From Halioglobus sp. (lineage in GTDB: Bacteria; Pseudomonadota; Gammaproteobacteria; Pseudomonadales; Halieaceae): a DNA stretch of 64,000 nucleotides. This document shows positions 1 through 64,000 of the stretch, one piece after another. A program made the position numbers and the translations under genes. The stretch's first letter is position 1. Each line of letters opens with the position of its first letter. The notes beneath the pieces were generated by a model. It had not been told where the DNA came from, searched no databases, and saw only the letters and a program-made list of their open reading frames with translations. The DNA is taken from the NCBI GenBank assembly GCA_020443425.1, contig JAGRIE010000001.1, forward strand, positions 186,001 through 250,000, in the 5' to 3' direction.

Positions 1-1
1 G

Positions 2-1276
2 GAGCGTCGCTTGACCGTGGGTGTGCCCGCCGAGCGCGTGGACGGTGAGGTGGATGTCCGCCTGCAAAAGGCGGCCCAGAATGTCAGGCTGCCCGGCTTC
101 CGACCCGGCAAGGTTCCGATGAAAGTAATGCGCCAGCGCTTTGGTGCGGGCATTCGCCAGGAAGTCGTCGGCGAGGTGGTCAACGAGTCGTTCCGCGAAG
201 CCGTCATCCAGGAAAAACTCCGTCCCGCCGGCCAGCCCAGCATCGAGCCGAAAAACCTTGAGCAGGGCAAAGAGCTGCAGTATGTGGCGACGTTTGAAGT
301 GTTTCCGGACGTCGAGCTGCTGGAGATGAAAGGTTTTGCCGTCGAGAAGCCGGTTGCGGAAGTCACCGCGGCCGATATCGATACCATGGTTGAAACGCTG
401 CGCAAGCAGCAGGGCAGCTGGAACGTTGTCGAGCGCGCCGCGGCGCTGAACGACAAGGTCAACATCGACTACGCCGGCACCCGTGACGGAGAGGCATTTG
501 AGGGCGGTAGCGCCGAGGGCACTGATCTGGAACTCGGTTCCGGCCGTATGATACCGGGATTCGAGGACGGGATTGTCGGTATGACAGCGGGCGAGGAGCG
601 CACCCTGTCTCTCAGCTTCCCAGAGGACTACCACAACGAGGAATTGAAAGGCGCTGCGGTGGAGTTCAAGGTAAAGCTGAACGCCGTGCAAGAGCAGGTG
701 CCCGCTGAGCTGAACGAGGAATTTTTCGCCAAGTTTGGTGTCAATGAAGGCGGCGAAGAGCAGTTCCGCAAGGAAATTGCCGACAATATGGCCCGCGAGC
801 TGAAGAATGCGGTTGAGGGCAAAGTCAAACAGCAGGTTATGGACGCGGTGCTGGAAACGCACAAGGCGCTGGAGGTCCCCAAGGCCCTGATCGACCAGGA
901 GATCAACGGCCTGCGCAACCAGATGTTCCAGCAGTACGGTGGCATGGCCAACCAGGACCTGGACCTCAAGTCGCTGCTTCCCGACAGTATGTTCGAGGAA
1001 AACGCCGAGCGCAGGGTGAAGCTGGGGTTGGTGCTGGCCGAGTTTATAGAGCAGCATGCATTGAAGGCCGACGGCGACAAGGTCCGCCAGGCGGTCGAGG
1101 AAATGGCCTCGACTTACCAGGACCCGCAGGAAGTCATTGACTACTACTATTCGAACCAACAGCAGCTCGCTGCGGTGGAATCGAAAGTTTTGGAGGACCA
1201 GGTGGTTGAAAAGCTGCTCGAGAGCGCCAATATAGTAGAGAAGGAATGCGGTTATCAGGACGCCATCAATCAGTAG
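2..1276 (+). CDS. tig: Trigger factor, 5' end cut by window edge
   Basis: Ribosome-associated chaperone and peptidyl-prolyl isomerase that meets nascent chains at the exit tunnel. The reading frame is open to base 2 (E-R-R-L-T-V...), and family members start about ten residues earlier, so only the extreme N-terminus is missing. The ribosome-docking signature GFRPGKVP is visible near residue 30, followed by an FKBP-like domain (about residues 150-240, with FEGGSAEGTDLELGSGRMIPGFE split across it) and the helical SurA-like C-terminal arms. It is the first gene of the classic tig-clpP-clpX-lon order; clpP follows after 84 nt. The start and promoter lie outside the window. Confidence 0.97.
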   Translation, partial: ERRLTVGVPAERVDGEVDVRLQKAAQNVRLPGFRPGKVPMKVMRQRFGAGIRQEVVGEVVNESFREAVIQEKLRPAGQPSIEPKNLEQGKELQYVATFEVFPDVELLEMKGFAVEKPVAEVTAADIDTMVETLRKQQGSWNVVERAAALNDKVNIDYAGTRDGEAFEGGSAEGTDLELGSGRMIPGFEDGIVGMTAGEERTLSLSFPEDYHNEELKGAAVEFKVKLNAVQEQVPAELNEEFFAKFGVNEGGEEQFRKEIADNMARELKNAVEGKVKQQVMDAVLETHKALEVPKALIDQEINGLRNQMFQQYGGMANQDLDLKSLLPDSMFEENAERRVKLGLVLAEFIEQHALKADGDKVRQAVEEMASTYQDPQEVIDYYYSNQQQLAAVESKVLEDQVVEKLLESANIVEKECGYQDAINQ

Positions 1277-1360
1277 TCTGGCGATAACGGCAAAAGACTG
1301 TTGGCGCGGCTGCCGCCTCGTCGCGATTCGGAACGATAATACAATTTGGGGATAGTGCAC

Positions 1361-2023
1361 ATGCCGATTCAATACGACGGGCAAGATAGACACAGGGTCA
1401 ACAGCCTTGGGTTGATACCTATGGTAGTGGAGCAGACCGCTCGCGGTGAGCGGTCCTACGATATCTATTCCCGGCTGCTGAAAGAGCGGGTGATCTTCGC
1501 TGTGGGTACGGTGGAAGATCACATGGCGAACCTGATCGTCGCGCAGTTACTGTTCCTGGAGTCGGAAAACCCTGACAAGGACATCCATCTGTATATCAAT
1601 TCCCCAGGCGGCTCCGTCACTGCGGGGCTGTCCATTTATGACACCATGCAGTTTATCAAGCCTGATGTGAGTACAATGTGCATCGGGCAGGCAGCGTCCA
1701 TGGGCGCGTTCCTGTTGAGTGGCGGTGCCAAGGGCAAGCGCTACTGCCTGCCCAATGCCCGCACAATGATCCACCAGCCCAGCGGTGGCGCTCAGGGGCA
1801 GGCCACGGATATCGACATCCAGGCCAGGGAAATTCTTATCATCCGCCAGCGTCTCAACCAGCTGATGGCAGAGCATACCGGGCAGAGCCTGGAGACGATT
1901 GAGCGGGACACTGAGCGCGATCGCTTCATGAATGCAGAGCAAAGCAAGGAATACGGGCTAGTGGATGAGGTGGTTGCCAGCCGGGTAAGCGCCCCGAAAA
2001 CTTCCGAGAATAAGTCCGAATAG
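1361..2023 (+). CDS. clpP: ATP-dependent Clp protease proteolytic subunit
   Basis: Serine peptidase that forms the double-heptamer chamber used with ClpX or ClpA. From the ATG at 1361 the product is 220 residues, and the catalytic triad falls at Ser113 (QAASMGAF), His138 (MIHQPSGG) and Asp187 (DTERDRFM), with the same spacing as E. coli ClpP. An in-frame TTG lies 15 nt upstream, but the GGGGA at 1348-1352 is well placed for 1361, so the ATG is preferred. The first dozen or so residues are probably a propeptide, as in E. coli (family knowledge). It sits between tig and clpX, its unfoldase partner. Confidence 0.97.
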
Positions 2024-2126
2024 CGTGATTTAGTTCCTTAAGGGACTTGCAAATAACCCCAAAAAACATCATCGTGGAATTGTCTGATGACGTAACGGGC
2101 ACACTTTAATGGCGTAGGATGGCTGG

Positions 2127-3416
2127 ATGAGCGACAAAACCACTAAAATGGGTGACGATGGCAGCAAGTTGCTGTATTGCTCCTTCTGTGGCAAGAGCCA
2201 ACATGAGGTCCGCAAACTGATTGCCGGGCCCTCTGTGTTTATTTGCGATGAATGTGTTGATCTGTGCAACGATATCATCCGTGAAGAGGTGCAGGAAAAC
2301 AGCAGTGGGGCGAAACAGGATCACCTGCCCGTGCCCCAGGAAATCAAAACAATCCTCGATGACTACGTAATCGGCCAGCAGCGCGCGAAGAAAGTGCTGG
2401 CTGTGGCTGTTTACAACCACTACAAGCGCCTGCGGCATGCCAAGAGCAGGGAGGATGTTGAACTCGGCAAGAGCAACATCCTGCTTGTGGGCCCCACCGG
2501 TAGCGGCAAGACGCTGCTGGCCGAGACCCTGGCCCGCTTGCTGGACGTGCCGTTCACCATCGCTGACGCAACAACGCTCACTGAAGCCGGTTATGTCGGT
2601 GAAGATGTCGAGAACATCATCCAGAAACTGCTGCAAAAATGCGATTACGACGTCGAAAAAGCGCAGGTCGGTATTGTCTACATCGATGAAATCGACAAGA
2701 TTTCGCGCAAGTCCGACAACCCGTCGATCACCCGCGATGTGTCGGGAGAGGGCGTTCAGCAGGCCTTGCTGAAGCTGATAGAGGGCACCATTGCGTCGGT
2801 TCCGCCGCAGGGTGGGCGCAAACATCCCCAGCAGGAGTTTCTGCAGGTGGATACCTCCAATATCCTGTTCATTTGCGGTGGCGCGTTTGCCGGGCTTGAG
2901 AAAGTGATCCGCAACCGTTCCGAGAAAGGCGGTATCGGTTTCGGCGCGGAAGTCAAAAGCAAGGACGAAAAGCGCAATGTGGGTGAACTGCTGTCGCAGC
3001 TGGAGCCCGAGGATCTGGTCCACTACGGTCTGATACCGGAGTTTGTAGGTCGTCTGCCGGTGATCGCCACGCTGGAAGAGCTGGATGTAGACGCGCTGGT
3101 GCAGATCCTGACCGAGCCCAAAAACTCCCTGACGAAGCAGTACAGCAAGCTGTTCGAAATGGAGGGCGTGGAAGTTGACTTCCGCGAGGACGGACTGCGC
3201 GCCATCGCCGAGAAGGGCATGGAGCGAAAGACAGGCGCCCGGGGTCTGCGCTCCATCCTGGAAGGGGTGCTGCTGGACTCAATGTACAATATCCCCTCGC
3301 TGGAAGACGTCAGCAAGGTTGTGATCGACGAGTCAGTGATCCGCGGTGACTCCGAACCCCTGCTGGTATACCAGCACAGCGAGCCGGCGGCGCGAGCGGC
3401 GTCCACTGACGATTAG
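2127..3416 (+). CDS. clpX: ClpX unfoldase, ATP-binding subunit of ClpXP
   Basis: AAA+ unfoldase that delivers tagged substrates to ClpP. The 429-residue product has an N-terminal zinc-binding domain with Cys18, Cys21, Cys40 and Cys43 (CSFC...CDEC), a Walker A at residues 122-129 (GPTGSGKT), a Walker B around residue 185 (VYIDEIDK), and a GGIGFGAE loop near residue 268 that matches the ClpP-docking IGF tripeptide. Length and motif order are normal for the family. It follows clpP after 103 nt; lon follows after a 134-nt gap that holds a hairpin and a heat-shock-type promoter, so lon can also be transcribed separately. Confidence 0.98.
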
Positions 3417-3421
3417 TGCAG

Positions 3422-3445
3422 GCGCGCAGCCCGAGCGCTGCGCGC
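3422..3445 (+). terminator. GC-rich hairpin after clpX
   Basis: A perfect 9-bp stem (GCGCGCAGC / GCTGCGCGC) with a 6-nt loop begins five bases after the clpX stop. No T-tract follows, so it is not a clear intrinsic terminator. It may protect the clpX 3' end or reduce read-through into lon. Confidence 0.4.
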
Positions 3446-3479
3446 TGCCTGTGCAGCATGGTTATTTCGGGGCGGTAAG

Positions 3480-3507
3480 CTTGTTTTCCGGGATAACGTC
3501 CCCAAGT
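3480..3507 (+). promoter_or_regulatory. Sigma-32-like heat-shock promoter of lon
   Basis: CTTGTTT (3480-3486), 13 nt, then CCCCAAGT (3500-3507) resembles the heat-shock consensus CTTGAAA - 11 to 16 nt - CCCCATNT. It lies 44 nt upstream of the lon ATG, and lon is a known RpoH target in related bacteria. The assignment rests on sequence match and position only. Confidence 0.55.
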
Positions 3508-3550
3508 ATAAGCATTGCCGTATTTAATTCCTTAAAACCCGGAGATTCTT

Positions 3551-5962
3551 ATGGGTTCTTCTTCTGTGATCGTACTGCCCCTGCTGCCGCTGCGCGATGT
3601 GGTCGTCTATCCACATATGGTCCTGCCCCTCTTTGTGGGCCGCGAGCGCTCTATTGACGCCCTTGAAGATGCCATGGCGAACGACAAGCAGGTGCTGCTG
3701 GTAGCACAGCGCAATGCCGCCGATGACAACCCCGACGCCGATGGCATCTACCAGGTTGGCACCGTATCCAATATCCTGCAGCTGTTGAAGCTTCCCGATG
3801 GCACCATCAAAGTACTCGTAGAGGGCAGTTATCGAGCGGTTGTCGACAGTGTGGATGACGAGGGAACGTTCAGCCGTGCCGGCGTGCGTGAAATCCTCAG
3901 TGAGGATATACCTGACGCTGAAGTTGATCCGCTGCTTCGCACCACGATTGCCCAGTTCGAAAAGTACGTCAACCTCAGCAAGAAGGTGCCGGCAGAAGTG
4001 CTGACGTCACTCACCGGAATCGATGAACCCGGCCGGCTGGCAGATACCATCGCTGCGCATATGAGCGTGCCGCTGGAGGAAAAGCAGCACATCCTGGAGA
4101 TGTCCGGCATTCGCGACAGGCTGGAACACCTGATGGGCCTGATGGACGCCGAAATCGACCTGTTTCAGGTTGAAAAGCGCATTCGCGGCCGCGTCAAGAA
4201 ACAGATGGAAAAGAGCCAGCGCGAGTACTACCTCAATGAGCAGATGAAGGCCATCCAGCGCGAACTGGGTGATATGGATGAGGCGCCGAACGAGCTGGAT
4301 GAACTGCAAGCCCGTATCGATAAAGCAAAAATGCCGCAGGAGGCGAAAGACAAGGCGCTCGCCGAACTGGGCAAGTTGAAGATGATGTCACCGATGTCCG
4401 CCGAGGCCTCCGTGGTGCGCAGTTATATCGACTGGATGGTGAATGTGCCCTGGTCAAAGCGCAGCAAGGTGAAGCACGACCTGAAGCGGGCGGCGGCCAT
4501 CCTGGATGAGGATCACTACGGCCTGGAAGAGGTGAAGGACCGTATCATTGAGTATCTCGCGGTACAGAAACGGGTGCGCAAGGTGAAAGGGCCGGTACTG
4601 TGCCTGGTCGGGCCTCCCGGGGTCGGGAAAACCTCACTGGGCGAATCCCTCGCGCGAGCCACCAACCGCAAGTTTGTCCGTATGGCGCTGGGCGGCGTTC
4701 GCGACGAGGCGGAGATTCGCGGGCACCGACGCACCTATATCGGTTCCATGCCGGGCAAGTTGTTGCAGAAAATGTCCAAGGCCGGTGTAAAGAACCCGCT
4801 GTTCCTGCTCGACGAGATCGACAAAATGGGTATGGATCACCGCGGTGACCCGGCATCGGCGATGCTGGAAGTACTGGATCCGGAACAAAACCACGCCTTC
4901 AATGATCACTATCTCGAAGTGGATTATGATTTGTCGGACGTGATGTTCATCTGTACCTCCAATACGATGAATATTCCTGGCCCACTGCTGGACCGCATGG
5001 AAGTCATCCGGATTCCAGGCTACACCGAAGACGAAAAGTTGAATATCGCCGAACGCTACCTTATTCCGAAGCAGATCAAGCTCAACGGGCTGGCAGCGGA
5101 CGAACTGGTGATCGCCAATGACACCGTGACGGATATCATTCGCTATTACACCCGCGAGGCCGGTGTGCGCTCGCTGGAGCGAGAGATCGCCAAAGTCTGT
5201 CGCAAGACGGTGAAAGCGCTGACGCTGGGAGAGCTGTCCAGTGGGACTACCATCGTCCCCGATATGCTCCCCGATCTGCTGGGTGTGCGAAAGTACAACT
5301 ACGGGATCGCGGAGGAAACCAACAAGGTGGGGCAGGTCACCGGACTCGCCTGGACGTCTGTCGGTGGTGAATTGCTGACCATCGAAGCGGTTGCCGTGGT
5401 AGGCAAGGGACGGCATGTACAGACGGGGTCGCTCGGTGATGTGATGCAGGAGTCCATCCAGGCCGCCACCACCGTTGTGCGCAGTCGCGCGCAAATGCTC
5501 GGCATTCCCGCCAAGTTCCACGAGAACCACGACGTACATATCCATGTCCCGGAGGGGGCCACCCCCAAGGATGGTCCGAGCGCGGGCGTGGCCATGTGCA
5601 CTGCACTGGTTTCCGTACTGACCAATATAGCGGTTCGCTCCGATGTCGCCATGACCGGGGAGATCACCTTGCGCGGTGAGGTATTGCCGATCGGGGGGCT
5701 CAAGGAAAAACTGCTTGCGGCACGACGCGGCGGCATCAAGACGGTCATCATTCCGAAAGAGAATGAGCGGGACCTGAAAGAGGTGCCGGACAATATCAAG
5801 GAGCACCTGAACATCTGCCCGGTGAAATGGATTGATGAAGTGTTGGCGCTGGCACTGGAGTCAATGCCAGAGCCTCTCAGCGACGAGGAGTTTCTTGCAG
5901 ACTCTCTGTCAACCGGTGGCGAGAGTGAAACCGACGAAAAAAATCGTATAAATACGCACTAG
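3551..5962 (+). CDS. lon: Lon protease
   Basis: ATP-dependent cytoplasmic protease that degrades misfolded and regulatory proteins. The 803-residue product has the Lon substrate-binding N-domain (about residues 1-200), a coiled-coil region, an AAA+ module with Walker A GPPGVGKT near residue 355 and Walker B FLLDEIDKMG, and the C-terminal peptidase domain. The Ser-Lys dyad is visible as Ser677 (KDGPSAG) and Lys720 (GGLKEKLL), 43 residues apart as in E. coli. The ATG follows a GGAG ribosome site (AACCCGGAGATTCTT). It is the bacterial LonA type, complete, and followed by hup as in many gammaproteobacteria. Confidence 0.98.
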   Translation: MGSSSVIVLPLLPLRDVVVYPHMVLPLFVGRERSIDALEDAMANDKQVLLVAQRNAADDNPDADGIYQVGTVSNILQLLKLPDGTIKVLVEGSYRAVVDSVDDEGTFSRAGVREILSEDIPDAEVDPLLRTTIAQFEKYVNLSKKVPAEVLTSLTGIDEPGRLADTIAAHMSVPLEEKQHILEMSGIRDRLEHLMGLMDAEIDLFQVEKRIRGRVKKQMEKSQREYYLNEQMKAIQRELGDMDEAPNELDELQARIDKAKMPQEAKDKALAELGKLKMMSPMSAEASVVRSYIDWMVNVPWSKRSKVKHDLKRAAAILDEDHYGLEEVKDRIIEYLAVQKRVRKVKGPVLCLVGPPGVGKTSLGESLARATNRKFVRMALGGVRDEAEIRGHRRTYIGSMPGKLLQKMSKAGVKNPLFLLDEIDKMGMDHRGDPASAMLEVLDPEQNHAFNDHYLEVDYDLSDVMFICTSNTMNIPGPLLDRMEVIRIPGYTEDEKLNIAERYLIPKQIKLNGLAADELVIANDTVTDIIRYYTREAGVRSLEREIAKVCRKTVKALTLGELSSGTTIVPDMLPDLLGVRKYNYGIAEETNKVGQVTGLAWTSVGGELLTIEAVAVVGKGRHVQTGSLGDVMQESIQAATTVVRSRAQMLGIPAKFHENHDVHIHVPEGATPKDGPSAGVAMCTALVSVLTNIAVRSDVAMTGEITLRGEVLPIGGLKEKLLAARRGGIKTVIIPKENERDLKEVPDNIKEHLNICPVKWIDEVLALALESMPEPLSDEEFLADSLSTGGESETDEKNRINTH

Positions 5963-5977
5963 CGGACGCCGTGAATA

Positions 5978-6005
5978 TTGACCAGCATTCCTGCTCTAGT
6001 ATACA
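5978..6005 (+). promoter_or_regulatory. Candidate sigma-70 promoter of hup
   Basis: TTGACC (5978-5983), a 16-nt spacer and TATACA (6000-6005) lie in the 205-nt gap between lon and the HU gene. The -35 is strong and the -10 moderate. It would give a leader of about 155 nt before the GTG start. Confidence 0.4.
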
Positions 6006-6112
6006 GTCGTGCGTCTAACTGCATGGTGGTGTTTCAAGCGAATACGCCATCAAAAGACATGCGGCTATAACTGGAGATTGGGAGCCAAGGCTAGATTAAT
6101 AATCGCGCTCCG

Positions 6113-6130
6113 TGTTACTTAGCGGTAACA
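6113..6130. promoter_or_regulatory. Inverted repeat TGTTAC-N6-GTAACA upstream of hup
   Basis: A perfect 6-bp inverted repeat with a 6-nt centre lies 38 nt before the hup start. The geometry (18 bp, dyad) would suit a dimeric regulator; as RNA it would form only a weak stem. No regulator can be named from the sequence. Confidence 0.3.
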
Positions 6131-6167
6131 TACAACTTCCGCAGCTAAAACTTCCGAGGGGATAATT

Positions 6168-6443
6168 GTGAACAAAACTGAACTGATCGACGCTATTGCA
6201 ACAGCAGCAGACCTGCCTAAAGCATCAGCTGGCCGCGCACTGGATGCCGTGCTGGACAGCATTACCAACGAACTGAAAATGGGCGAGCAGGTTGCTCTGG
6301 TCGGCTTTGGCACCTTTTCTGTCAAGAACCGCAATGCGCGCAGTGGTCGCAATCCGCAGACTGGTGCCACCATTGAAATCAAGGCATCAAAAGTTGCCAG
6401 CTTCAAAGCCGGCAAAGCGTTGAAAGACGCCGTCAATTCCTGA
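6168..6443 (+). CDS. hupB: DNA-binding protein HU-beta
   Basis: Small basic nucleoid protein that binds and bends DNA without strong sequence preference. The 91-residue product begins at GTG 6168, preceded by the strong ribosome site GAGGGGA at 6156-6162, and shows the full HU fold: the N-terminal helical dimerisation region ([15 protein letters not shown]), the GFGTFSV strand, the DNA-clamping arm with [12 protein letters not shown] and the C-terminal [17 protein letters not shown] helix. The lon-hupB-ppiD order matches E. coli, where this locus encodes the beta subunit. A strong intrinsic terminator follows. Confidence 0.97.
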
Positions 6444-6514
6444 CACTAGCGGGATTCGAGCGCAACTCTGCAGTTGCGTAGGCAATTGGCCCTGGCCACT
6501 TGTGAATTCAGTTG

Positions 6515-6546
6515 AAAAGGCGCACTTTCTTGTGCGCTTTTTTTTT
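6515..6546 (+). terminator. Rho-independent terminator after hupB
   Basis: An A-rich lead-in, a 6-bp GC stem (GCGCAC at 6520-6525 / GTGCGC at 6532-6537), a 6-nt loop and a run of nine T form a textbook intrinsic terminator. It ends the hup transcript; ppiD starts 20 nt further on and presumably relies on read-through or a promoter inside this short gap. Confidence 0.9.
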
Positions 6547-6566
6547 AGTTTCCGTGAGTAAAATTC

Positions 6567-8435
6567 ATGCTTCAGAACATACGTCAAAATGTGCAGGGTA
6601 CCGCAGCGAAAATCATTGTGGGGTTGATCGTAATCTCATTTTCCCTGTTCGGTATTGAGTCAATCCTGGTCGGCGGAGGCGGCAGCGAAATCGCTGAAGT
6701 CAACGGTGTATCCATTTACCCACAGCAGTTGCAACAGGCACTGGATACCCAGAAACGACGCCTTGTGGCGATGATGGGTGAGAACCTTGATCCCGCCCTG
6801 CTGGATGACGAACGCCTGGGACCGCAGGCGCTTGAAGCCCTGATCAATCGCGAATTATTGATGCAGTCCGCCACTGAAATGGGTTTGTCAGTCTCTGACA
6901 GTGAGATCGGTGCGGTGGTGGCCAGCATGGAGCAGTTTCAGGTGGACGGTGTTTTTTCCCCGGAACTGTACCGCAACGTACTGTCCAGCGCAGGGTACAC
7001 CCCGGCGTATTTCAAGCAGAGCCTGCGTGACGATATGATGTTGGGACAGTTGCGCAGCGGCATTGCCGGCACCGAGTTCGTCACATCCGCTGAACTGGAA
7101 GCGGGTACCCGCATAGTCGCCGAGCAGCGCGATCTGCGTTATCTCACGATTCCACGCGAGAGCGTTGCATCCAATCCAAAGATCACTGACGCAAAGTTGC
7201 AGGCGTACTACGATGCACACCAGGAAAATTTCAGGACCCCCGAGTCGGTAAACCTCGATTATCTTGAACTCACCCTCGACCAGTTCCGCGAGCCGGTGCC
7301 GCAAAGCGCCATTGAGGAGGCCTACGAACTGGCCGTCCAGGGCAGTGAATTCAAACCCCAGAATCGCGTGTCGCATATCCTGTTTGAAAGCGGCACGGAC
7401 GACCTGGCGCAGCGTATCGAGCAGGCACAGCAGGAACTTGCCAGCGGTGTCGCGTTCGCTGATGTCGCCAGCGCATTTTCCGACGACATCGGTTCGGCGG
7501 ACAGGGGCGGTGATCTCGGTTACACCAGCGGTGATACCTTCCCTGAACCCATGGAGGAGGTTATCGCACAGCTGGAGCCCGGTGTGGTCTCAGCTCCGGT
7601 TGTCACCGAGGCGGGCACACACCTGGTCCTGGTCACCGAACGCAAAGCCGGTGAGGCCCCCAGCCTGGAAGAGATGCAGGCGGAGCTGGAAGAGTCCATC
7701 CAGGAAAGCGAAGCGCGAGTGGAGTTACTCCGCACGGTCGAATCGCTCAGGGACCTGTCGTTTAACGCGGAGGACCTGGAGTACCCCGCCAAAGAGCTTG
7801 GCCTTACGGTGAAGCGCGCCGATGCGATCTCGCGCGCCGGGAACCAGGGGTTGTTTTCCAATGCGGCACTGGTCGAGGCGGCTTTTTCCGAGGATGTACT
7901 CGAGGCCGGTAACAACAGCGAGGTGATCGAGCTGCCGCAGAACCGGTTTGTGGTCGTTAGTGTGCGTGAGCACAAGCAGCCTGAGATCAAGCCGTTGGCG
8001 GACGTCAGGGACGAGGTGCTGGCCGCAGTCATCGATGAAACCAACCGCGCTGCCGTGATGGCCGAAGCGGATCGGGTCCTAAAAAGAGTGCGCAACGGCG
8101 CACCCATGAAGCGGGTGGCGAAGGCGAAGTCGTACCCTGTACAGGTCGAGTTGGGTGTCAACCGCCGCAGCACGACAGTACAGCCGGAGGTACTGCGGCG
8201 CCTGTTTGAACTGCCCGCTCCCGATGCGGGAGAGCAGTCCGCCGATGTTGTCATGATGCCCAATGGCGATGCTGTCGTTGTACAGTTGCTGCAGGTGACT
8301 GCCGGTGAATACGCCGCACTCCCGGCCGCTGAGCAGGCGCAGTTGCAACAGGTGCTCAAGGGCGAGTTCAGCGGCCTGGTCGACACCGAGTTCCAGCGTG
8401 GACTGCGCGATCGCGCTGACATCAAAGTAATGTAA
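6567..8435 (+). CDS. ppiD: Peptidyl-prolyl isomerase-type periplasmic chaperone PpiD
   Basis: Inner-membrane-anchored chaperone that assists proteins leaving the Sec translocon. The 622-residue protein has a short cytoplasmic N-terminus, one transmembrane anchor (about residues 14-34, AKIIVGLIVISFSLFGIE), a SurA-N-like chaperone region, one parvulin-type rotamase domain (about residues 265-357: RVSHILFE ... GDLGYTSGDTFPEPMEEVI ... GTHLVLVTERK) and a second SurA-like C-terminal region. Length and architecture match the E. coli protein (623 residues). It lies directly behind hupB as usual. Confidence 0.95.
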   Translation: MLQNIRQNVQGTAAKIIVGLIVISFSLFGIESILVGGGGSEIAEVNGVSIYPQQLQQALDTQKRRLVAMMGENLDPALLDDERLGPQALEALINRELLMQSATEMGLSVSDSEIGAVVASMEQFQVDGVFSPELYRNVLSSAGYTPAYFKQSLRDDMMLGQLRSGIAGTEFVTSAELEAGTRIVAEQRDLRYLTIPRESVASNPKITDAKLQAYYDAHQENFRTPESVNLDYLELTLDQFREPVPQSAIEEAYELAVQGSEFKPQNRVSHILFESGTDDLAQRIEQAQQELASGVAFADVASAFSDDIGSADRGGDLGYTSGDTFPEPMEEVIAQLEPGVVSAPVVTEAGTHLVLVTERKAGEAPSLEEMQAELEESIQESEARVELLRTVESLRDLSFNAEDLEYPAKELGLTVKRADAISRAGNQGLFSNAALVEAAFSEDVLEAGNNSEVIELPQNRFVVVSVREHKQPEIKPLADVRDEVLAAVIDETNRAAVMAEADRVLKRVRNGAPMKRVAKAKSYPVQVELGVNRRSTTVQPEVLRRLFELPAPDAGEQSADVVMMPNGDAVVVQLLQVTAGEYAALPAAEQAQLQQVLKGEFSGLVDTEFQRGLRDRADIKVM

Positions 8436-8455
8436 ACGGATTGATTGAGGCAACC

Positions 8456-9640
8456 ATGGCCAAACGCATACTCACTTTAAACCAGATTTCACTGAAAGGT
8501 CTGGATCGCCTGCCGCGTGATCGCTATGAGATCGCGAGCGAGTTCTCGCAGCCCGACGCCATTTTGTTGCGCAGTTACAAGCTGAAAGAGGAGGAGATTC
8601 CTGCCTCTGTGGCGGCGATTGCCCGAGCTGGAGCCGGTGTCAATAACATTCCGGTCGCAAGCTGTACCGCTCGTGGAATTCCCGTCTTCAACTCCCCCGG
8701 TGCCAACGCCAATGCGGTCAAGGAGCTGGTCGCCACCGGCCTGCTGCTGGGCTCTCGCGGGGTTGTCGAGGGTATTGAGTACGTGCACACCCTGAAAGAT
8801 ATCGCCGACGGTGCCGAGCTGAACAAGACGCTGGAGGCGCAGAAGAAGCAGTTCAAGGGCAGTGAACTGGTCGGTAAAACCCTGGGCGTGGTCGGGCTGG
8901 GTGCCATTGGCTCGCTGGTCGCTGAAATGGCGCTGACGCTGGGTATGGACGTGATCGGTTTCGACCCGGCGCTGTCCGTCGAAGCCGCCTGGCGCCTGTC
9001 CAGCCAGGTGCGCAAGGCAGACTCGCTGTCCGCGCTGTTCGCCAGGTGTGACTATGTCAGCCTGCACCTGCCCGTACTGGAGTCCACCCGTGGACTGGTC
9101 AATGAGGAACTGCTCCAGGTGATGCCGGCCAACAGCTGCCTGCTCAACTTTGCACGGCAGGAGATTGTCGATCAGGCCGCACTGCTGAAGGCGCTGGAAG
9201 GCGGTCTGCTGCGCAAGTATATAGCCGACTTCCCGACCCCGGAACTGATCGGTCGGCCCGATGTTATCCTCATGCCACATATCGGTGCCAGCACCGATGA
9301 GGCGGAGGACAACTGCGCGATAATGGCGGCGGATCAACTCCGGGATTTTCTCGAAAACGGCAACATCACCAATTCGGTCAACTTCCCCACACTGGTACTG
9401 GATCGTGTCACCGGTTGTCGCTTGTCGGTAGCGAACGCGAATGTGCCGAAAATTCTCGGCAATGTGCTTTCCATTCTCGCCGATGAAAATATCAACGTGA
9501 TTGATATGCTCAACAAAAGCCGTGATGACATCGCCTACAACCTTATCGACATTGGTACCCAGCCCAGCCCTGAAGCACTGGAGAGAATGCGGGCGATCGA
9601 CGGGGTTATCAATGTGCGTTTGATCGGCGACTGCGCCTGA
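8456..9640 (+). CDS. D-3-phosphoglycerate dehydrogenase family protein with ACT domain
   Basis: NAD-dependent 2-hydroxyacid dehydrogenase, most likely the first step of serine synthesis (3-phosphoglycerate to 3-phosphohydroxypyruvate). The 394-residue product has a Rossmann signature near residue 146 (GVVGLGAIGS), the catalytic Arg in NFARQEIVD (about 232), Glu in PTPEL and His in MPHIGAST (about 274), and a C-terminal ACT-like regulatory domain (about 320-394, SVANANVPKILGNVLSIL). The ATG at 8456 follows TTGAGGCAACC. It is not close to the long E. coli SerA at its N-terminus, so a related hydroxyacid substrate cannot be excluded. It ends 18 nt from the convergent next gene. Confidence 0.85.
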   Translation: MAKRILTLNQISLKGLDRLPRDRYEIASEFSQPDAILLRSYKLKEEEIPASVAAIARAGAGVNNIPVASCTARGIPVFNSPGANANAVKELVATGLLLGSRGVVEGIEYVHTLKDIADGAELNKTLEAQKKQFKGSELVGKTLGVVGLGAIGSLVAEMALTLGMDVIGFDPALSVEAAWRLSSQVRKADSLSALFARCDYVSLHLPVLESTRGLVNEELLQVMPANSCLLNFARQEIVDQAALLKALEGGLLRKYIADFPTPELIGRPDVILMPHIGASTDEAEDNCAIMAADQLRDFLENGNITNSVNFPTLVLDRVTGCRLSVANANVPKILGNVLSILADENINVIDMLNKSRDDIAYNLIDIGTQPSPEALERMRAIDGVINVRLIGDCA

Positions 9641-9658
9641 CACAGGGCGCTTAACTGC

Positions 9659-10507
9659 CTACTGGATATCGTCGTGCAGTGTTTTCAGCTCGACACTGCT
9701 GGTCATATACATGCCTTTTTCCTCTGCGCTGAGGCGCGCTGAACCCTGCCAGGGGAGCAGGCGCTGGTCGGCGTGCAGCTGGAAGTCGAGGAACGGATAC
9801 TTGATGATATCGAAGTAGGGCGAGTAGTCGAAATGGTTGGGGGTGCACAGCTTCGGGTTGCGGATAAATAGCTGCACACGATCAGCGTCCACCCGTTTCA
9901 CCAGCGGCAGGATGGGAAACTGGATACTGCCAAAGGCCTCCGCAATCATGGTGGAACACACCGTCTGGGTGCTCTTGCCGGGATGCGCGCTGAACAGGCT
10001 GGAGCGCCAGCGCCGCGGCATAATGGCCCAGGGAAACAGGAATCGCGCCAGGTCGAACACCTGGCGCACATCATACGTCGTACCCAGTCGCCCGATGGCA
10101 TAGTTGATCGCTTTCTGGCTGTCGCCATAGGCCAGGCCCCGCGGGCGACAGATGCGAATATGCTCGCGTTCATACGCCGTCAGTGCCCGCACGACGGTAC
10201 CCAGTCCAAGTTCGCTCTCGATAATCAATTGTTTGTCCGCTGTCCCGGGATAGTGCCGGCCAACGCGCTCCCTGAGCTGCGGGTCCTCGATATCGTGCAG
10301 TCGGCCGATGTACAGTGCCGCGTGGGACCAAACGCTTTGCGTGACCAGCTTGATGACGTCACTGGCCCTGGAGCGACCCTCGATGAGCAGGACATCACAG
10401 GGCTTGAGCTCATGCCGGATGCGCTCGAAATCACTGAGTGGGGCGTCGGGCAGCGGCTTTCTGTGCATAAGCCAGTTGACAACAGCGGTGCGTATCCCGT
10501 TAATCAT
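9659..10507 (-). CDS. YiiX/YebB-like permuted papain-fold protein (C92 type)
   Basis: Member of the circularly permuted NlpC/P60-papain superfamily, whose known members act as amidases or peptidases on lipid or cell-wall linked substrates. In the 282-residue product the expected catalytic elements are visible: His62 in VWSHAALYIG, Glu97 in LIIESELGLG and Cys184 in TQTVCSTMIAEAFG; the His-before-Cys order marks the permuted group. There is no signal peptide. It is convergent with the dehydrogenase gene and divergent from the DUF1285 gene 75 nt away. The substrate is unknown. Confidence 0.75.
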   Translation of the reverse strand: MINGIRTAVVNWLMHRKPLPDAPLSDFERIRHELKPCDVLLIEGRSRASDVIKLVTQSVWSHAALYIGRLHDIEDPQLRERVGRHYPGTADKQLIIESELGLGTVVRALTAYEREHIRICRPRGLAYGDSQKAINYAIGRLGTTYDVRQVFDLARFLFPWAIMPRRWRSSLFSAHPGKSTQTVCSTMIAEAFGSIQFPILPLVKRVDADRVQLFIRNPKLCTPNHFDYSPYFDIIKYPFLDFQLHADQRLLPWQGSARLSAEEKGMYMTSSVELKTLHDDIQ

Positions 10508-10582
10508 TGGATCAAATATACTTAGAGGGTGGTATCACGGCTGTTATATCGCAGTCGGCCCGCAGACACCAGAGGTAAGACG

Positions 10583-11122
10583 ATGCAAGAGTCCCTGGAC
10601 ACCCTGGCCACCAGGCTTGATTCCTCCCGCAACTACGAGGCGCCGCCGCTACACCTCTGGCACCCTGAACTGTCCGGTGATATCCCTATCTACATTGACG
10701 CCCAGGGCGACTGGTACCACGACGGTACCCGGATTGAGCGCGAGTCGCTGGTGCGCCTGTTTGCCAGCATACTGCGCCGGGAGGAGGACGGTGAGTACTA
10801 TCTGCTGACACCCGCTGAAAAGTGGCGCATCAAGGTGGAGCGCCACGCGCTGCTGGTAACCGATATCAGTTCGCAGGGGGAGGGCGATGCGCAGCGGTTG
10901 GTGGCGACGCTCAATACCGGCAGGCAACTGCCGGTCAGCGCCGAACACCCGCTGTTCCTGGACGATACGGCTGAACAGGTAGCCGCGCTCTGCCTGCCGC
11001 ATGGATTAACCGCACTGTGCACGCGCGCCGCCTGGTACCGGCTGGTGGAACTGGCACAACTGCGCGACGGCTATGCGGTGCTGACCTCGGGGGACTACGA
11101 GTTCAGGCTTCCGCTGGCATAA
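10583..11122 (+). CDS. DUF1285 family protein
   Basis: Cytoplasmic protein of unknown function, 179 residues from the ATG at 10583, which is preceded by AGAGGTAAGACG. The pattern PPLHLWHPELSGDIPIYIDAQGDWYHDGTRIERESLVRLFASILRRE is split over the first 70 residues and is the hallmark of the family, followed by a second half beginning YYLLTPAEKWRI. The family is widespread in proteobacteria and has no established activity. Longer in-frame starts exist (from 10529) but lack a ribosome site. It converges on the ETF-QO gene with 15 nt between stops. Confidence 0.8.
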   Translation: MQESLDTLATRLDSSRNYEAPPLHLWHPELSGDIPIYIDAQGDWYHDGTRIERESLVRLFASILRREEDGEYYLLTPAEKWRIKVERHALLVTDISSQGEGDAQRLVATLNTGRQLPVSAEHPLFLDDTAEQVAALCLPHGLTALCTRAAWYRLVELAQLRDGYAVLTSGDYEFRLPLA

Positions 11123-11137
11123 CCTCGCGCAGCGCCG

Positions 11138-12790
11138 TTACATATTGGGGTAGTTCGGGCCGCCAAAGCCTTCCGGTGTCACCCAGACGATATTCTGCGA
11201 GGGATCCTTGATATCGCAAGTCTTGCAGTGCACACAGTTCTGGGCATTGATCTGGAAGCGCGGGCCGGCTTCCTCCTCAATGACTTCATACACACCGGCA
11301 GGGCAGTAGCGCTGCGCCGGCTCATCATAGAGAGGCAGGTTCTTCGCTATCGGGATACCGGGGTCTTTCAGGGTGAGGTGACAGGGCTGATCCTCCTCGT
11401 GGTTGGTGTTGGACAGAAACACCGAGGACAGGCGATCAAAACTGATGGTGTTATCCGGTTTCGGATAGTTGATCTTCTTGCACTGTGCCGCGGGTTTGAG
11501 TGCCGCGTAGTCGGGCTTGGAATCGTTCAACGTGAAAGGCAATTTGCCACGGAAAATATTCTGGTCGATCCAGACCATGGCCGAACCGACAAGAATGCCG
11601 AACTTGTGCATAAAGCCTGAAAAATTGCGTGTGCTGTAGAGCTCTTCATGCAACCAGGACGACTGCATCTTCTCTGCATAAGTGTCGAGATCGGCGGGCG
11701 CGCTGTCACCCTGGGCAATGGCTTCAACGACGGCCTCGGCCGCCAGCATGCCACTCTTCATGGCCGTGTGGTTGCCCTTGATCTTCACACTGTTGAGGGT
11801 GCCGGCGTCACAGCCGATCAACAGGCCGCCGGGGAAGTGCATCCTGGGCAGTGAGTTGAACCCACCTTTACTGATAGCCCTTGCGCCGTAGACAATCCGC
11901 GTGCCGCCTTCGAGGTACTTCACTGTCTCCGAGTGGTGTTTCCAGCGCTGGAACTCCTCATACGGGCTCATGTGAGGGTTGCTGTAGTTCAGGTCGGCGA
12001 TCAATCCCACGTACACCTGGTTGTTCTCAGCATGGTACATGAACGCGCCACCGCCAGAGCCGGTCTCACTGAGCGGCCAGCCGAGACCGTGGATAACCAG
12101 GCCTTCCTCGTGCTTTTCCGGGGGGATTTCCCAGATTTCCTTGATGCCAATCCCGTAGTGCTGGGGGTCTTTACCTTCAGCCAGCGAAAACTTTTCGATC
12201 AGCTGCTTTCCGAGGTGGCCGCGGCAACCCTCGGCAAACAGGGTGTATTTGGCGTGCAGTTCCATGCCGGGCATGTAGCTGTCCTTGTGTTCGCCGTTCA
12301 TGCCGACGCCCATATCGCCCGTTGCGATACCCTTGACCCGGCCGTCCTCGTGGTAGAGAACCTCCGCTGCTGCGAACCCGGGGTATACCTCTACACCCAG
12401 GCCTTCCGCCTGTTCGGCCAACCAGCGGCAGACATTACCCATTGAGACGATGTAGTTTCCATCGTTGTGGGTGGGTTTGGGAATCATGAAATTCGGCAGT
12501 TTGATAGCGCTGGTCTGGCTCAGGTAAAAGAAGAACCTGTCGCCTTTCACTTCGGTGTTGAGCGGGGCACCCATCGCTTTCCAGTCCGGGAAGAGTTCGT
12601 TCAGGGCGCGCGGTTCAAGGACTGCACCCGAGAGGATATGGGCGCCGACTTCAGAGCCTTTCTCGACGACACAGACAGTGATTTCCTGCCCTTTCTCCTG
12701 TGCGAGTTGCATGATGCGACACGCGGCTGACAAACCGGCTGGACCGGCGCCGACGATCACAACATCAAATTCCATAGATTCACGTTCCAC
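11138..12790 (-). CDS. Electron-transfer flavoprotein:ubiquinone oxidoreductase
   Basis: Membrane-associated flavo-iron-sulfur enzyme that passes electrons from reduced EtfAB, fed by acyl-CoA and related dehydrogenases, to ubiquinone. The 550-residue product has an N-terminal FAD dinucleotide motif (VVIVGAGPAGLSAA, residues about 10-23), a central ubiquinone-binding region, and a C-terminal [4Fe-4S] motif with Cys in RYCPAGVYE and NCVHCKTCDIKDP. Translation most likely starts at GTG 12790, since AGAGGA lies 8 nt before it and homologues begin MERE-x-MEFDVV; an internal ATG five codons on is the alternative. It diverges from etfBA, whose product is its substrate. Confidence 0.95.
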   Translation of the reverse strand: MERESMEFDVVIVGAGPAGLSAACRIMQLAQEKGQEITVCVVEKGSEVGAHILSGAVLEPRALNELFPDWKAMGAPLNTEVKGDRFFFYLSQTSAIKLPNFMIPKPTHNDGNYIVSMGNVCRWLAEQAEGLGVEVYPGFAAAEVLYHEDGRVKGIATGDMGVGMNGEHKDSYMPGMELHAKYTLFAEGCRGHLGKQLIEKFSLAEGKDPQHYGIGIKEIWEIPPEKHEEGLVIHGLGWPLSETGSGGGAFMYHAENNQVYVGLIADLNYSNPHMSPYEEFQRWKHHSETVKYLEGGTRIVYGARAISKGGFNSLPRMHFPGGLLIGCDAGTLNSVKIKGNHTAMKSGMLAAEAVVEAIAQGDSAPADLDTYAEKMQSSWLHEELYSTRNFSGFMHKFGILVGSAMVWIDQNIFRGKLPFTLNDSKPDYAALKPAAQCKKINYPKPDNTISFDRLSSVFLSNTNHEEDQPCHLTLKDPGIPIAKNLPLYDEPAQRYCPAGVYEVIEEEAGPRFQINAQNCVHCKTCDIKDPSQNIVWVTPEGFGGPNYPNM

Positions 12791-12817
12791 TGCGCTGTCC
12801 TCTTGCTTCGGTTTCTG

Positions 12818-12838
12818 GTTCGGACACTCGAGCCGAAC
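12818..12838. promoter_or_regulatory. Inverted repeat GTTCGG-N9-CCGAAC in the ETF divergent region
   Basis: A perfect 6-bp inverted repeat with a 9-nt centre lies 28 nt upstream of the ETF-QO start, in the 268-nt gap between the ETF-QO gene and etfB. It could be an operator or a 5'-UTR stem. The rest of the gap holds an AT-rich stretch (12841-12890) and a TTGACC hexamer at 12950-12955 that may be the -35 of etfBA, with only a poor -10. Confidence 0.3.
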
Positions 12839-13058
12839 ACTAAAAAAGACACAGAAGTATATAATTTTTAACGATTAAAAACTATAAACACGGCCGTAGA
12901 AAATCGCTGTTCCTATCTTGACACCCGGCCACAGTGGCGGCGTTTGGCCTTGACCCAGCGCTGATTTATCGGCAACATACGCCGCCTAGTTCACAGGCTT
13001 GTACGCGTGTTCTATTGCTGCAGCCCCCTTAAACCCACCTGAAATATCTGGAGAATCC

Positions 13059-13811
13059 ATGAAGGTTCTTGTTGCTGTAAAGCGCGTCGTTGATTACAAC
13101 GTGAAGGTGCGCGCCAAAGCTGATGGCACTGATGTCGATTTAAACAACGTCAAAATGTCCATCAATCCTTTCTGTGAGATCGCGGTTGAAGAGGCGGTTC
13201 GTCTCAAGGAAGCTGGCGTGGCCACTGAGGTGATCGCGGTTTCAGTCGGCGACAAGAGTTGCCAGGAGCAGATCCGTACCGCACTGGCACTCGGTGCCGA
13301 CCGCGGTATTCAGATCGATACCGACAGCAAGGTGGAGCCGCTGGTCGTCGCCAAGCTGCTGAAGGCGGTAGTCGATAAAGAGCAGCCGCAACTGGTTATC
13401 CTGGGCAAGCAGTCCATCGATGGTGATAACAACCAGACAGGGCAGATGCTGGGAGCGCTGGCAAACATGGGCCAGGGAACTTTCGCCTCCGAAGTGGTCG
13501 TGGATGGCGATAAAGTCAATGTTACCCGTGAGATCGACGGCGGTATGCAGACTGTCAGCCTGAAGCTGCCCGCCATCGTCACTACTGACCTGCGCCTCAA
13601 CGAGCCGCGTTACGCCTCTCTGCCCAATATCATGAAAGCCAAGAAAAAGCCGCTGGAAGTCGTGACACCGGATGAACTGGGTGTTGCCGTCACTTCTCAC
13701 CTGACACAGGTCAAAGTACAACCCCCCGCCGCGCGACAAGCCGGCATCAAGGTCAAGGATGTCCAGGAACTGGTCGATAAACTGAAGAATGAAGCGAAGG
13801 TGATCTCATGA
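13059..13811 (+). CDS. etfB: Electron-transfer flavoprotein beta subunit
   Basis: Beta subunit of the heterodimeric FAD/AMP flavoprotein that collects electrons from acyl-CoA and other dehydrogenases. The 250-residue product begins [18 protein letters not shown], the usual family start, after CTGGAG; an upstream in-frame extension to 12999 has no support. The AMP-binding and signature region [21 protein letters not shown] is present around residues 118-138. It overlaps etfA by 4 nt (ATGA), so the two subunits are translationally coupled, and it diverges from the gene for its electron acceptor, ETF-QO. Confidence 0.96.
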
Positions 13812-14737
13812 GTACTCTTGTTATTGCGGAACACGACAACAGCAGCCTGAAGGTCTCGACGCTCAATACCGTAGCAGCGGCGCAGGCAATCGGCGGAGAC
13901 ATCGATATGCTGGTAGCCGGTGCTGACTGTGCTGCCGTGGCAACCGAAGCCGCCGCCATCCCGGGTATTGGGAAGGTTCTGGTTGCAGACAACGCCGCCT
14001 ACGGGCACCAACTTGCCGAGAATGTCAGCCTGTTGATCGCTGAGGTAGCGGCCAACTATGACAATATCCTGGCGCCGGCGACCCCCAACAGCAAGAATTT
14101 CCTGCCCCGCGTCGCGGCACTGCTGGATGTGGCACAGATCTCGGACGTCACAGCGGTCGAGTCAGCCGATACCTTCCAGCGCCCGATCTACGCCGGTAAC
14201 GTCATTGCAACGGTGCAGAGCAGCGATGCCAAGAAAGTCATCACCGTGCGCACCACAGCGTACGATGCTGCGCCGGCCACTGGCGGCTCTGCAGCCGTTG
14301 AAGCCGTGGACGCTGTACACGATGCCGGTATCTCCTCGTTCGTGAGTGAAGAGGTTGCCGTATCCGAGCGCCCTGAGCTGACCTCCGCCTCTGTTGTCAT
14401 CTCCGGTGGTCGCGGCATGCAGAACGGTGAGAACTTCAAACTGCTTGAGGGTATCGCAGACAAACTCGGCGCCGCCATTGGCGCCTCGCGTGCTGCAGTT
14501 GATGCGGGCTTTGTGCCCAATGATATGCAGGTCGGGCAAACCGGTAAAATCGTTGCCCCTGACCTGTACATCGCGGTGGGTATCTCCGGTGCGATCCAGC
14601 ATCTGGCCGGCATGAAAGACTCCAAGGTGATTGTCGCCATCAACAAGGATGAAGATGCACCTATCTTCCAGGTGGCTGACTACGGTCTGGTAGCTGACCT
14701 GTTCGCCGCGCTTCCGGAGTTTGAAGCCCAGCTGTAA
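13808..14737 (+). CDS. etfA: Electron-transfer flavoprotein alpha subunit
   Basis: Alpha subunit carrying the FAD of the electron-transfer flavoprotein. The 309-residue product has an N-terminal alpha/beta domain and the C-terminal FAD-binding signature (about residues 195-290: [64 protein letters not shown]). Its start codon overlaps the etfB stop. A strong intrinsic terminator follows at 14753-14783. Confidence 0.97.
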
Positions 14738-14752
14738 CGGTTCGGCCTGATC

Positions 14753-14783
14753 AAAAACCGGTCCCTGTGACCGGTTTTTTTTT
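14753..14783 (+). terminator. Rho-independent terminator after etfA
   Basis: AAAA, a 7-bp stem ACCGGTC (14757-14763) / GACCGGT (14769-14775), a 5-nt loop and nine T. The five A residues on the left flank mean it may also stop transcription arriving from the convergent antiporter gene, whose stop lies 10 nt away. Confidence 0.88.
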
Positions 14784-14792
14784 GCCGTCCAA

Positions 14793-15968
14793 TCAGTCCC
14801 TGCGCAGGCGGTCGGAGATGGCGATGGGAGTAGGGTAGTTCAGTACCACTACGTACGACGAGACCAGCAGTGTCAGTATGGTGGCCGCCTGGATCAACAG
14901 CGAAGCCTGCTCCGAAATCAGGGCGCCGGCGGCAGCGACGTAGGCGATCAGCAGCGAGAATTCGCTGGCCTGGCCCAATCGAAAACCGAGGTCCCAGCCG
15001 AGGCTGCGCTTTTCGCTGACGCCTTTCAACAGGTAGCGATACACCACCGGTTTGACGGCGAGTACAAGCAGTGCCAGCAGCAGTGTCGGGGCCAGCACCT
15101 GGTGCAGTACAGAGAGGTCAAACCTTGCGCCGACCGAGAAAAAGAACAGAATCAGGAAGAAGTCGCGCAACGGCTTCAGGTTCACCGCGATGTATTGCGA
15201 GATGGGACTGGTGGCGATGGTAATGCCTGCAATGAAGGCGCCAATTTCCGCTGACAGCCCCAGTAATATGGCCGCCTCCGCCACCCCCAGGCACCAGCCG
15301 ATTGCGAGCAGGAAGATATACTCGTGGAAGCGGTCGAAGCGCGCAATCAACGGCAGCAGCACATAGCGCACGACCACCAGTGCAGCGCCTGCCAGCAGCG
15401 GCAGGCTCAGTAAGGACAGCAGCAGGTCGCTGCCCATGCTGTTTTCACTGCCTGATGCAGCACTCAGCAGCACCATCAGCACAATGATCGCCAGCAGGTC
15501 CTGCAACAACAGCAAGCCAACCATCAGGTCACCAATGTGGCGGTGATGCAGGACTGTCGTCGGCAGCAGTTTGATGCCGATTATGGTCGAGGAAAACATC
15601 ATCGCCGCGCCCACCACGAGGCTGTCCTGGGTGGAATAGCCAAACAGCAGCGGCACAGCGGCTCCGACCCCGAGGAAGATCGCGGAACTGAACAGCGCCA
15701 CCACCGTCGACTTGCGAAGCGTTGTCCACAGCGCACGGGGCTGCATATCAAGCCCGAGCAGGAACAGGAGGAAAATAATGCCGACGTGACCGATATCTGA
15801 CAGCAGCGACAGGTCCTTCACCATGGACAAACCGTAGGGGCCGATACAGGCCCCCAGCGCTATATACGCAATGATGAGCGGCTGGCGGGTGTACAGCGCC
15901 AGGGAGGCAAAGACAGCGGCGCCGCTGAAGATCAGGAAGAACGAGAAGGTGACGCTATGGAGTTCCAT
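14793..15968 (-). CDS. CPA2-family monovalent cation:proton antiporter, membrane domain only
   Basis: Kef/NapA-like integral membrane protein of 391 residues with about 11-12 hydrophobic segments. Family marks include the FLLFLLGLDMQPRALW segment, GAAMMFSSTIIGIKLL, and LLLLQDLLAIIVL with the buried acidic residue typical of cation/proton exchange, plus GLSAEIGAFIAGI. No RCK/TrkA-N domain follows, so it is closer to stand-alone CPA2 exchangers than to full KefB/KefC. The ion (Na+ or K+) cannot be read from the sequence. Its last codons, ending RLRRD, form a short cytosolic tail. Confidence 0.85.
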   Translation of the reverse strand: MELHSVTFSFFLIFSGAAVFASLALYTRQPLIIAYIALGACIGPYGLSMVKDLSLLSDIGHVGIIFLLFLLGLDMQPRALWTTLRKSTVVALFSSAIFLGVGAAVPLLFGYSTQDSLVVGAAMMFSSTIIGIKLLPTTVLHHRHIGDLMVGLLLLQDLLAIIVLMVLLSAASGSENSMGSDLLLSLLSLPLLAGAALVVVRYVLLPLIARFDRFHEYIFLLAIGWCLGVAEAAILLGLSAEIGAFIAGITIATSPISQYIAVNLKPLRDFFLILFFFSVGARFDLSVLHQVLAPTLLLALLVLAVKPVVYRYLLKGVSEKRSLGWDLGFRLGQASEFSLLIAYVAAAGALISEQASLLIQAATILTLLVSSYVVVLNYPTPIAISDRLRRD

Positions 15969-16027
15969 TTACAGCTCTTGCGTACCGCGTGATTCCGAGT
16001 GTAGACAAACCGGCGACAATAGGGAAC

Positions 16028-16507
16028 TCAGGAGGTCGGTTCTGCCCGTCGACGAAACAGCGGTAACGGTTGGTCTTCAGCTGCCTGGTAAAACTCTGTG
16101 AAATCACTGAGGCTCGCGAGGGCGGCCTCCAGCCCTGATTCGTCAGCCATCTGGAACGCGTCGAAGCCACAGCGGCGGAGGTAGGTGAGCTGGTCGCGAA
16201 TAAAGTGACCGCCGGCGCGAAGCTCGCCACGGTAACCGTGTTCACGCAGGCGGCGGGCATAGGAAAAGCCGCGGCCATCGGTGAACACGGGGAAATTGAT
16301 AACAATCAGCGCGATTTCGTGCAAATGCGGGAACAGGGTATCGGGCTCCTCAGCGGGTTCCAGTTGGACGCCGGTGCCGGCCTTGTCGGCCAGGTTGAGC
16401 CACTGCTCCAGGCTGGCGATTTGTCCCGCTCTGGGGGCGTCGCTGTCGAGGTCAATCGGCTGCCACCGGTCATCGATGACCGCGCCGTCTTTAATGAGCC
16501 TGGGCAT
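16028..16507 (-). CDS. DUF934 protein, partner of sulfite reductase
   Basis: Cytoplasmic protein of 159 residues from the ATG at 16507 (MPRLIKDGAVIDDRW). The family is found almost only directly behind cysI-type genes and is thought to help sulfite reduction, perhaps in electron delivery; this is an inference from gene context. Conserved features seen here are the LIKDG start, LIVINFPVFTDGRGFSYARRLRE and the GGHFIRDQL/LRRCGFDAFQ segments. Its start lies 17 nt inside the end of cysI, so the pair is translationally coupled. Confidence 0.85.
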   Translation of the reverse strand: MPRLIKDGAVIDDRWQPIDLDSDAPRAGQIASLEQWLNLADKAGTGVQLEPAEEPDTLFPHLHEIALIVINFPVFTDGRGFSYARRLREHGYRGELRAGGHFIRDQLTYLRRCGFDAFQMADESGLEAALASLSDFTEFYQAAEDQPLPLFRRRAEPTS

Positions 16508-18155
16508 ATACGCGCTCCTTGAAGGGGTCGATACCAACACGCCGATAGGTATCGAGGAAACTTTCCTCTTCCTGCCGCAGTGTCACGTAGGTGGACAATA
16601 TGGTGTCAATCACGTCCGGCATAGCTTCCTGCTTGAATGACGGGCCGAGAATTTTCCCGATCGACGCCTCTTTCGACTGGCTTCCACCGAGGCAGACCTG
16701 GTAATACTCCTCGCCCTTCTTGTCGACGCCGAGAATCCCGATGTGACCGATATGGTGGTGGCCGCAGGCGTTCATGCAGCCGCTGATATTGAGCTCCAGC
16801 GGCCCCAGGTCATACACATAGTCGAGATCATCAAAGCGCGCCTGTATGGCTTCAGCCACCGGCAGGGATTTGGCATTGGCCAGCGAACAGTAGTCGCCAC
16901 CGGGGCAGCAGATGATATCGGTGAGGTAGCCGATATTGGGCGTTGCCAGGCCAGCGGCCTGCAAGCGCTGCCACAGCGGGTAGAGTTGGGCCATGGGCAC
17001 GTCGCCCAGTACCAGGTTCTGCTCGTGGGTACTGCGGATCTCACCGAAGGAGTACAGGTCAGCGAGTTCTGCGACCAGTTCCAACTGCTCGGCGGTGATA
17101 TCGCCGGGTGCATAGCCGGTGGATTTCAGGGATACCGTGACAATGCGGTAGCCGGCCATGCGGTGCGACAGGGTATTGCGCTTGACCCAGTTGCCGAAGA
17201 TCGGATCGCGCTCGCAGGCGGCGTCCAGTTCGGCAGTGGCTGCCGGCCCGTCAATCACCGCGTAATCGGGCGCGTCGAAGAAGGAGCGGGCGCGCTCCAG
17301 TGCCTCGTCAGTCAGCGTGGTGGGGCCGTCCTTCAACGTCGACCACTCCTGCTCGACCGCCTCCCTGAAGGCATCTACACCCATTGCCCTGACCAGAATC
17401 TTGATGCGGGCCTTGAACTTGTTGTCGCGCCGCCCATGCTTGTTGTACACGCGAAGAATCGCCTCGAGGTAGGTCAGCATGTGCCTCTTGTCCAGCCAAT
17501 CACAGATAACAGAGCCGATCGCAGGGGTCCGGCCCAGGCCGCCGCCGACCAGGACTTTGAGGCCTATTTCACCCTGCGCATTGGCGAGCAGTTCAAGCCC
17601 GATATCGTGATGGTGTATAGCCGCCCGGTCCTCGGTGGAACCGCAGACAGCGATTTTGAATTTGCGCGGCAGGAATGCGAATTCAGGGTGCAGCGTCGAC
17701 CACTGCCGGATAATTTCACAGTAGGGGCGGGGGTCCTCCAATTCATCACAGGCCACGCCGGCGAACTGATCCGTGGTGGTGTTGCGCACGCAATTGCCGC
17801 TAGTCTGGATGGCGTGCATCTGGACCGTGGCAAGTTCCGCCAGTATATCCGGGACCTCTTCCAGCGCCGGCCAGTTGAGCTGTACGTTCTGGCGCGTGCT
17901 GATGTGGGCGTAGCCCTTGTCGTAGACACGGGTAATCTCGGCCAGTTTACGCAGCTGCGTGCTGTTCATCAGGCCATACGGTACTGCAATACGCAGCATG
18001 GGAGCCTGCCGCTGCAGGTACAGGCCATTCTGCAGGCGCAGCGGTAAAAACTCGGTCTCGGAGATCTGTCCAGCCAGAAAACGCACCGTCTGGTCGCGGA
18101 ACTGAGCGACCCGCTGGTCGATGATTTTCTGGTCATACTGGTCGTAAATGTACAT
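16491..18155 (-). CDS. cysI: Siroheme sulfite reductase (nitrite/sulfite reductase family)
   Basis: Assimilatory hemoprotein that reduces sulfite to sulfide with six electrons. The 554-residue product carries two ferredoxin-like nitrite/sulfite reductase half domains in its two repeats, and the siroheme/[4Fe-4S] ligands in ICCPGGDYC (about residue 413) and ISGCMNACGHHH (about residue 457). The DUF934 companion downstream and absence of a nitrite reductase NADH module support sulfite as substrate, as in pseudomonads. No cysJ flavoprotein is present here, so electrons probably come from ferredoxin or another donor. The ATG at 18155 has weak initiation signals but matches family N-termini (MYIYDQYDQ). 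Confidence 0.92.
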   Translation of the reverse strand: MYIYDQYDQKIIDQRVAQFRDQTVRFLAGQISETEFLPLRLQNGLYLQRQAPMLRIAVPYGLMNSTQLRKLAEITRVYDKGYAHISTRQNVQLNWPALEEVPDILAELATVQMHAIQTSGNCVRNTTTDQFAGVACDELEDPRPYCEIIRQWSTLHPEFAFLPRKFKIAVCGSTEDRAAIHHHDIGLELLANAQGEIGLKVLVGGGLGRTPAIGSVICDWLDKRHMLTYLEAILRVYNKHGRRDNKFKARIKILVRAMGVDAFREAVEQEWSTLKDGPTTLTDEALERARSFFDAPDYAVIDGPAATAELDAACERDPIFGNWVKRNTLSHRMAGYRIVTVSLKSTGYAPGDITAEQLELVAELADLYSFGEIRSTHEQNLVLGDVPMAQLYPLWQRLQAAGLATPNIGYLTDIICCPGGDYCSLANAKSLPVAEAIQARFDDLDYVYDLGPLELNISGCMNACGHHHIGHIGILGVDKKGEEYYQVCLGGSQSKEASIGKILGPSFKQEAMPDVIDTILSTYVTLRQEEESFLDTYRRVGIDPFKERVYAQAH

Positions 18156-18210
18156 CTACATATCCTGCACTTGCGCTGAGCCAAGGCTGCATGGGTAAGA
18201 AAAGGGCGCT

Positions 18211-18256
18211 ACCATACCAGAAAAATGGCATGAACAAATAGTCATAATATTCATAA
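18211..18256 (-). promoter_or_regulatory. Candidate cysI promoter and regulator site
   Basis: On the minus strand TTGTTC (18237-18232), 15 nt, TATGGT (18216-18211) forms a moderate promoter 56 nt before cysI. Just upstream, TCATAA occurs twice (18242-18247 and 18251-18256) in an AT-rich patch, as might bind a CysB-like LysR regulator. Both calls are tentative. Confidence 0.3.
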
Positions 18257-18329
18257 GCTTAGATCCGCACGGGCTGTTTCTGGCAATTGTTCACAGGAGT
18301 CCGGCAGTGCTTTTGATTACGCCGGATAT

Positions 18330-18338
18330 TGCTATAAT
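18330..18338 (+). promoter_or_regulatory. Extended -10 promoter of the 40-residue membrane protein
   Basis: TGCTATAAT is a perfect extended -10 element located 36 nt before the ATG at 18375. A TTGATT at 18313 is too close (14 nt) to be a good -35, so the extended -10 would carry recognition. It is the strongest promoter-like signal in this stretch and supports the small gene. Confidence 0.55.
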
Positions 18339-18374
18339 GCAGCGCCACTACCCGCTCAAATCCTGGAGTTAGAA

Positions 18375-18497
18375 ATGTCCGATCAACCGAATCAAGAACG
18401 CGCCTCTGACGGCGCTGCCGACGCCGTCGCCAGTGTGATGATCATCGCTATCGTGGTGACCGCGATGTACGTCTGGTTGTCCGGCATGCCAAGCTGA
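18375..18497 (+). CDS. Small single-pass membrane protein, 40 residues
   Basis: A short gene starting at ATG 18375 after CTGGAG (9 nt spacing), encoding a polar N-terminal half (MSDQPNQERASDGAADAVAS) and one transmembrane helix (VMIIAIVVTAMYVWLSGM) before the stop at 18495. The upstream extended -10, the ribosome site and the clean bipartite composition make it a believable gene. Function is unknown; the topology would place the acidic/polar tail in the cytoplasm or periplasm. It converges on the DUF2970 gene with 29 nt between stops. Confidence 0.6.
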   Translation: MSDQPNQERASDGAADAVASVMIIAIVVTAMYVWLSGMPS

Positions 18498-18526
18498 ACC
18501 TGCCGGCGGGGGAGAGGGCCACTGCG

Positions 18527-18769
18527 TCACTCTCCCGCACCCTTGACAACCATCTGTACGACAAACATTACCGCACCGATAAACAGCAGCGTAAAAATAA
18601 TCCCCGCTGCAATAAACACACCGATGCGGCCCTGCTTGAAATCCCGCTCCCGGTTCTTGCTGCTCTGGACACCCAGCCCAGCGGCGAACACACTGGCGAC
18701 CACCTGAAACGGGTTGAGCTTGCCGGGCTTGCTTTTGCTCTCGCTCGGGTTCTGTTCTGAATCAGCCAT
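18527..18769 (-). CDS. DUF2970 small membrane protein
   Basis: An 80-residue protein with a charged N-terminus, the family signature NPFQVVASVFAAGLGVQSS followed by NRERDF (residues about 19-43), and a C-terminal transmembrane helix (GVFIAAGIIFTLLFIGAVMFVVQMVV). No function is established for the family. It lies 13 nt downstream of metH on the same strand and is probably co-transcribed with it. Confidence 0.8.
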   Translation of the reverse strand: MADSEQNPSESKSKPGKLNPFQVVASVFAAGLGVQSSKNRERDFKQGRIGVFIAAGIIFTLLFIGAVMFVVQMVVKGAGE

Positions 18770-18782
18770 TGGGGTACCTCGC

Positions 18783-21700
18783 TTAATAGCTCAAATTGGG
18801 TCGCAGCCAGCGCTCGAGTTCCTCGACGGGCTCACCCTTGCGTTTCGCCAGGTCTTCTATCTGGTCCCGGCCTACTTTCCCGACCGCAAAGTAGCGCGAT
18901 TCGGGGTGGGAGTAATAAAAACCGCTCACTGACGATGGCGGCGTCATCGCAAAGCTCTCCGAGAGGGTGACGCCACAGGCGTTGGTGGCGTCCAGCAACT
19001 GGAAGAGCGTCGCTTTCTCGGTGTGATCCGGACAGGCGGGATACCCGGGGGCCGGGCGAATGCCGCGATACTTTTCGCGGATCAGGTCTTCCGTGCCCAG
19101 TGACTCATCGGGATCGTAGCCCCACAACTCCCTGCGCACCTGGCGGTGGAGATACTCGGCGAAGGCCTCTGCCAGGCGATCTGCCAGTGACTTTAGCAGT
19201 ATGCTGTTGTAGTCGTCGTGCTGCGCCATATAGTGTGCCGCCAACTCCTCTGCACCGTGGCCGGTGGTCACGCAGAACCCGCCGATGTAATCGCAGTTCG
19301 GTGATTCCAGCGGTGAGATGAAATCGGCCAGGCTGGCATTGGGTTTACCGTCGGGCTTTTCCGTCTGCTGACGCAGGTGGTGCAGGGTAGCGATTGGCTC
19401 GCTGCGCGACTCATCGGCATAGACGGCAATATCGTCGCTGCCGATTCGTGCCGCGGGCCAGAACCCGATGACGGCCTTCGCCGTCAGCAGCTTTTCATCC
19501 ACGATGCGCTTCAACATCGCCTGGGCATCGCGAAACAGCTCCTTGGCCTGCGGACCGACCACCTCATCCTCGAGAATTTTCGGGTATTTCCCGGCGAGTT
19601 CCCAGGTGATGAAAAACGGTGTCCAGTCGATGATGTCCACCAGCTCTGCAAGCGGGAAATCGTCGAAGACACGGGTGCCGGTAAAACTGGGGCGGGGCGG
19701 CTGGTAACTGTCCCAGTCGAACTGCGGCGCATTGGCTACAGCGGCTGCGTAGTCCAACTCCTTCTCGCGCGGCTTGCGATTTGCCACGCGCTCCCGCACC
19801 TGCACATACTCGTCGCGCAGTTCGCGAACAAACTTTTCCTTGCCGACGCCTACCAGTTGGGTGGCCACAGCGACACTGCGCGAGGCATCCGGGACGTACA
19901 CCACGACATCACCGTCGTACTGGGGGTCAATTTTTACTGCGGTATGGGCCTTGGAGGTGGTGGCGCCGCCTATCATCAGCGGCACCTGGAATTTCAGCCG
20001 TTGCATTTCTGCGGCGACATTGGCCATTTCGTCGAGCGAGGGTGTGATCAACCCGCTGAGACCGATGACATCGACATTCTCATCTCTTGCCACCTGCAGG
20101 ATTTTCTCACAGTGCACCATGACGCCGAGATCGATGACCTCGAAGTTATTGCACTGCAACACAATGCCGACGATATTTTTACCGATGTCATGGACATCGC
20201 CCTTCACCGTGGCCATCAGGATCTTGCCGTTGGTGGAATTGCCGCCGACCTTGTCCAGCTCGATATACGGCTGCAGGTGCGCCACCGCCTGTTTCATCAC
20301 ACGGGCGCTCTTCACAACCTGGGGCAGGAACATCTTGCCGCTGCCGAACAGGTCACCGACGATATTCATACCGTCCATCAGCGGCCCTTCAATCACTTCG
20401 ATGGGGCGATCAAACTTCAGCCGGGCCTCTTCTGCATCCTCGACAATCCAGGTGTTGATGCCCTTGACCAGCGCGTGCGCGAGGCGTTTCTCCACATCCT
20501 GTTCACGCCAGCTCAGGTCCTCCACACGCGCCTCGGCACCGCCTGTGTCACGGTAGCGCTCGGCCAGCTCCAGCAGCCGCTCGGACGCGTCGTCGCTGCG
20601 ATTGAGGATGACATCCTCGACGACATCGCGCAGGTCGGTGGGCAGCTCGTCGTACACGGCCAACTGGCCGGCGTTCACAATGCCCATATCCATGCCGGCT
20701 TTGATCGCGTGATAGAGGAATACCGAGTGTATCGCCTCGCGCACGGCGTCGTTGCCGCGGAATGAAAACGACACATTGGAGACACCGCCTGACACCAGCG
20801 CACCGGGAAGCTCAGCCTTGATATACCGCGTCGCCTCTATGAACTCCACGGCGTAGTTGTTGTGCTCTTCGATGCCGGTGGCGATGGCGAAAATATTGGG
20901 GTCGAAGATAATGTCGTGGGGGTTGAAGTCGAGCTCTCCGACCAGCAGGTCATAGCAGCGCTTGCAGATGTCCTTGCGTCGCTGCAGGTTGTCGGCCTGG
21001 CCTTCCTCGTCGAACGCCATCACGACGACAGCGGCGCCGTAGCGCTGGCACAGTCTCGCCTGGGTGAGGAATTCCTCCTCCCCGGCCTTCAGGCTGATCG
21101 AGTTGACGATCGCCTTGCCCTGTATGCACTTCAGGCCGGCCTCAATCACATTCCACTTGGAGGAGTCGACCATGATGGGCACCCGGCAGATATCGGGCTC
21201 CGAGGCGATCAGGTTGAGGAAGGTCACCATAGCGGCTTCGGAATCCAGCATGCCCTCGTCCATATTGACGTCTATGATCTGGGCGCCGTCCTCCACCTGG
21301 GCGCGGGCCACGGCCAGAGCCTCGTCAAACCTGCCGTCCATGATCAGGCGCTTGAATTTCGCGGAGCCGGTGACGTTACAGCGCTCGCCCACGTTCACGA
21401 ACAGGCTGTCCCCGGTAATATTGAACGCCTCCAGGCCGCTCAGGCGGCAGGCCGGCTCGTGTGTCGGCAGCGGCCGCGGTGGCACGCCTTCGCAGGCGTG
21501 CGCGATCGCCCGGATGTGGGCGGGCGTGGTGCCACAACAGCCACCGGCGAGGTTCAGGAAGCCGCGACCGGCGAACTCCCGGTAATCCTGCTCCATGATC
21601 TCGGGCGTTTCATCAAACTCGCCGAATGCGTTCGGCAGCCCCGCGTTCAGGTGGGCGCTGAAATAGCAATCGGCGGCCTTGGAGAGCTCCTCGACGAAGG

Positions 21701-22475
21701 GGCGGATCTCGCGGTAGGGGCGACCACAGTTACTGCCGACGATCAGCGGCCTGGCGTGTGCGATGGCATTCCAGAAAGCCTCCGGGTTCTGCCCGGAGAG
21801 CACCCGACCGCTGATATCGGGAAAGGTCACCGAGATCATGATCGGCAATTCCTGTCCCAGCTCCTCAAAGACATCCTTGACCGCGAAAATTGCAGCTTTG
21901 GCATTGAGGGTATCGAAAATGGTCTCGATCATGATGAGGTCGACGCCGCCGGCGATCAGGGCGCGGGTGGCATTGGCGTAGTCTTCCCTGAGGGTGTCAA
22001 AGCTGATACTGCGCGCGCCCGGATCGTTGACGTCGGGAGAGATTGAGGCGGTTTTCGGTGTCGGCCCGAGCACACCCGCGACGAAACGGGGTTTATCCGG
22101 TGTTTTTGCCGTCATTTCGTCGGCCACCTCACGGGCAATCCTGGCGGCGGCGAGATTCTGCTCCACGGCGAGATCGCTCAGGTCGTAGTCGGCCTGCGCC
22201 ACAGACGAGCTGCCGAAGGTGTTGGTCTCGATGATGTCAGCGCCGGCCTCGAGAAACGCGCGGTGTATTTTGCGGATAACCTCTGGCTTGGTCAGGCTCA
22301 GGAGTTCGTTGTTCCCCTTCAGGTCAGAGGGGTGGTCGGCGAAGCGCTCGCCACGAAAATCCGCCTCTGTCAGGTGCTCGGCCTGTATCATGGTGCCCAT
22401 GGCGCCATCGATGATAAGAATACGCTGCTCGAGGGCCTGCTCCAGACGCCCGGGATTGTTTTTGACACTCGCCAT
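18783..22475 (-). CDS. metH: Cobalamin-dependent methionine synthase
   Basis: Transfers a methyl group from methyltetrahydrofolate through cobalamin to homocysteine, giving methionine. All four modules are present in the 1230-residue product: homocysteine-binding barrel with zinc cysteines in IVGSNCGRP and [10 protein letters not shown]; pterin-binding barrel beginning near [13 protein letters not shown]; the cobalamin module with the axial ligand His762 in [11 protein letters not shown]; and the C-terminal S-adenosylmethionine reactivation domain. Length and ligand position match E. coli MetH (His759). The organism therefore needs made or imported B12. The ATG at 22475 diverges from nfuA. 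Confidence 0.97.
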
Positions 22476-22580
22476 TGAAAAAGCCTTAGGGTGTGATGTG
22501 CAGGGAACGGTCCCCGCGCTCTAAAAGGGCGACAATCTTAACAGATTGTGGGCTTCAATGAAGATCAGTTCCCGGTAACG

Positions 22581-22610
22581 TTCACACTCGGCAGGCAAGT
22601 TTGTTACAAT
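22581..22610 (+). promoter_or_regulatory. Candidate promoter of nfuA
   Basis: TTCACA (22581-22586), 18 nt, TACAAT (22605-22610), with TG one base upstream of the -10 (TGTTACAAT). The site is 33 nt before the chosen nfuA start. No IscR-type site was recognised. Confidence 0.45.
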
Positions 22611-22642
22611 ACCCGACTAATTTACTCGGAATGGATCGCACC

Positions 22643-23218
22643 ATGGTCACAATTACTGAATCGGCTCAGGAATACCTGGCTGAACTGCTCTCCAAACAGG
22701 AGGGTGCGCTGGGCGTGAGGGTCTTTATCAACCAGCCGGGAACACCGCGGGCAGAAACCTGCATCGCCTATTGCAGGGAGGGTGACGTGCAGGAGGGCGA
22801 CCAGCAGGAGGTGCTGCCCAGCCTGAGTGTCTGGTATGAGGCGAAAAGCCTGCCGTTCCTGGAGGACGCGCTGGTTGACTACGCCAAGGACCGTATGGGT
22901 GGGCAGCTGACGATCAAGGCGCCCAATGCCAAGTTGCCTCGGGTGGACGACAACAGCTCGCTGGAAGACCGTGTCAATTACGTGCTCTACAACGAGGTGA
23001 ACCCCGCGCTGGCGGCGCATGGTGGTGAAGTCAGCCTGGTGGAAATCACCGAGGCAAATGTGGCAATTCTGCAGTTCGGCGGCGGTTGCCAGGGCTGTAG
23101 CGCGGTGGACCAGACCCTGAAAGGCGGCGTGGAGAAAACCCTGTTGGAACAGATTCCACAGCTGACCGGCGTCAGGGACACCACCGATCACAGCGATACC
23201 TCACAGGCCTACTACTAG
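22643..23218 (+). CDS. nfuA: Fe-S cluster carrier NfuA
   Basis: Scaffold/carrier that binds a [4Fe-4S] cluster between two subunits and delivers it to apo-enzymes, important under oxidative stress or iron shortage. It has a degenerate A-type domain (residues about 1-95) and a C-terminal Nfu domain with the cluster ligands Cys149 and Cys152 in [11 protein letters not shown]. Starting at the ATG at 22643 gives 191 residues and puts the cysteines at exactly the E. coli NfuA numbers, so this start is preferred over the in-frame ATG at 22631 or the start at 22601. It lies between metH and the DAHP synthase gene. Confidence 0.95.
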
Positions 23219-23225
23219 GTTTACG

Positions 23226-23246
23226 CCGGGGCCTGCGCTGCCCCGG
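23226..23246. terminator. Hairpin between nfuA and the DAHP synthase gene
   Basis: A 7-bp perfect stem CCGGGGC / GCCCCGG with a 7-nt loop occupies the 32-nt gap between two convergent genes. There is no T-run on either side, so it is a terminator-like hairpin rather than a full intrinsic terminator. Confidence 0.4.
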
Positions 23247-23250
23247 TGGA

Positions 23251-24333
23251 TCACGCTACGCGGCGCTGCCGGCCCGCCAGCGTGCCCTTGATCCGCTCCC
23301 GCATCTCGCGCAGGCAGCGCTCGGTAGTCTCCCAGTCGATGCATCCATCGGTCACCGACACCCCGTATTCCAGCTCATCCAGGTTGTCGGGGATGGACTG
23401 GTTGCCGGCTTTCAGATTGCTCTCGATCATCAGGCCGATGATAGAGGTATTGCCTTCTACGATCTGGTTGGCGACGTTTTCAACGACCAGGGGCTGCAAC
23501 TCAGGTTGCTTATTGGAGTTGGCATGGCTGCAGTCGACCATGATATTGCCGGAGACACCGGCTTTTTCCAGCGCGTCCTCACACAGCTTGATGTGTACCG
23601 AGTCGTAGTTCGGCCCGGCGGAACCACCGCGCAGCACGATATGTCCGTAGCGATTGCCCCTGGTAGTGAATACCGAGACCTGCCCCTGGCCGTTGATGCC
23701 GAGGAACCGATGCGGGTTCGCGACGGAATTCAGCGCATTGGTGGCGACCGTCAGCCCGCCGTCGGTACCGTTTTTGAAACCCACGGCACTGGACAGGCCA
23801 CTGGCCATTTCCCGGTGCGTCTGTGACTCTGTGGTGCGGGCGCCGATGGCGGTCCAACTCACCAGGTCCTGCAGGTACTGCGGGGAGATGGGATCCAGCG
23901 CTTCCGTGGAGGTGGGCAGTCCCAGATCCAGGATGTCCAGCAACAGTCTCCTGGCAATATGCAGGCCATCCTCAATATTGAACGAGTCGTCCAGATAGGG
24001 GTCATTGACCAGGCCCTTCCAGCCGACGGTAGTGCGCGGCTTTTCAAAATACACGCGCATGACGATGTAGAGGGTATCGTCCAGTTCATCCGCGAGTGCC
24101 TTCAGGCGCTTCGCGTATTCAATGGCGGCCACGGGGTCGTGGATAGAGCAGGGGCCGACGACGACAAACAGGCGCGGATCCCGCCTGTCCAGGATATTTT
24201 CAATCACCTGTCGACTGCCCGCGAGTGTGGCTTCGATCGAGTCCGACATCGGCAGGCTGGACTTGAGCTGGTCAGGGGTAATCAGCAGTTCCTGCGAGGC
24301 GACGTTAACATTGTGTACTTTCATGTTGCTCAT
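23251..24333 (-). CDS. aroG: 3-deoxy-7-phosphoheptulonate synthase, class I
   Basis: Condenses phosphoenolpyruvate with erythrose 4-phosphate in the first step of aromatic amino acid synthesis. The 360-residue product has the class I signatures LFVVVGPCSIHDP (metal/PEP site), MRVYFEKPRTTVGWKGL, GFKNGTDG and IMVDCSHANSNKQ. It is the AroF/G/H type; which amino acid inhibits it cannot be judged with confidence, so the G symbol is by similarity of length and motifs. The ATG at 24333 precedes an in-frame second ATG (MSNM). It diverges from the AddB-like gene, 154 nt away. Confidence 0.9.
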   Translation of the reverse strand: MSNMKVHNVNVASQELLITPDQLKSSLPMSDSIEATLAGSRQVIENILDRRDPRLFVVVGPCSIHDPVAAIEYAKRLKALADELDDTLYIVMRVYFEKPRTTVGWKGLVNDPYLDDSFNIEDGLHIARRLLLDILDLGLPTSTEALDPISPQYLQDLVSWTAIGARTTESQTHREMASGLSSAVGFKNGTDGGLTVATNALNSVANPHRFLGINGQGQVSVFTTRGNRYGHIVLRGGSAGPNYDSVHIKLCEDALEKAGVSGNIMVDCSHANSNKQPELQPLVVENVANQIVEGNTSIIGLMIESNLKAGNQSIPDNLDELEYGVSVTDGCIDWETTERCLREMRERIKGTLAGRQRRVA

Positions 24334-24487
24334 GATTTGCTACCTGATAAAGTATTTTCCGCCTGTTGCTGTGACAATGCCGCGCTCACGAGCCGGTACA
24401 GACCCTGACGGGGCGCAGGATTCTATAGCAGTCGCCGCATTTTGTGTAGGCGTGCCGAAACATCACCATTAATTCAGGAGAAGCCGT

Positions 24488-27178
24488 TTGGCGCACAGCC
24501 TGTATGACATCCGCCCGCTCGAAACGCTGATTGAGCAGGGCTATACGCTGCTGACGCCGAATTTCCGCCTGGCCAGACGCATCAAGGCGGAGTGGGATGC
24601 CGGGCAGGCCGCCGCAGGTGCGAGGGTGTGGCAGGCAATATCGGTTCTGCCACTGGAGGCCTGGCTGCAGCAACAGTGGGAGCACGCGGTGCGCGCGAAC
24701 GCCGTGCCACCGATGACCCCGCTCTCCACGCACCAGTCGCTGGAAGTCTGGCGCCAGGTAATCAGCGAACAGCAGCACGCCGCCGCCGATTTCCAGTTAC
24801 TGCGCCCGGCGGCAGCCGCGGAACTCGCGGCCCAGGCCCGCGATACGCTGCTGCGCTGGTGCCTCGATCCACAGTCGCGGCAATTGCGGCCCCTGTTTGA
24901 AATGGACGCGGACTGCAGTGCGTTCCTGCGCTGGCTGACGGCCTTTGAGCAGCGGCTGGCGGAGTGTCACCAGTGTACAGCGATTGACTGCCTGGCACGG
25001 TTGCCGCAGCTTGACGCGGTGCTGCCGTCCTCACGCGTGGTGCTGGTCGAGATTGAGCAGCTGACGCCACTGCAGGAGGCCGCGCTGCAGGCCCTGTGCG
25101 CTGATATTCGCCACACCAGGGCTGAGCACCGGGGTGAACAGCGGCTGCTGCATCCGTTTGCGGACAAGCGCGCGGAGCTGCAAGCAGTCGCGCGCTGGGC
25201 GGCCGGGCTGCACCGCGACGCCCCGCACACAACCATAGGTATCGTATTGAGCGATATGGCCAATGACCGAGTCGCCCTGGAGTACCTGTTGCGCCGTGAA
25301 TTCGACTGCCTGGGACGCAACTATGCCAGTCTGCCTGTCAATTTCTCCACCGGCATCAGTCTCGACCAGGCGCCGCTGGTGCGCGATGCGTTGGCGGCGC
25401 TCGCGATGGGGTTGCGCCAGACAACACTCACAGCGGTGGAGAAGCTGCTGGGATCGCGCTTCCTCGACCTGCCGGATGCCCAAAGCGCGGTAGCACAGCG
25501 CCTGGTTCGCCGGCTGTACGCGCAGGGCAGGGCAGACCTTGTCGTCTCCGATTTGCGCGACCAGGCGATGGCGATACAGTGGGGCGAAGCAACGGGCACG
25601 ACATTGGGACGCCGTCTGGATGCGCTGCTGGCAATGCCTGTGCTGCGGCGCAAGGCCCTGCCCAGTGTATGGGCCTCGCGGTTCTGTGACATGCTCGGCA
25701 TCTGGGGCTGGCCCGGCACGCAACCGCTGGATTCGCTGGAGTTCCAGCAGTTGACGCGATGGCAGGACACGCTTGCGGAATTTGCCGCGTTTGACGCTGT
25801 CAGCAAGTCCCTGTCGCTCAGCGAAGCGCTGGCGCTGCTGCGCGATTGCTGTCGCCGTCAGGTGTCACAGCCGCTGACCGCCGACAGCACTGTACAGGTG
25901 CTGGGGCCGCTGGAGGCCGCCGGGTTGTCATTTGACCAACTCTGGGTGTGTGGTATGCAGGGTGGTGGCTGGCCGGCATCAGCGAACCCGAATCCCTTCA
26001 TTCCCATCGCGCTGCAGCGCCAACAGCTGATGCCGCATGCAAGCCCGGAGCGAGAGTGGGCGTTCTCAGACGCCCTGCTGCAGCAGTACGCCCGCGCCAA
26101 CCGGGTGTTTCATGCGAGCTACAGCCGGGAGGTCGACGGTGTCCCGGAACCCCCCAGTGCGCTATTGCGGGACTTTACCTTGCACGAGATGAGTGACCCC
26201 CCGGCGATACCGGATGGGTGGCTTGAGCGCCACTGCCGGCGATCTGTTGAAGCCGTGCCGGACGACCGCGCCACCCCGCTGGGCCTGGACAGTGAGTCTG
26301 CCGTGAGGGGAGGCAGCGGCTTGCTCGAGGACCAGTCACAGTGTCCGTTTCGCGCATTTGCCCGTCACCGTTTGCAGGTCGAACCGCTGGGCACCATCAG
26401 TGTGGCGCTGCCTCCCGGTGAGCGCGGCGCACTGTTACACGAGGCGTTGAATATGCTCTGGGGCGAGTTGGGAAACTCAGAAAGCCTGCTCGCACTGGAC
26501 GACACTGCGCAGGCGCGCATCGTAGAAAATGCAGCGCGTGCGGCCATCGCCTCCATCCCCCGGCGGCAACAGCGCCGATTGGGTCGCGCCTACTGGCGAC
26601 TGGAACAGCAGCGCATCATCGCATTGCTTGACGAGTGGTTGGGTGTGGAGCGCCAGCGCAGCGCTTTTGTCGTGGCCGGGCGTGAGTGCGAGATGTCGCT
26701 GGAACTGGGGCAGTTGCACGTGCGGCTGCGGCTGGACCGTATCGACCAGTTGAGTGACGGCTCACATGTGATCATCGACTACAAATCGGGTCAGTGCAGT
26801 GTGCAGGACTGGATGGGGCACAGGCCGGCACAGCCGCAACTGCTGCTCTACAGCATGGTTGAGCCGGACACCCTGGCAGGGCTGGCGTTTGCCAGTATCC
26901 GGCCCCGCGAGTGTCGCTTTGTCGGGCTGGGGCGTGCGGGTATCGCACCCGGTATCCGGGATGACCTGGATCGCGTAGTGGATTCTGCGATGGCTGTGTC
27001 AGGCTGGCCCCAGTTGCAGCGGTACTGGGAAAATACCCTGCAGCGGCTGGCCCACGAGTTTGTCACCGGCTATGCCCCGGTCGATCCGGTCACTGCCGCC
27101 AGCTGCACATGGTGTGGCCTGCAGGCGCTGTGCCGCATCGGCGAGGCCGCCGCACCCGCGCCGGAATCCCGCGCGTGA
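24488..27178 (+). CDS. AddB-like inactivated helicase/nuclease repair protein
   Basis: Large subunit resembling AddB and the proteobacterial probable DNA repair protein family, which with an AddA-like partner processes double-strand ends for recombination. The 896-residue product lacks a Walker A, as expected for a degenerate helicase. Its C-terminal PD-(D/E)XK nuclease shows HVIIDYKSG near residue 760 and QPQLLLYS. A [4Fe-4S] staple is indicated by Cys near 619 (DQSQCPFRAFARHRL) and the C-terminal CTWCGLQALC. Start is TTG 24488 with AGGAG 7 nt upstream. It overlaps the AddA-like gene by 4 nt (GTGA). Confidence 0.85.
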   Translation: MAHSLYDIRPLETLIEQGYTLLTPNFRLARRIKAEWDAGQAAAGARVWQAISVLPLEAWLQQQWEHAVRANAVPPMTPLSTHQSLEVWRQVISEQQHAAADFQLLRPAAAAELAAQARDTLLRWCLDPQSRQLRPLFEMDADCSAFLRWLTAFEQRLAECHQCTAIDCLARLPQLDAVLPSSRVVLVEIEQLTPLQEAALQALCADIRHTRAEHRGEQRLLHPFADKRAELQAVARWAAGLHRDAPHTTIGIVLSDMANDRVALEYLLRREFDCLGRNYASLPVNFSTGISLDQAPLVRDALAALAMGLRQTTLTAVEKLLGSRFLDLPDAQSAVAQRLVRRLYAQGRADLVVSDLRDQAMAIQWGEATGTTLGRRLDALLAMPVLRRKALPSVWASRFCDMLGIWGWPGTQPLDSLEFQQLTRWQDTLAEFAAFDAVSKSLSLSEALALLRDCCRRQVSQPLTADSTVQVLGPLEAAGLSFDQLWVCGMQGGGWPASANPNPFIPIALQRQQLMPHASPEREWAFSDALLQQYARANRVFHASYSREVDGVPEPPSALLRDFTLHEMSDPPAIPDGWLERHCRRSVEAVPDDRATPLGLDSESAVRGGSGLLEDQSQCPFRAFARHRLQVEPLGTISVALPPGERGALLHEALNMLWGELGNSESLLALDDTAQARIVENAARAAIASIPRRQQRRLGRAYWRLEQQRIIALLDEWLGVERQRSAFVVAGRECEMSLELGQLHVRLRLDRIDQLSDGSHVIIDYKSGQCSVQDWMGHRPAQPQLLLYSMVEPDTLAGLAFASIRPRECRFVGLGRAGIAPGIRDDLDRVVDSAMAVSGWPQLQRYWENTLQRLAHEFVTGYAPVDPVTAASCTWCGLQALCRIGEAAAPAPESRA

Positions 27179-30100
27179 CCGGCATCGTCGACGCCGCTGA
27201 GCGCAGCGCCGCTGTCAATCCGCTGGCCAGTGTCTGTGTCAGTGCGCCGGCCGGTTCCGGCAAAACAGAATTGCTGATACAGCGCTACCTGCGACTATTG
27301 TCGCGTGTGCAGCGCCCGGAACAGATCCTGGCGATCACCTTCACTCGCAAAGCCGCTGCCGAGATGCGCGAGCGGGTGATACAGGCGCTGCAGGCAGCCC
27401 GGGACAACACACCCTGCGACAGCCCGCACCAGCGCGTGACACGTGCATTGGCGGCCCGCGCACTGTCAGCGGATCACCAGCATGGTTGGCAGTTGGTGGA
27501 GAATATCTCCCGCTTCAATATCAAAACCATCGACAGCTTCTGCGCCGGTTTGACGCGCCAGATGCCGGTGCTCAGCCAGTTTGGCGGGGCGGTCGCGATT
27601 CACGACGACGTCAGCCCACTGTACGCAGAGGCGGTGCAGGCCCTGTATACACTGCTGGATGAAGAGCATCCGGTGGCGAGGGATCTGGAAGCGCTGCTGC
27701 TGCACTTCGATAATAACTGGGAGCGCCTGCAGGCGCTGCTGGTCTCCATGCTCGCCCGCCGCGAGCAGTGGCGCGACTATGTGGGGCTGCACCACGCACC
27801 GCAGGAAGCGGAATCCTATCTGATGGCGACAGTCGGCACGCTGGTCAGCGACGATCTCCGGGCGCTGTCACAGGTGCTGGCGCCCTACAGTGAGGAACTG
27901 TTGGCGCTGGCCCGGTTCTCGGCTGGGAACCTGGGCGAGCCGGTGCCATCGCAGTTGCCCGGCACGGACGCCGAAGACCTCGCATCGTGGCAGAAACTAC
28001 GCGCATTGCTCGTCACCAAAAAGGGCGATTGGCGGCGCAAAATCACCAAATCCGAGGGCTTCCCGGCTGGGCGGGGTGAGGCGCAGCAGCGCAAACTGCA
28101 GTGGCAGGAACTGTTGGTGCAGCTGCAGGAAATCGACACCCTGCAACAGCGTCTCAACGGCCTGCAGTCACTGCCGGTGATCCAGGCCGACGATGTATCC
28201 TGGCAGCTGGTGCTGCACCTGTCGCGACTGCTGCCAATACTGGCGGCGCAGCTGCTGCTGGTGTTCCAGCAGCACGCTGCGGTCGACCACAGCCAGGTCG
28301 CACAGTCGGCGCTGCTGGCACTGGGCGAGGACGATGCGCCCACCGAATTGGCGCTGCGGCTGGACTACCAGATCGAGCACATCCTGGTTGACGAGTTCCA
28401 GGATACCGCGATCACGCAGTATGAACTCCTGCACAAACTGACGCGCGGTTGGGGCGAACATAACGAATTACATCCAGAGGCCCCGCGCACGCTGATGATT
28501 GTGGGTGATGGCATGCAATCCATCTACGGTTTTCGCGGTGCCAATGTCGGTCTTTTTCTCAGGGCCCGGCAGGAGGGTTTCAACGGCGTGGCATTGCAGT
28601 TCCTGGAGTTGCGCTGCAATTTCCGCTCAGACAAAGGTATTGTCGACTGGGTCAACGAGGCGTTCACGCTGGCCTTTCCCGCCGCCGATGATGTGTACCG
28701 GTCGCAGGTCCGCTACAGTCCGGCCACTGCGGTGCGACCTGCGCAGCGCTCACCCGCTGTCACGGCCTGCGCGTTTCACGGCGACAGCGCGAGGGAGCGG
28801 GAGATTGTCTTCATCGGCGAGCAACTCGCCGCCTGCCTGGACGACGGCAACGAGACAATCGCGGTACTGGGCCGCAGCCGCAGCCATCTGCAACCGGTGA
28901 TTAAGCATCTGAAACAACGGGGTATACCCTATAACGCGCCAGACCTGGACAGCCTCGCCGAGTCCCCGGTGGTGGTCGACCTGTTGAACCTGTGCCGGGC
29001 GCTGGCCAGCGATGCCGATCGACTGGCCTGGATGGCACTGCTGCGCGCGCCCTGGTGCGGCTTGACCCTGGATGACCTGTTATGTGTTGCCGTCGCCGGG
29101 GAGTCACCTCCCTACACACCGATATGGTCTGCGATGCAACAAGCCGACTTGCACCACAACCTCAGCGATGATGGCAGGGCGCGCCTGTCGTCTATCCTGC
29201 CGGTATTGCGGCAGGCGCGGGAAAAACGCGACCGGCTCGGCCTGCGCGCCTGGATCGAGCAGGCCTGGCTGGGCCTCGGCGGCCCGCAGTGCGCGCCGGC
29301 GGTGGAGAGCCTGCACGATGTGGAGAGTTTTCTGCAGCTGTTGGAACAGGCGGAGGCGGAAGGGGCCGGGTTGGATTTCGAGTGGTTACAGCGGCGTCTG
29401 CAGAAGTGCTTCATGAACACCGGCAGTGCCGGCGGCGCCGTGCAACTGCTGACCTTGCACAAGGCCAAGGGACTGGAGTTTGACAGGGTGATCATTCCGC
29501 AGCTGGATCGCGCACCGCGCAGCGACGGCCGGGACATCCTGCTGTGGGACGAGCACAGCAGCGCCGGGGGCGTGCGTTCATTCCTGCTGGCCGCGGATGA
29601 TCACAGCGCTGCGGACAGCCCTACGCTCTACAACTACCTGCGACTGCAGCGGCGGCAGAAACAGCAACTGGAGGCGACGCGCCTGCTCTACGTGGGGGCC
29701 ACACGCGCGGTGCGACAGCTGGTGCTGACGGCGTCGGTGAGTCTCGACGCTACCTCGGGGCTGCCCCGGGCACCGTCTTCGCAGTGCCTGCTGCACCCGG
29801 TATGGCAGACCTTTTGCCGGCAGATGACGCTGGTCGACCCACTGCCACTGCCGCCGTCAGCGGTGGCAGTGCAGGCGGCGCGGCCACTGCTGCGGCTCTC
29901 GCGCAGCTCGCAAGCGGAGCCGCCAGCCGCGCAGGCGCAGGCGCAGGAGGCGGTCGGGCAGCCACCTCCACCGGCCATCAACAACCGGGAACGCATCACC
30001 GGCAGGGTGGTGCACAGGGCGCTGGAGGAACTGGCACTGATGCGCGCGCTTCCGACGGCGGCAGGCACCACGGAAAGGCGGCGATGGCGCATGGCTCTGC

Positions 30101-30546
30101 AGCGCGAAGGCCTGTACGGAGCGGCGCTGGAGACAGCCCTGGCCACTGTGCTCCAGTGTGTCGATATGGCCCTGCAGGCCGGCAGCAGCGGGCGCTGGGT
30201 ACTGGATTCCGGCCATGTCGAGGCCCATTGCGAGTGGCCGCTGACGACGGTGGATAGCACCGGCAGCATCCGCGATATTGTCATTGATCGCTGTTTCATC
30301 GATCGCGCCACGGGCCTGCGCTGGGTGATCGACTACAAGAGCAGCCGACCGGCTGAGGGTGAGTCGTTTGAGGATTTTGCCACGCGTGAGAGCGCGCTGT
30401 ACGCAGGACAGTTGCAGGTGTATCGGGACGCGGTGCGCTGCCTGGGCAACCAGCCGGTGCGGTGTGCACTGTTTTTCACTGCCCTCGGTCGCCTGTATAT
30501 TGTGAACACGCTCGACCTGCCCGAACTGAAGCCTGGAGAGAAGTGA
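27175..30546 (+). CDS. AddA-like UvrD-family helicase with RecB-type nuclease domain
   Basis: Superfamily 1A helicase-nuclease, 1123 residues from GTG 27175, whose first bases overlap the AddB-like stop. Walker A SAPAGSGKTELL lies near residue 25, ITFTRKAAAEMRERV near 60, Walker B ILVDEFQDT near 403, motif GDGMQSIYGFRGA after it, and LLTLHKAKGLEFDRVI and LLYVGATRA in the second helicase core. The C-terminal nuclease has WVIDYKSS near 1050. With its partner it likely replaces RecBCD in end resection. A shorter alternative start inside is not supported since the Walker A needs the N-terminus. The cobB start overlaps its stop. Confidence 0.9.
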   Translation: MTGIVDAAERSAAVNPLASVCVSAPAGSGKTELLIQRYLRLLSRVQRPEQILAITFTRKAAAEMRERVIQALQAARDNTPCDSPHQRVTRALAARALSADHQHGWQLVENISRFNIKTIDSFCAGLTRQMPVLSQFGGAVAIHDDVSPLYAEAVQALYTLLDEEHPVARDLEALLLHFDNNWERLQALLVSMLARREQWRDYVGLHHAPQEAESYLMATVGTLVSDDLRALSQVLAPYSEELLALARFSAGNLGEPVPSQLPGTDAEDLASWQKLRALLVTKKGDWRRKITKSEGFPAGRGEAQQRKLQWQELLVQLQEIDTLQQRLNGLQSLPVIQADDVSWQLVLHLSRLLPILAAQLLLVFQQHAAVDHSQVAQSALLALGEDDAPTELALRLDYQIEHILVDEFQDTAITQYELLHKLTRGWGEHNELHPEAPRTLMIVGDGMQSIYGFRGANVGLFLRARQEGFNGVALQFLELRCNFRSDKGIVDWVNEAFTLAFPAADDVYRSQVRYSPATAVRPAQRSPAVTACAFHGDSAREREIVFIGEQLAACLDDGNETIAVLGRSRSHLQPVIKHLKQRGIPYNAPDLDSLAESPVVVDLLNLCRALASDADRLAWMALLRAPWCGLTLDDLLCVAVAGESPPYTPIWSAMQQADLHHNLSDDGRARLSSILPVLRQAREKRDRLGLRAWIEQAWLGLGGPQCAPAVESLHDVESFLQLLEQAEAEGAGLDFEWLQRRLQKCFMNTGSAGGAVQLLTLHKAKGLEFDRVIIPQLDRAPRSDGRDILLWDEHSSAGGVRSFLLAADDHSAADSPTLYNYLRLQRRQKQQLEATRLLYVGATRAVRQLVLTASVSLDATSGLPRAPSSQCLLHPVWQTFCRQMTLVDPLPLPPSAVAVQAARPLLRLSRSSQAEPPAAQAQAQEAVGQPPPPAINNRERITGRVVHRALEELALMRALPTAAGTTERRRWRMALQREGLYGAALETALATVLQCVDMALQAGSSGRWVLDSGHVEAHCEWPLTTVDSTGSIRDIVIDRCFIDRATGLRWVIDYKSSRPAEGESFEDFATRESALYAGQLQVYRDAVRCLGNQPVRCALFFTALGRLYIVNTLDLPELKPGEK

Positions 30547-31265
30547 TGATAGCTGGCGTTGACTACCCTGTGGAGCGGATTGTCCTGCTGACGGGGGCGG
30601 GGGTTTCGGCCGAGTCCGGGCTCTCGACATTCAGGGATTCGGGCGGCCTGTGGGAAAACCATGATCCGATGGAGATCGCCACACCCGAGGCCTTTGCCCG
30701 GGACCCGGCGCTGGTGTACCGGTTCTACAACGCCCGCAGGAACCAGCTTCAGCAGGTTGCGCCGAATGCCGCTCACTGTGATATCGCGCGTCTGCAGGCG
30801 GAATTTCCCGGCGAGGTCTTCCTGGTCACACAAAACGTGGACGACTTGCACGAGCGCGGCGGCAGCCCACAGGTCTGCCATATGCACGGGGAGTTACAGC
30901 GAATGCTGTGCCTGGCGTGTCGCGAATCCTTCACCGCGCGGCAGGATTACGACAGCAGCAGCCGCTGTCCCGGTTGCAGGGCGCCGGGAGCCCTGCGCCC
31001 CGATATCGTCTGGTTCGGTGAAATCCCCTACCAGATGGACACGATCGAATCGCAGTTGCGCAACTGTGATCTGTTCATCGCGGTCGGCACCTCGGGGGTT
31101 GTCTACCCGGCGGCAGGCTTCGTGCGGCAGGCGCGGGCCGCCGGCGCGATGACTATCGAGATCAATCGCGAGGCCAGTGAAGTGAGCAGTTTTTTCCAGC
31201 AGCAGCGCTGTGGCTGTGCGACCAGTGAGGTCAGGTCGCTGGTGGAGGAGCTGCTGGCGGACTGA
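30546..31265 (+). CDS. cobB: NAD-dependent sirtuin deacylase (CobB type)
   Basis: Removes acyl groups from lysines using NAD. The 239-residue product has the NAD motif GAGVSAESGLSTFR, TQNVDDLHERGG, the catalytic His114 in HMHGEL, and zinc cysteines 122, 125, 141 and 144. Tyr61 and Arg64 (FYNARR) match the YxxR pair that lets CobB and SIRT5 bind succinyl or malonyl lysine. The ATG at 30546 shares its first base with the last base of the addA-like stop (TGATG), with GGAGAG upstream; an in-frame GTG one codon earlier is the alternative. This coupling to a repair pair is unusual. A terminator follows. Confidence 0.92.
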   Translation: MIAGVDYPVERIVLLTGAGVSAESGLSTFRDSGGLWENHDPMEIATPEAFARDPALVYRFYNARRNQLQQVAPNAAHCDIARLQAEFPGEVFLVTQNVDDLHERGGSPQVCHMHGELQRMLCLACRESFTARQDYDSSSRCPGCRAPGALRPDIVWFGEIPYQMDTIESQLRNCDLFIAVGTSGVVYPAAGFVRQARAAGAMTIEINREASEVSSFFQQQRCGCATSEVRSLVEELLAD

Positions 31266-31288
31266 GTCGCCGCCGCCAGCAGCCAATG

Positions 31289-31314
31289 GGCCTGCCTGGG
31301 TATCAGGCCTTTTT
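31289..31314 (+). terminator. Rho-independent terminator after cobB
   Basis: GGCCTG (31289-31294) / CAGGCC (31304-31309), 9-nt loop, then TTTTT (31310-31314). The hairpin overlaps the last codons of the convergent secreted-protein gene, so the downstream gene's 3' end doubles as the terminator. Confidence 0.6.
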
Positions 31315-31896
31315 CTCGATGCTGACAACCATCGATTCGGTAAACACCACGACCAGCTGCTGGGCGACAGCGACATCCGCCAGCTTCTCAGGCTCCACAT
31401 CCCCGATGAAATGCATGAAGCCACGTGAGTCGGTGACCACAACCAGGCCTTTGGCCTTGTCCAGCGCAGCAACAGTGACCACTGCGCGCACCAGCCGCGC
31501 AGTTTCGACCGAGCGGTTGCCGGCGTCACCGGTGACCGCACCCTCTGCCAGTACTTCCCATGGGCTCGCCAGCTCTGCCTCAGTGGGGGCTCGCAACTCC
31601 ACTTCGACCGCCGCGGAATAGGTACCGACCACGCGGTCGCCGACGCTGATAGCGGCCAGGTCGACGACGCCCTCCGGCGCGTAGACGGTAAAACTGAACA
31701 TACCGGAACTGAGCGTTATCTCGCGCGTGGTGGTGTCAATGGCACTCACCTCGGCTTCCAGTTCCGCACCCACAGCGCGACCCAGGCTTTCGGAGTCCGC
31801 TGCGGATTGCTGGGCAGTGGCGGGCAGTGCCGCCACCAGCAGGGTGAGCATGGCGATGTGCATACAGCGTGCAATGAACGGCTTTAGGGTACTCAT
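31303..31896 (-). CDS. Secreted protein of unknown function
   Basis: A 197-residue protein with a clear Sec signal peptide: basic start (MSTLKPFIARCMH), hydrophobic IAMLTLLVAALPATA and cleavage expected after ATA-QQ (about residue 29). The mature part is beta-rich and acidic, with EVSAIDTTTREITLSSGMFSFTVYAPEG resembling small periplasmic barrel domains, but no family can be named. The ATG at 31896 has AGGAG seven nt upstream. Probable location is the periplasm. It is monocistronic, flanked by convergent cobB and by rlmG 100 nt upstream. Confidence 0.75.
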   Translation of the reverse strand: MSTLKPFIARCMHIAMLTLLVAALPATAQQSAADSESLGRAVGAELEAEVSAIDTTTREITLSSGMFSFTVYAPEGVVDLAAISVGDRVVGTYSAAVEVELRAPTEAELASPWEVLAEGAVTGDAGNRSVETARLVRAVVTVAALDKAKGLVVVTDSRGFMHFIGDVEPEKLADVAVAQQLVVVFTESMVVSIEKKA

Positions 31897-31995
31897 GGTC
31901 GATCTCCTGTGACTTCAGATGACACTCTGGGCGCTAATATGGAACAGCGCTGATAACATACTACCAAGCCCGCTGCGAAAGCAACGTGCCCGAGC

Positions 31996-33126
31996 TCAGC
32001 GCTTGAGCGCCATAAAAACCGTAAATTTTGCGTTGCTCGCGCACTTCTCCACCGTTGAAAAGCGCTGCCGCAGCAGTGACAGGTAATCTAGGTGCCTGTT
32101 TGCCACCAGCAACAAGCGGCCGCCGGGCGCCAGTTCACGGGCGCACTGATCGAGTAGACGGCGTCCGGCAAAATCATTCACCGTGTGCTCCTGGTGGAAC
32201 GGCGGGTTGCACAGGATTAACTGTGGCGCGGGTCCCGCGTAGTCGGCCAGTCCATCACCGTGGTGGAACTCCAGCGCTGGCGCCATTGTGGAAAGAACCT
32301 GTCTCGCATTCTCCCTGGCCGACGCGATGGCCATGGCGGATTCATCACAGAAGACCAGCCGTTCCGCCAGCCCCTGTTTCGCTGCGACCAGCCCCAGCAC
32401 ACCATTGCCGCAGGCGAGGTCGACGACGGTCTCCGCCGCCGCCACACCCGCCAGCTGCGCCAACAGGAAACGGGTGCCGATGTCCAGCCTGTCGCGACTG
32501 AACACATTGGGCAGGGCGCTCAACCGGGCGTTGAGTTGGGGGCAATGGTAGGAGGCCTTGGGCTGTGGCGACGCAGTCCCGCAACGGTCATCCCTGGTCG
32601 CAGTGAACAAACGCGCCTTGCGCTGTCCGGGATGGCGCTGCGTGGGGCCGATGTAGCGCTCAAGGATCTGGGCTGTGTGCCGCGACAGGTGCTTGTCCAT
32701 GCCGGCCGCCAGCACCACCGTCCCCGGTGCCACACAGCGCGCAATCTCCGCCAGTTGGTATTCGAGGTAAGCGAGCTGCTTCGGGATGCGAATGACCACT
32801 GTTTCGACATCGCCCGGCGGTGCCGCGGTGCTCCAGACTACCGCTGTTGCAGGCCGGTTGTTGGCCTCTTCATTGCGGCGCAGGGCGTGCACAGACAAGG
32901 CCGAATCAGTCCAGAGTGCCCTGGGCTGCAGGGCGACACACAGCGCGCCAAACGCATCATTGGCTACTGTGATGCTGCCGCCGGGGGTGCCGCGCCGGTG
33001 TATCTCCTCCAGTGCAAGCTGGTCGGCACTGCACCAGGCGAGCAGTGTTTCGCCGGCACGCGCCGGATAGCGCGCGAGGTCGAGGTCGCCGTAGGGTGAT
33101 TCAAACCGCTGCTGGACAGGTGTCAC
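31996..33126 (-). CDS. rlmG: 23S rRNA (guanine-N2) methyltransferase RlmG
   Basis: S-adenosylmethionine-dependent enzyme of the RsmC/RlmG family, which methylates G1835 of 23S rRNA in E. coli. The 376-residue product (E. coli RlmG has 378) has an N-terminal inactive methyltransferase-like half and a C-terminal catalytic half with the SAM motif VVDLACGNGVLGLVAA and the base-amino-methylating motif NPPFH. RlmG rather than RsmC is favoured by the length and by the GMDKHLSRHTAQILERYIGPTQ region. The start is GTG 33126, with only a weak ribosome site. It is followed closely upstream by mltD on the same strand (30 nt). Confidence 0.88.
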   Translation of the reverse strand: MTPVQQRFESPYGDLDLARYPARAGETLLAWCSADQLALEEIHRRGTPGGSITVANDAFGALCVALQPRALWTDSALSVHALRRNEEANNRPATAVVWSTAAPPGDVETVVIRIPKQLAYLEYQLAEIARCVAPGTVVLAAGMDKHLSRHTAQILERYIGPTQRHPGQRKARLFTATRDDRCGTASPQPKASYHCPQLNARLSALPNVFSRDRLDIGTRFLLAQLAGVAAAETVVDLACGNGVLGLVAAKQGLAERLVFCDESAMAIASARENARQVLSTMAPALEFHHGDGLADYAGPAPQLILCNPPFHQEHTVNDFAGRRLLDQCARELAPGGRLLLVANRHLDYLSLLRQRFSTVEKCASNAKFTVFMALKR

Positions 33127-33156
33127 CGCGATTGGCCGTTACACAGCATATCGGCG

Positions 33157-34614
33157 CTAGCCCCCTTTGACGTAGAGCTTGAGTTCCTGGCCGGGTTTTA
33201 GATGGGCCTTCGGGTCGAGCGAGTTCCAGGCGATGATGTCGTCGACAGAGACCTTGAACTTGCCGGCAATGCGGTAGAGGGAGTCGCCCTCGCGCACCAT
33301 ATAGCCCTGCGGTGGATGCTCTCCCGCCGCCAGCAGTTCACCGATACCGGTGTCCGGGATTTTCAGCACTTCCCCGGCCTGGATGGTACTGCCCTCGATG
33401 CTGTTGATGTCCTGCAGAATCTCGACCTCGATGTCGAATTTCTGTGCGATCAGGTTGAGGCTGTCGCCGGGCTTGATGCGGTAGGTTTTCCACTGCACCA
33501 GTTCCTCGGGGCTGAGCTTGGCGATGTTGTATTCAAAGCGATCGGCGCTGCCCACCGGCACCAGCATCTCCAGCGGACGCCCGGGCAGGATGGTTTCACG
33601 CAGCTGTCCCGGGTTGAGCGCGCGCAGGGTGTCCAGGTCGACACCGGCCAACTCCGCGGCCCGTGACATCTGCAGCAGGCCGCCGGTTTCCACGACCTCA
33701 AACGAGGGCGCGTTCTGCACCTCAGGGATTTCTACATCGAAGCGCTCGGGTTCGGCGACAATCTGTGACAGGGCGATCAGCTTGGGGACGTAGTTGGTGG
33801 CTTGTCTGGGCAACTTCAGCGACCAGTAGTCCGTACCCAGCCCCTTGGCCTCATTGGCTTTGCGGGCGCGTTCCACATTGCCGGCACCGGAGTTGTAGGC
33901 GGCGAGGGCGAGAAACCAGTCGCGGTCAAACTGCTCGTACAGGGATTCCAGGTAATCCAGCGCCACGGTGGTTGAATCGCGCAGCGCCACACGGCCGTCG
34001 TACCAGGAATCCTGCTCAAGCCCGAGGTGGGCACCTGTCGCAGGCATGATCTGCCACAGGCCCGCCGCCCCCGAAGGGGAGGCCGCAAACGGATCCCAGT
34101 CGCTCTCCAACATGGGGATCAGCGCGATCTCCACCGGCATATTGCGCTTCTGTACCTCCTCGACGATGTAGTACAGGTAGTGATCGGCCCGGCCGGCCAC
34201 TTCGGGGACATGGGTGGAATGGCGCAGGTAGCCCTCGCGGGCCTTGTCGATTCTCACACTCTGGGTCTCCTGCCAGCGCAGGTCCTGCCGGATACGCTCC
34301 CAGAGATCCGAGGGCTGGTCCGGCGGCGATGCCGCATCTGGCTGGGCGGGTGTCGCAGCTGCGGCCGTTTTCGCGGGTTTCGAGGGCGCCGCCGGGGCTG
34401 CAGTTACCGCCGGCACTGGCACCTTCGCGGCGGGTGCGCCCCCAGGCTCTTCCGCTACTGCTGGTGGCTCCGCTGGGGGTTCCGGCACTGTCGCGGTGTC
34501 GACATCCGGTGTCGCCCCTGCCGGGATGTCTGGCTGCACCACTGTGGCAGCGCCTGCGTCACCGGCTCCCACCTGCGGCAGCGGCGTTTCACATGCCGCC
34601 AGCAGTACGAGCAT
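33157..34614 (-). CDS. mltD: Membrane-bound lytic murein transglycosylase D, start uncertain
   Basis: Outer-membrane lipoprotein that cleaves peptidoglycan glycan strands. Visible are a lipobox LLAAC, a long Pro/Ala linker (about residues 13-95), the SLT domain with catalytic Glu in IPMLESDWDPFAASPSGAAGLWQIMP, and two C-terminal LysM repeats (YRIKPGDSLNLIAQKF and YMVREGDSLYRIAGKF). The first ATG in frame (34614) leaves only seven residues before the lipid-accepting Cys, too few for a signal peptide. The frame stays open upstream and encodes KHIAGVLVAIS just before it, so real translation must begin earlier, without a standard start codon (see finding). Confidence 0.9.
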   Translation of the reverse strand: MLVLLAACETPLPQVGAGDAGAATVVQPDIPAGATPDVDTATVPEPPAEPPAVAEEPGGAPAAKVPVPAVTAAPAAPSKPAKTAAAATPAQPDAASPPDQPSDLWERIRQDLRWQETQSVRIDKAREGYLRHSTHVPEVAGRADHYLYYIVEEVQKRNMPVEIALIPMLESDWDPFAASPSGAAGLWQIMPATGAHLGLEQDSWYDGRVALRDSTTVALDYLESLYEQFDRDWFLALAAYNSGAGNVERARKANEAKGLGTDYWSLKLPRQATNYVPKLIALSQIVAEPERFDVEIPEVQNAPSFEVVETGGLLQMSRAAELAGVDLDTLRALNPGQLRETILPGRPLEMLVPVGSADRFEYNIAKLSPEELVQWKTYRIKPGDSLNLIAQKFDIEVEILQDINSIEGSTIQAGEVLKIPDTGIGELLAAGEHPPQGYMVREGDSLYRIAGKFKVSVDDIIAWNSLDPKAHLKPGQELKLYVKGG

Positions 34615-34659
34615 AGAAATGGCTACAAGTACTCCAGCTATGTGTTTGAAATATATTAT

Positions 34660-34984
34660 TTTACGTTCCTTTTCATGCCGCGATCAGTGGCTGCTGGAGC
34701 CACTGCATACGCGGTGCTAGCGTAAAATGAACACACAGGCGGTTGGCCCGCCCTGAGCTACGTTTCGGGCAGGTATAGACCCTGGCCCGAAGTGGTAGTT
34801 CCGCCGAAACATGCGCTTCACCGAGACAGTAAACCCGGGCGGAGCAGCCGCTATTTGCACGGAAGCGAAGGGCTTCAGCGCGTCTTGGCGTTCCAATCAG
34901 GTGAAAATACAGTAGTATGGCTCCCTTGAGTATGGGTCTGAACGCGGAGCCCCCCGAGACCTTGCGCAGGGAAACCAACTGTTA
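34660..34984 (+). promoter_or_regulatory. Intergenic region between mltD and yafS with candidate promoter
   Basis: This 325-nt stretch carries no convincing gene, although gloB occupies this place in E. coli. On the plus strand TTGGCG (34885-34890), 17 nt, TACAGT (34908-34913) is a good candidate promoter for the yafS-rnhA operon, 72 nt before its ATG. The imperfect dyad GCCCG / CGGGC near 34749-34783 is weak. The mltD promoter probably lies on the other strand here but no clear hexamers were seen. Confidence 0.4.
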
Positions 34985-35794
34985 ATGCGGCGAGATTGTA
35001 GCGACATTTTGACGGAACTGGAATGCTGGTACGCGCTTGACAGTGGCCAGTACCTGCTGGACGCGACCCGGCGCGCGATACAGGATCTGCTCGACACCTC
35101 TTTTGGCTACCATATCCTGCAATTGGGAGTCAGTGGCGGGCAGCAGCCACTGTGCCAGGGCAGCCCGATCAACCATCGCCTGTTCTGTGCCAGCAGCCCG
35201 GCGCAGGGCGTTAACCTGGTCGCCGACGCCGCGGAGTTGCCACTGGAAAGTGACAGTGTTGACGCAATCATCGCCCATCACTGCCTCGAGTTTGCCGCCA
35301 GGCCTCACCAGGTACTGCGCGAGATCCAGCGCGTGCTGACACCGCAGGGCCAGCTGCTGGTGGTGGGCTTCAACCCGTACAGCCTGATGGGCTGTAACAC
35401 CCGCGTGCGCGGTCTGCTGCGCGATCCGCTATGGGCTGCGCACCAGCCGGTGAGCGAGCATCGCCTCACCGACTGGCTGCACCTGCTGGGCTGCGAGGTG
35501 CTGGACACACGCTGGCTGTACGCGCTGCCGCCAGTGGGGCACGGGCGCCTTCGCCGCCTCATGAGTCACGGTGATCGCTGGGCGGCCCGGCACAACCTGC
35601 CGGTCGGCGGTGTGTATGTGCTGCATGCCACCAAGCAGGTGGCCGGCCTCAATCGCCCACGCCAGCCGCTGCTTGTGCGCGGCAAACGCCTGATCGGCCT
35701 GGTGCCAAAACCCGCACCGGTGCCAACGCCGACCCCCAGGGGCGGCTACCTCTCGACAGATATACCCCCCGACGAAGGAAGTCTTGCAGCTTGA
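34985..35794 (+). CDS. yafS: YafS-like SAM-dependent methyltransferase
   Basis: Class I methyltransferase of the Methyltransf_11 type, 269 residues. The fold is evident from the SAM-site region [13 protein letters not shown], the acidic-loop segment [26 protein letters not shown] and the post-motif [19 protein letters not shown]. Substrate unknown. The assignment to yafS rests on position: it sits between mltD and rnhA-dnaQ as in E. coli, where gloB-yafS-rnhA-dnaQ cluster. The stop overlaps the rnhA start by 4 nt. The C-terminal tail is proline-rich ([10 protein letters not shown]) and probably disordered. Confidence 0.75.
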
Positions 35795-36228
35795 AAAAAG
35801 TGGAAATTTTTACCGATGGTGCCTGCCGCGGCAATCCGGGGCCGGGAGGTTGGGGCGCTCTGCTGCGCTACGGCGAGGTGGAGCGCGAACTGTTCGGCGG
35901 CGAGGCCCTGACCACCAACAACAGAATGGAGCTGATGGCCGCCATCGAGGCGTTGAAGGCGCTGTCTGTGCCCTGCAGCGTCGATCTCACCACCGATTCG
36001 GTCTATGTCAGGAACGGCATCACCAGCTGGCTGGACGGCTGGAAGAAGAATGGCTGGAAAACAGCGGCGCGAAAACCGGTCAAGAATGTCGACCTGTGGC
36101 AGGCGCTGGATGAACAGAACCAGCGGCATGAGGTGAGGTGGCACTGGGTGAAAGGGCACAGCGGGCACGCCGAGAACGAGCGCGCCGACGAACTGGCCAA
36201 CCGGGGGATCGATGCGTTACCACGGTAA
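35791..36228 (+). CDS. rnhA: Ribonuclease HI
   Basis: Degrades the RNA strand of RNA:DNA hybrids, clearing R-loops and primers. The 145-residue product carries all active-site residues: Asp9 (FTDGAC), Glu47 (RMELMA), Asp69 (TTDSVY), His123 (KGHSGH) and Asp133 (RADELA), each one less than the E. coli number. The start is TTG 35791 overlapping the yafS stop, with AAGGAAG about 11 nt upstream. dnaQ follows in the same direction after 33 nt, a slight change from E. coli where rnhA and dnaQ are divergent. Confidence 0.96.
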
Positions 36229-36261
36229 CCGGCCCCGCGACCGCGAGGAGGCCGCAACGCA

Positions 36262-36978
36262 ATGAGACAAATCGTACTCGACACTGAGACCACCGGGCTG
36301 GAAGTGTCACAGGGACACCGCATCATTGAGATCGGGTGTGTCGAACTGGTCAACCGTAAGTTGACGGGGAACCACTACCATCAATACGTCAACCCGCATC
36401 GAGAGATCGATCAGGGGGCGATAGAAGTGCACGGGATCACCAATGAGTTCCTGGCCGATAAACCTGCATTTGAAGTGGTCGCGCGGGCGTTCCTGGAGTT
36501 TGTACAGGGCGCTGAACTGGTCATACACAACGCTCCATTCGATATCGGCTTTCTCAACGCCGAACTGCAGCGCGCGGTAGGGCCCGACACCCGGCTGGAC
36601 GAGCTCTGCGCGGTGACCGACACACTTGTCATGGCGCGCTCGAAACACCCCGGCCAGCGCAATAACCTGGATGCGCTCTGCCAGCGCTATATGGTCGACA
36701 ACTCGCAGCGCGACCTGCACGGCGCCTTGCTGGACGCGGAGATCCTGGCGGACGTGTACCTGGCGATGACCGGCGGCCAGACCGCGCTGCAGCTGTCGGA
36801 ATCGGGCGCGGATAACGACGGCCAGACGCGCGCAGAACACCTTGTGCGACTGCCGGCCGGGCGCAGCCCGCTGCCGGTCATCGCGGCGACGCCAGAGGAG
36901 ATTGTCGCCCACGAGGCGCAGTTGCAGGCCATCGCTGCGGCCAGCGGCGGCCGCCTGCTATGGCGGGAGAAGCCGTAA
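36262..36978 (+). CDS. dnaQ: DNA polymerase III epsilon subunit (proofreading exonuclease)
   Basis: 3'-5' exonuclease that proofreads for DNA polymerase III. The 238-residue product has the DEDDh-family motifs: VLDTETTGL with Asp7 and Glu9, HNAPFDIGFLNAEL, and HGALLDAEILADVYL. The C-terminal region after about residue 185 is the segment that binds the alpha subunit in family members. The ATG follows GCGAGGAGGCCGCAACGCA. It ends facing nhaB, with a hairpin between the stops. Confidence 0.95.
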   Translation: MRQIVLDTETTGLEVSQGHRIIEIGCVELVNRKLTGNHYHQYVNPHREIDQGAIEVHGITNEFLADKPAFEVVARAFLEFVQGAELVIHNAPFDIGFLNAELQRAVGPDTRLDELCAVTDTLVMARSKHPGQRNNLDALCQRYMVDNSQRDLHGALLDAEILADVYLAMTGGQTALQLSESGADNDGQTRAEHLVRLPAGRSPLPVIAATPEEIVAHEAQLQAIAAASGGRLLWREKP

Positions 36979-36991
36979 CTGTATCGGGTAC

Positions 36992-37016
36992 ACGGCCGGG
37001 CAAATGCCCCGGCCGT
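36992..37016. terminator. Hairpin between dnaQ and nhaB
   Basis: A 9-bp stem ACGGCCGGG / CCCGGCCGT with a 7-nt loop sits between convergent genes; its right arm touches the nhaB stop codon. No T-run follows on the plus strand, so termination would be inefficient or Rho-assisted. Confidence 0.45.
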
Positions 37017-38521
37017 TAGAAAAACAGCGCCACGCAGGCCAGGCCGACACCACCCATTACCACGGTATAGGGCAGTGCCATGATGACCATACGGCCATAG
37101 GAGAGCCGGATCAGCGGCGCCAGCGCCGATGTCAGCAGGAACAGGAAGGCGGCCTGGCCGTTCGGTGTCGCCACGCTGGGCAGGTTGGTGCCGGTGTTGA
37201 TGGCAACAGCGAGATGGTCAAACTCTTCGCGGCTGATTGTCCCTGCATCCAGCGCCGCTTTCACCTCGTTGATGTACACGGTCGCGACGAACACATTATC
37301 GCTGATCATCGACAGGATACCGTTGGCCACGAAGAACATGGAGGGCCGCACATCCGAACTCATGTGCAGTACGGTATCGATGACGGGTGTGAACAGGTGC
37401 TGGTCATGAATGACCGCAACGACGGCGAAAAACACCACCAGCAGGGCTGTAAATGGCAGCGCCTCCTCAAAAGCCTTGCCCAGTTGATGCTCTTCCGTCA
37501 CGCCATTGAAGGACGTCAACAGCACGATCACCATCAGGCCGATCAGGCCGACCGCTGCCCAGTGCATGGCCAGGCCCATAATCAGTATCACAGCGACCAG
37601 GCCCTGGACCAGCAGTCGCGCATTGCTGCGGGTATTGCGCTTGCTCTCTTCCTTTTCCTCGTACTCCAGTAGCACCAGACGCACATTGTCGGACAGTTTC
37701 GCGCCGTAGCCGAAAAAGCCGGTCAGCTCCAGCAGGGCGCAGGTCATCAACCCGGCTACCAGCACCGGCGCGCTGACGGGCGCCATGATGGTGGCGAACT
37801 CAAGGAAGTCCCACCCCGCGACGGTGGCTATCAGCAGGTTCTGGGGCTCGCCCACCATGGTGCAGACCCCGCCCAGCGCCGTGCCGACGGCACCGTGCAT
37901 CAGCAGGCTGCGCAGGAATGCACGGAACTGCTCGAGATCCTCCCGGTGTAATTCCCCGACAGCGTCGTCAACGGAGCTGTCGTGAGCGTCGTCATTGTGT
38001 TTCTGGCCGGACGCCACCTTGTGATACACCGAGTAGAAGCCGACGCCGACGCTGATGAGAACAGCGGTGACGGTCAGCGCATCGAGAAAGGCAGACAGGA
38101 AGGCCGCCACCAGGGAGAACAGCAGGGACAAGACAATCTTCGAGCGCACCCCCAGCAGGATTTTCGTGAACACGAACAGCAGCAACTCCTTCATGAAGTA
38201 GATGCCGGCCACCATGAACATCAACAGCAGAATCACTTCGAAATTGGCGACTGTCTCGTGGTAGACCATTTCCGGCGAGGTCATGCCCAGCAATACCGCC
38301 TCAATCGCCAGCAGGCCACCGGGCTGCAGTGGATAGCAGCGCAGGGCCAGTGCCAGCGTAAAAATAAACTCCGCGATCAGGACCCAGCCGGTGACGAAGC
38401 TGCCGAGGGTCACCAAAATCAGGGGATTCAGCAGCAGGAACGCTACCAGAGTGCGCTTGTACCATTCTGGGGACGGGCCCAGGAAATTCTTCCACAGGCC
38501 GCGGGGCAGGCTTTCAATCAT
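37016..38521 (-). CDS. nhaB: Na+/H+ antiporter NhaB
   Basis: Inner-membrane exchanger that expels sodium at the expense of the proton gradient, consistent with a marine lifestyle. The 501-residue product has about 11-12 hydrophobic segments and the NhaB-specific stretches [14 protein letters not shown] near the N-terminus, [39 protein letters not shown] and [24 protein letters not shown] with [17 protein letters not shown]. Length matches E. coli NhaB (513). It is monocistronic and diverges from nudC across 179 nt. Confidence 0.94.
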
Positions 38522-38700
38522 GGGGACTATCCGTAGGTCAACGCGCGCATTCTACGATATTCCGCCTTAATTTCCTAAATTTTGATGAGAATCCGGGTGT
38601 CGCGCCCACAGCGGACGGCTGTGACCTGCCATCGTCCTTGCCCCCGTGCGTGTGCAGTCATACTATAGCCGGTCCTTGCTTCGATCCCAGTGGAGAGCCG

Positions 38701-39513
38701 ATGTTTCGACCCGACAACACGCCGCCAGAGACCAGTGATTACGAACTGCATATCGTGTTCCAGAGCGGGCAGCTGCTCAGCGATATGCGCTCCAGAACCG
38801 GCTGCCTGATCGGCGCCGAACAGGTGCAGCGCAGCGGCTGGACGGAAATACGGCGGCAGTTCCTCGGCTACTGGGGCGACCAGCCCTGCTATGTGCTGGA
38901 GATCGACGAAGTCGACCAACCGGACCCGCTGCAGTACCAGAAGGGCAGCCTTTACCATATTCTCGGGCGGGTTGATGAACAGTTGTTCGCACTGGCCGGC
39001 AGGGCCTCGCAGCTGCTGGACTGGGAGCGGGATCATCGCTTCTGCGGCCGCTGCGGCCAGCAGATGCGGGTGGACACGCGGGAGCGGGCGATGTGCTGCG
39101 ACACCTGCAGGGTGATCAACTACCCGCGTATCGCACCCTGCGTCATCGTGCTGGTGACCCGCGGCGAGGAACTGCTGCTGGCGCGCAACGCCAATTTCCC
39201 GCAGCCCATGTACAGCACGCTGGCCGGCTTTATCGAGGCCGGCGAAACCGCTGAGGAGACCCTGCAGCGCGAGGTTCGCGAGGAGGTCGGCGTGGAGGTG
39301 ACCAACCTGCGCTACTTCCAGTCGCAGTCCTGGCCCTTCCCGAATCAGCTGATGCTGGGGTTTTTCGCCGACTACGCCGGTGGCGATATCGTCTGCCAGG
39401 CGTCTGAAATCGCCGATGCCGACTGGTTCCACTACAGCGATCTGCCGATGATTCCGCCCGCATCCTCTATTTCCGGGCAACTGATTCAGCACTACATCGA
39501 CTCTTTACAGTAA
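38701..39513 (+). CDS. nudC: NAD+ diphosphatase / NAD-cap decapping enzyme NudC
   Basis: Nudix hydrolase that cleaves NADH and removes NAD caps from RNA. The 270-residue product starts at ATG 38701, with GGAGAG upstream; an in-frame extension to 38638 is unsupported. It has an N-terminal domain, a zinc ribbon (Cys115, Cys118, Cys133, Cys136), a complete Nudix box at 176-198 (GFIEAGETAEETLQREVREE then VGV) and the NADH-pyrophosphatase mark SQSWPFPNQLMLGF, a one-residue variant of SQPWPFP. sohB follows after 15 nt, suggesting one transcript. Confidence 0.94.
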   Translation: MFRPDNTPPETSDYELHIVFQSGQLLSDMRSRTGCLIGAEQVQRSGWTEIRRQFLGYWGDQPCYVLEIDEVDQPDPLQYQKGSLYHILGRVDEQLFALAGRASQLLDWERDHRFCGRCGQQMRVDTRERAMCCDTCRVINYPRIAPCVIVLVTRGEELLLARNANFPQPMYSTLAGFIEAGETAEETLQREVREEVGVEVTNLRYFQSQSWPFPNQLMLGFFADYAGGDIVCQASEIADADWFHYSDLPMIPPASSISGQLIQHYIDSLQ

Positions 39514-39528
39514 CCTCTGGAGTACACC

Positions 39529-40593
39529 TTGGAATTTATCTATGAGTACGGGCTGTTCCTTGCCCAGGCGATCACGCTGGTAGCCGCAGTCCTGATTCTC
39601 GTCGCCAGCCTGGTGTCGATCGGCCAGCGCCAGCGCGCCGACCAGCACGAGGGCCATATCGAGATTCGCGACCTGAACGAGAAATACAAGCATATCAGCG
39701 ACACCGTCCGCGATGTCATTGACGACCCCGAGGTGCTGAAGCTGGAACGTAAAAACGCCAGGAAGGACGAGAAAGCGAAGTCGAAAAGCACGCGTAAAAA
39801 GCTCAAGAAGGGCGACACGGCCACTGCAGATGAGCATCGTAAGCGGCTGTATGTCATGAATTTTGACGGCGATATCCGCGCCAGTGCCACCGAGAACCTG
39901 CGCGAGGAGATATCGGCCATCCTGCCGCAGGTGAGGCCCGGCGATGAGGTGCTGGTCAACCTGGAGAGCCCGGGCGGGCTGGTACACAGTTACGGACTCG
40001 CCGCCAGCCAGTTGCAGCGCATCAAATCTGCCGGTGTCCCCCTGGTTGTCGCGGTCGACAAAGTGGCCGCCAGCGGAGGCTATATGATGGCCTGTGTCGC
40101 CGACCGCATCATCGCGGCGCCGTTCGCGGTGCTCGGCTCCATCGGTGTGCTGGCGCAACTGCCCAACTTCCACCGCCTGCTGAAAAAACATGATATCGAT
40201 TTTGAACTGCTCACCGCCGGCGAATACAAGCGCACGCTGACCATGTTCGGGGAAAACACCGACAGGGGACGGGAGAAATTCGTCGAGGAACTGGAGGAGA
40301 CGCACGACCTGTTCAAGGGGTTTGTCAGTGCCAACCGCCCATCCCTGGATATCTCCAAAGTTGCCACCGGCGAAGTCTGGTATGGACAGAATGCATTGAG
40401 CGAGGGGCTGGTAGATGAACTGCAGACCAGTGACGCGTTCATCCAGTCCCGCCTGGCCGACTGGGATGTCTTCGATGTGCGTTTTGTGCACAAGAAGAAC
40501 TGGCAGGAGAAACTGGGACTGGCCGCCGAGGGCACGCTGGAGCGCAGTTTCCTGAAGATCTGGCAGCGCGGCCAGGGGGGTAACACCTACTGA
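39529..40593 (+). CDS. sohB: S49-family inner-membrane protease SohB
   Basis: Membrane-bound serine peptidase related to signal peptide peptidase SppA. The 354-residue product has an N-terminal transmembrane segment (LFLAQAITLVAAVLILVASLV), a lysine-rich linker (KNARKDEKAKSKSTRKKLKKGD), and the S49 domain with the Ser in AASGGYMMA and the Lys in GEYKRTLTMFG that form the dyad. Start is TTG 39529 with TGGAG six nt before it. It lies 15 nt behind nudC and converges on a LysR gene, with only 11 nt between stops. Confidence 0.92.
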   Translation: MEFIYEYGLFLAQAITLVAAVLILVASLVSIGQRQRADQHEGHIEIRDLNEKYKHISDTVRDVIDDPEVLKLERKNARKDEKAKSKSTRKKLKKGDTATADEHRKRLYVMNFDGDIRASATENLREEISAILPQVRPGDEVLVNLESPGGLVHSYGLAASQLQRIKSAGVPLVVAVDKVAASGGYMMACVADRIIAAPFAVLGSIGVLAQLPNFHRLLKKHDIDFELLTAGEYKRTLTMFGENTDRGREKFVEELEETHDLFKGFVSANRPSLDISKVATGEVWYGQNALSEGLVDELQTSDAFIQSRLADWDVFDVRFVHKKNWQEKLGLAAEGTLERSFLKIWQRGQGGNTY

Positions 40594-40604
40594 GCCGGCA
40601 CCCG

Positions 40605-41489
40605 CTAGCCATCCATTTCGCGGCAGGTGCGCATCCAGAACTCGACTGACTCGAGGCGGTAGCGGTCTCTGGGCAGCGCGAAATAGAAAGTCCGCCGCAT
40701 ATTGCGGCGGGGCAGGGCCAGCGGCACCAGGTCACCGTTGGCAAAGTTCTTCTGCAATACAATTTCCGACAGGCAGCCGATCCCCAGGCCCGACTCCACC
40801 GCGTTCTTGATCGCCTCGTTGTGTTTGAACTCCAGATAGATGTTGAGATCGGGGAGCAGGCCCGCGAGGGCGCGATCGAAGGTCTGGCGCGCCCCCGAGT
40901 CGGGTTCCCGCAGTATCCACAGCGCCTCCCGGATATCCTTGTTGGTCAGGGATTTCTTGCCCGCCAGCGGGTGATCGGCTGCGCAGAATACAACCAGTTC
41001 GTCCTCCCGCCACGGTATCAGCTCCAGTTCCCGGTGGTGGACCTCGCCTTCGACCATACCGATGTCGACATCAAAATTGAGCACCCTGGCCACGACATCC
41101 GGCGTGTTGGCGATATCCAGCTGCACATCGGCCTCCGGGTAGTTCGCCAGATACCCGGCCAGATACCGTGTGGCGAGGTGGTTGCCGATGGTGAAGCTGG
41201 CGCCGACTTTGATATGGCCGACTTCGGTGTGATCCTGCAGTGTCTGCTCAAAACTCTCGCAGTGGGCCAGCAGGTTTTCCGCCTCCTTGCGCAGGGTGCG
41301 ACCGATTGCGTTCAGCGACAGCTTGTTGCTGACCCGGTCGAACAGGCGCACCTCATAGCTGTGCTCCAGGTTCAACAGCGCCTCACTGGCGGCGGATTGC
41401 GACATGTGGAGGCTCTGTGCTGCCCTGGAGATATTTTCGTATTTAGCTACCGCGAGGAATATCTGTAATTGTCTGATGGTAAATTTCAC
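40605..41489 (-). CDS. LysR-family transcriptional regulator beside sulfate-activation genes
   Basis: A 294-residue LysR regulator with an N-terminal winged helix-turn-helix (FTIRQLQIFLAVAKYENISRAAQSLHMSQSAASEAL, split over residues 3-38) and a C-terminal periplasmic-binding-like effector domain. The start is GTG 41489 with GGAGG close upstream; longer frames to 41825 would run across the divergent promoter region. It diverges from cysC-sat across 175 nt, so control of sulfate activation is a reasonable guess. The SQSAASEALLNLE and YEVRLFDRV text resembles the YeiE/CysR group more than CysB. The effector is unknown. Confidence 0.85.
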   Translation of the reverse strand: MKFTIRQLQIFLAVAKYENISRAAQSLHMSQSAASEALLNLEHSYEVRLFDRVSNKLSLNAIGRTLRKEAENLLAHCESFEQTLQDHTEVGHIKVGASFTIGNHLATRYLAGYLANYPEADVQLDIANTPDVVARVLNFDVDIGMVEGEVHHRELELIPWREDELVVFCAADHPLAGKKSLTNKDIREALWILREPDSGARQTFDRALAGLLPDLNIYLEFKHNEAIKNAVESGLGIGCLSEIVLQKNFANGDLVPLALPRRNMRRTFYFALPRDRYRLESVEFWMRTCREMDG

Positions 41490-41664
41490 GGGGCCTCCAC
41501 TATACGCGCCAGGCGCTACACAGGCATCGGGAAAACCGGTAGCCGTATCCATAATATCCTGTTTTACATGCTGCTGATATGGCATTACCCTTACGCGCCG
41601 ACAAATTCTGCGGCCCTGCCCAGCGCGAGGCTGCAAGCGACAACCATTGATGGAGACAATACGT

Positions 41665-42282
41665 ATGGCCGAACAAAAAGCGACAAATGTACACTGGCAT
41701 GAGGGCGATATCACTCGCGAGCACCGCGGCAAGTTGCTCGGGCACAAGGGTGCCACACTGTGGTTTACCGGCCTGTCAGGCAGCGGAAAAAGCACCGTAG
41801 CCGTTGAACTGGAGGGGACCCTCAACGAACTGGGCGTATTGTCCTACCGTCTGGACGGCGACAATGTGCGCATGGGCATCAACAAGAACCTGGGTTTTTC
41901 AGCCGAGGATCGCACCGAGAATATCCGCCGTATCGGCGAGGTCGCCAAACTGTTTGTCGACAGCGGCGTCATCGCCCTGAGCAGTTTTATCAGCCCCTAC
42001 AAGGCCGACCGCGACCAGGTACGCGCCCTGCACGAAGAGGCTGGCATGGATTTCATCGAGGTGTTCGTAGACTGTTCACTGGCGGCGGCGGAAGAGCGCG
42101 ATCCGAAAGGGCTGTACAAGAAAGCGCGAGCCGGCGAGATCAAGAACTTCACCGGTATCGACGATCCCTATGAGGCGCCGGACAAACCTGAAATCCACCT
42201 GCACTCTGACAAGCAGACCCTGCAGGAAGAAGTAGAAATCATACTCAGCGCGCTGCGTGACCGCGGCATCATCAGCAAGTAA
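41665..42282 (+). CDS. cysC: Adenylylsulfate (APS) kinase
   Basis: Phosphorylates APS to PAPS, the activated sulfate donor. The 205-residue product from ATG 41665 has Walker A GLSGSGKS (residues 36-43), the sequence YRLDGDNVRMGINKNLGFSAEDR with APS contacts, and Ser110 in SSFISPYKADR matching the family's phosphoserine position. GGAG lies nine nt before the chosen ATG; ATG 41650 and TTG 41647 are in frame but overlap that ribosome site. sat follows after 13 nt. PAPS serves sulfite formation and sulfotransferases. Confidence 0.95.
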   Translation: MAEQKATNVHWHEGDITREHRGKLLGHKGATLWFTGLSGSGKSTVAVELEGTLNELGVLSYRLDGDNVRMGINKNLGFSAEDRTENIRRIGEVAKLFVDSGVIALSSFISPYKADRDQVRALHEEAGMDFIEVFVDCSLAAAEERDPKGLYKKARAGEIKNFTGIDDPYEAPDKPEIHLHSDKQTLQEEVEIILSALRDRGIISK

Positions 42283-42295
42283 CCAGGAGAACACG

Positions 42296-43483
42296 ATGAT
42301 CAAGCCACACGGCTCAGACGAACTCAACCCGCTCTTTGTCTACGATACCGCCCGTCACGAAGCACTGTCGGCAGAGGCTGAGACACTGCCGTCACTGCTG
42401 TTGAATTCTGCAGCGGCAGCCAATGCAGTAATGCTGGGCGGCGGGTACTTCAACCCGCTGACAGGGTATATGAACCTCGCGGACTCGCTCAGCGTCGCCG
42501 AGAAAATGCACACCGTCGACGGGCTCTTTTTTCCAGTACCCATCGTCAACCTGACCTCCGACACCAGTGTCAAAGCCGGCACCCGGATTGCGTTGCGGGA
42601 TCCCAACGTCAAGGGCAACCCGGTGTTGGCCGTCATGGATGTGGAAGCCGTGGAGCAGGTCAGTGACGACCAGATGGCATTCATGTCGGAAAAGATTTTC
42701 CGCACCACGGACCCCAAGCATCCCGGTGTTGCGACCTTTGACAGCCTCGGGCGCACCATGGTGTCCGGTCCCATCCAGGTACTGAATTTCTCTTACTTCC
42801 AGACCGACTTCCCCGACACCTTCCGCACAGCGGTTGAGATTCGCAATGAAATTGCCGAACACGGCTGGGAAAAAGTGGTGGCCTTCCAGACCCGCAACCC
42901 CATGCACCGGGCTCACGAAGAACTGTGTCGCATGGCGATGGAGCAACTGGACGCCGACGGCGTGCTGATACATATGCTGCTCGGCAAGCTGAAGCCAGGT
43001 GATATCCCGGCTGATGTGCGCGACGCGGCGATCCGCAAAATGGTTGAACTGTACTTCCCAGCCAACACGGTGATGGTGACCGGCTACGGCTTTGATATGT
43101 TGTACGCCGGTCCGCGCGAAGCGGTACTGCACGCGGTATTCCGCCAGAACTGTGGCTGTACCCACCTCATTGTCGGTCGGGACCACGCCGGGGTAGGGGA
43201 CTACTATGGCGGGTTTGACGCGCAGACGATCTTCGATGAAGAGGTGCCCGAGGGGGCGCTGGAGCTGGAGATCTTCAAGGCGGATCACACGGCCTACAGC
43301 AAGAAATTGAATAAAGTCGTGATGATGCGGGATGTACCCGATCACACCAATGAGGACTTTGTGTTGCTGTCAGGGACCAAGGTGCGTGAAATGCTGGGCC
43401 AGGGTATTGCGCCTCCGCCGGAGTTCTCGCGCCCCGAAGTGGCGAAAATCCTGTCGGATTATTACCAGACCCTGGACAATTAA
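42296..43483 (+). CDS. sat: Single-chain sulfate adenylyltransferase (ATP sulfurylase)
   Basis: Makes APS from sulfate and ATP. The 395-residue product begins at ATG 42296 after AGGAG. It belongs to the homo-oligomeric Sat type, shown by the PUA-like N-domain and the catalytic motifs QTRNPMHRAHEEL and GRDHAGVGDYYGG, rather than the CysDN heterodimer used by E. coli. Pairing with a separate cysC gives the full sulfate-to-PAPS route in one operon. A 9-bp hairpin separates it from the DHH gene. Confidence 0.95.
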   Translation: MIKPHGSDELNPLFVYDTARHEALSAEAETLPSLLLNSAAAANAVMLGGGYFNPLTGYMNLADSLSVAEKMHTVDGLFFPVPIVNLTSDTSVKAGTRIALRDPNVKGNPVLAVMDVEAVEQVSDDQMAFMSEKIFRTTDPKHPGVATFDSLGRTMVSGPIQVLNFSYFQTDFPDTFRTAVEIRNEIAEHGWEKVVAFQTRNPMHRAHEELCRMAMEQLDADGVLIHMLLGKLKPGDIPADVRDAAIRKMVELYFPANTVMVTGYGFDMLYAGPREAVLHAVFRQNCGCTHLIVGRDHAGVGDYYGGFDAQTIFDEEVPEGALELEIFKADHTAYSKKLNKVVMMRDVPDHTNEDFVLLSGTKVREMLGQGIAPPPEFSRPEVAKILSDYYQTLDN

Positions 43484-43493
43484 TTTCCAACCC

Positions 43494-43521
43494 GGCGCCA
43501 GGTCTGCATTTGCCTGGCGCC
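43494..43521 (+). other. Perfect 9-bp hairpin between sat and the DHH gene
   Basis: GGCGCCAGG (43494-43502) pairs with CCTGGCGCC (43513-43521) around a 10-nt loop. No T-run follows. It may stabilise the sat message, lower expression of the downstream gene or be a protein site. Confidence 0.5.
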
Positions 43522-43539
43522 CATCCATTTGGTGACTTT

Positions 43540-44496
43540 ATGAATTACGACCTCTTCAACGGAGATGCGGACGGCATCTGCGCCCTGCTGCAATTACGCA
43601 AGGCTGAACCGCGCGATGCAACACTGGTGACCGGCGTAAAACGCGACATCAACCTGCTGGGCAAAGTCGACGCCGCGGCCGGTGACCAGATCACGGTGCT
43701 GGATGTATCGATGGACAAGAACCGCGCGGCACTGGACAAAGTGCTGGAGGCGGGCGCCTCCGTCTTTTACGTGGATCACCACTTCCCCGGTGACATTCCC
43801 TCGCATGCGAACCTGACCGCCATTATCAACGAGTCAGCCGATGTCTGCACCGCCGCACTGGTGAATGGCCACCTCAACGGCGCCCACCTCGACTGGGCGG
43901 TTACCGGGGCGTTCGGTGACAACCTGCACGCCACCGCCAGGGCCCTGGCCAAGGGCCTCGATATTTCAGCGGAGGATCTCGCGTCACTTGAGAACCTCGG
44001 CACCTATATCAATTACAACGGCTACGGTCCGGCGATCGACGACCTGCATTTTGATCCCAAGGAACTCTACCTGCGTCTGTACGCCGCGGAAGGTCCGCTG
44101 GATTTCGTGCATAACTCGCCGGACTTTGAAAAGCTGAGCACCGGCTATCGCGAGGACATGGCGATGGCCGAGGCACTGCAGCCACTGCACGCCAAGCCAG
44201 GCAGTGCGGTGTTCCTGTTGCCGGATGAGGCCTGGGCCCGACGCGTCAGCGGTGTCTACAGTAACGACCTGGCCACCCAGAACCCGGCGCGGGCACACGC
44301 GGTGCTGACCCTCAACGCCAAAGGCAATTACCTGGTCAGTGTCAGGGCGCCGATGGAGAACAAGCAGGGTGCGGCGGAGTTGTGTATGCAGTTTCCCACC
44401 GGCGGCGGTCGCGCGGGAGCAGCCGGCATCAACGACCTGCCTGAGGAAAGCCTGCAAGACTTCGTCGATGCGTTCGAGCAGGCCTACAAGGGCTGA
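43540..44496 (+). CDS. DHH-family phosphoesterase, possible PAP phosphatase
   Basis: Metal-dependent phosphoesterase of 318 residues. The DHH core is seen as LFNGDADGICALL (residues 5-17), TVLDVSMDK and VDHHF (Asp79, His80, His81), with a C-terminal DHHA1-type substrate motif GGGRAGAAGINDLP. Known relatives hydrolyse nanoRNA, c-di-AMP/pApA or 3'-phosphoadenosine 5'-phosphate (PAP). Position directly behind cysC-sat makes PAP, the by-product of PAPS use, the most attractive substrate, but this is inference. The ATG at 43540 has only GGTG as a ribosome site. It converges on the AraC gene, overlapping it by 13 nt. Confidence 0.8.
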   Translation: MNYDLFNGDADGICALLQLRKAEPRDATLVTGVKRDINLLGKVDAAAGDQITVLDVSMDKNRAALDKVLEAGASVFYVDHHFPGDIPSHANLTAIINESADVCTAALVNGHLNGAHLDWAVTGAFGDNLHATARALAKGLDISAEDLASLENLGTYINYNGYGPAIDDLHFDPKELYLRLYAAEGPLDFVHNSPDFEKLSTGYREDMAMAEALQPLHAKPGSAVFLLPDEAWARRVSGVYSNDLATQNPARAHAVLTLNAKGNYLVSVRAPMENKQGAAELCMQFPTGGGRAGAAGINDLPEESLQDFVDAFEQAYKG

Positions 44497-45221
44497 TCGA
44501 CTGCGCGGGCGCGCCGGTCAGCACTCGGCGCATGGCCGAACTTGCGGATAAATGCGCGGGTGAAGTGACTGTGGTCGGCAAAGCCGGTCTCCAGCGCAAT
44601 GGTACCGATGGGCTTGTCGGTCTCGCGCAGCAGGCGGCGCGCGTTGTCCAGGCGCACATCGTTAATGTACTGGTGGGGTGTCTTCTGCAAGTGTTTTTTG
44701 AAGCGCCGCTCCAGTGCACTCACGGAAATATTGCAGGCACCTGCCAGTGACGCCACCGAGATACTGCTGCCATAGTGCTGGTAGATGTACTCAATGGGGG
44801 CGCGCAACTCGCGAAACGGTACCGCATCGCCCTCGGTATTGTTCAGGTGCCGGCTGATACCGAAACTGCCGATCACCTGCTCCTGTAAATTGTACACCGG
44901 CCATTTCGAGGTCAGGAACCAGTCGCCCGATTGACCCTCGGCTGTGATCAACTCCAGCCTGTCGTTGACGACGGCCCCGTTCAGTACCTGCACATCGTCA
45001 TTGCAGTAGCGCTCTGCGAGTTCCGCCGGCGCCAGGTCGTAGTCGGTTTTCCCCAACAGGCCGTGCAGCGATGCAAAGCCGAAGCGCTGGTAGAACAGGC
45101 GATTGCCGTAGACAAAGCAGCCGTGTACATCCTTTATCCACGCGTGTGTATCGGGAATGAGGTCCAGCATTGCAAAATTCTGTTCCGCGCCCTGCAGCGA
45201 GGGATAGACAAGTTTTGTCAA
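44484..45221 (-). CDS. PAS-AraC transcriptional regulator
   Basis: A 245-residue regulator with an N-terminal PAS sensor (about residues 15-130: MLDLIPDTHAWIKDVHGCFVYGN ... WFLTSKWPVYNLQEQVIGSFGISR) and an AraC/XylS DNA-binding domain in the last 100 residues (SISVASLAGACNISVSALERRFKKHLQKTP, IGTIALETGFADHSHFTRAFIRKFG). The frame opens at TTG 45221, which has a poor ribosome site; ATG 45170 (MLDLIPDT) is an alternative start. It diverges from the carbohydrate operon and probably controls it. Its DHH neighbour overlaps it at the 3' end. Confidence 0.82.
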   Translation of the reverse strand: MTKLVYPSLQGAEQNFAMLDLIPDTHAWIKDVHGCFVYGNRLFYQRFGFASLHGLLGKTDYDLAPAELAERYCNDDVQVLNGAVVNDRLELITAEGQSGDWFLTSKWPVYNLQEQVIGSFGISRHLNNTEGDAVPFRELRAPIEYIYQHYGSSISVASLAGACNISVSALERRFKKHLQKTPHQYINDVRLDNARRLLRETDKPIGTIALETGFADHSHFTRAFIRKFGHAPSADRRARAVDQPL

Positions 45222-45253
45222 TTTTTGTCGCTCTAGCTGAATTTGTACAAATT
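45213..45253. promoter_or_regulatory. Palindrome and direct repeats in the divergent regulator/operon gap
   Basis: AATTTGTACAAATT (45240-45253) is a perfect 14-bp palindrome. Next to it TTTTGTC occurs at 45213-45219 and 45223-45229, a 10-bp step as expected for tandem AraC half-sites on one helix face. The first repeat overlaps the possible TTG start of the AraC gene. Together they look like an operator region for the AraC protein and perhaps a second, palindrome-binding regulator. Confidence 0.45.
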
Positions 45254-45372
45254 ATAGGTGATTATATTCAAGACTTCGCTCCGCTTTGAGAGGAATATCA
45301 CCACGTTTTAAGCCAAGCATCGCGGCGCAAGCCAAATTCGGGCTCGCCGGCCGTAGCGGGGGAGACACGCAG

Positions 45373-46530
45373 TTGTCCAGAATAAGAATGGGTATGGTAG
45401 GTGGCGGGGAGGGCGCATTCATAGGTGCAGTGCACCGTATGGCCGCCGCGCTCGACAGTGACATCGAACTGGTGTGCGGCGCCTTCAGCAGTGACCCGGA
45501 GCGCTCGCGTCGCTCCGGTGCTGCGCTGTATCTGCCTGCGGGCAGGGTCTACGACGACTACCGTGCAATGATGACGGCAGAGGCCGGACTGCCCGCAGAC
45601 CAGCGGATGCAATTTGTTGCAATCGTCACACCCAATCACCAGCACTTCCCGGTTGCCGAGGCCGCCCTGCGCGCCGGTTTCCACGTCCTGTCCGACAAGC
45701 CGGCCACGCTGAACCTCGACGAGGCGCTGCGCCTGCGCGAGCTGGTGTCGGAAACCGGCTTGCTGTACGGGCTGACCCATACCTACACCGGCTATCCGCT
45801 GGTAAAAGAGGCGCGCCTGCGCATCGCCGCCGGTGACTTGGGCAATATCCGCAAAATCGTGGTGGAGTATTCGCAGGGCTGGCTGGCCGATCGACAGGAG
45901 GAGGCCGACAACAAACAGGCGGCATGGCGACTGGACCCGGCACAGGCCGGGATCAGCAGCTGTATGGGCGACATCGGCGTCCATGCGGCCAATCTCGCCG
46001 AGTATGTCAGCGGCCGGCAGATTCGCGAGATCTGTGCAGACCTGTGCGCGGTGGTCCCCGGCAGGACCCTCGATGACGACGGTACAGTCCTGATGCGTTT
46101 TGACAACGGTGCACGGGGGGTGCTGTGTGCCAGCCAGGTCAGTGTCGGCGAGGAGAACGCCCTCGGTATCCGCGTCTATGGCGACAGGGGGGCACTGGAG
46201 TGGCGGCAGCAGGAGCCGAATACGCTGTGGCTGAAGTGGCCGGACCGGCCCACCGAGATGCTGCGCACCGGCGCGCCTTACCTGTCCGAGTTGGCCGCCG
46301 CCAACACCCGCACACCTATGGGACACCCCGAGGGCTACCTGGAGGCGTTTGCCAATATCTACCAGGCCTTCGCCGGCAGTATCCGGGCGCGCGAGACCGG
46401 CTGTCCCCCCGACGCGCGTGCCAGTGACTGCCCGGGCATCGAATCGGCCATTCGCGGCATGACGTTCATCGAGCTGGCCGTCGCCGCCAGCGACAGCGAC
46501 GTCAAGTGGCACCCGTTTGTCCAGTATTAG
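45373..46530 (+). CDS. Gfo/Idh/MocA-family oxidoreductase
   Basis: NAD(P)-dependent sugar or sugar-derivative dehydrogenase, 385 residues from TTG 45373, which is preceded by GGGGGAG with 8 nt spacing; this start gives the usual MSRIRMGMVGGGEGAFIGAVHR-type opening. The Rossmann site is GMVGGGEGAFIGA, the family catalytic Lys lies in SDKPATLNLDEA, and substrate-domain motifs are THTYTGYPLVKEAR and GDIGVHAANLAEYV. Relatives oxidise C3 or other ring hydroxyls. It is the first gene of the putative glycoside operon; the next gene starts 23 nt later. Confidence 0.88.
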   Translation: MSRIRMGMVGGGEGAFIGAVHRMAAALDSDIELVCGAFSSDPERSRRSGAALYLPAGRVYDDYRAMMTAEAGLPADQRMQFVAIVTPNHQHFPVAEAALRAGFHVLSDKPATLNLDEALRLRELVSETGLLYGLTHTYTGYPLVKEARLRIAAGDLGNIRKIVVEYSQGWLADRQEEADNKQAAWRLDPAQAGISSCMGDIGVHAANLAEYVSGRQIREICADLCAVVPGRTLDDDGTVLMRFDNGARGVLCASQVSVGEENALGIRVYGDRGALEWRQQEPNTLWLKWPDRPTEMLRTGAPYLSELAAANTRTPMGHPEGYLEAFANIYQAFAGSIRARETGCPPDARASDCPGIESAIRGMTFIELAVAASDSDVKWHPFVQY

Positions 46531-46553
46531 ATAACCACAGAGAGGTTCACACC

Positions 46554-47609
46554 ATGTCCCGCATGCAAGGCCCGGCGATTTTCCTCGCCCAGTTCGCCGG
46601 CGCGGAAGCGCCCTTTGATTCGCTGCAGAACATCAGCCGCTGGGCAGGCGACCTCGGTTACCAGGGGGTACAGATCCCGACCTGGGAGTCGGGCCTGATC
46701 GACCTGGAAAAAGCGGCCGAGAGCAGGGATTACTGCGACGAGATAAAGGGCATTTGCGCGGACAACGGCGTCGCGATCTCCGAGCTCTCCACACATCTGC
46801 AGGGCCAATTGGTGGCCGTACACCCCGCCTATAACGCGCAGTTTGACGGCTTTGCCCCGGCGGCGGTACACGGTAATCCCGCCGCGCGCCAGCAGTGGGC
46901 GGTACAACAACTGCTGCTGGCGGCCCGCGCCAGCCGGAACCTCGGCCTGAATGCGCATGCAACATTTTCCGGGGCGCTGTTGTGGCACACTTTCTACCCC
47001 TGGCCGCAGCGGCCACCGGGACTGGTCGAAACCGGGTTCCGTGAACTGGCCGATCGCTGGCTGCCGATCCTGAATGCGTTTGACGACGCCGGTGTGAACC
47101 TGTGCTACGAGATCCACCCGGGCGAAGACCTCCACGACGGGGTCACATTCGAGCGCTTCCTGGAGGCGACAGGTAACCATTCGCGCTGCCATATCCTGTA
47201 CGACCCCAGCCATTTCATGCTGCAACAGCTCGACTACATCCAGTTCATTGACTTCTACCACGAACGTATCAAGATGTTTCATGTCAAGGATGCCGAGTTC
47301 AACCCCAACGGGCGCAGCGGCGTCTACGGCGGCTATCAGGACTGGGTCGACAGGCCTGGCCGGTTCCGCTCGCTGGGCGACGGACAGGTGGACTTTAATG
47401 GTATCTTCAGCCAGTTGGCACGCTACGGCTATGATGGCTGGGCCGTGCTGGAGTGGGAGTGCTGCCTGAAACACCCGGAAGACGGGGCGCGGGAGGGCGT
47501 AGAGTTCATCAAGCAACACATCATCCGCACCACCGACCGCGCCTTTGACGACTTCGCCGGTGGCGCGGCAGACGAGGCCGGCAACCGGCGCATCCTGGGG
47601 CTGGACTGA
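46554..47609 (+). CDS. Sugar phosphate isomerase/epimerase-type TIM barrel protein
   Basis: A 351-residue xylose-isomerase-like (AP endonuclease family 2) barrel. Likely metal ligands are the Glu in LCYEIHPGED, Asp in LYDPSHFM, His in MFHVKD and Glu in VLEWEC. There is no signal peptide. Family members isomerise, epimerise or, in 3-keto-sugar pathways, catalyse elimination and hydration; the exact reaction cannot be read from the sequence. The ATG at 46554 follows AGAGAGG. It is flanked by the Gfo/Idh gene (23 nt) and the MFS gene (36 nt). Confidence 0.85.
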   Translation: MSRMQGPAIFLAQFAGAEAPFDSLQNISRWAGDLGYQGVQIPTWESGLIDLEKAAESRDYCDEIKGICADNGVAISELSTHLQGQLVAVHPAYNAQFDGFAPAAVHGNPAARQQWAVQQLLLAARASRNLGLNAHATFSGALLWHTFYPWPQRPPGLVETGFRELADRWLPILNAFDDAGVNLCYEIHPGEDLHDGVTFERFLEATGNHSRCHILYDPSHFMLQQLDYIQFIDFYHERIKMFHVKDAEFNPNGRSGVYGGYQDWVDRPGRFRSLGDGQVDFNGIFSQLARYGYDGWAVLEWECCLKHPEDGAREGVEFIKQHIIRTTDRAFDDFAGGAADEAGNRRILGLD

Positions 47610-47645
47610 ACCGGGCAACAGAACAATAACACTGGAGTAAACAGT

Positions 47646-48974
47646 ATGACTCAGCAACCGCTGAACCGGAAACGCCTGTACTACGTCGGCAACCTGTCCA
47701 TTTTCATGATCGGGCTGGGCTTTGCCGTGCGGGCAAATATCGCCTCCAACCTGCAGGATGATATCTACAACCAGATCGACCTCGCCAATTCCGCGGCGCT
47801 GGTCGGCGAGGCGCTTGGCGCCACGTTCACCGGGTTTGCACTGACGTTGCTGTTCGGCAGCGCACTGGTCGACCTTATCGGCATGAAACGCATGCTGTTG
47901 CTCGCCGCGCTGGGTTATGTGCTCGGGGCCGCCGGGTTACTGCTGGCGACCACCATGCCGGTAGACGCTGCGGTGGAGACCGTGGTGCTGGTCAGCCTGC
48001 TGCTCACAGGCCTTGGCTGGGGTGCCGTGGAGGCCGCGTCCAACCCGATGGTGGCCGCGCTGTATCCGGAAGAGAAGGCGCACCGGCTGAATATTCTGCA
48101 CGCCTGGTGGCCGGCGGGCATCGTGGTCGGTGGCTTGCTCGGCGTGGGGATCACCAGCATGAGCCTGCCCTGGGAGCTGAATATGCTGGTGCTGATGGTT
48201 CCGTCGCTGGTGCTGGCCTGGATGGTCGCCACCTCGACCTTTCCCGTTACCGAGCGGGTCGCCGCCGGCGTCAGCTACGGCGATATGTTTTCCGAGCTGT
48301 TGAAGCGCCCGCTGTTCTGGGTGTTCTGGGTGTGTATGTTCCTCACCGCCGCGGCGGAACTTGCGCCGGGTCAGTGGGTCAATATCTCACTGTCGAATAT
48401 TGTCGGGATGCAGGGCATCCTGCTGCTGGTCTACGTCAGCGCCCTGATGTTTGTGATGCGCCATTTTGCCGGACCCATCGTCGCCCGTATTTCCTCTGTC
48501 GGGCTGATGTTCGTCAGTTGCCTGCTGGCCGGCATCGGCCTGTACCTGCTCAGCCTCGCCGACTCACCGGCGCTGGCGTTCGCGGCGGCGACAGTCTGGG
48601 GCATCGGGGTCTGCTACCTGTGGCCGACCATGCTGGCTATCGTCGCTGAGCGATTCCCGCGTGGTGGCGCGGTGGCGATGGGGCTGATGGGTTTTGCCGG
48701 CGGCATGTCGATCCAGTTCGTGCTGCCGAAAATGGGAGCCATTTTCGACTCAGCCAAGGCCCAGGCGGCGGGCGGGGTCGATAAACTGGCAACGCTGTCA
48801 CCGGAGGCGATGCAGGAAGTGGTGCGCTACGCATCCGTGGAGTCCTTCCAGTCGGTGGCGTATGTGCCGCTGTTACTGCTGCCCGTATTCGGGGTGATCT
48901 GGCTGGCCGACCGCAGTAAGGGCGGCCACCGTCCGGAGACGATGGGCGCGGCGGGAAGTAATCACCAGCCCTAA
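47646..48974 (+). CDS. MFS transporter, probable sugar or glycoside permease
   Basis: Inner-membrane permease of 442 residues with about 12 transmembrane segments and a large central loop near residues 205-220. MFS marks include LVDLIGMKRMLLLAALGY between helices 2 and 3 and GLGWGAVEAASNPMVAALYPEEKAHRLN, which recalls FHS-type sugar:H+ symporters. It lies inside the carbohydrate operon between two TIM-barrel genes, so it presumably imports the substrate or a product. The ATG follows CTGGAG by 9 nt. Confidence 0.86.
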   Translation: MTQQPLNRKRLYYVGNLSIFMIGLGFAVRANIASNLQDDIYNQIDLANSAALVGEALGATFTGFALTLLFGSALVDLIGMKRMLLLAALGYVLGAAGLLLATTMPVDAAVETVVLVSLLLTGLGWGAVEAASNPMVAALYPEEKAHRLNILHAWWPAGIVVGGLLGVGITSMSLPWELNMLVLMVPSLVLAWMVATSTFPVTERVAAGVSYGDMFSELLKRPLFWVFWVCMFLTAAAELAPGQWVNISLSNIVGMQGILLLVYVSALMFVMRHFAGPIVARISSVGLMFVSCLLAGIGLYLLSLADSPALAFAAATVWGIGVCYLWPTMLAIVAERFPRGGAVAMGLMGFAGGMSIQFVLPKMGAIFDSAKAQAAGGVDKLATLSPEAMQEVVRYASVESFQSVAYVPLLLLPVFGVIWLADRSKGGHRPETMGAAGSNHQP

Positions 48975-48987
48975 CAGGAGTGCTGGC

Positions 48988-49830
48988 ATGAATGTCAGAA
49001 TTGGTATGAACATGTTGCTGTGGGGGATTGAGATAAGCCCCCGGCATATTCCGGTTTTCGAGGAGTTGGCCGCCGCCGGCTACGACGGCGTGGAAATTCC
49101 GGTGGTCGGCCAGACCAGCGCCGACCTCAAAACCATGGCGGCAGCCTGTGATGACCTCGGGCTGGCGCGCACCGCGTCGGCCTTCGTCGGCGCCGATACC
49201 AATCCTGTCTCACCCGACTCCCGCGTGCGCGCCGCTGCGGTGGACAACCTCAAGAAGGGCATAGACGACTGCTGTGTCATCGGTGCCGACCGCCTGATCG
49301 GCGGCCTCTACCAGGCCCACAAATACTTCACCGGCAGCGCCGCCACCGAGCAGGAGTGGCAGTGGTCTGCGGAGTATCTGCGCACCTGTGGTGAGTACGC
49401 ACAGCGAGCCGGGATCCAGCTTGGCCTGGAGTGTCTCAACCGTTTCGAGGCGTTCCTGATCAACAGCTCTGCACAGTGTCGACAGATGGTGGAGCAGGTA
49501 GGCCTGCCCAATGTGGGAGTGCACTACGACACCCACCACGCCAATATTGAAGATCCCGAGCCTCGCCAGGCGCTGTTCGAGATTCGGAATGTGGTGAATC
49601 ATATCCATCTCAGCGAAAGCCATCGCGGCACCCTGGGCACCGGGCAGGTGGACTGGGACGCCAACTTTGCCGGCTTGCGGGAGATCGGTTACGAGGGCTG
49701 GCTGGTGATCGAGGCATTCGGTACCGGCGATCCGGCGCTGGCGGCCGCTGCCAATGTCTGGCGCAACGCCTTTGCATCGCGCGAGGAGGTGTACCGCTCG
49801 GGCATTGAGTTTATTCGGGCCAGGTTATAA
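48988..49830 (+). CDS. D-tagatose/D-psicose 3-epimerase-like TIM barrel protein
   Basis: A 280-residue barrel of the same superfamily as the protein two genes upstream but from a different subgroup, closest in motif pattern to ketose 3-epimerases. Metal ligands are visible as Glu in GLECLNRFE, Asp in VHYDTHHANIED, His in NHIHLSESHRG and Glu in VIEAFG. In ketose epimerases the two glutamates act as acid/base at C3. The ATG follows AGGAG by 8 nt. It is 13 nt behind the MFS gene. Confidence 0.86.
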   Translation: MNVRIGMNMLLWGIEISPRHIPVFEELAAAGYDGVEIPVVGQTSADLKTMAAACDDLGLARTASAFVGADTNPVSPDSRVRAAAVDNLKKGIDDCCVIGADRLIGGLYQAHKYFTGSAATEQEWQWSAEYLRTCGEYAQRAGIQLGLECLNRFEAFLINSSAQCRQMVEQVGLPNVGVHYDTHHANIEDPEPRQALFEIRNVVNHIHLSESHRGTLGTGQVDWDANFAGLREIGYEGWLVIEAFGTGDPALAAAANVWRNAFASREEVYRSGIEFIRARL

Positions 49831-49883
49831 GCGGTAGCACCGCCACGGCCCGCAAAGGCACTAATAACGAAGAGAACGCAAAA

Positions 49884-50141
49884 ATGCTGATATCAACACG
49901 CCAATGGCTGGTCGCGACAGGGATTGCCCTGTATCTGTACTTTGCACTGCCGGCCACGGCGGTCCTGTTCTACGAGCTGTACCACCTGACAAAAATTGAC
50001 GCCATCTACTGGGGTTACAGCGGGTTCAAGGCAGCGGGCTACTATCTGGGTGTCTACGAGTATCGCCTGCTGGTGTGCCTGGGTATCCCGGCCGCCGTAA
50101 TCCTTGTTTCGGTCCTTTTCAAAATGCTACGCAGACGCTGA
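49884..50141 (+). CDS. Small two-helix membrane protein of the glycoside operon
   Basis: An 85-residue protein with two hydrophobic segments (WLVATGIALYLYFALPATAVLFY and LLVCLGIPAAVILVSVLF) separated by a tyrosine-rich loop (IYWGYSGFKAAGYYLGVYEYR), ending in MLRRR. No family is recognised. It lies 9 nt before the gene for the small subunit of the GMC flavoenzyme and could be its membrane partner or electron route to quinone. That role is inferred from position alone. Confidence 0.7.
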   Translation: MLISTRQWLVATGIALYLYFALPATAVLFYELYHLTKIDAIYWGYSGFKAAGYYLGVYEYRLLVCLGIPAAVILVSVLFKMLRRR

Positions 50142-50150
50142 GAGGCAATC

Positions 50151-50768
50151 ATGAATCGACGCGAGTTTTTACAGTGCGCCACGCTGCTGATCACCGGCGC
50201 CAGTGCCAGCCAGTTGGGTTTCAGCCTGAGCGTGGAACAGACGACGTACCTGGCCAAGGCCCCGGACTACAATACGCTGGAAGTGGATTACTTCACGCCG
50301 GCACAGCGCCGGATTGTGGCGGCTATGTCCGATATCATCCTGCCCCGCACCGATACACCGGGCGCCATCGATGCCGGTGTGCCGCAGTACATCGAGCTGA
50401 TGGCGGCGAACTGGCTGGATGCCGGCGAAAGCGCCATTTTTACTGCCGGCCTGCAGGACATGGAAACGCGCATACCCGCCGAATTCGGCGCGCCCTTTGA
50501 CCAGTTGAGTCACGCCCAGCAGTTGCAGATCATGGAGGCGATGGAGGCCGATGCGGAAGACTCCTCATGGTATGAGTTTGCCAATGTGCTGCGTGAATTC
50601 ATCAGCGATGCGCCGTTTATCTGCCAGATCAAGGAGCTGACGATCTGGGGATTTTTCACCTCACAGGAAGGCGCTTCCCAGGTGCTGCGATACGACCCCA
50701 TGCCGATGTACTTTGACGGCGATATCCCGCTTAACAGGGATGACAGCAGCTGGTCATCCCCCCTCTGA
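50151..50768 (+). CDS. Gluconate 2-dehydrogenase subunit 3-like protein
   Basis: Small subunit of a GMC-type membrane dehydrogenase, 205 residues. The N-terminus MNRREFLQCATLLITGASAS is a Tat-like leader with the twin arginine, which in related systems carries the leaderless flavoprotein across the membrane. The body shows the family pattern FTPAQRRIVAAMSDIILPRTDTPGAIDAGV and a C-terminal WGFFTSQEGASQVLRYDP. The gene precedes the GMC subunit by 17 nt. A cytochrome c subunit, usual in such complexes, is missing here. Confidence 0.85.
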   Translation: MNRREFLQCATLLITGASASQLGFSLSVEQTTYLAKAPDYNTLEVDYFTPAQRRIVAAMSDIILPRTDTPGAIDAGVPQYIELMAANWLDAGESAIFTAGLQDMETRIPAEFGAPFDQLSHAQQLQIMEAMEADAEDSSWYEFANVLREFISDAPFICQIKELTIWGFFTSQEGASQVLRYDPMPMYFDGDIPLNRDDSSWSSPL

Positions 50769-50785
50769 CACGGTGACAGATAATA

Positions 50786-52492
50786 ATGATTGCAACCAAA
50801 CAGTATGATTTTGACGCCATTGTGGTCGGCTCTGGCATCTCCGGCGGCTGGGCCGCAAAGGAGCTCACGGAGAAAGGGCTGAAGGTGCTGGTGCTGGAGC
50901 GCGGCAAGCCGCTGCAGGCGGGCAGCGGCTATCTCGGCGAGCACGCCCCCAACTGGAAGCTCCCCTACCAGGGTAAAAAACCCCGGCAGCTCTATGCCGA
51001 GGACTACCCGGTACAGAGCAAAGTCACGCACTCCTTCAATGAGGCAACGCGGCAGTTCTGGAACAACGACAGGGAGAACCCCTATGCCATGGACGAGGGA
51101 AAGCCGTTCATGTGGGCGCGGGCCGATGTGGTCGGCGGCCGCTCCCTGATCTGGGGGCGCCAAACCTACCGCTTCAGTGAAATGGATTTCAAGGCCAATG
51201 CCACCGATGGACACGGCATCCCCTGGCCCGTGGGGTATGAAGACATTGCGCCCTGGTACAGCTATGTTGAGAAGTTCGTCGGTATCAACGGCAAAAGCGA
51301 GGGCCTGCCGCAACTGCCCGACAGCGAAATGCAAAAGCCCATGCCCTGGTTTGCGCTGGAGGAGACCATCAATGAGCGGCTTAAAAAGAAAGCGCCGGAT
51401 GTCACACTCACCAATGCCCGCGTTGCCATACTGACCGAGGACCTGCCCGGACGCAGCGCCTGCCACTACTGCGGCCCCTGTCCGCGAGGCTGTTCCACCG
51501 GCAGCTATTTCAGCTCGCAAAGTTCGACACTGCCGGCGGCGCGGGCGACAGGCAACCTGACACTGCGGCCCAATTCCGTGGTCGAGCGTCTGGAGTATGA
51601 CAAAGACAGCAATGCCATCTCCCGTGTCCATGTCATTGACGCTGAGACAAAAGAACGGTTGGCGTTCAGCGCCCGTGTTGTTTTCCTCTGCGCCTCCACT
51701 GTCGGCAGCACACAGATCCTGATGAATTCCGCCACCGATGAGTTCCCGAACGGCCTCGCCAACAGCAGCGGGGTGCTCGGCCGCTATATGATGGATCACA
51801 CGCTGGGGGTCAGCGGCGCCGGACTGTTCCTCGATAATATGGACAGTTACTACCACGGCAACAGGCCTACGGGACTTTACATTCCCCGTTTCAGGAACCT
51901 GGACGGTCAGGATGATGATGCGGACTTCATCCGTGGCTACGGCTACCAGACGGCGACGTTTCGCATGGACTGGCAGATGGGTATCAATACCAAGGGCTTT
52001 GGCGCAGAACTGAAGGACTCGCTGCGCAAGCCAGGGCCGTGGGTCTTTGCACTGATGGGATTTACCGAGTGCCTGCCGAACGCCTCCAACCGCATGTACC
52101 TGAGCAAGGACAAGGTGGATCGCTACGGCATTCCGCAGGTGGTGTTTGATTTCGAGTGGGGTGAGAACGAGGTGAAACTGCGCCGCGACGCGAAAATCCA
52201 GGCAGACCGGCTGATGAAAGCGGCGGGCGCCACCGTGCTGCTGGCGGGCGACGACGCGATGTCCATGCCGGGAGAGGGCATTCACGAAATGGGGACCGCA
52301 CGCATGGGCGCAGACCCGCGGGAATCCGTATTGAATGCGTATAACCAATCGCACGATATCCCCAACCTGTTTGTGACCGACGGCTCCTTCATGACCTCCG
52401 CCTCGTGTGTGAATCCGTCGCTCACCTATATGGCATTCACGGCACGAGCCTGTGACTACGCCGTACAACAGATGGCGGAGGGTGTGATTTGA
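50786..52492 (+). CDS. GMC-family FAD oxidoreductase, large subunit
   Basis: Flavoprotein of the gluconate/glucoside dehydrogenase type, 568 residues, without its own signal peptide. The FAD site is DAIVVGSGISGGWAAKELTEKG (near residue 10); a four-cysteine cluster CHYCGPCPRGC (about residues 229-239) may hold an iron-sulfur centre as in FAD-glucose dehydrogenases; the C-terminal catalytic pair is His in IHEMGTARMG and Asn in SCVNPSLT. Likely it oxidises a sugar ring hydroxyl, possibly at C3, in the periplasm with its twin-arginine small subunit. Its stop overlaps the GH3 start. Confidence 0.88.
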   Translation: MIATKQYDFDAIVVGSGISGGWAAKELTEKGLKVLVLERGKPLQAGSGYLGEHAPNWKLPYQGKKPRQLYAEDYPVQSKVTHSFNEATRQFWNNDRENPYAMDEGKPFMWARADVVGGRSLIWGRQTYRFSEMDFKANATDGHGIPWPVGYEDIAPWYSYVEKFVGINGKSEGLPQLPDSEMQKPMPWFALEETINERLKKKAPDVTLTNARVAILTEDLPGRSACHYCGPCPRGCSTGSYFSSQSSTLPAARATGNLTLRPNSVVERLEYDKDSNAISRVHVIDAETKERLAFSARVVFLCASTVGSTQILMNSATDEFPNGLANSSGVLGRYMMDHTLGVSGAGLFLDNMDSYYHGNRPTGLYIPRFRNLDGQDDDADFIRGYGYQTATFRMDWQMGINTKGFGAELKDSLRKPGPWVFALMGFTECLPNASNRMYLSKDKVDRYGIPQVVFDFEWGENEVKLRRDAKIQADRLMKAAGATVLLAGDDAMSMPGEGIHEMGTARMGADPRESVLNAYNQSHDIPNLFVTDGSFMTSASCVNPSLTYMAFTARACDYAVQQMAEGVI

Positions 52493-54477
52493 GCGCGTCA
52501 GACAAACAGGCTCGGGTAGACGAGTTGCTGCAGGCCCTGAGCCTCGATGAAAAGCTGTCACTGTGTGCCGGCCAGAGCCTGTGGAAGACCAAGGCGGTGG
52601 AAAGACTGGGGATTCCGCAGTTCCGGTTGACCGACGGACCCCGCGGGGTGGGGTTCCATTCCAGCGGCAAGCGCTGCACCGCCTTTCCCTCCGGCATCGC
52701 GCAGGCGGCCAGCTGGGATGTGGAACTGATGGCGCGGTTCGGCGCAGCCCTGGGTCGGGAGTGCAGGGCCGCCGGGGGGCGGACTATTCTCGGGCCCGCG
52801 ATCAATATCACCCGCACACCACTGAACGGTCGCACCTTCGAGTACCTCAGCGAGGACCCGTACCTGAACAGCCGTCTGGTTGTCCCGATAGTGAAGGCCG
52901 CACAGGAGCAGGGCGTGGCTGCCTGCGTCAAGCATTTTGCCGCCAATAACCAGGAGACCAACCGGGTGCGTGTAAGCGCAGAAGTCAGCGAGCGGGCACT
53001 GCAGGAAATCTACCTGCCGGCATTCAAGGCGGCGGTCGAGGAGGGTGACGCATGGTCAATCATGGCGGCGTACAATTCGGTCAACGGCGTACCGGCCTGC
53101 GAGAACGCAGACCTGTTAAAAACCAGGTTGCGCAAGGAGTGGGGCTTCAAGGGCTTTGTGGTGACTGACTGGTTCGCCGCGCGCGGCACCACCAGCACAG
53201 CCGCCTGCGTCAAGGGGGGACTCAGTCTCGACATGCCGGGCAAGGGCTCGCGCTACCGTTTCAAAACACTGAAAGCCAGCTTCGAGCGCGGCGAGTTCAG
53301 TGAGAGTGAAGTGGATGAAAACCTGCGTGGGCTGCTGTACGCGATGGTTGCAACCGGCCATCTCGACCCGGCGCCGCTGCGCGGGCAGCGCAATACCAAA
53401 GCGCACCAGTTACTGGCGCGGGAAATGGCAGAGGCGGGCATCACGCTGCTGAAAAATGCCGGTGGGTTACTACCGCTGGACCAGCGCCGGGTTCGCAAGA
53501 TCGCCGCTGTCGGCCCCAAACTGAAAAAACGCAACTGCCTGCCGCTGTGGGGCGGCAGTGCAGGGGTGTGGCCGCCCTACGAGGTGACGCCCTGGCAGGG
53601 CCTGCGGCAGGAGAACCGCGGGCGTTTTGAATGGGTGCCAGAGCCGGCAGAGGCCGATGCGGTACTGGTGTTTGTCGGCCTCAGCCATCGGCCCGGACAG
53701 GACTCCGAGGTGAAGGATCGCAAGCAACTGGAGTTGGCCGCAGAACAGGAGCAGCTCATCCGCGAGACCGTCGCGGTGAACCCCAATACTATCGTCGTAC
53801 TGATCAACGGCAGTCCGGTCGCAATGCCCTGGGTCAACGATGTGCCGGCGATTCTCGAGTGCTGGTACCCCGGCATGGAGGGCGGGGCCGCGATTGCCAG
53901 GACACTGTTTGGTGATAACAATCCCTCCGGTAAACTGCCTGTGACCTTTCCGCGTTCACTCCGCGATTGCTCGGCGCACCGCACCCCAAAGACCTTCCCC
54001 GGTACCCGTCAAACTGTTGTGTACGAAGAGGAGTTGATGGTCGGCTACCGTCATTTTGACAAGCGTGACATCGAACCGCTGTTTCCGTTCGGACACGGCC
54101 TGTCCTATACCACGTTTGCCTACAGTGAGTTTGCAGCCAGCGCTGAACGGCTGTCACCGACAGATACGCTGACGCTGTCGCTGACCGTGACCAATACCGG
54201 TGCCGTTAGTGGCGCGGAAGTGGTGCAGTTGTACGTGGCGGATCACGACCCCGGTGACGACAGGCCGCCCCAGAGCCTGAAGGGCTTTGCCAAAGTGCAG
54301 CTCGAACCGGGAGAGTCGCGCCCACTCACCCTGCAATTGCCGATGGCTGACCTCAATGTGTTCTGCCCCGACACTAACGCGTGGCGGGCGAAACCCGGCG
54401 CCTACAGTGTCCGGGTCGGCAGTTCCTCCCGCGACATTCGCCTCGCCGCCGATTTCGAGCTGAGCGGCCCGGCCTGA
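52489..54477 (+). CDS. Glycoside hydrolase family 3 beta-glucosidase-like enzyme
   Basis: Retaining glycosidase of 662 residues with a TIM-barrel domain (DGPRGVGFHS, CVKHFAANNQETNR), a second alpha/beta domain and a C-terminal fibronectin III-like domain (about 580-660). The nucleophile is Asp227 in GFVVTDWFAARG. No signal peptide is seen, so it acts in the cytoplasm on imported glycosides. The start is TTG 52489 overlapping the GMC stop, with GGAGG seven nt before it. It closes the operon; a 149-nt gap follows. Confidence 0.9.
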   Translation: MSASDKQARVDELLQALSLDEKLSLCAGQSLWKTKAVERLGIPQFRLTDGPRGVGFHSSGKRCTAFPSGIAQAASWDVELMARFGAALGRECRAAGGRTILGPAINITRTPLNGRTFEYLSEDPYLNSRLVVPIVKAAQEQGVAACVKHFAANNQETNRVRVSAEVSERALQEIYLPAFKAAVEEGDAWSIMAAYNSVNGVPACENADLLKTRLRKEWGFKGFVVTDWFAARGTTSTAACVKGGLSLDMPGKGSRYRFKTLKASFERGEFSESEVDENLRGLLYAMVATGHLDPAPLRGQRNTKAHQLLAREMAEAGITLLKNAGGLLPLDQRRVRKIAAVGPKLKKRNCLPLWGGSAGVWPPYEVTPWQGLRQENRGRFEWVPEPAEADAVLVFVGLSHRPGQDSEVKDRKQLELAAEQEQLIRETVAVNPNTIVVLINGSPVAMPWVNDVPAILECWYPGMEGGAAIARTLFGDNNPSGKLPVTFPRSLRDCSAHRTPKTFPGTRQTVVYEEELMVGYRHFDKRDIEPLFPFGHGLSYTTFAYSEFAASAERLSPTDTLTLSLTVTNTGAVSGAEVVQLYVADHDPGDDRPPQSLKGFAKVQLEPGESRPLTLQLPMADLNVFCPDTNAWRAKPGAYSVRVGSSSRDIRLAADFELSGPA

Positions 54478-54626
54478 TCGCCGCAATCACTGCGGTTCAA
54501 AGTCGTAGACCCGTCCGGCCCTAAGTAGCGCCCACGGCGCTGCAGCCGGTGTTGCGCTTGCGTGATTGCAGGCCGTTTGGTATCACTGTCGCAGCAAATA
54601 TTTCCATAACTCAAAAGAGAAATTAT

Positions 54627-55730
54627 ATGTCTACGAACGATGCCGAGAAGAAAGTGCTCGATGGGGCTGCCTGGGATGAATTCTGTGATGCGCTGAAAGA
54701 GGCCGGGAACATTGTCCGCAGCCCCGCTGCGCCGCAGGATGCATTTAACCAGGCGGAGGGCTACCGTTACCTCGCGCGCCTGTTGCGAGGCGGCCTGGAG
54801 AGCTTCCTGGAATTCCGCGACCCCTTGTTCCCGCAGCTGCGCTGCGGTGCTCACGAGACCATTAAACTCGGCGCCGACAACCCTGACAACCGCTATGAAA
54901 GTGCGCCACTGAGCCCGAAACACGATTACCGGATTACCGGTAACCGGGGCACAGTCGACTACCTCGGCTTCAGCACCATCATCAACAAGTACGCCTCTGG
55001 CGGCACCATGGAAGTGACTGGCCACATCGATACGCGGCAGATGGAGATCGGGCCCAATGGCGAACTCGAGCTCATTATCAGCCGCAACAAACAGCCGGGG
55101 AACTGGCTGCCGATGGGGCCTGAGACCAACTCCATCAATGTGCGCCAGACCTTCCAGGATCGCGTCAATGAAAAAGCTGCCGATTTGAAGATCGAGCGTA
55201 TCGGCGCCAGCGATGAGCGACCCGAACCGTTCTCCGCCGAGAAACTGCTGCGCGGGCTGCAGGGTGCGGTTGGCTTTGTGAAAGGTTCGGCCACCATGTT
55301 TGAAAACTGGTCGGAGAGTTTCCTGCCCACCATGAACCAACTGCCCCCGGCGGACCAGGCCTACTGCCAGCTGATCGGTGGCGACCCCAATATCTTCTAT
55401 TTCCACAGCGCCTGGCAGTTGGCCGACGATGAGGTGTTCATTATCGATGCACCCGAAATACCAGAGTGCCAGACCTGGAACTTCCAGCTGGACAACTGGT
55501 GGATGGAATCGCTCGATTACCGCCATCACAGAATCCATGTCAACAAACACACCGCCCACTACAACAGCGATGGCAGTGTGCGGGTGGTGGTGTCCCACAC
55601 TGATCCGGGCGTTCCCAACTGGATAGAGACCGCCGGTCACAATATGGGGACGATGTGCTGGCGCTGGATCGGTGCCAAGCATCACCCGGAACTCAAGACC
55701 CGGGTGGCGAAACTGGCGGACCTGAAATGA
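54627..55730 (+). CDS. DUF1214-domain protein coupled to a sulfotransferase
   Basis: A 367-residue protein from ATG 54627. The second half matches the DUF1214 pattern (WQLADDEVFIIDAPEIPECQTWNFQLDNWW, and SHTDPGVPNWIETAGHNMGTMCWRW at the end), and the N-terminal half is specific to proteins of this length. No function is established; relatives often lie near lipid, steroid or envelope genes. No signal peptide. The stop overlaps the sulfotransferase start by 4 nt, so the products probably act together. The 149 nt upstream contain only a weak 5-bp hairpin at 54480-54494. Confidence 0.8.
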   Translation: MSTNDAEKKVLDGAAWDEFCDALKEAGNIVRSPAAPQDAFNQAEGYRYLARLLRGGLESFLEFRDPLFPQLRCGAHETIKLGADNPDNRYESAPLSPKHDYRITGNRGTVDYLGFSTIINKYASGGTMEVTGHIDTRQMEIGPNGELELIISRNKQPGNWLPMGPETNSINVRQTFQDRVNEKAADLKIERIGASDERPEPFSAEKLLRGLQGAVGFVKGSATMFENWSESFLPTMNQLPPADQAYCQLIGGDPNIFYFHSAWQLADDEVFIIDAPEIPECQTWNFQLDNWWMESLDYRHHRIHVNKHTAHYNSDGSVRVVVSHTDPGVPNWIETAGHNMGTMCWRWIGAKHHPELKTRVAKLADLK

Positions 55731-56893
55731 CTGACAGCAGCGTGAGCTACGATGCCGATGCATTGATCGCCGAGGCCAAACAGCAGACCGGCTTCGACGA
55801 TTTCGGCGACCTGCCCTTCAGGGAGGGGCTGGAGGTCCTGCTGGAAACCTACGACCGCAATGTGAAAGACCCCGAGGGCCGCCAGCGCTGTCGCGACCGG
55901 GCAGTGATGCTGCTGGCGACCCGGCTGAAATGCGAAAATGCCTTCAAGACGATACCGGAGATTGCCGAGCAGAAGATCGAGGCGCCGGTGTTCGTCACCG
56001 GTTTACCGCGCTCCGGCACCTCGGCGCTGTTGAACCTGCTCGTGGCGGCCCCCGACAATCGCGGCCTGCTGCAGTGGGAGGTGCAGTTCCCCGACCCGTG
56101 GCCGGACAGCGTTCCCGGACAGGAGGATCCGCGCTATCCCTATCTGGTGAAAGCGCTGGAGCAGACGCGCAACTCGGATTTCGCCAAGATCCACTACATT
56201 GACGCCGATACGCCGGAGGAGTGTGTGCTGTTGCACGCGTATGCGTTCGACGGTGTACAGCTGGGTTTCGAGATCATGCTGGAGCCATACCGCAGCTGGT
56301 TGTTGCAGCGCGACCTGGAGCCGCTCTACGCCTACCAGAAGCGCCTGATGCAGATGCTCAACTGGCGCAACCCCGGCAAGCAGTGGATGCTGAAAGCCCC
56401 GGCGCATATGTGGGGTATCGATGCGATTCTGAAGGTATTCCCGGATGCACGGTTCGTCTGGTGCCACCGGGATCCGCAGCTGGTCGTGCCCAGTATCAAC
56501 AGCATGAACAAGGTCGTCATGGGGATGTACGCGGGCGATATCAGTCACCTGGATGCCGGCGAGATCGGCAGGGCAGTGATGGAGTGGTATGCGATGTCAC
56601 TGGAGCAGGGCCTGGCGCAACGTGAGAAGTTGCCGCCCGAGCTCTTCGTGGACTGCTCACAGCGCGAGTTTGTCGAGCAGCCCATGGCCGTAGTCGAAAA
56701 GGTGTACAAGGCGTTTGGGCTCGCGCTCAGCGACGAGTCGCGCGCCGCCATGCAGGCGCATGTGGATGCCAATCCCAAGGGCAAGCACGGCAAGCACGAG
56801 TACAACCTGGCGGAGTACGGCCTGACGGAAGCGATGATAGCGGAACGCTTTGCGTTCTACACAGGGGATGCGCGCTGGCCCATTTCGGATTAA
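55727..56893 (+). CDS. PAPS-dependent sulfotransferase
   Basis: A 388-residue sulfotransferase-family protein. The 5'-phosphosulfate loop GLPRSGTSALLNLL begins near residue 92, the 3'-phosphate region is visible in CHRDPQLVVPSINSM, and LKAPAHMWGIDAILKVFPDARFVWCHR is typical of bacterial sulfotransferase_3 members. The acceptor is unknown; small hydrophobic alcohols, sterols, lipids or carbohydrates are all possible. It starts on the stop of the DUF1214 gene (ATGA). PAPS can be supplied by cysC-sat 12 kb upstream. Confidence 0.85.
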   Translation: MTDSSVSYDADALIAEAKQQTGFDDFGDLPFREGLEVLLETYDRNVKDPEGRQRCRDRAVMLLATRLKCENAFKTIPEIAEQKIEAPVFVTGLPRSGTSALLNLLVAAPDNRGLLQWEVQFPDPWPDSVPGQEDPRYPYLVKALEQTRNSDFAKIHYIDADTPEECVLLHAYAFDGVQLGFEIMLEPYRSWLLQRDLEPLYAYQKRLMQMLNWRNPGKQWMLKAPAHMWGIDAILKVFPDARFVWCHRDPQLVVPSINSMNKVVMGMYAGDISHLDAGEIGRAVMEWYAMSLEQGLAQREKLPPELFVDCSQREFVEQPMAVVEKVYKAFGLALSDESRAAMQAHVDANPKGKHGKHEYNLAEYGLTEAMIAERFAFYTGDARWPISD

Positions 56894-57858
56894 AGCCAGC
56901 GTATTTTCCTGAACAGTACAACCATTGCCACAGCGACGGCGAGGATAACACCGAGTACGAAAAAGTAGCCGTGCTCGTGGTGCAACTCGGGCATATTGTC
57001 AAAGTTCATCCCGTACAGACCGGCGATAAACGTGATTGGAACGAATATCGCCGTGATGATCGTCAGTATCTTCATGGTGTTGTTGAGCTGGTGTGAACTC
57101 AGGGATATATAGCCGTCGATGAGGTCACCACACAGTTCGTAGTACAGGGTACAGAGGCTGAGTACGCGCTCGCAGCGGTCATACAGATCGCGCCGGACAT
57201 GGTAGGAATCGCCCTCGCCGACCCCGAGGACGGGGGCGCCGTCGTTCAGGATGGTCTCCGCGATGCGCTGGTGGTAGTTGAACGTGCGGCGCAACTTGCG
57301 CAGGCGCGTGCGATAGGCCACCAACTCCTTCAAGGCCTCGTTGGGGTTGTCACCCAGCAGTTGGTCTTCGAGGTCGCCAATTCGCTCCTCCGCCGCCATC
57401 AACTTGGCGAGGTAGCGACCCGAGGCGTAGTGGAGCAGGCCCAGCGCCATGACCGCGGGGGACTGCAGCAGGTTTTGCTCACTGACGCGCTCCTGCAGGT
57501 TCTCGATACTGACCGACGGGCCGCGGTGCAGGGTAATCATGTAATCCCTGCCCACCCAGATGGCCAGTTGCTGCGGCACGTGGGTGAGCGCCTCATCGAG
57601 TTCACTGATGCCGCGGAACAGGATGAAACAGTTGGTATCGAAATTTTCTACCTTCGGCGGGTGTCGCACTCTCCCGGCATCGAGCAGCGCGAGTTCATTG
57701 CAGTCAAAGCCCTGCAGCAGGCTGCGCACCTGCGGTGTCATCTCACTCTGGATGTCCAGCCACAGCTTGCTGCCGGGGTCTTCCCGCCATTGCTGCAGAA
57801 GTTCCTCGCTGCCATTGCGGTAGCGGCCGTCTGCCGATAGTAATAGCGACCTGATCAT
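56890..57858 (-). CDS. CorA/ZntB-family divalent metal transporter
   Basis: Pentameric inner-membrane metal channel or exchanger, 322 residues, with a long cytoplasmic N-domain and two C-terminal transmembrane helices joined by the GMN motif (AGLYGMNFDNMPELHHEHGY). The NMPEL text after GMN fits magnesium/cobalt channels, while the N-domain (RVRHPPKVENFDTNCFILFRG) recalls ZntB; the ion is therefore left open. Its stop overlaps the sulfotransferase stop region by 4 nt, convergent. It diverges from ptsP. Confidence 0.88.
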   Translation of the reverse strand: MIRSLLLSADGRYRNGSEELLQQWREDPGSKLWLDIQSEMTPQVRSLLQGFDCNELALLDAGRVRHPPKVENFDTNCFILFRGISELDEALTHVPQQLAIWVGRDYMITLHRGPSVSIENLQERVSEQNLLQSPAVMALGLLHYASGRYLAKLMAAEERIGDLEDQLLGDNPNEALKELVAYRTRLRKLRRTFNYHQRIAETILNDGAPVLGVGEGDSYHVRRDLYDRCERVLSLCTLYYELCGDLIDGYISLSSHQLNNTMKILTIITAIFVPITFIAGLYGMNFDNMPELHHEHGYFFVLGVILAVAVAMVVLFRKIRWL

Positions 57859-57975
57859 GTGTTATATTCCCGACTGTTCCCTTGCGGCTGTATGAATGTG
57901 GATCCGAGCACAGATTGCCCCTAGCCTAGTTAGTTGCCGGGTGGTGCGCAAGGGAATAGTCCGGGATGAACTGCC

Positions 57976-58007
57976 ACTGGCGTCGCCACGCATCGCGTGG
58001 CGCCAGT
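57976..58007. repeat. Strong imperfect hairpin in the corA-like/ptsP divergent gap
   Basis: ACTGG (57976-57980) and CGCCACGC (57984-57991), loop ATC, then GCGTGGCG (57995-58002) and CCAGT (58003-58007) form 13 base pairs with a 3-nt bulge. No T-run. It lies 95 nt before ptsP in the 244-nt gap, whose remainder holds no clear promoter. Confidence 0.5.
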
Positions 58008-58102
58008 TGAGATGCCCGCGGTGCAACCGGCAGCAATATACGCCGCCAGAGAGTGATTGAGTATCAGGGAATCCTTGGACTGCCAATGAGAAGAGACGCG
58101 CC

Positions 58103-60343
58103 ATGTCCGTAATATTGGACCTCACACGTATTGTCCAGGCCGCAGCCGAGGCGGATTCACCCTCGGAACAGGTGGCCGTAATCGTCGATTCCATCCAGCA
58201 GTATATGGGACTGGATGTCTGCAGCCTCTACCTCGCGGACGAGCGGGGCGATATGGCGCTGCTTGCCAGTCGCGGCCTCGACCCCGTGGCAGTGGGCAGC
58301 GTCCGCATTCCCGCCGGCATGGGACTGGTGGGACTGGTCGCGCAATCCAGGCACCCGATCAATATCGCGGACGCCGCCCGGCACCCGGCTTTTTACGGCA
58401 TCCGCGAAACACACGAGGAGCTCTACAGCAGCTTTTTCGGCGTGCCTATCGTCCGCGCGGGTGTCGTCATCGGGGTGCTGGTCGCCCAGAGCAGGGAAGC
58501 GCGCGTGCTGTCGGCTGAAGAGTCCGCAGTGCTGGTCACCCTGGGTAGCCAGCTGGCGCTGGTGGTGGCGACAGAATCGATCTGGCAGGAGATCAACAAG
58601 AGCAGTGCGCGCAGCCTGACCGGGATAAAAGGCGCACCCGGAATCGGTATTGGCCAGGTGAGACTGTGTGATGACGTCGACCTGTACTCGGTCAACGATG
58701 GCGAGTGTGACGACATTGACGCAACACTTGCCGAGTGGCATGACCTGGTGAAGTCCGTACTGGCAGACGTCAAGAAAGAGCAGGCGGGGCTGGGTGACAT
58801 GCTGTCGCAGGATGTCGCCACTGTGTTCGATGCCTACTGCCTGCTGTTATCTGATCCCTCGCTGATAAACGGTGTCGCCCAGCTGATACAGGACGGGCAC
58901 CACCTCCCCGGCGCGCTGAAGCGCGTCATACACCACCACGCCGATGTTTTTCTCGCGATGGAAGACCCCTACCTGCGGGCCCGTCACGAGGATATCCGGC
59001 ATCTGGGCAATAAACTCTACAGTGCATGGCGCGGACTGAGGAATGCGCGGGAGGAGGATCTCCCCAGCGCGCAGACGGTTCTGGTCGGCGCAGTGGTCAG
59101 TGTTTCCGATATCGCTCGGGTGCCGATAGAACTGCTCGCCGGAATCGTCTGTTTCCAGGGCTCGAACCTGTCACACACGGCGGTGCTGGCCAACGCGCTG
59201 GGCGTACCGGCGGTGATGGGCGTGGGTGAGATCAAGGGGCTCCAGAACAGGGACGCACTGGTCGTCGATGGCAACTCCGGGCGGGTTATCATCCGCCCCA
59301 GTGCCTCGGTGCTCACCGAGTACGAACACCTGTTGAACGCCGAGCGGCAGATGAAGGGTGAGCTGCGGGCGCTGCGCGACCTGCCGGCAGAGACGGTGGA
59401 CGGCACGATCGTCAAACTGTATGCCAACAGCGGCCTGCTGGCCGATATCTCTCCGGGGTTACAGGCGGGCGCAGAGGGCCTGGGGCTGTATCGCACAGAG
59501 ATCCCGTTCATGGTCAGCGATACCTTTCCCTCCGAAGACGAACAGGTGGCCGTGTACCTGCAGATTTTGCAGGCCTATGGCGCCAAACCTGTGCATATGC
59601 GAGTACTGGATATTGGCGGCGACAAGCCGCTGCCGTATTTCCCGATCAAGGAAGACAATCCTGCGCTGGGCTGGCGCGGCATCCGTTTCTGCCTGGACAA
59701 CAGTTCACTGTTTTTGAGCCAGATTCGCGCCATGCTGAGGGCCGCGGAAGGTCGCGATAATTTGCGCATAATGTTGCCCATGGTCGGCAGCACCTCCGAG
59801 TTGACAGGCTTTCATGCACTGCTGAACGATGCACTGCAGCAACTGCTGGAAGAGGGCTTCAATGTGCGGCGACCACCGGTCGGTATCATGGTGGAAGTGC
59901 CGTCCGCGATTTCCCAGCTGGCATCGTGGCGTGACCAGCTCGACTTCATCTCCATCGGCTCCAACGACCTGAGCCAGTACCTGCTGGCGCTGGATCGCAA
60001 CAACCCCAGGGTTGCGGCTTCCTACGACCATGTGCACCCGGCTGTGTTGCATGAAATCGCGCGCGTCATCAAGATTGCGGGGGAGACCGGACTGCCGCTC
60101 AGTATCTGCGGCGAAATGTCATCTGACCCGATCGCGGTGATGTTACTGCTGGGTATGGGCGTGCGCACACTGAGTATGAGTGCGGCGCAACTGCCGAAAA
60201 TCAAATGGCTGTTGCGGCGGATCGCACTCGAGAATGCAACTGACGTCGTGGAGGAGGCACTGCGCCTGAATGACGCCAGGCAGATCAGGAAACTGGTGGC
60301 AGACAGGCTGTATGTGCTGGGAGCAGGGGAGATTTTGTGGTGA
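58103..60343 (+). CDS. ptsP: PEP-protein phosphotransferase PtsP (nitrogen PTS enzyme I)
   Basis: First enzyme of the regulatory PTS-Ntr chain, moving phosphate from PEP to NPr. The 746-residue product has an N-terminal GAF sensor (about residues 15-165), an EI N-domain, the phosphorylated His358 in GSNLSHTAVLANALGVPAVMG, and a C-terminal PEP-binding barrel with RTEIPFMV, DIGGDKPLPYF, FISIGSNDLSQYLLALDR and the active Cys in SICGEMSSDP. Length and layout match the E. coli enzyme (748). rimB-like and further genes follow closely. Confidence 0.95.
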   Translation: MSVILDLTRIVQAAAEADSPSEQVAVIVDSIQQYMGLDVCSLYLADERGDMALLASRGLDPVAVGSVRIPAGMGLVGLVAQSRHPINIADAARHPAFYGIRETHEELYSSFFGVPIVRAGVVIGVLVAQSREARVLSAEESAVLVTLGSQLALVVATESIWQEINKSSARSLTGIKGAPGIGIGQVRLCDDVDLYSVNDGECDDIDATLAEWHDLVKSVLADVKKEQAGLGDMLSQDVATVFDAYCLLLSDPSLINGVAQLIQDGHHLPGALKRVIHHHADVFLAMEDPYLRARHEDIRHLGNKLYSAWRGLRNAREEDLPSAQTVLVGAVVSVSDIARVPIELLAGIVCFQGSNLSHTAVLANALGVPAVMGVGEIKGLQNRDALVVDGNSGRVIIRPSASVLTEYEHLLNAERQMKGELRALRDLPAETVDGTIVKLYANSGLLADISPGLQAGAEGLGLYRTEIPFMVSDTFPSEDEQVAVYLQILQAYGAKPVHMRVLDIGGDKPLPYFPIKEDNPALGWRGIRFCLDNSSLFLSQIRAMLRAAEGRDNLRIMLPMVGSTSELTGFHALLNDALQQLLEEGFNVRRPPVGIMVEVPSAISQLASWRDQLDFISIGSNDLSQYLLALDRNNPRVAASYDHVHPAVLHEIARVIKIAGETGLPLSICGEMSSDPIAVMLLLGMGVRTLSMSAAQLPKIKWLLRRIALENATDVVEEALRLNDARQIRKLVADRLYVLGAGEILW

Positions 60344-60377
60344 CAACACAACGCAATGGCGTCCGGAGCGAAGCCTT

Positions 60378-60836
60378 ATGAGTAAGAAGAAGCCACTCGG
60401 CTGGCGGGAGTGGATCGGATTCCCTGACCTCGGTATTCCCAGGGTCAAAGCCAAGATTGACACCGGTGCCCGCACCAGCGCGCTGCACGCTTTCATGGTG
60501 GAACCGTTCGAGCGAGACAGCCAGCAGTGGGTGCGGTTTGCCATCCACCCTGTGCAGGGTGATACCGACACCGTGATTGAAGCCGAGGCGCCCCTCAAGG
60601 ATCGTCGCGTGGTGCGCGACTCCGGTGGGCATGAGGAATTGCGCTATGTCATCGAGACCCGTATCACTATAGGGGAGGACGTTTTTGACGCCGAAGTCAC
60701 CCTCACGGATCGCGACAGCATGCGGTTTCGGGCGCTGCTGGGGCGCACCGCACTCAAGGCGCACTATGTTATCCACCCGGGCAAATCCTACATACAGAGC
60801 AAGCGCGCCGAAAAGCGGCAGAGACTGGAGCCATGA
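60378..60836 (+). CDS. RimB-like retropepsin-type protein linked to RimK
   Basis: A 152-residue protein of the family once called ATP-dependent zinc protease and now seen as a retropepsin-like aspartic peptidase associated with ATP-grasp ligases. Asp28 in KAKIDTGARTSALH is the presumed catalytic residue, followed by VVRDSGGHEELRYVIET and DRDSMRFRALLGRTALKAHYVI. In Pseudomonas the homologue (RimB) acts with RimK in glutamylation of ribosomal protein S6. The ATG at 60378 is 34 nt behind ptsP and the gene overlaps the next by 4 nt. Confidence 0.82.
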   Translation: MSKKKPLGWREWIGFPDLGIPRVKAKIDTGARTSALHAFMVEPFERDSQQWVRFAIHPVQGDTDTVIEAEAPLKDRRVVRDSGGHEELRYVIETRITIGEDVFDAEVTLTDRDSMRFRALLGRTALKAHYVIHPGKSYIQSKRAEKRQRLEP

Positions 60837-61903
60837 CACGTAAAAAGCAGCCCGAGGTGGTGATCGGCGGGGTCAGTATCGCCCCGGGTGAGCGCACCGT
60901 GGTCGAGATACCGGTGGCACCGATGTACACCCATGACGACCTGTCGATTTCGGTGCAGGTCATCCGTGGCAAACTGCCGGGACCGACGCTGTTCATCAGC
61001 GCTGCGATTCACGGCGATGAAATCAACGGCGTCGAAATCATCAGGCGCCTGCTGCAGCACAAGGCATTGAAGAACGTGCGGGGAACCATACTGGCCATTC
61101 CCATTGTCAACGTCTACGGCTTCCTGCACCACACCCGCTACCTGCCGGACGGTCGCGACCTCAACCGGTCCTTCCCGGGCTCTGCCAAAGGTTCATTGAC
61201 AGGCCGGGTCGCGCACACCTTCCACAAGGAGATAGTGCGCAAATCCACGCACGGTATCGACCTGCACACCGGCTCACGCCATCGCTCGAATTTCCCGCAG
61301 ATCCGCGCCGACCTCGACAACCCGGTCAGCCTGGCGATGACCGAGGCCTTTGGCGTGCCGCTGGCGCTGGATGCAAAGCTGCGCGACGGCTCGCTCCGGG
61401 AAACGGCGGAGGAGGCCGGTGTGCCGGTGATTCTCTACGAGGCCGGCGAAGCGCTGCGCTTTGAGGAGTTGTACATTCGCGCAGGCCTCAAGGGCATTAT
61501 CAATGTGATGCGCTGTATCGGCATGCTGAGCCAGTCACAGCGCAGGAAAACACCCGCACCGCCGGTGATCAGCTACCAGACCAGCTGGCTGCGGGCACCG
61601 GAGAGCGGGGTGCTGCGCACGCTGGTGCCGCTGGGGGCCAAGGTATCGGCCGGTCAGGTCATCGCCATGGTCGCCGATCCGCTGGGCAGCAGCGAGGTCC
61701 CCATGACCGCCCCCAGCGACGGTATCGTCATCGGGCGCACGAACCTGCCACTGGTGTACGAGGGGGACGCCGCCTTTCATATCGCACTGTACGGCCCGGA
61801 TGTGTCGGAAGTGGAGAAGGAAGTCGAGCAATTCCAGGAGGAGCTGCAACCTGACACCTATTTGTCCGCGGATACAGATGTCAGCAATGCACCCATCATT
61901 TAA
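60833..61903 (+). CDS. Succinylglutamate desuccinylase/aspartoacylase-family protein
   Basis: Zinc carboxypeptidase-like deacylase of 356 residues. Zinc ligands are His60 and Glu63 in AAIHGDEINGVE and His145 in GIDLHTGSRH, with RDLNRSFPGSAKGS between them; a C-terminal beta domain (SYQTSWLRAPESGVLRTLVPLGAKVSAGQVIAMV) resembles a biotinyl-lipoyl fold. This subgroup is regularly found next to rimK-type ligases. The substrate may be an N-acyl or gamma-glutamyl amino acid, but no reaction is established. It overlaps the upstream retropepsin-like gene by 4 nt. Confidence 0.85.
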   Translation: MTRKKQPEVVIGGVSIAPGERTVVEIPVAPMYTHDDLSISVQVIRGKLPGPTLFISAAIHGDEINGVEIIRRLLQHKALKNVRGTILAIPIVNVYGFLHHTRYLPDGRDLNRSFPGSAKGSLTGRVAHTFHKEIVRKSTHGIDLHTGSRHRSNFPQIRADLDNPVSLAMTEAFGVPLALDAKLRDGSLRETAEEAGVPVILYEAGEALRFEELYIRAGLKGIINVMRCIGMLSQSQRRKTPAPPVISYQTSWLRAPESGVLRTLVPLGAKVSAGQVIAMVADPLGSSEVPMTAPSDGIVIGRTNLPLVYEGDAAFHIALYGPDVSEVEKEVEQFQEELQPDTYLSADTDVSNAPII

Positions 61904-61945
61904 TCTTGTTACCATGGCCAGTTGATGGCTACAGGTTAGTATTCA

Positions 61946-62923
61946 GTGACATTTGTTCTACTGGTTTCAGGTTTGGTATTACTGCTGCTCGGCGGCACCG
62001 GGCTGGTGCGGGGGGCATCCGGCATCGCCAGCCGCCACGGCGTTTCCCCCCTGCTGGTCGGCCTGACGGTGGTGGCGTTCGGCACCAGCGCCCCCGAGTT
62101 GGTGGTGAACATCATCGGTGCTTTGAGCGACGAGACGGAGCTGGCCTTCGGCAATGTCGTGGGGTCCAATCTTGCGAATCTCGGGCTGGTGCTATGTGTG
62201 GCGGCGCTGATCAAACCGATGAAAATCGAGGGCCAGATTGTACGCCGCGAGCTGCCACTGCTGCTGTTGGGCTCCACCGTGCTGCTGGTGATGACACTGG
62301 ACAAGCCTCTGGTCGGTACCGCAGCGCAGATATCGCGTTCCGACGGTGTCATCCTGCTGCTGTTGTTCGGTATTTTTGTCTACCTCACGATCAGCGATGT
62401 GCTGCGCCAGCGCGAAGACCCCCTGATCGACAATATGAACCAGATGAACACCATGATACCGCCGCGGCTGGTAGCGAACATCCAGACTGACTGGTTGTTC
62501 ACCCTGTTCGGGATTATCGCGCTGGCCGCGGGCGGGCAGCTGACCATTTCCCAGGGCGCAGAATTGGCCGAAATGCTGGGCCTGCCCCCGGTGGTCATCG
62601 GCATGATGGTCGTGGCGATCGGCACCAGCCTGCCGGAGCTGGTGACCTCGGTGATCGCAGCGCTCAACAATGAGTCCGACCTCTGTGTCGGCAACGTGAT
62701 CGGGTCCAATATTTTCAACTGCCTGTTTGTGCTCCCCATCAGTGCATTGATCAACCCGCTACCCATCCCCGCCGGCGGCGTGGTTGATATCCTGTTGACG
62801 CTGGCGTTCTCCGCGGTACTGCTGTTTGTATTCCTGTACGGACGTGCGACCATGAACCGGACAATCGCAGCCGTTCTGCTGGCCAGCTACCTGGGGTATA
62901 TGGCCCTGCGAGCATTCTCGTAG
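61946..62923 (+). CDS. Calcium/sodium exchanger (CaCA family, YrbG type)
   Basis: Inner-membrane exchanger of 325 residues with ten or so transmembrane segments and the two inverted alpha repeats: GTSAPELVVNIIGA with GNVVGSNLANLGL, and GTSLPELVTSVIAA with GNVIGSNIFNCLF. The acidic residues in both PEL motifs coordinate calcium in the family. The start is GTG 61946. It lies between the deacylase gene and rimK, 42 and 119 nt away, but has no known link to RimK function. Confidence 0.9.
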   Translation: MTFVLLVSGLVLLLLGGTGLVRGASGIASRHGVSPLLVGLTVVAFGTSAPELVVNIIGALSDETELAFGNVVGSNLANLGLVLCVAALIKPMKIEGQIVRRELPLLLLGSTVLLVMTLDKPLVGTAAQISRSDGVILLLLFGIFVYLTISDVLRQREDPLIDNMNQMNTMIPPRLVANIQTDWLFTLFGIIALAAGGQLTISQGAELAEMLGLPPVVIGMMVVAIGTSLPELVTSVIAALNNESDLCVGNVIGSNIFNCLFVLPISALINPLPIPAGGVVDILLTLAFSAVLLFVFLYGRATMNRTIAAVLLASYLGYMALRAFS

Positions 62924-63042
62924 AATATTGACGGGGCTTCTGTCACTATGCGCCCGCAGTGATGCGGTCGCCGCAGTGACTCCGTCCGCTAGCAGATATA
63001 CGCGTCAATGTTCCCATCCGCATCCGTCCAGAGGACTCTGTA

Positions 63043-64000
63043 ATGAAGCTCGCCATTCTGTCTTGCTCGCCCAACGCCTACAGCACCCGCCGGCTCAAGG
63101 AAGCGGCCCTGCAGCGGAATCAGGAGGTCGATGTGCTCAACACACTGCGCTTCGCCATCGACCTGGACCGTGGTTCACCCGACCTCTACTACCGCCAGAA
63201 ACACCTGAAACTCTATGACGCGGTACTGCCACGCATCGGCGCCTCCATCACCTACTACGGCACTGCCGTTGTCCGCCAGTTCCAGGAGATGGACGTATTT
63301 TGCGCCAATACCGCGCACGGCATCACCAACTCCCGCGATAAACTGCGCAGCCTGCAAATTCTCAGTCGACACCATGTGGGCATCCCCCGCACTACGTTTG
63401 TGCGCGACCGCAAGGATGTGCTGCCGGCGATCGAAAGGGTGGGCGGGGCGCCTGTGGTCATCAAACTGATAGAGGGCACGCAGGGCATCGGCGTGCTGCT
63501 GGCAGAATCGGTGAAAACCGCCGAGGGCATTGTGGAGTTGCTGCAAAGCCAGAAACAGAACGTGCTGATCCAGAAGTTTGTCGCAGAGAGCAAGGGCCGG
63601 GATATCCGCGCCTTCGTGGTGGGTGATCGGGTCGTCGCCGCGATGCGGCGGGTCGCACAGGGCCAGGAGTTTCGCAGCAATGTGCATCGCGGCGGCATCG
63701 CCGAACCGGTTGAACTCAGCGAGGAATACCGCGAGACCGCCGTGCGCTGTACGCAGATACTGGGCTTGCAGGTGGCGGGTGTCGATATGCTCGAGGGCAA
63801 GGACGGCCCGCAGGTGATGGAAGTGAACTCCTCGCCCGGGCTGGAAGGCATCGAGACAGCCACCGGCCTGGATGTGGCGGGCGCGGTGATCGAATACATC
63901 GCCGCCCAGGTGGATTTCCCCGAGATCGATGTCAGGCAGCGGCTCACCGTCAGCAAGGGCTACGGTGTCAGTGAGATCTACGTACCCGACGGCTCCAAAT
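63043..64000 (+). CDS. rimK: RimK-type alpha-L-glutamate ligase, 3' end beyond window
   Basis: ATP-grasp ligase that adds glutamates to the C-terminus of ribosomal protein S6. The frame opens at ATG 63043, with GAGGA 11 nt upstream, and runs uninterrupted to the last base, giving at least 319 residues (MKLAILSCSPNAYSTRRL...). The ATP-grasp core is seen in PVVIKLIEGTQGIGVLLAES, NVLIQKFVAESKGRDIRAFV and VMEVNSSPGLEGIE. E. coli RimK has 300 residues, so this one carries a C-terminal extension starting near VDFPEIDVRQRL (about residue 290). The neighbouring retropepsin and deacylase genes support the call. Confidence 0.92.
   Translation, partial: MKLAILSCSPNAYSTRRLKEAALQRNQEVDVLNTLRFAIDLDRGSPDLYYRQKHLKLYDAVLPRIGASITYYGTAVVRQFQEMDVFCANTAHGITNSRDKLRSLQILSRHHVGIPRTTFVRDRKDVLPAIERVGGAPVVIKLIEGTQGIGVLLAESVKTAEGIVELLQSQKQNVLIQKFVAESKGRDIRAFVVGDRVVAAMRRVAQGQEFRSNVHRGGIAEPVELSEEYRETAVRCTQILGLQVAGVDMLEGKDGPQVMEVNSSPGLEGIETATGLDVAGAVIEYIAAQVDFPEIDVRQRLTVSKGYGVSEIYVPDGSK

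Follow-up and report, generated by a model that had tools for sequence, protein, structure and literature searches.

A predicted oxidation-elimination-hydration-reduction locus for glycosides in Halioglobus, with a barrel of the ketose 3-epimerase family

Organisation and conservation of the locus

Open reading frame coordinates and a domain search place an AraC-PAS regulator divergent from eight tightly spaced genes between positions 44484 and 54477 of the window, the whole 64,000-nucleotide stretch of Halioglobus sp. DNA that was analysed (Table 1). This confirms the gene positions, the divergent arrangement and the domain families named in an earlier note on this DNA. From the Gfo gene to the GMC gene the gaps are, in order, 23, 36, 13, 53, 9 and 17 nt, matching the 9-53 nt given before, but the 4-nt overlaps previously reported in the plural come down to a single one, between the GMC and GH3 genes, which is the only overlap of the run. 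The start of the Gfo gene is uncertain and lies somewhere in 45286-45388, and the 3' end of the regulator gene overlaps the gene upstream of it by 13 nt. A scan of the locus predicted 2 promoters (mean 3.0 in shuffled sequence) and 9 terminators (8.3 in shuffled sequence), an excess of neither, so that the case for co-transcription comes only from spacing and synteny.

Table 1. Genes of the locus, with strand and the basis of each assignment or the proposed role.
Feature	Position	Strand	Basis and proposed role
PAS-AraC transcriptional regulator	44484..45221	-	HTH_18 and PAS_4
Gfo/Idh/MocA oxidoreductase	45286..46530	+	domain match; proposed NAD(P)H-dependent 3-keto-glucose reductase
2-hydroxy-3-keto-glucal hydratase, 351-aa TIM barrel	46554..47609	+	AP_endonuc_2; identity to PDB 8ro4
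MFS permease	47646..48974	+	MFS_1; proposed importer of oxidised glycoside or sugar
280-aa barrel, ketose 3-epimerase family	48988..49830	+	AP_endonuc_2; proposed eliminase or epimerase of 3-keto-glycoside
85-aa protein, no family	49884..50141	+	proposed membrane subunit of GMC dehydrogenase
Tat-type small subunit	50151..50768	+	Gluconate_2-dh3 (PF13618), E 1.1e-29; N-terminal RR motif
GMC flavoprotein	50786..52492	+	GMC N and C domains (PF00732/PF05199); proposed periplasmic glycoside 3-dehydrogenase
GH3 glycosidase	52489..54477	+	GH3 N and C domains and Fn3; lineage-specific addition

The GMC protein contains a Cys cluster at 226, HEMGTARMG at 500 and NPSLT at 543, and its best solved relatives are the large subunits of fructose and glucose dehydrogenases. 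No signal peptide of its own is visible, and the neighbouring small subunit begins with MNRREFLQ. Two hydrophobic stretches can be discerned by eye in the 85-residue protein, a type that was seen at 18 places, one of them a match of 34 bits (L170), and in every case lies ahead of the Tat subunit. Among the genomes searched it is known only from the Halieaceae; a class-wide search of 369 genomes returned the genome of origin and one 42-residue match with two internal stops. The protein of the window has no Pfam or NCBIfam match at 0.01 and no PHROGs match at 1, and four of 14 relatives touch DUF6219 (best E 0.006). In the GH3 protein, for which no signal peptide is visible, the TDW motif, presumably that of the nucleophile, is retained.

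The hydratase is present in 16 of 18 genomes of the genus, giving 16 loci with that of the window included; the two genomes without it (G003 and G010) are each 74% complete. In three loci (L029, L033 and L036) a contig ends within the stretch. All 13 loci that span it keep the order Gfo, hydratase, MFS permease, (barrel), membrane protein, Tat subunit and GMC, interrupted by other genes in L031 and L039. The barrel is of the 280-residue type in 11 of the 13 and is missing from L027 and L039. Given this conserved order, the gene arrangement is more than chance. The co-conservation on which the earlier note relied holds for this order but fails for the GH3 gene, which lies immediately 3' of the GMC gene in one of the 13, the window itself; L037 and L039 carry it in the vicinity, following a further AraC gene. 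The GH3 gene is therefore an add-on to the operon. Hydrolytic cleavage by a cytoplasmic GH3 enzyme, with the 3-keto genes merely recycling oxidised sugar, would suit the 4-nt overlap and the intact TDW motif, but is very unlikely given that the remaining operon is kept without GH3.

The 5' side of the operon varies. A PAS-AraC regulator also faces Gfo directly in L026, L027, L028 and L043, precedes xylB in L031, L033, L037, L038 and L039, and was not found at L030, L034 and L035. In relatives the operon opens with xylA and xylB: xylose isomerase precedes Gfo in 10 of the 16 genus loci and xylB occurs in nine, whereas a search of the window genome found neither xylA nor a close xylB. A route from D-allose through D-allulose to D-fructose with a rhamnose isomerase was considered and rejected, since the 444-aa barrel of the relatives is a xylose isomerase according to NCBIfam.

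The hydratase and the adjacent oxidoreductase

The 351-residue barrel is 69.5% identical over 347 aa to PDB 8ro4, a solved 2-hydroxy-3-keto-glucal hydratase that we take to originate from Agrobacterium. This identity of 69% supports well the route through a 3-keto sugar by oxidation, elimination and hydration that had been proposed before, and the pathway can no longer be called unassigned, as the hydration step is assignable by close homology. An inositol pathway was also considered and set aside: the hydratase reaches no more than 69 bits with IolE, for which the cut-off is 290, but matches 8ro4 strongly.

Wider sampling gave a set of 49 loci, 48 of them with the hydratase, from genomes picked by kinship or by hydratase match; the set is biased towards the Halieaceae and two genomes contribute two loci each. 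Hydratase matches were found in 32 of 140 genomes in the family search (G430, at a contig end, was left out of the set) and in 10 of 369 genomes, at 12 places, in the class search (a fragment in G250 was left out). The Gfo gene adjoins the hydratase gene, in the same orientation and at a distance within 250 nt, in 46 of the 48 hydratase loci, which come from alpha- and gammaproteobacteria, and is present somewhere in 47, while a GMC gene lies within the stretch fetched in only 24. The Gfo protein of the window is 45% identical to the hydratase-adjacent Gfo of Rhizobium ruizarguesonis and 61% identical to its Pseudoalteromonas counterpart.

This bears on the suggestion that C3 is oxidised twice, by GMC in the periplasm and by Gfo in the cytoplasm, which the earlier note had singled out as unusual. 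Formation of 3-keto sugars is within the reach of GMC and Gfo enzymes alike (PMC10628242; PMC7676230), but the association of Gfo with the hydratase irrespective of GMC argues against a second oxidation, and the Gfo counterparts described in the same sources reduce 3-keto-glucose. The same GMC/Gfo pair occurs in Agrobacterium, where Gfo acts as reductase (PMC10628242), so that the pairing itself is not exceptional and two separate oxidations are highly improbable.

Family and possible role of the 280-residue barrel

The closest solved folds of the 280-residue barrel are D-allulose and L-ribulose 3-epimerases. It resembles the D-allulose, D-tagatose and L-ribulose 3-epimerases (5zfs, 8yeb, 3vyl and 2ou4) in fold, with TM up to 0.94, and in all the metal and substrate residues compared, but is about 30% identical to these enzymes, whose substrates in their PDB titles are free ketoses. 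E148, D181, H207 and E242, which we take to be metal ligands, and E154, H184 and R213, presumably substrate residues, align with 8yeb and 5zfs and are invariant in 30 sequences of the barrel's own family, the window included. On these comparisons the barrel is assigned to the ketose 3-epimerase family; a tree with four references only sets the barrel's own family apart with a support of 0.43. A position of either barrel in a known epimerase or inositol clade had been named in advance as counting against the 3-keto route; the 280-residue barrel does fall in such a family, whereas the 351-residue barrel does not belong with the inositol enzymes. In a profile comparison, the characterised relative of the 280-residue barrel that comes next (5e-33) is YcjR, a 3-dehydro-D-guloside 4-epimerase, with 32% identity over 140 aa. 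Together with relatives in other phyla, YcjR leaves room for a role of the barrel on 3-keto-glycosides.

No Mn eliminase of the AtOGE type (8bvk family, His-x-His motif) was found at the window locus. 8bvk is absent from the 46 PDB matches of the 280-residue barrel up to E 10 and from its 34 profile matches at 1e-5, although it is in the PDB copy searched. The barrel lacks the His-Asn-His motif that includes the catalytic His134 of AtOGE and has E148-C-L150 at the aligned position. A single-sequence search detected no AtOGE-type barrel in the window genome, but a profile search did bring up a distant one, at C99, whose motif is His-His-His and which lies within a GH88/KduI uronate cluster; absence from the genome is accordingly not claimed. 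None of the proteins of the window operon matches PF06439 (DUF1080), a family of 3-keto-disaccharide hydrolases; two PF06439 proteins are encoded on other contigs of the genome, both large and with a cytochrome c domain.

At cut-offs of 150 bits for the 280-residue type (DTE) and 130 for the AtOGE type, the former is found in 18 of the 48 hydratase loci, the latter in seven and both in none (Fisher p 0.036, kinship ignored); weaker matches fall below these cut-offs in L049, L155 and L159 (DTE) and in L054 (AtOGE type). Since the two types never share a locus in this set, the metal and glutamate residues are invariant and YcjR, a member of the wider superfamily, acts on 3-keto-glycosides, the 280-residue barrel may be the eliminase, a reading that, taken alone, we hold to be possible at somewhat under even odds. 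The missing His-Asn-His motif and the closest kinship, which is to ketose 3-epimerases, count against it.

The 24 loci with both hydratase and GMC comprise 14 with the 280-residue type, four with the AtOGE type and six with neither (L027, L039, L040, L047, L163 and L170), so that a pathway without the 280-residue barrel seems possible. DUF1080 is present in L047. The membrane protein is retained with full score in L027, L039 and L040. A profile search of the corresponding genomes found a His-Asn-His barrel outside any sugar cluster for L027 (genome G016), a His-His-His barrel in a uronate cluster for L039 and no AtOGE-like barrel elsewhere for L040; DUF1080 or AtOGE-type barrels elsewhere as substitutes for the lost barrel thus show no clear pattern.

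It is also conceivable that the barrel is an epimerase of a 3-keto sugar, acting at C4 or C2 in the manner of YcjR and adapting a non-gluco 3-keto-glycoside for the hydratase and Gfo, with elimination carried out by the hydratase or by an enzyme elsewhere. The retained catalytic residues of the family and the kinship with YcjR would fit such a role, as would the loss of the barrel from L027, L039 and L040 and its presence alongside DUF1080 in L166 and L168. However, the partner pair of dehydrogenases of the ycjQRS kind is absent from the locus, which would moreover be left without a separate eliminase. The latter may be unneeded, because LgdB2, a hydratase of this kind of pathway, is reported to eliminate as well (PMC7676230). 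If the pathway is accepted, this role is a lesser possibility than elimination by the barrel; jointly with the pathway it is unlikely, though credible.

A third role would be that of a genuine ketose 3-epimerase, which salvages by-products epimeric at C3 after isomerisation by turning D-ribulose into D-xylulose or D-allulose into D-fructose, in an operon that serves mainly pentosides in the genus. It would account for xylA and xylB at the operon start in relatives and for the nearest solved folds. The window genome, however, has the barrel, and neither xylA nor a close xylB was found in it. Among the best 80 of 190 passing loci of barrel relatives, scored by reference-protein matches only and with Pfam run on the genes of L118, L084 and L079 only, an MFS protein of 47-53% identity precedes the barrel relative in 19, which are Bacteroidota by title; no XylA was found in these loci and their XylB matches are weak (22-23%). 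We regard this role, jointly with the pathway, as quite unlikely.

Proposed pathway and its relation to known systems

Elimination by the 280-residue barrel is part of our main reading, that the locus serves glycoside utilisation by oxidation, elimination, hydration and reduction. The probability of about 0.6 that we give applies to the pathway in which GMC oxidises, the hydratase hydrates and Gfo reduces. The GMC flavoprotein, which would be exported along with its Tat small subunit and anchored to the membrane through the 85-residue protein, would oxidise a beta-glycoside at C3 on the periplasmic side, and the MFS permease would import the 3-keto product. The 280-residue barrel could then use its metal and glutamates to abstract the proton beside the C3 ketone; departure of the aglycone would yield 2-hydroxy-3-keto-glucal, which the 351-residue barrel would hydrate to 3-keto-glucose for reduction to glucose by Gfo. 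Glucose is the likelier product here because neither xylA nor a close xylB was found in the genome. Homology and synteny support the oxidation and reduction steps; transport, elimination by the 280-residue barrel, the job of the 85-residue protein, the substrate and any participation of GH3 we only infer.

As described in PMC10628242, the operon of Agrobacterium tumefaciens encodes GlycDH, AtOGE, AtHYD and Gfo, with a GMC flavoenzyme as oxidant and Gfo as the final 3-keto-glucose reductase. The window locus has Gfo, the type of hydratase and a GMC dehydrogenase whose partner carries a Tat signal in common with it, but in place of an AtOGE-type eliminase has the barrel of the ketose 3-epimerase family, together with the MFS permease, the small membrane protein and GH3. 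An enzyme from a different family seems to have taken the place of the bond-breaking one, and the oxidase has an additional small membrane protein. The lactose cluster of Caulobacter crescentus, as described in PMC9007349, comprises lacABC and DUF1080 with a transporter, two sugar epimerases and a sugar reductase; DUF1080 is near the dehydrogenase there, unlike at the window locus. The levoglucosan genes lgdA-B1-B2-C of Bacillus smithii likewise specify oxidation, elimination, hydration and reduction, with LgdC filling the reductase part and two barrels annotated as sugar phosphate isomerases, but there an NAD-dependent Gfo-type enzyme performs the first oxidation and the region includes ABC transporter genes (PMC7676230). 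Escherichia coli ycjQRS (L172) has in YcjR a related enzyme of 3-keto-glycosides. In contrast, it places a 4-epimerase between two 3-dehydrogenases, and no GMC or hydratase gene is annotated in its 18-kb stretch.

Non-hydrolytic glycoside cleavage, a recently elucidated route known from Agrobacterium, would here reach marine Halieaceae in a version with exchanged parts. Should the 280-residue barrel act as an eliminase or as an epimerase of 3-keto sugars, the relatives with xylAB would hint at 3-keto-xylosides, a term without a match in a literature search covering only a minority of subscription journals. That the locus combines an additional type of 3-keto-glycoside eliminase derived from ketose 3-epimerases, a Halieaceae-specific membrane subunit of GMC and, in xylAB-bearing relatives, a non-hydrolytic xyloside pathway is a doubtful proposal as a whole. 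Either role of the barrel on 3-keto sugars would link the D-allulose/D-tagatose 3-epimerases with catabolism, and the eliminase reading, if true, would mean that this family, which is used industrially, also has a natural function in the breakdown of 3-keto sugars.

The operon and its relation to a known glycoside pathway

The operon is real and conserved: gene calls and domain searches recovered all nine genes listed in the earlier note, with the domains named there, and the gene order is retained in 13/13 spanning loci of the genus, with insertions in two. It is a variant of an already known glycoside pathway. Bitter et al. 2023 (PMC10628242) describe an Agrobacterium operon that encodes the dehydrogenase GlycDH (termed a flavoenzyme), the Mn eliminase AtOGE, the hydratase AtHYD, for whose role the evidence is preliminary, and a Gfo oxidoreductase that reduces 3-keto-glucose to glucose. 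The levoglucosan pathway of Bacillus smithii shares all four chemical steps (PMC7676230). The keto-sugar chemistry proposed in the earlier note was right in outline, but the point it had singled out as unusual, a periplasmic oxidation by GMC plus a cytoplasmic one by Gfo, was mistaken; in the known pathway the GMC enzyme oxidises and the Gfo enzyme reduces, so that their presence together is expected. GlycDH, too, is a GMC-type protein.

In 46/48 hydratase loci, from gamma- and alphaproteobacteria, a Gfo gene lies within 250 nt of the hydratase gene on the same strand, the two others being L159 and L161. The window's Gfo protein, whose nearest solved structure is 3v5n, is 45% identical to the hydratase-adjoining Rhizobium protein, and this synteny argues for Gfo as the probable partner of the hydratase. 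Relatives of the GMC protein are large subunits of fructose and glucose dehydrogenases, and its gene is directly preceded by that of a Tat-type PF13618 subunit. Signal peptides and membrane helices were judged by eye; none of the former was visible on the GMC protein itself or at the start of the GH3 protein, which retains TDW.

In the 85-aa membrane protein 20 residues are invariant (alignment of 14 sequences). The 49 loci scanned gave 18 matches to it, 17 of ≥100 bits and one of 34 bits, and each of them has the Tat subunit directly 3'. No family was found in Pfam, NCBIfam or PHROGs, DUF6219 being marginal among relatives, and the only intact match among 369 gammaproteobacterial genomes was in the window's own. 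At the Novosphingobium locus the protein is absent from the annotation, and just 60 nt lie between barrel and Tat subunit; no match accompanies the second Tat-GMC pair of locus L038. We infer a putative membrane anchor, or electron exit, for GMC. The operons of L031 and L039 include an SDR like that of L038.

Neighbouring genes and the sugar released

DUF1214 lies directly 3' of GMC in 7/12 other spanning genus loci. Sulfatase genes beside the operon in some relatives suggest sulfated algal glycans as the glycoside source. Elsewhere in the window's genome (a 4.33-Mb draft, 94% complete), two fusions of cytochrome c with DUF1080, the 3-keto-disaccharide hydrolase family, are possible all-in-one periplasmic 3-keto systems.

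Features of the operon and of related loci (G, genome, G000 being the window's own; C, contig; L, fetched locus)
Feature	Location	Observation
Window	G000:C111:186001-250000	
351-aa barrel (hydratase)	window 46554-47609	matches PDB 8ro4 ("2-hydroxy-3-keto-glucal hydratase"), E 4e-176, 69.5% identity over 347 aa
DUF1214 protein and sulfotransferase-family protein (PF13469)	window 54549-56893	follow the operon
Sulfatase genes	L043:1291-4243; ends of L031 and L038	adjoin the operon
Second Tat-subunit-GMC pair	L038:1042-4145	behind a 219-aa SDR
DUF1080-cytochrome c protein, 1087 aa	G000:C167:80943-84206 (L180:4943-8206)	TonB receptor nearby
DUF1080-cytochrome c protein, 1319 aa	G000:C33:76734-80693 (L181:4734-8693)	also carries DUF7133; TonB receptor nearby; preceded by two Gfo genes with an Nramp-type transporter between
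Distant AtOGE-like barrel	G000:C99:49846-50640 (L179:9846-10640)	His-His-His for His-Asn-His; clustered with KduI, SDR, GH88 and MFS_2 transporter
MFS-barrel-ThuA locus	L118:2912-12027	with facing barrel, levoglucosan-dehydrogenase-like Gfo, Zn-dehydrogenase, NAD-epimerase and second Gfo

A xylose isomerase gene (xylA) is found just 5' of Gfo in 10/16 genus loci, the window counted, and a xylulokinase gene (xylB) in nine; locus L032 is cut before the xylose isomerase place. With xylA and xylB in this position, these relatives may feed D-xylose from the operon. The window's genome gave no xylA match in a search that was positive in 17/57 genomes, and its best xylB-like match is 26% identical, against 55-100% in five other genomes searched, which makes glucose the more likely product there, although a draft of this completeness may lack a piece. 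A literature search, with most subscription journals outside it, found no paper on 3-keto-xylose or 3-keto-xyloside.

The 280-aa barrel

The published metal and catalytic residues of AtOGE are His132, His134, Asp163 and His189, with Glu233 coordinating weakly (PMC10628242). Barrels with the His-Asn-His motif occur in 7/48 hydratase loci, and the Rhizobium member matches AtOGE (8bvk) at E 2e-39. In contrast, the window's 280-aa barrel is not of this type: 8bvk was not among its structure matches in sequence and profile searches, and it reads E148-C-L150 at the His-Asn-His place. Its AlphaFold model (mean pLDDT 96) is nearest in fold to 5zfs and 8yeb (TM 0.94, 32% identity), and residues E148, D181, H207, E242, E154, H184 and R213 do not vary across 30 sequences drawn from at least four phyla, as titled in the records. 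By profile it matches D-allulose, L-ribulose and D-tagatose 3-epimerases (about 1e-58 to 1e-48), and a role as an ordinary ketose epimerase seems improbable to us; it also matches YcjR, a 3-keto-glycoside 4-epimerase (5e-33), and epimerisation of a 3-keto sugar, while still rather unlikely, is the stronger of these two alternatives.

The family is present in 18/48 hydratase loci and together with the AtOGE type in 0/48 (Fisher p 0.036, uncorrected for kinship). Hydratase and GMC occur together in 24 loci, of which 14 contain this family, four the AtOGE type and six neither. Three of those six (L027, L039 and L040) retain the membrane protein, Tat subunit and GMC. The L027 genome (G016) has a weaker relative of the family (177 bits) and, outside sugar clusters, a His-Asn-His barrel with an esterase-like gene on one side and a gene for an AMP-binding enzyme on the other. 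That of L039 (G013) has a relative at 172 bits; like the window's own genome, it also has a His-His-His barrel adjoining KduI- and SDR-like frames. Searches of the L040 genome (G032) matched neither an AtOGE-like barrel nor a relative of the 280-aa family. DUF1080 shares a locus with a 280-aa-type barrel in L166 and L168, and the hydratase LgdB2 is reported to eliminate as well (PMC7676230). Because of the loci with neither barrel, the co-occurrence with DUF1080 and the eliminating LgdB2, we put the probability that the 280-aa barrel would act as the eliminase at about 0.4.

The C99-type barrel, which G013 also has beside similar frames, perhaps belongs to unsaturated uronate degradation, as a step yet to be characterised. 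The Novosphingobium locus runs ThuA-MFS-barrel-Tat subunit-GMC. A relative of the 280-aa barrel is preceded by a window-type MFS (47-53% identity) in 19 of the best 80 of 190 relatives' loci (Bacteroidota, as titled). The one of these 19 scanned with Pfam, L118, has an arrangement that is a candidate for an unassigned sugar pathway in marine Bacteroidota, and gene sizes are similar in L106, L107 and L117.
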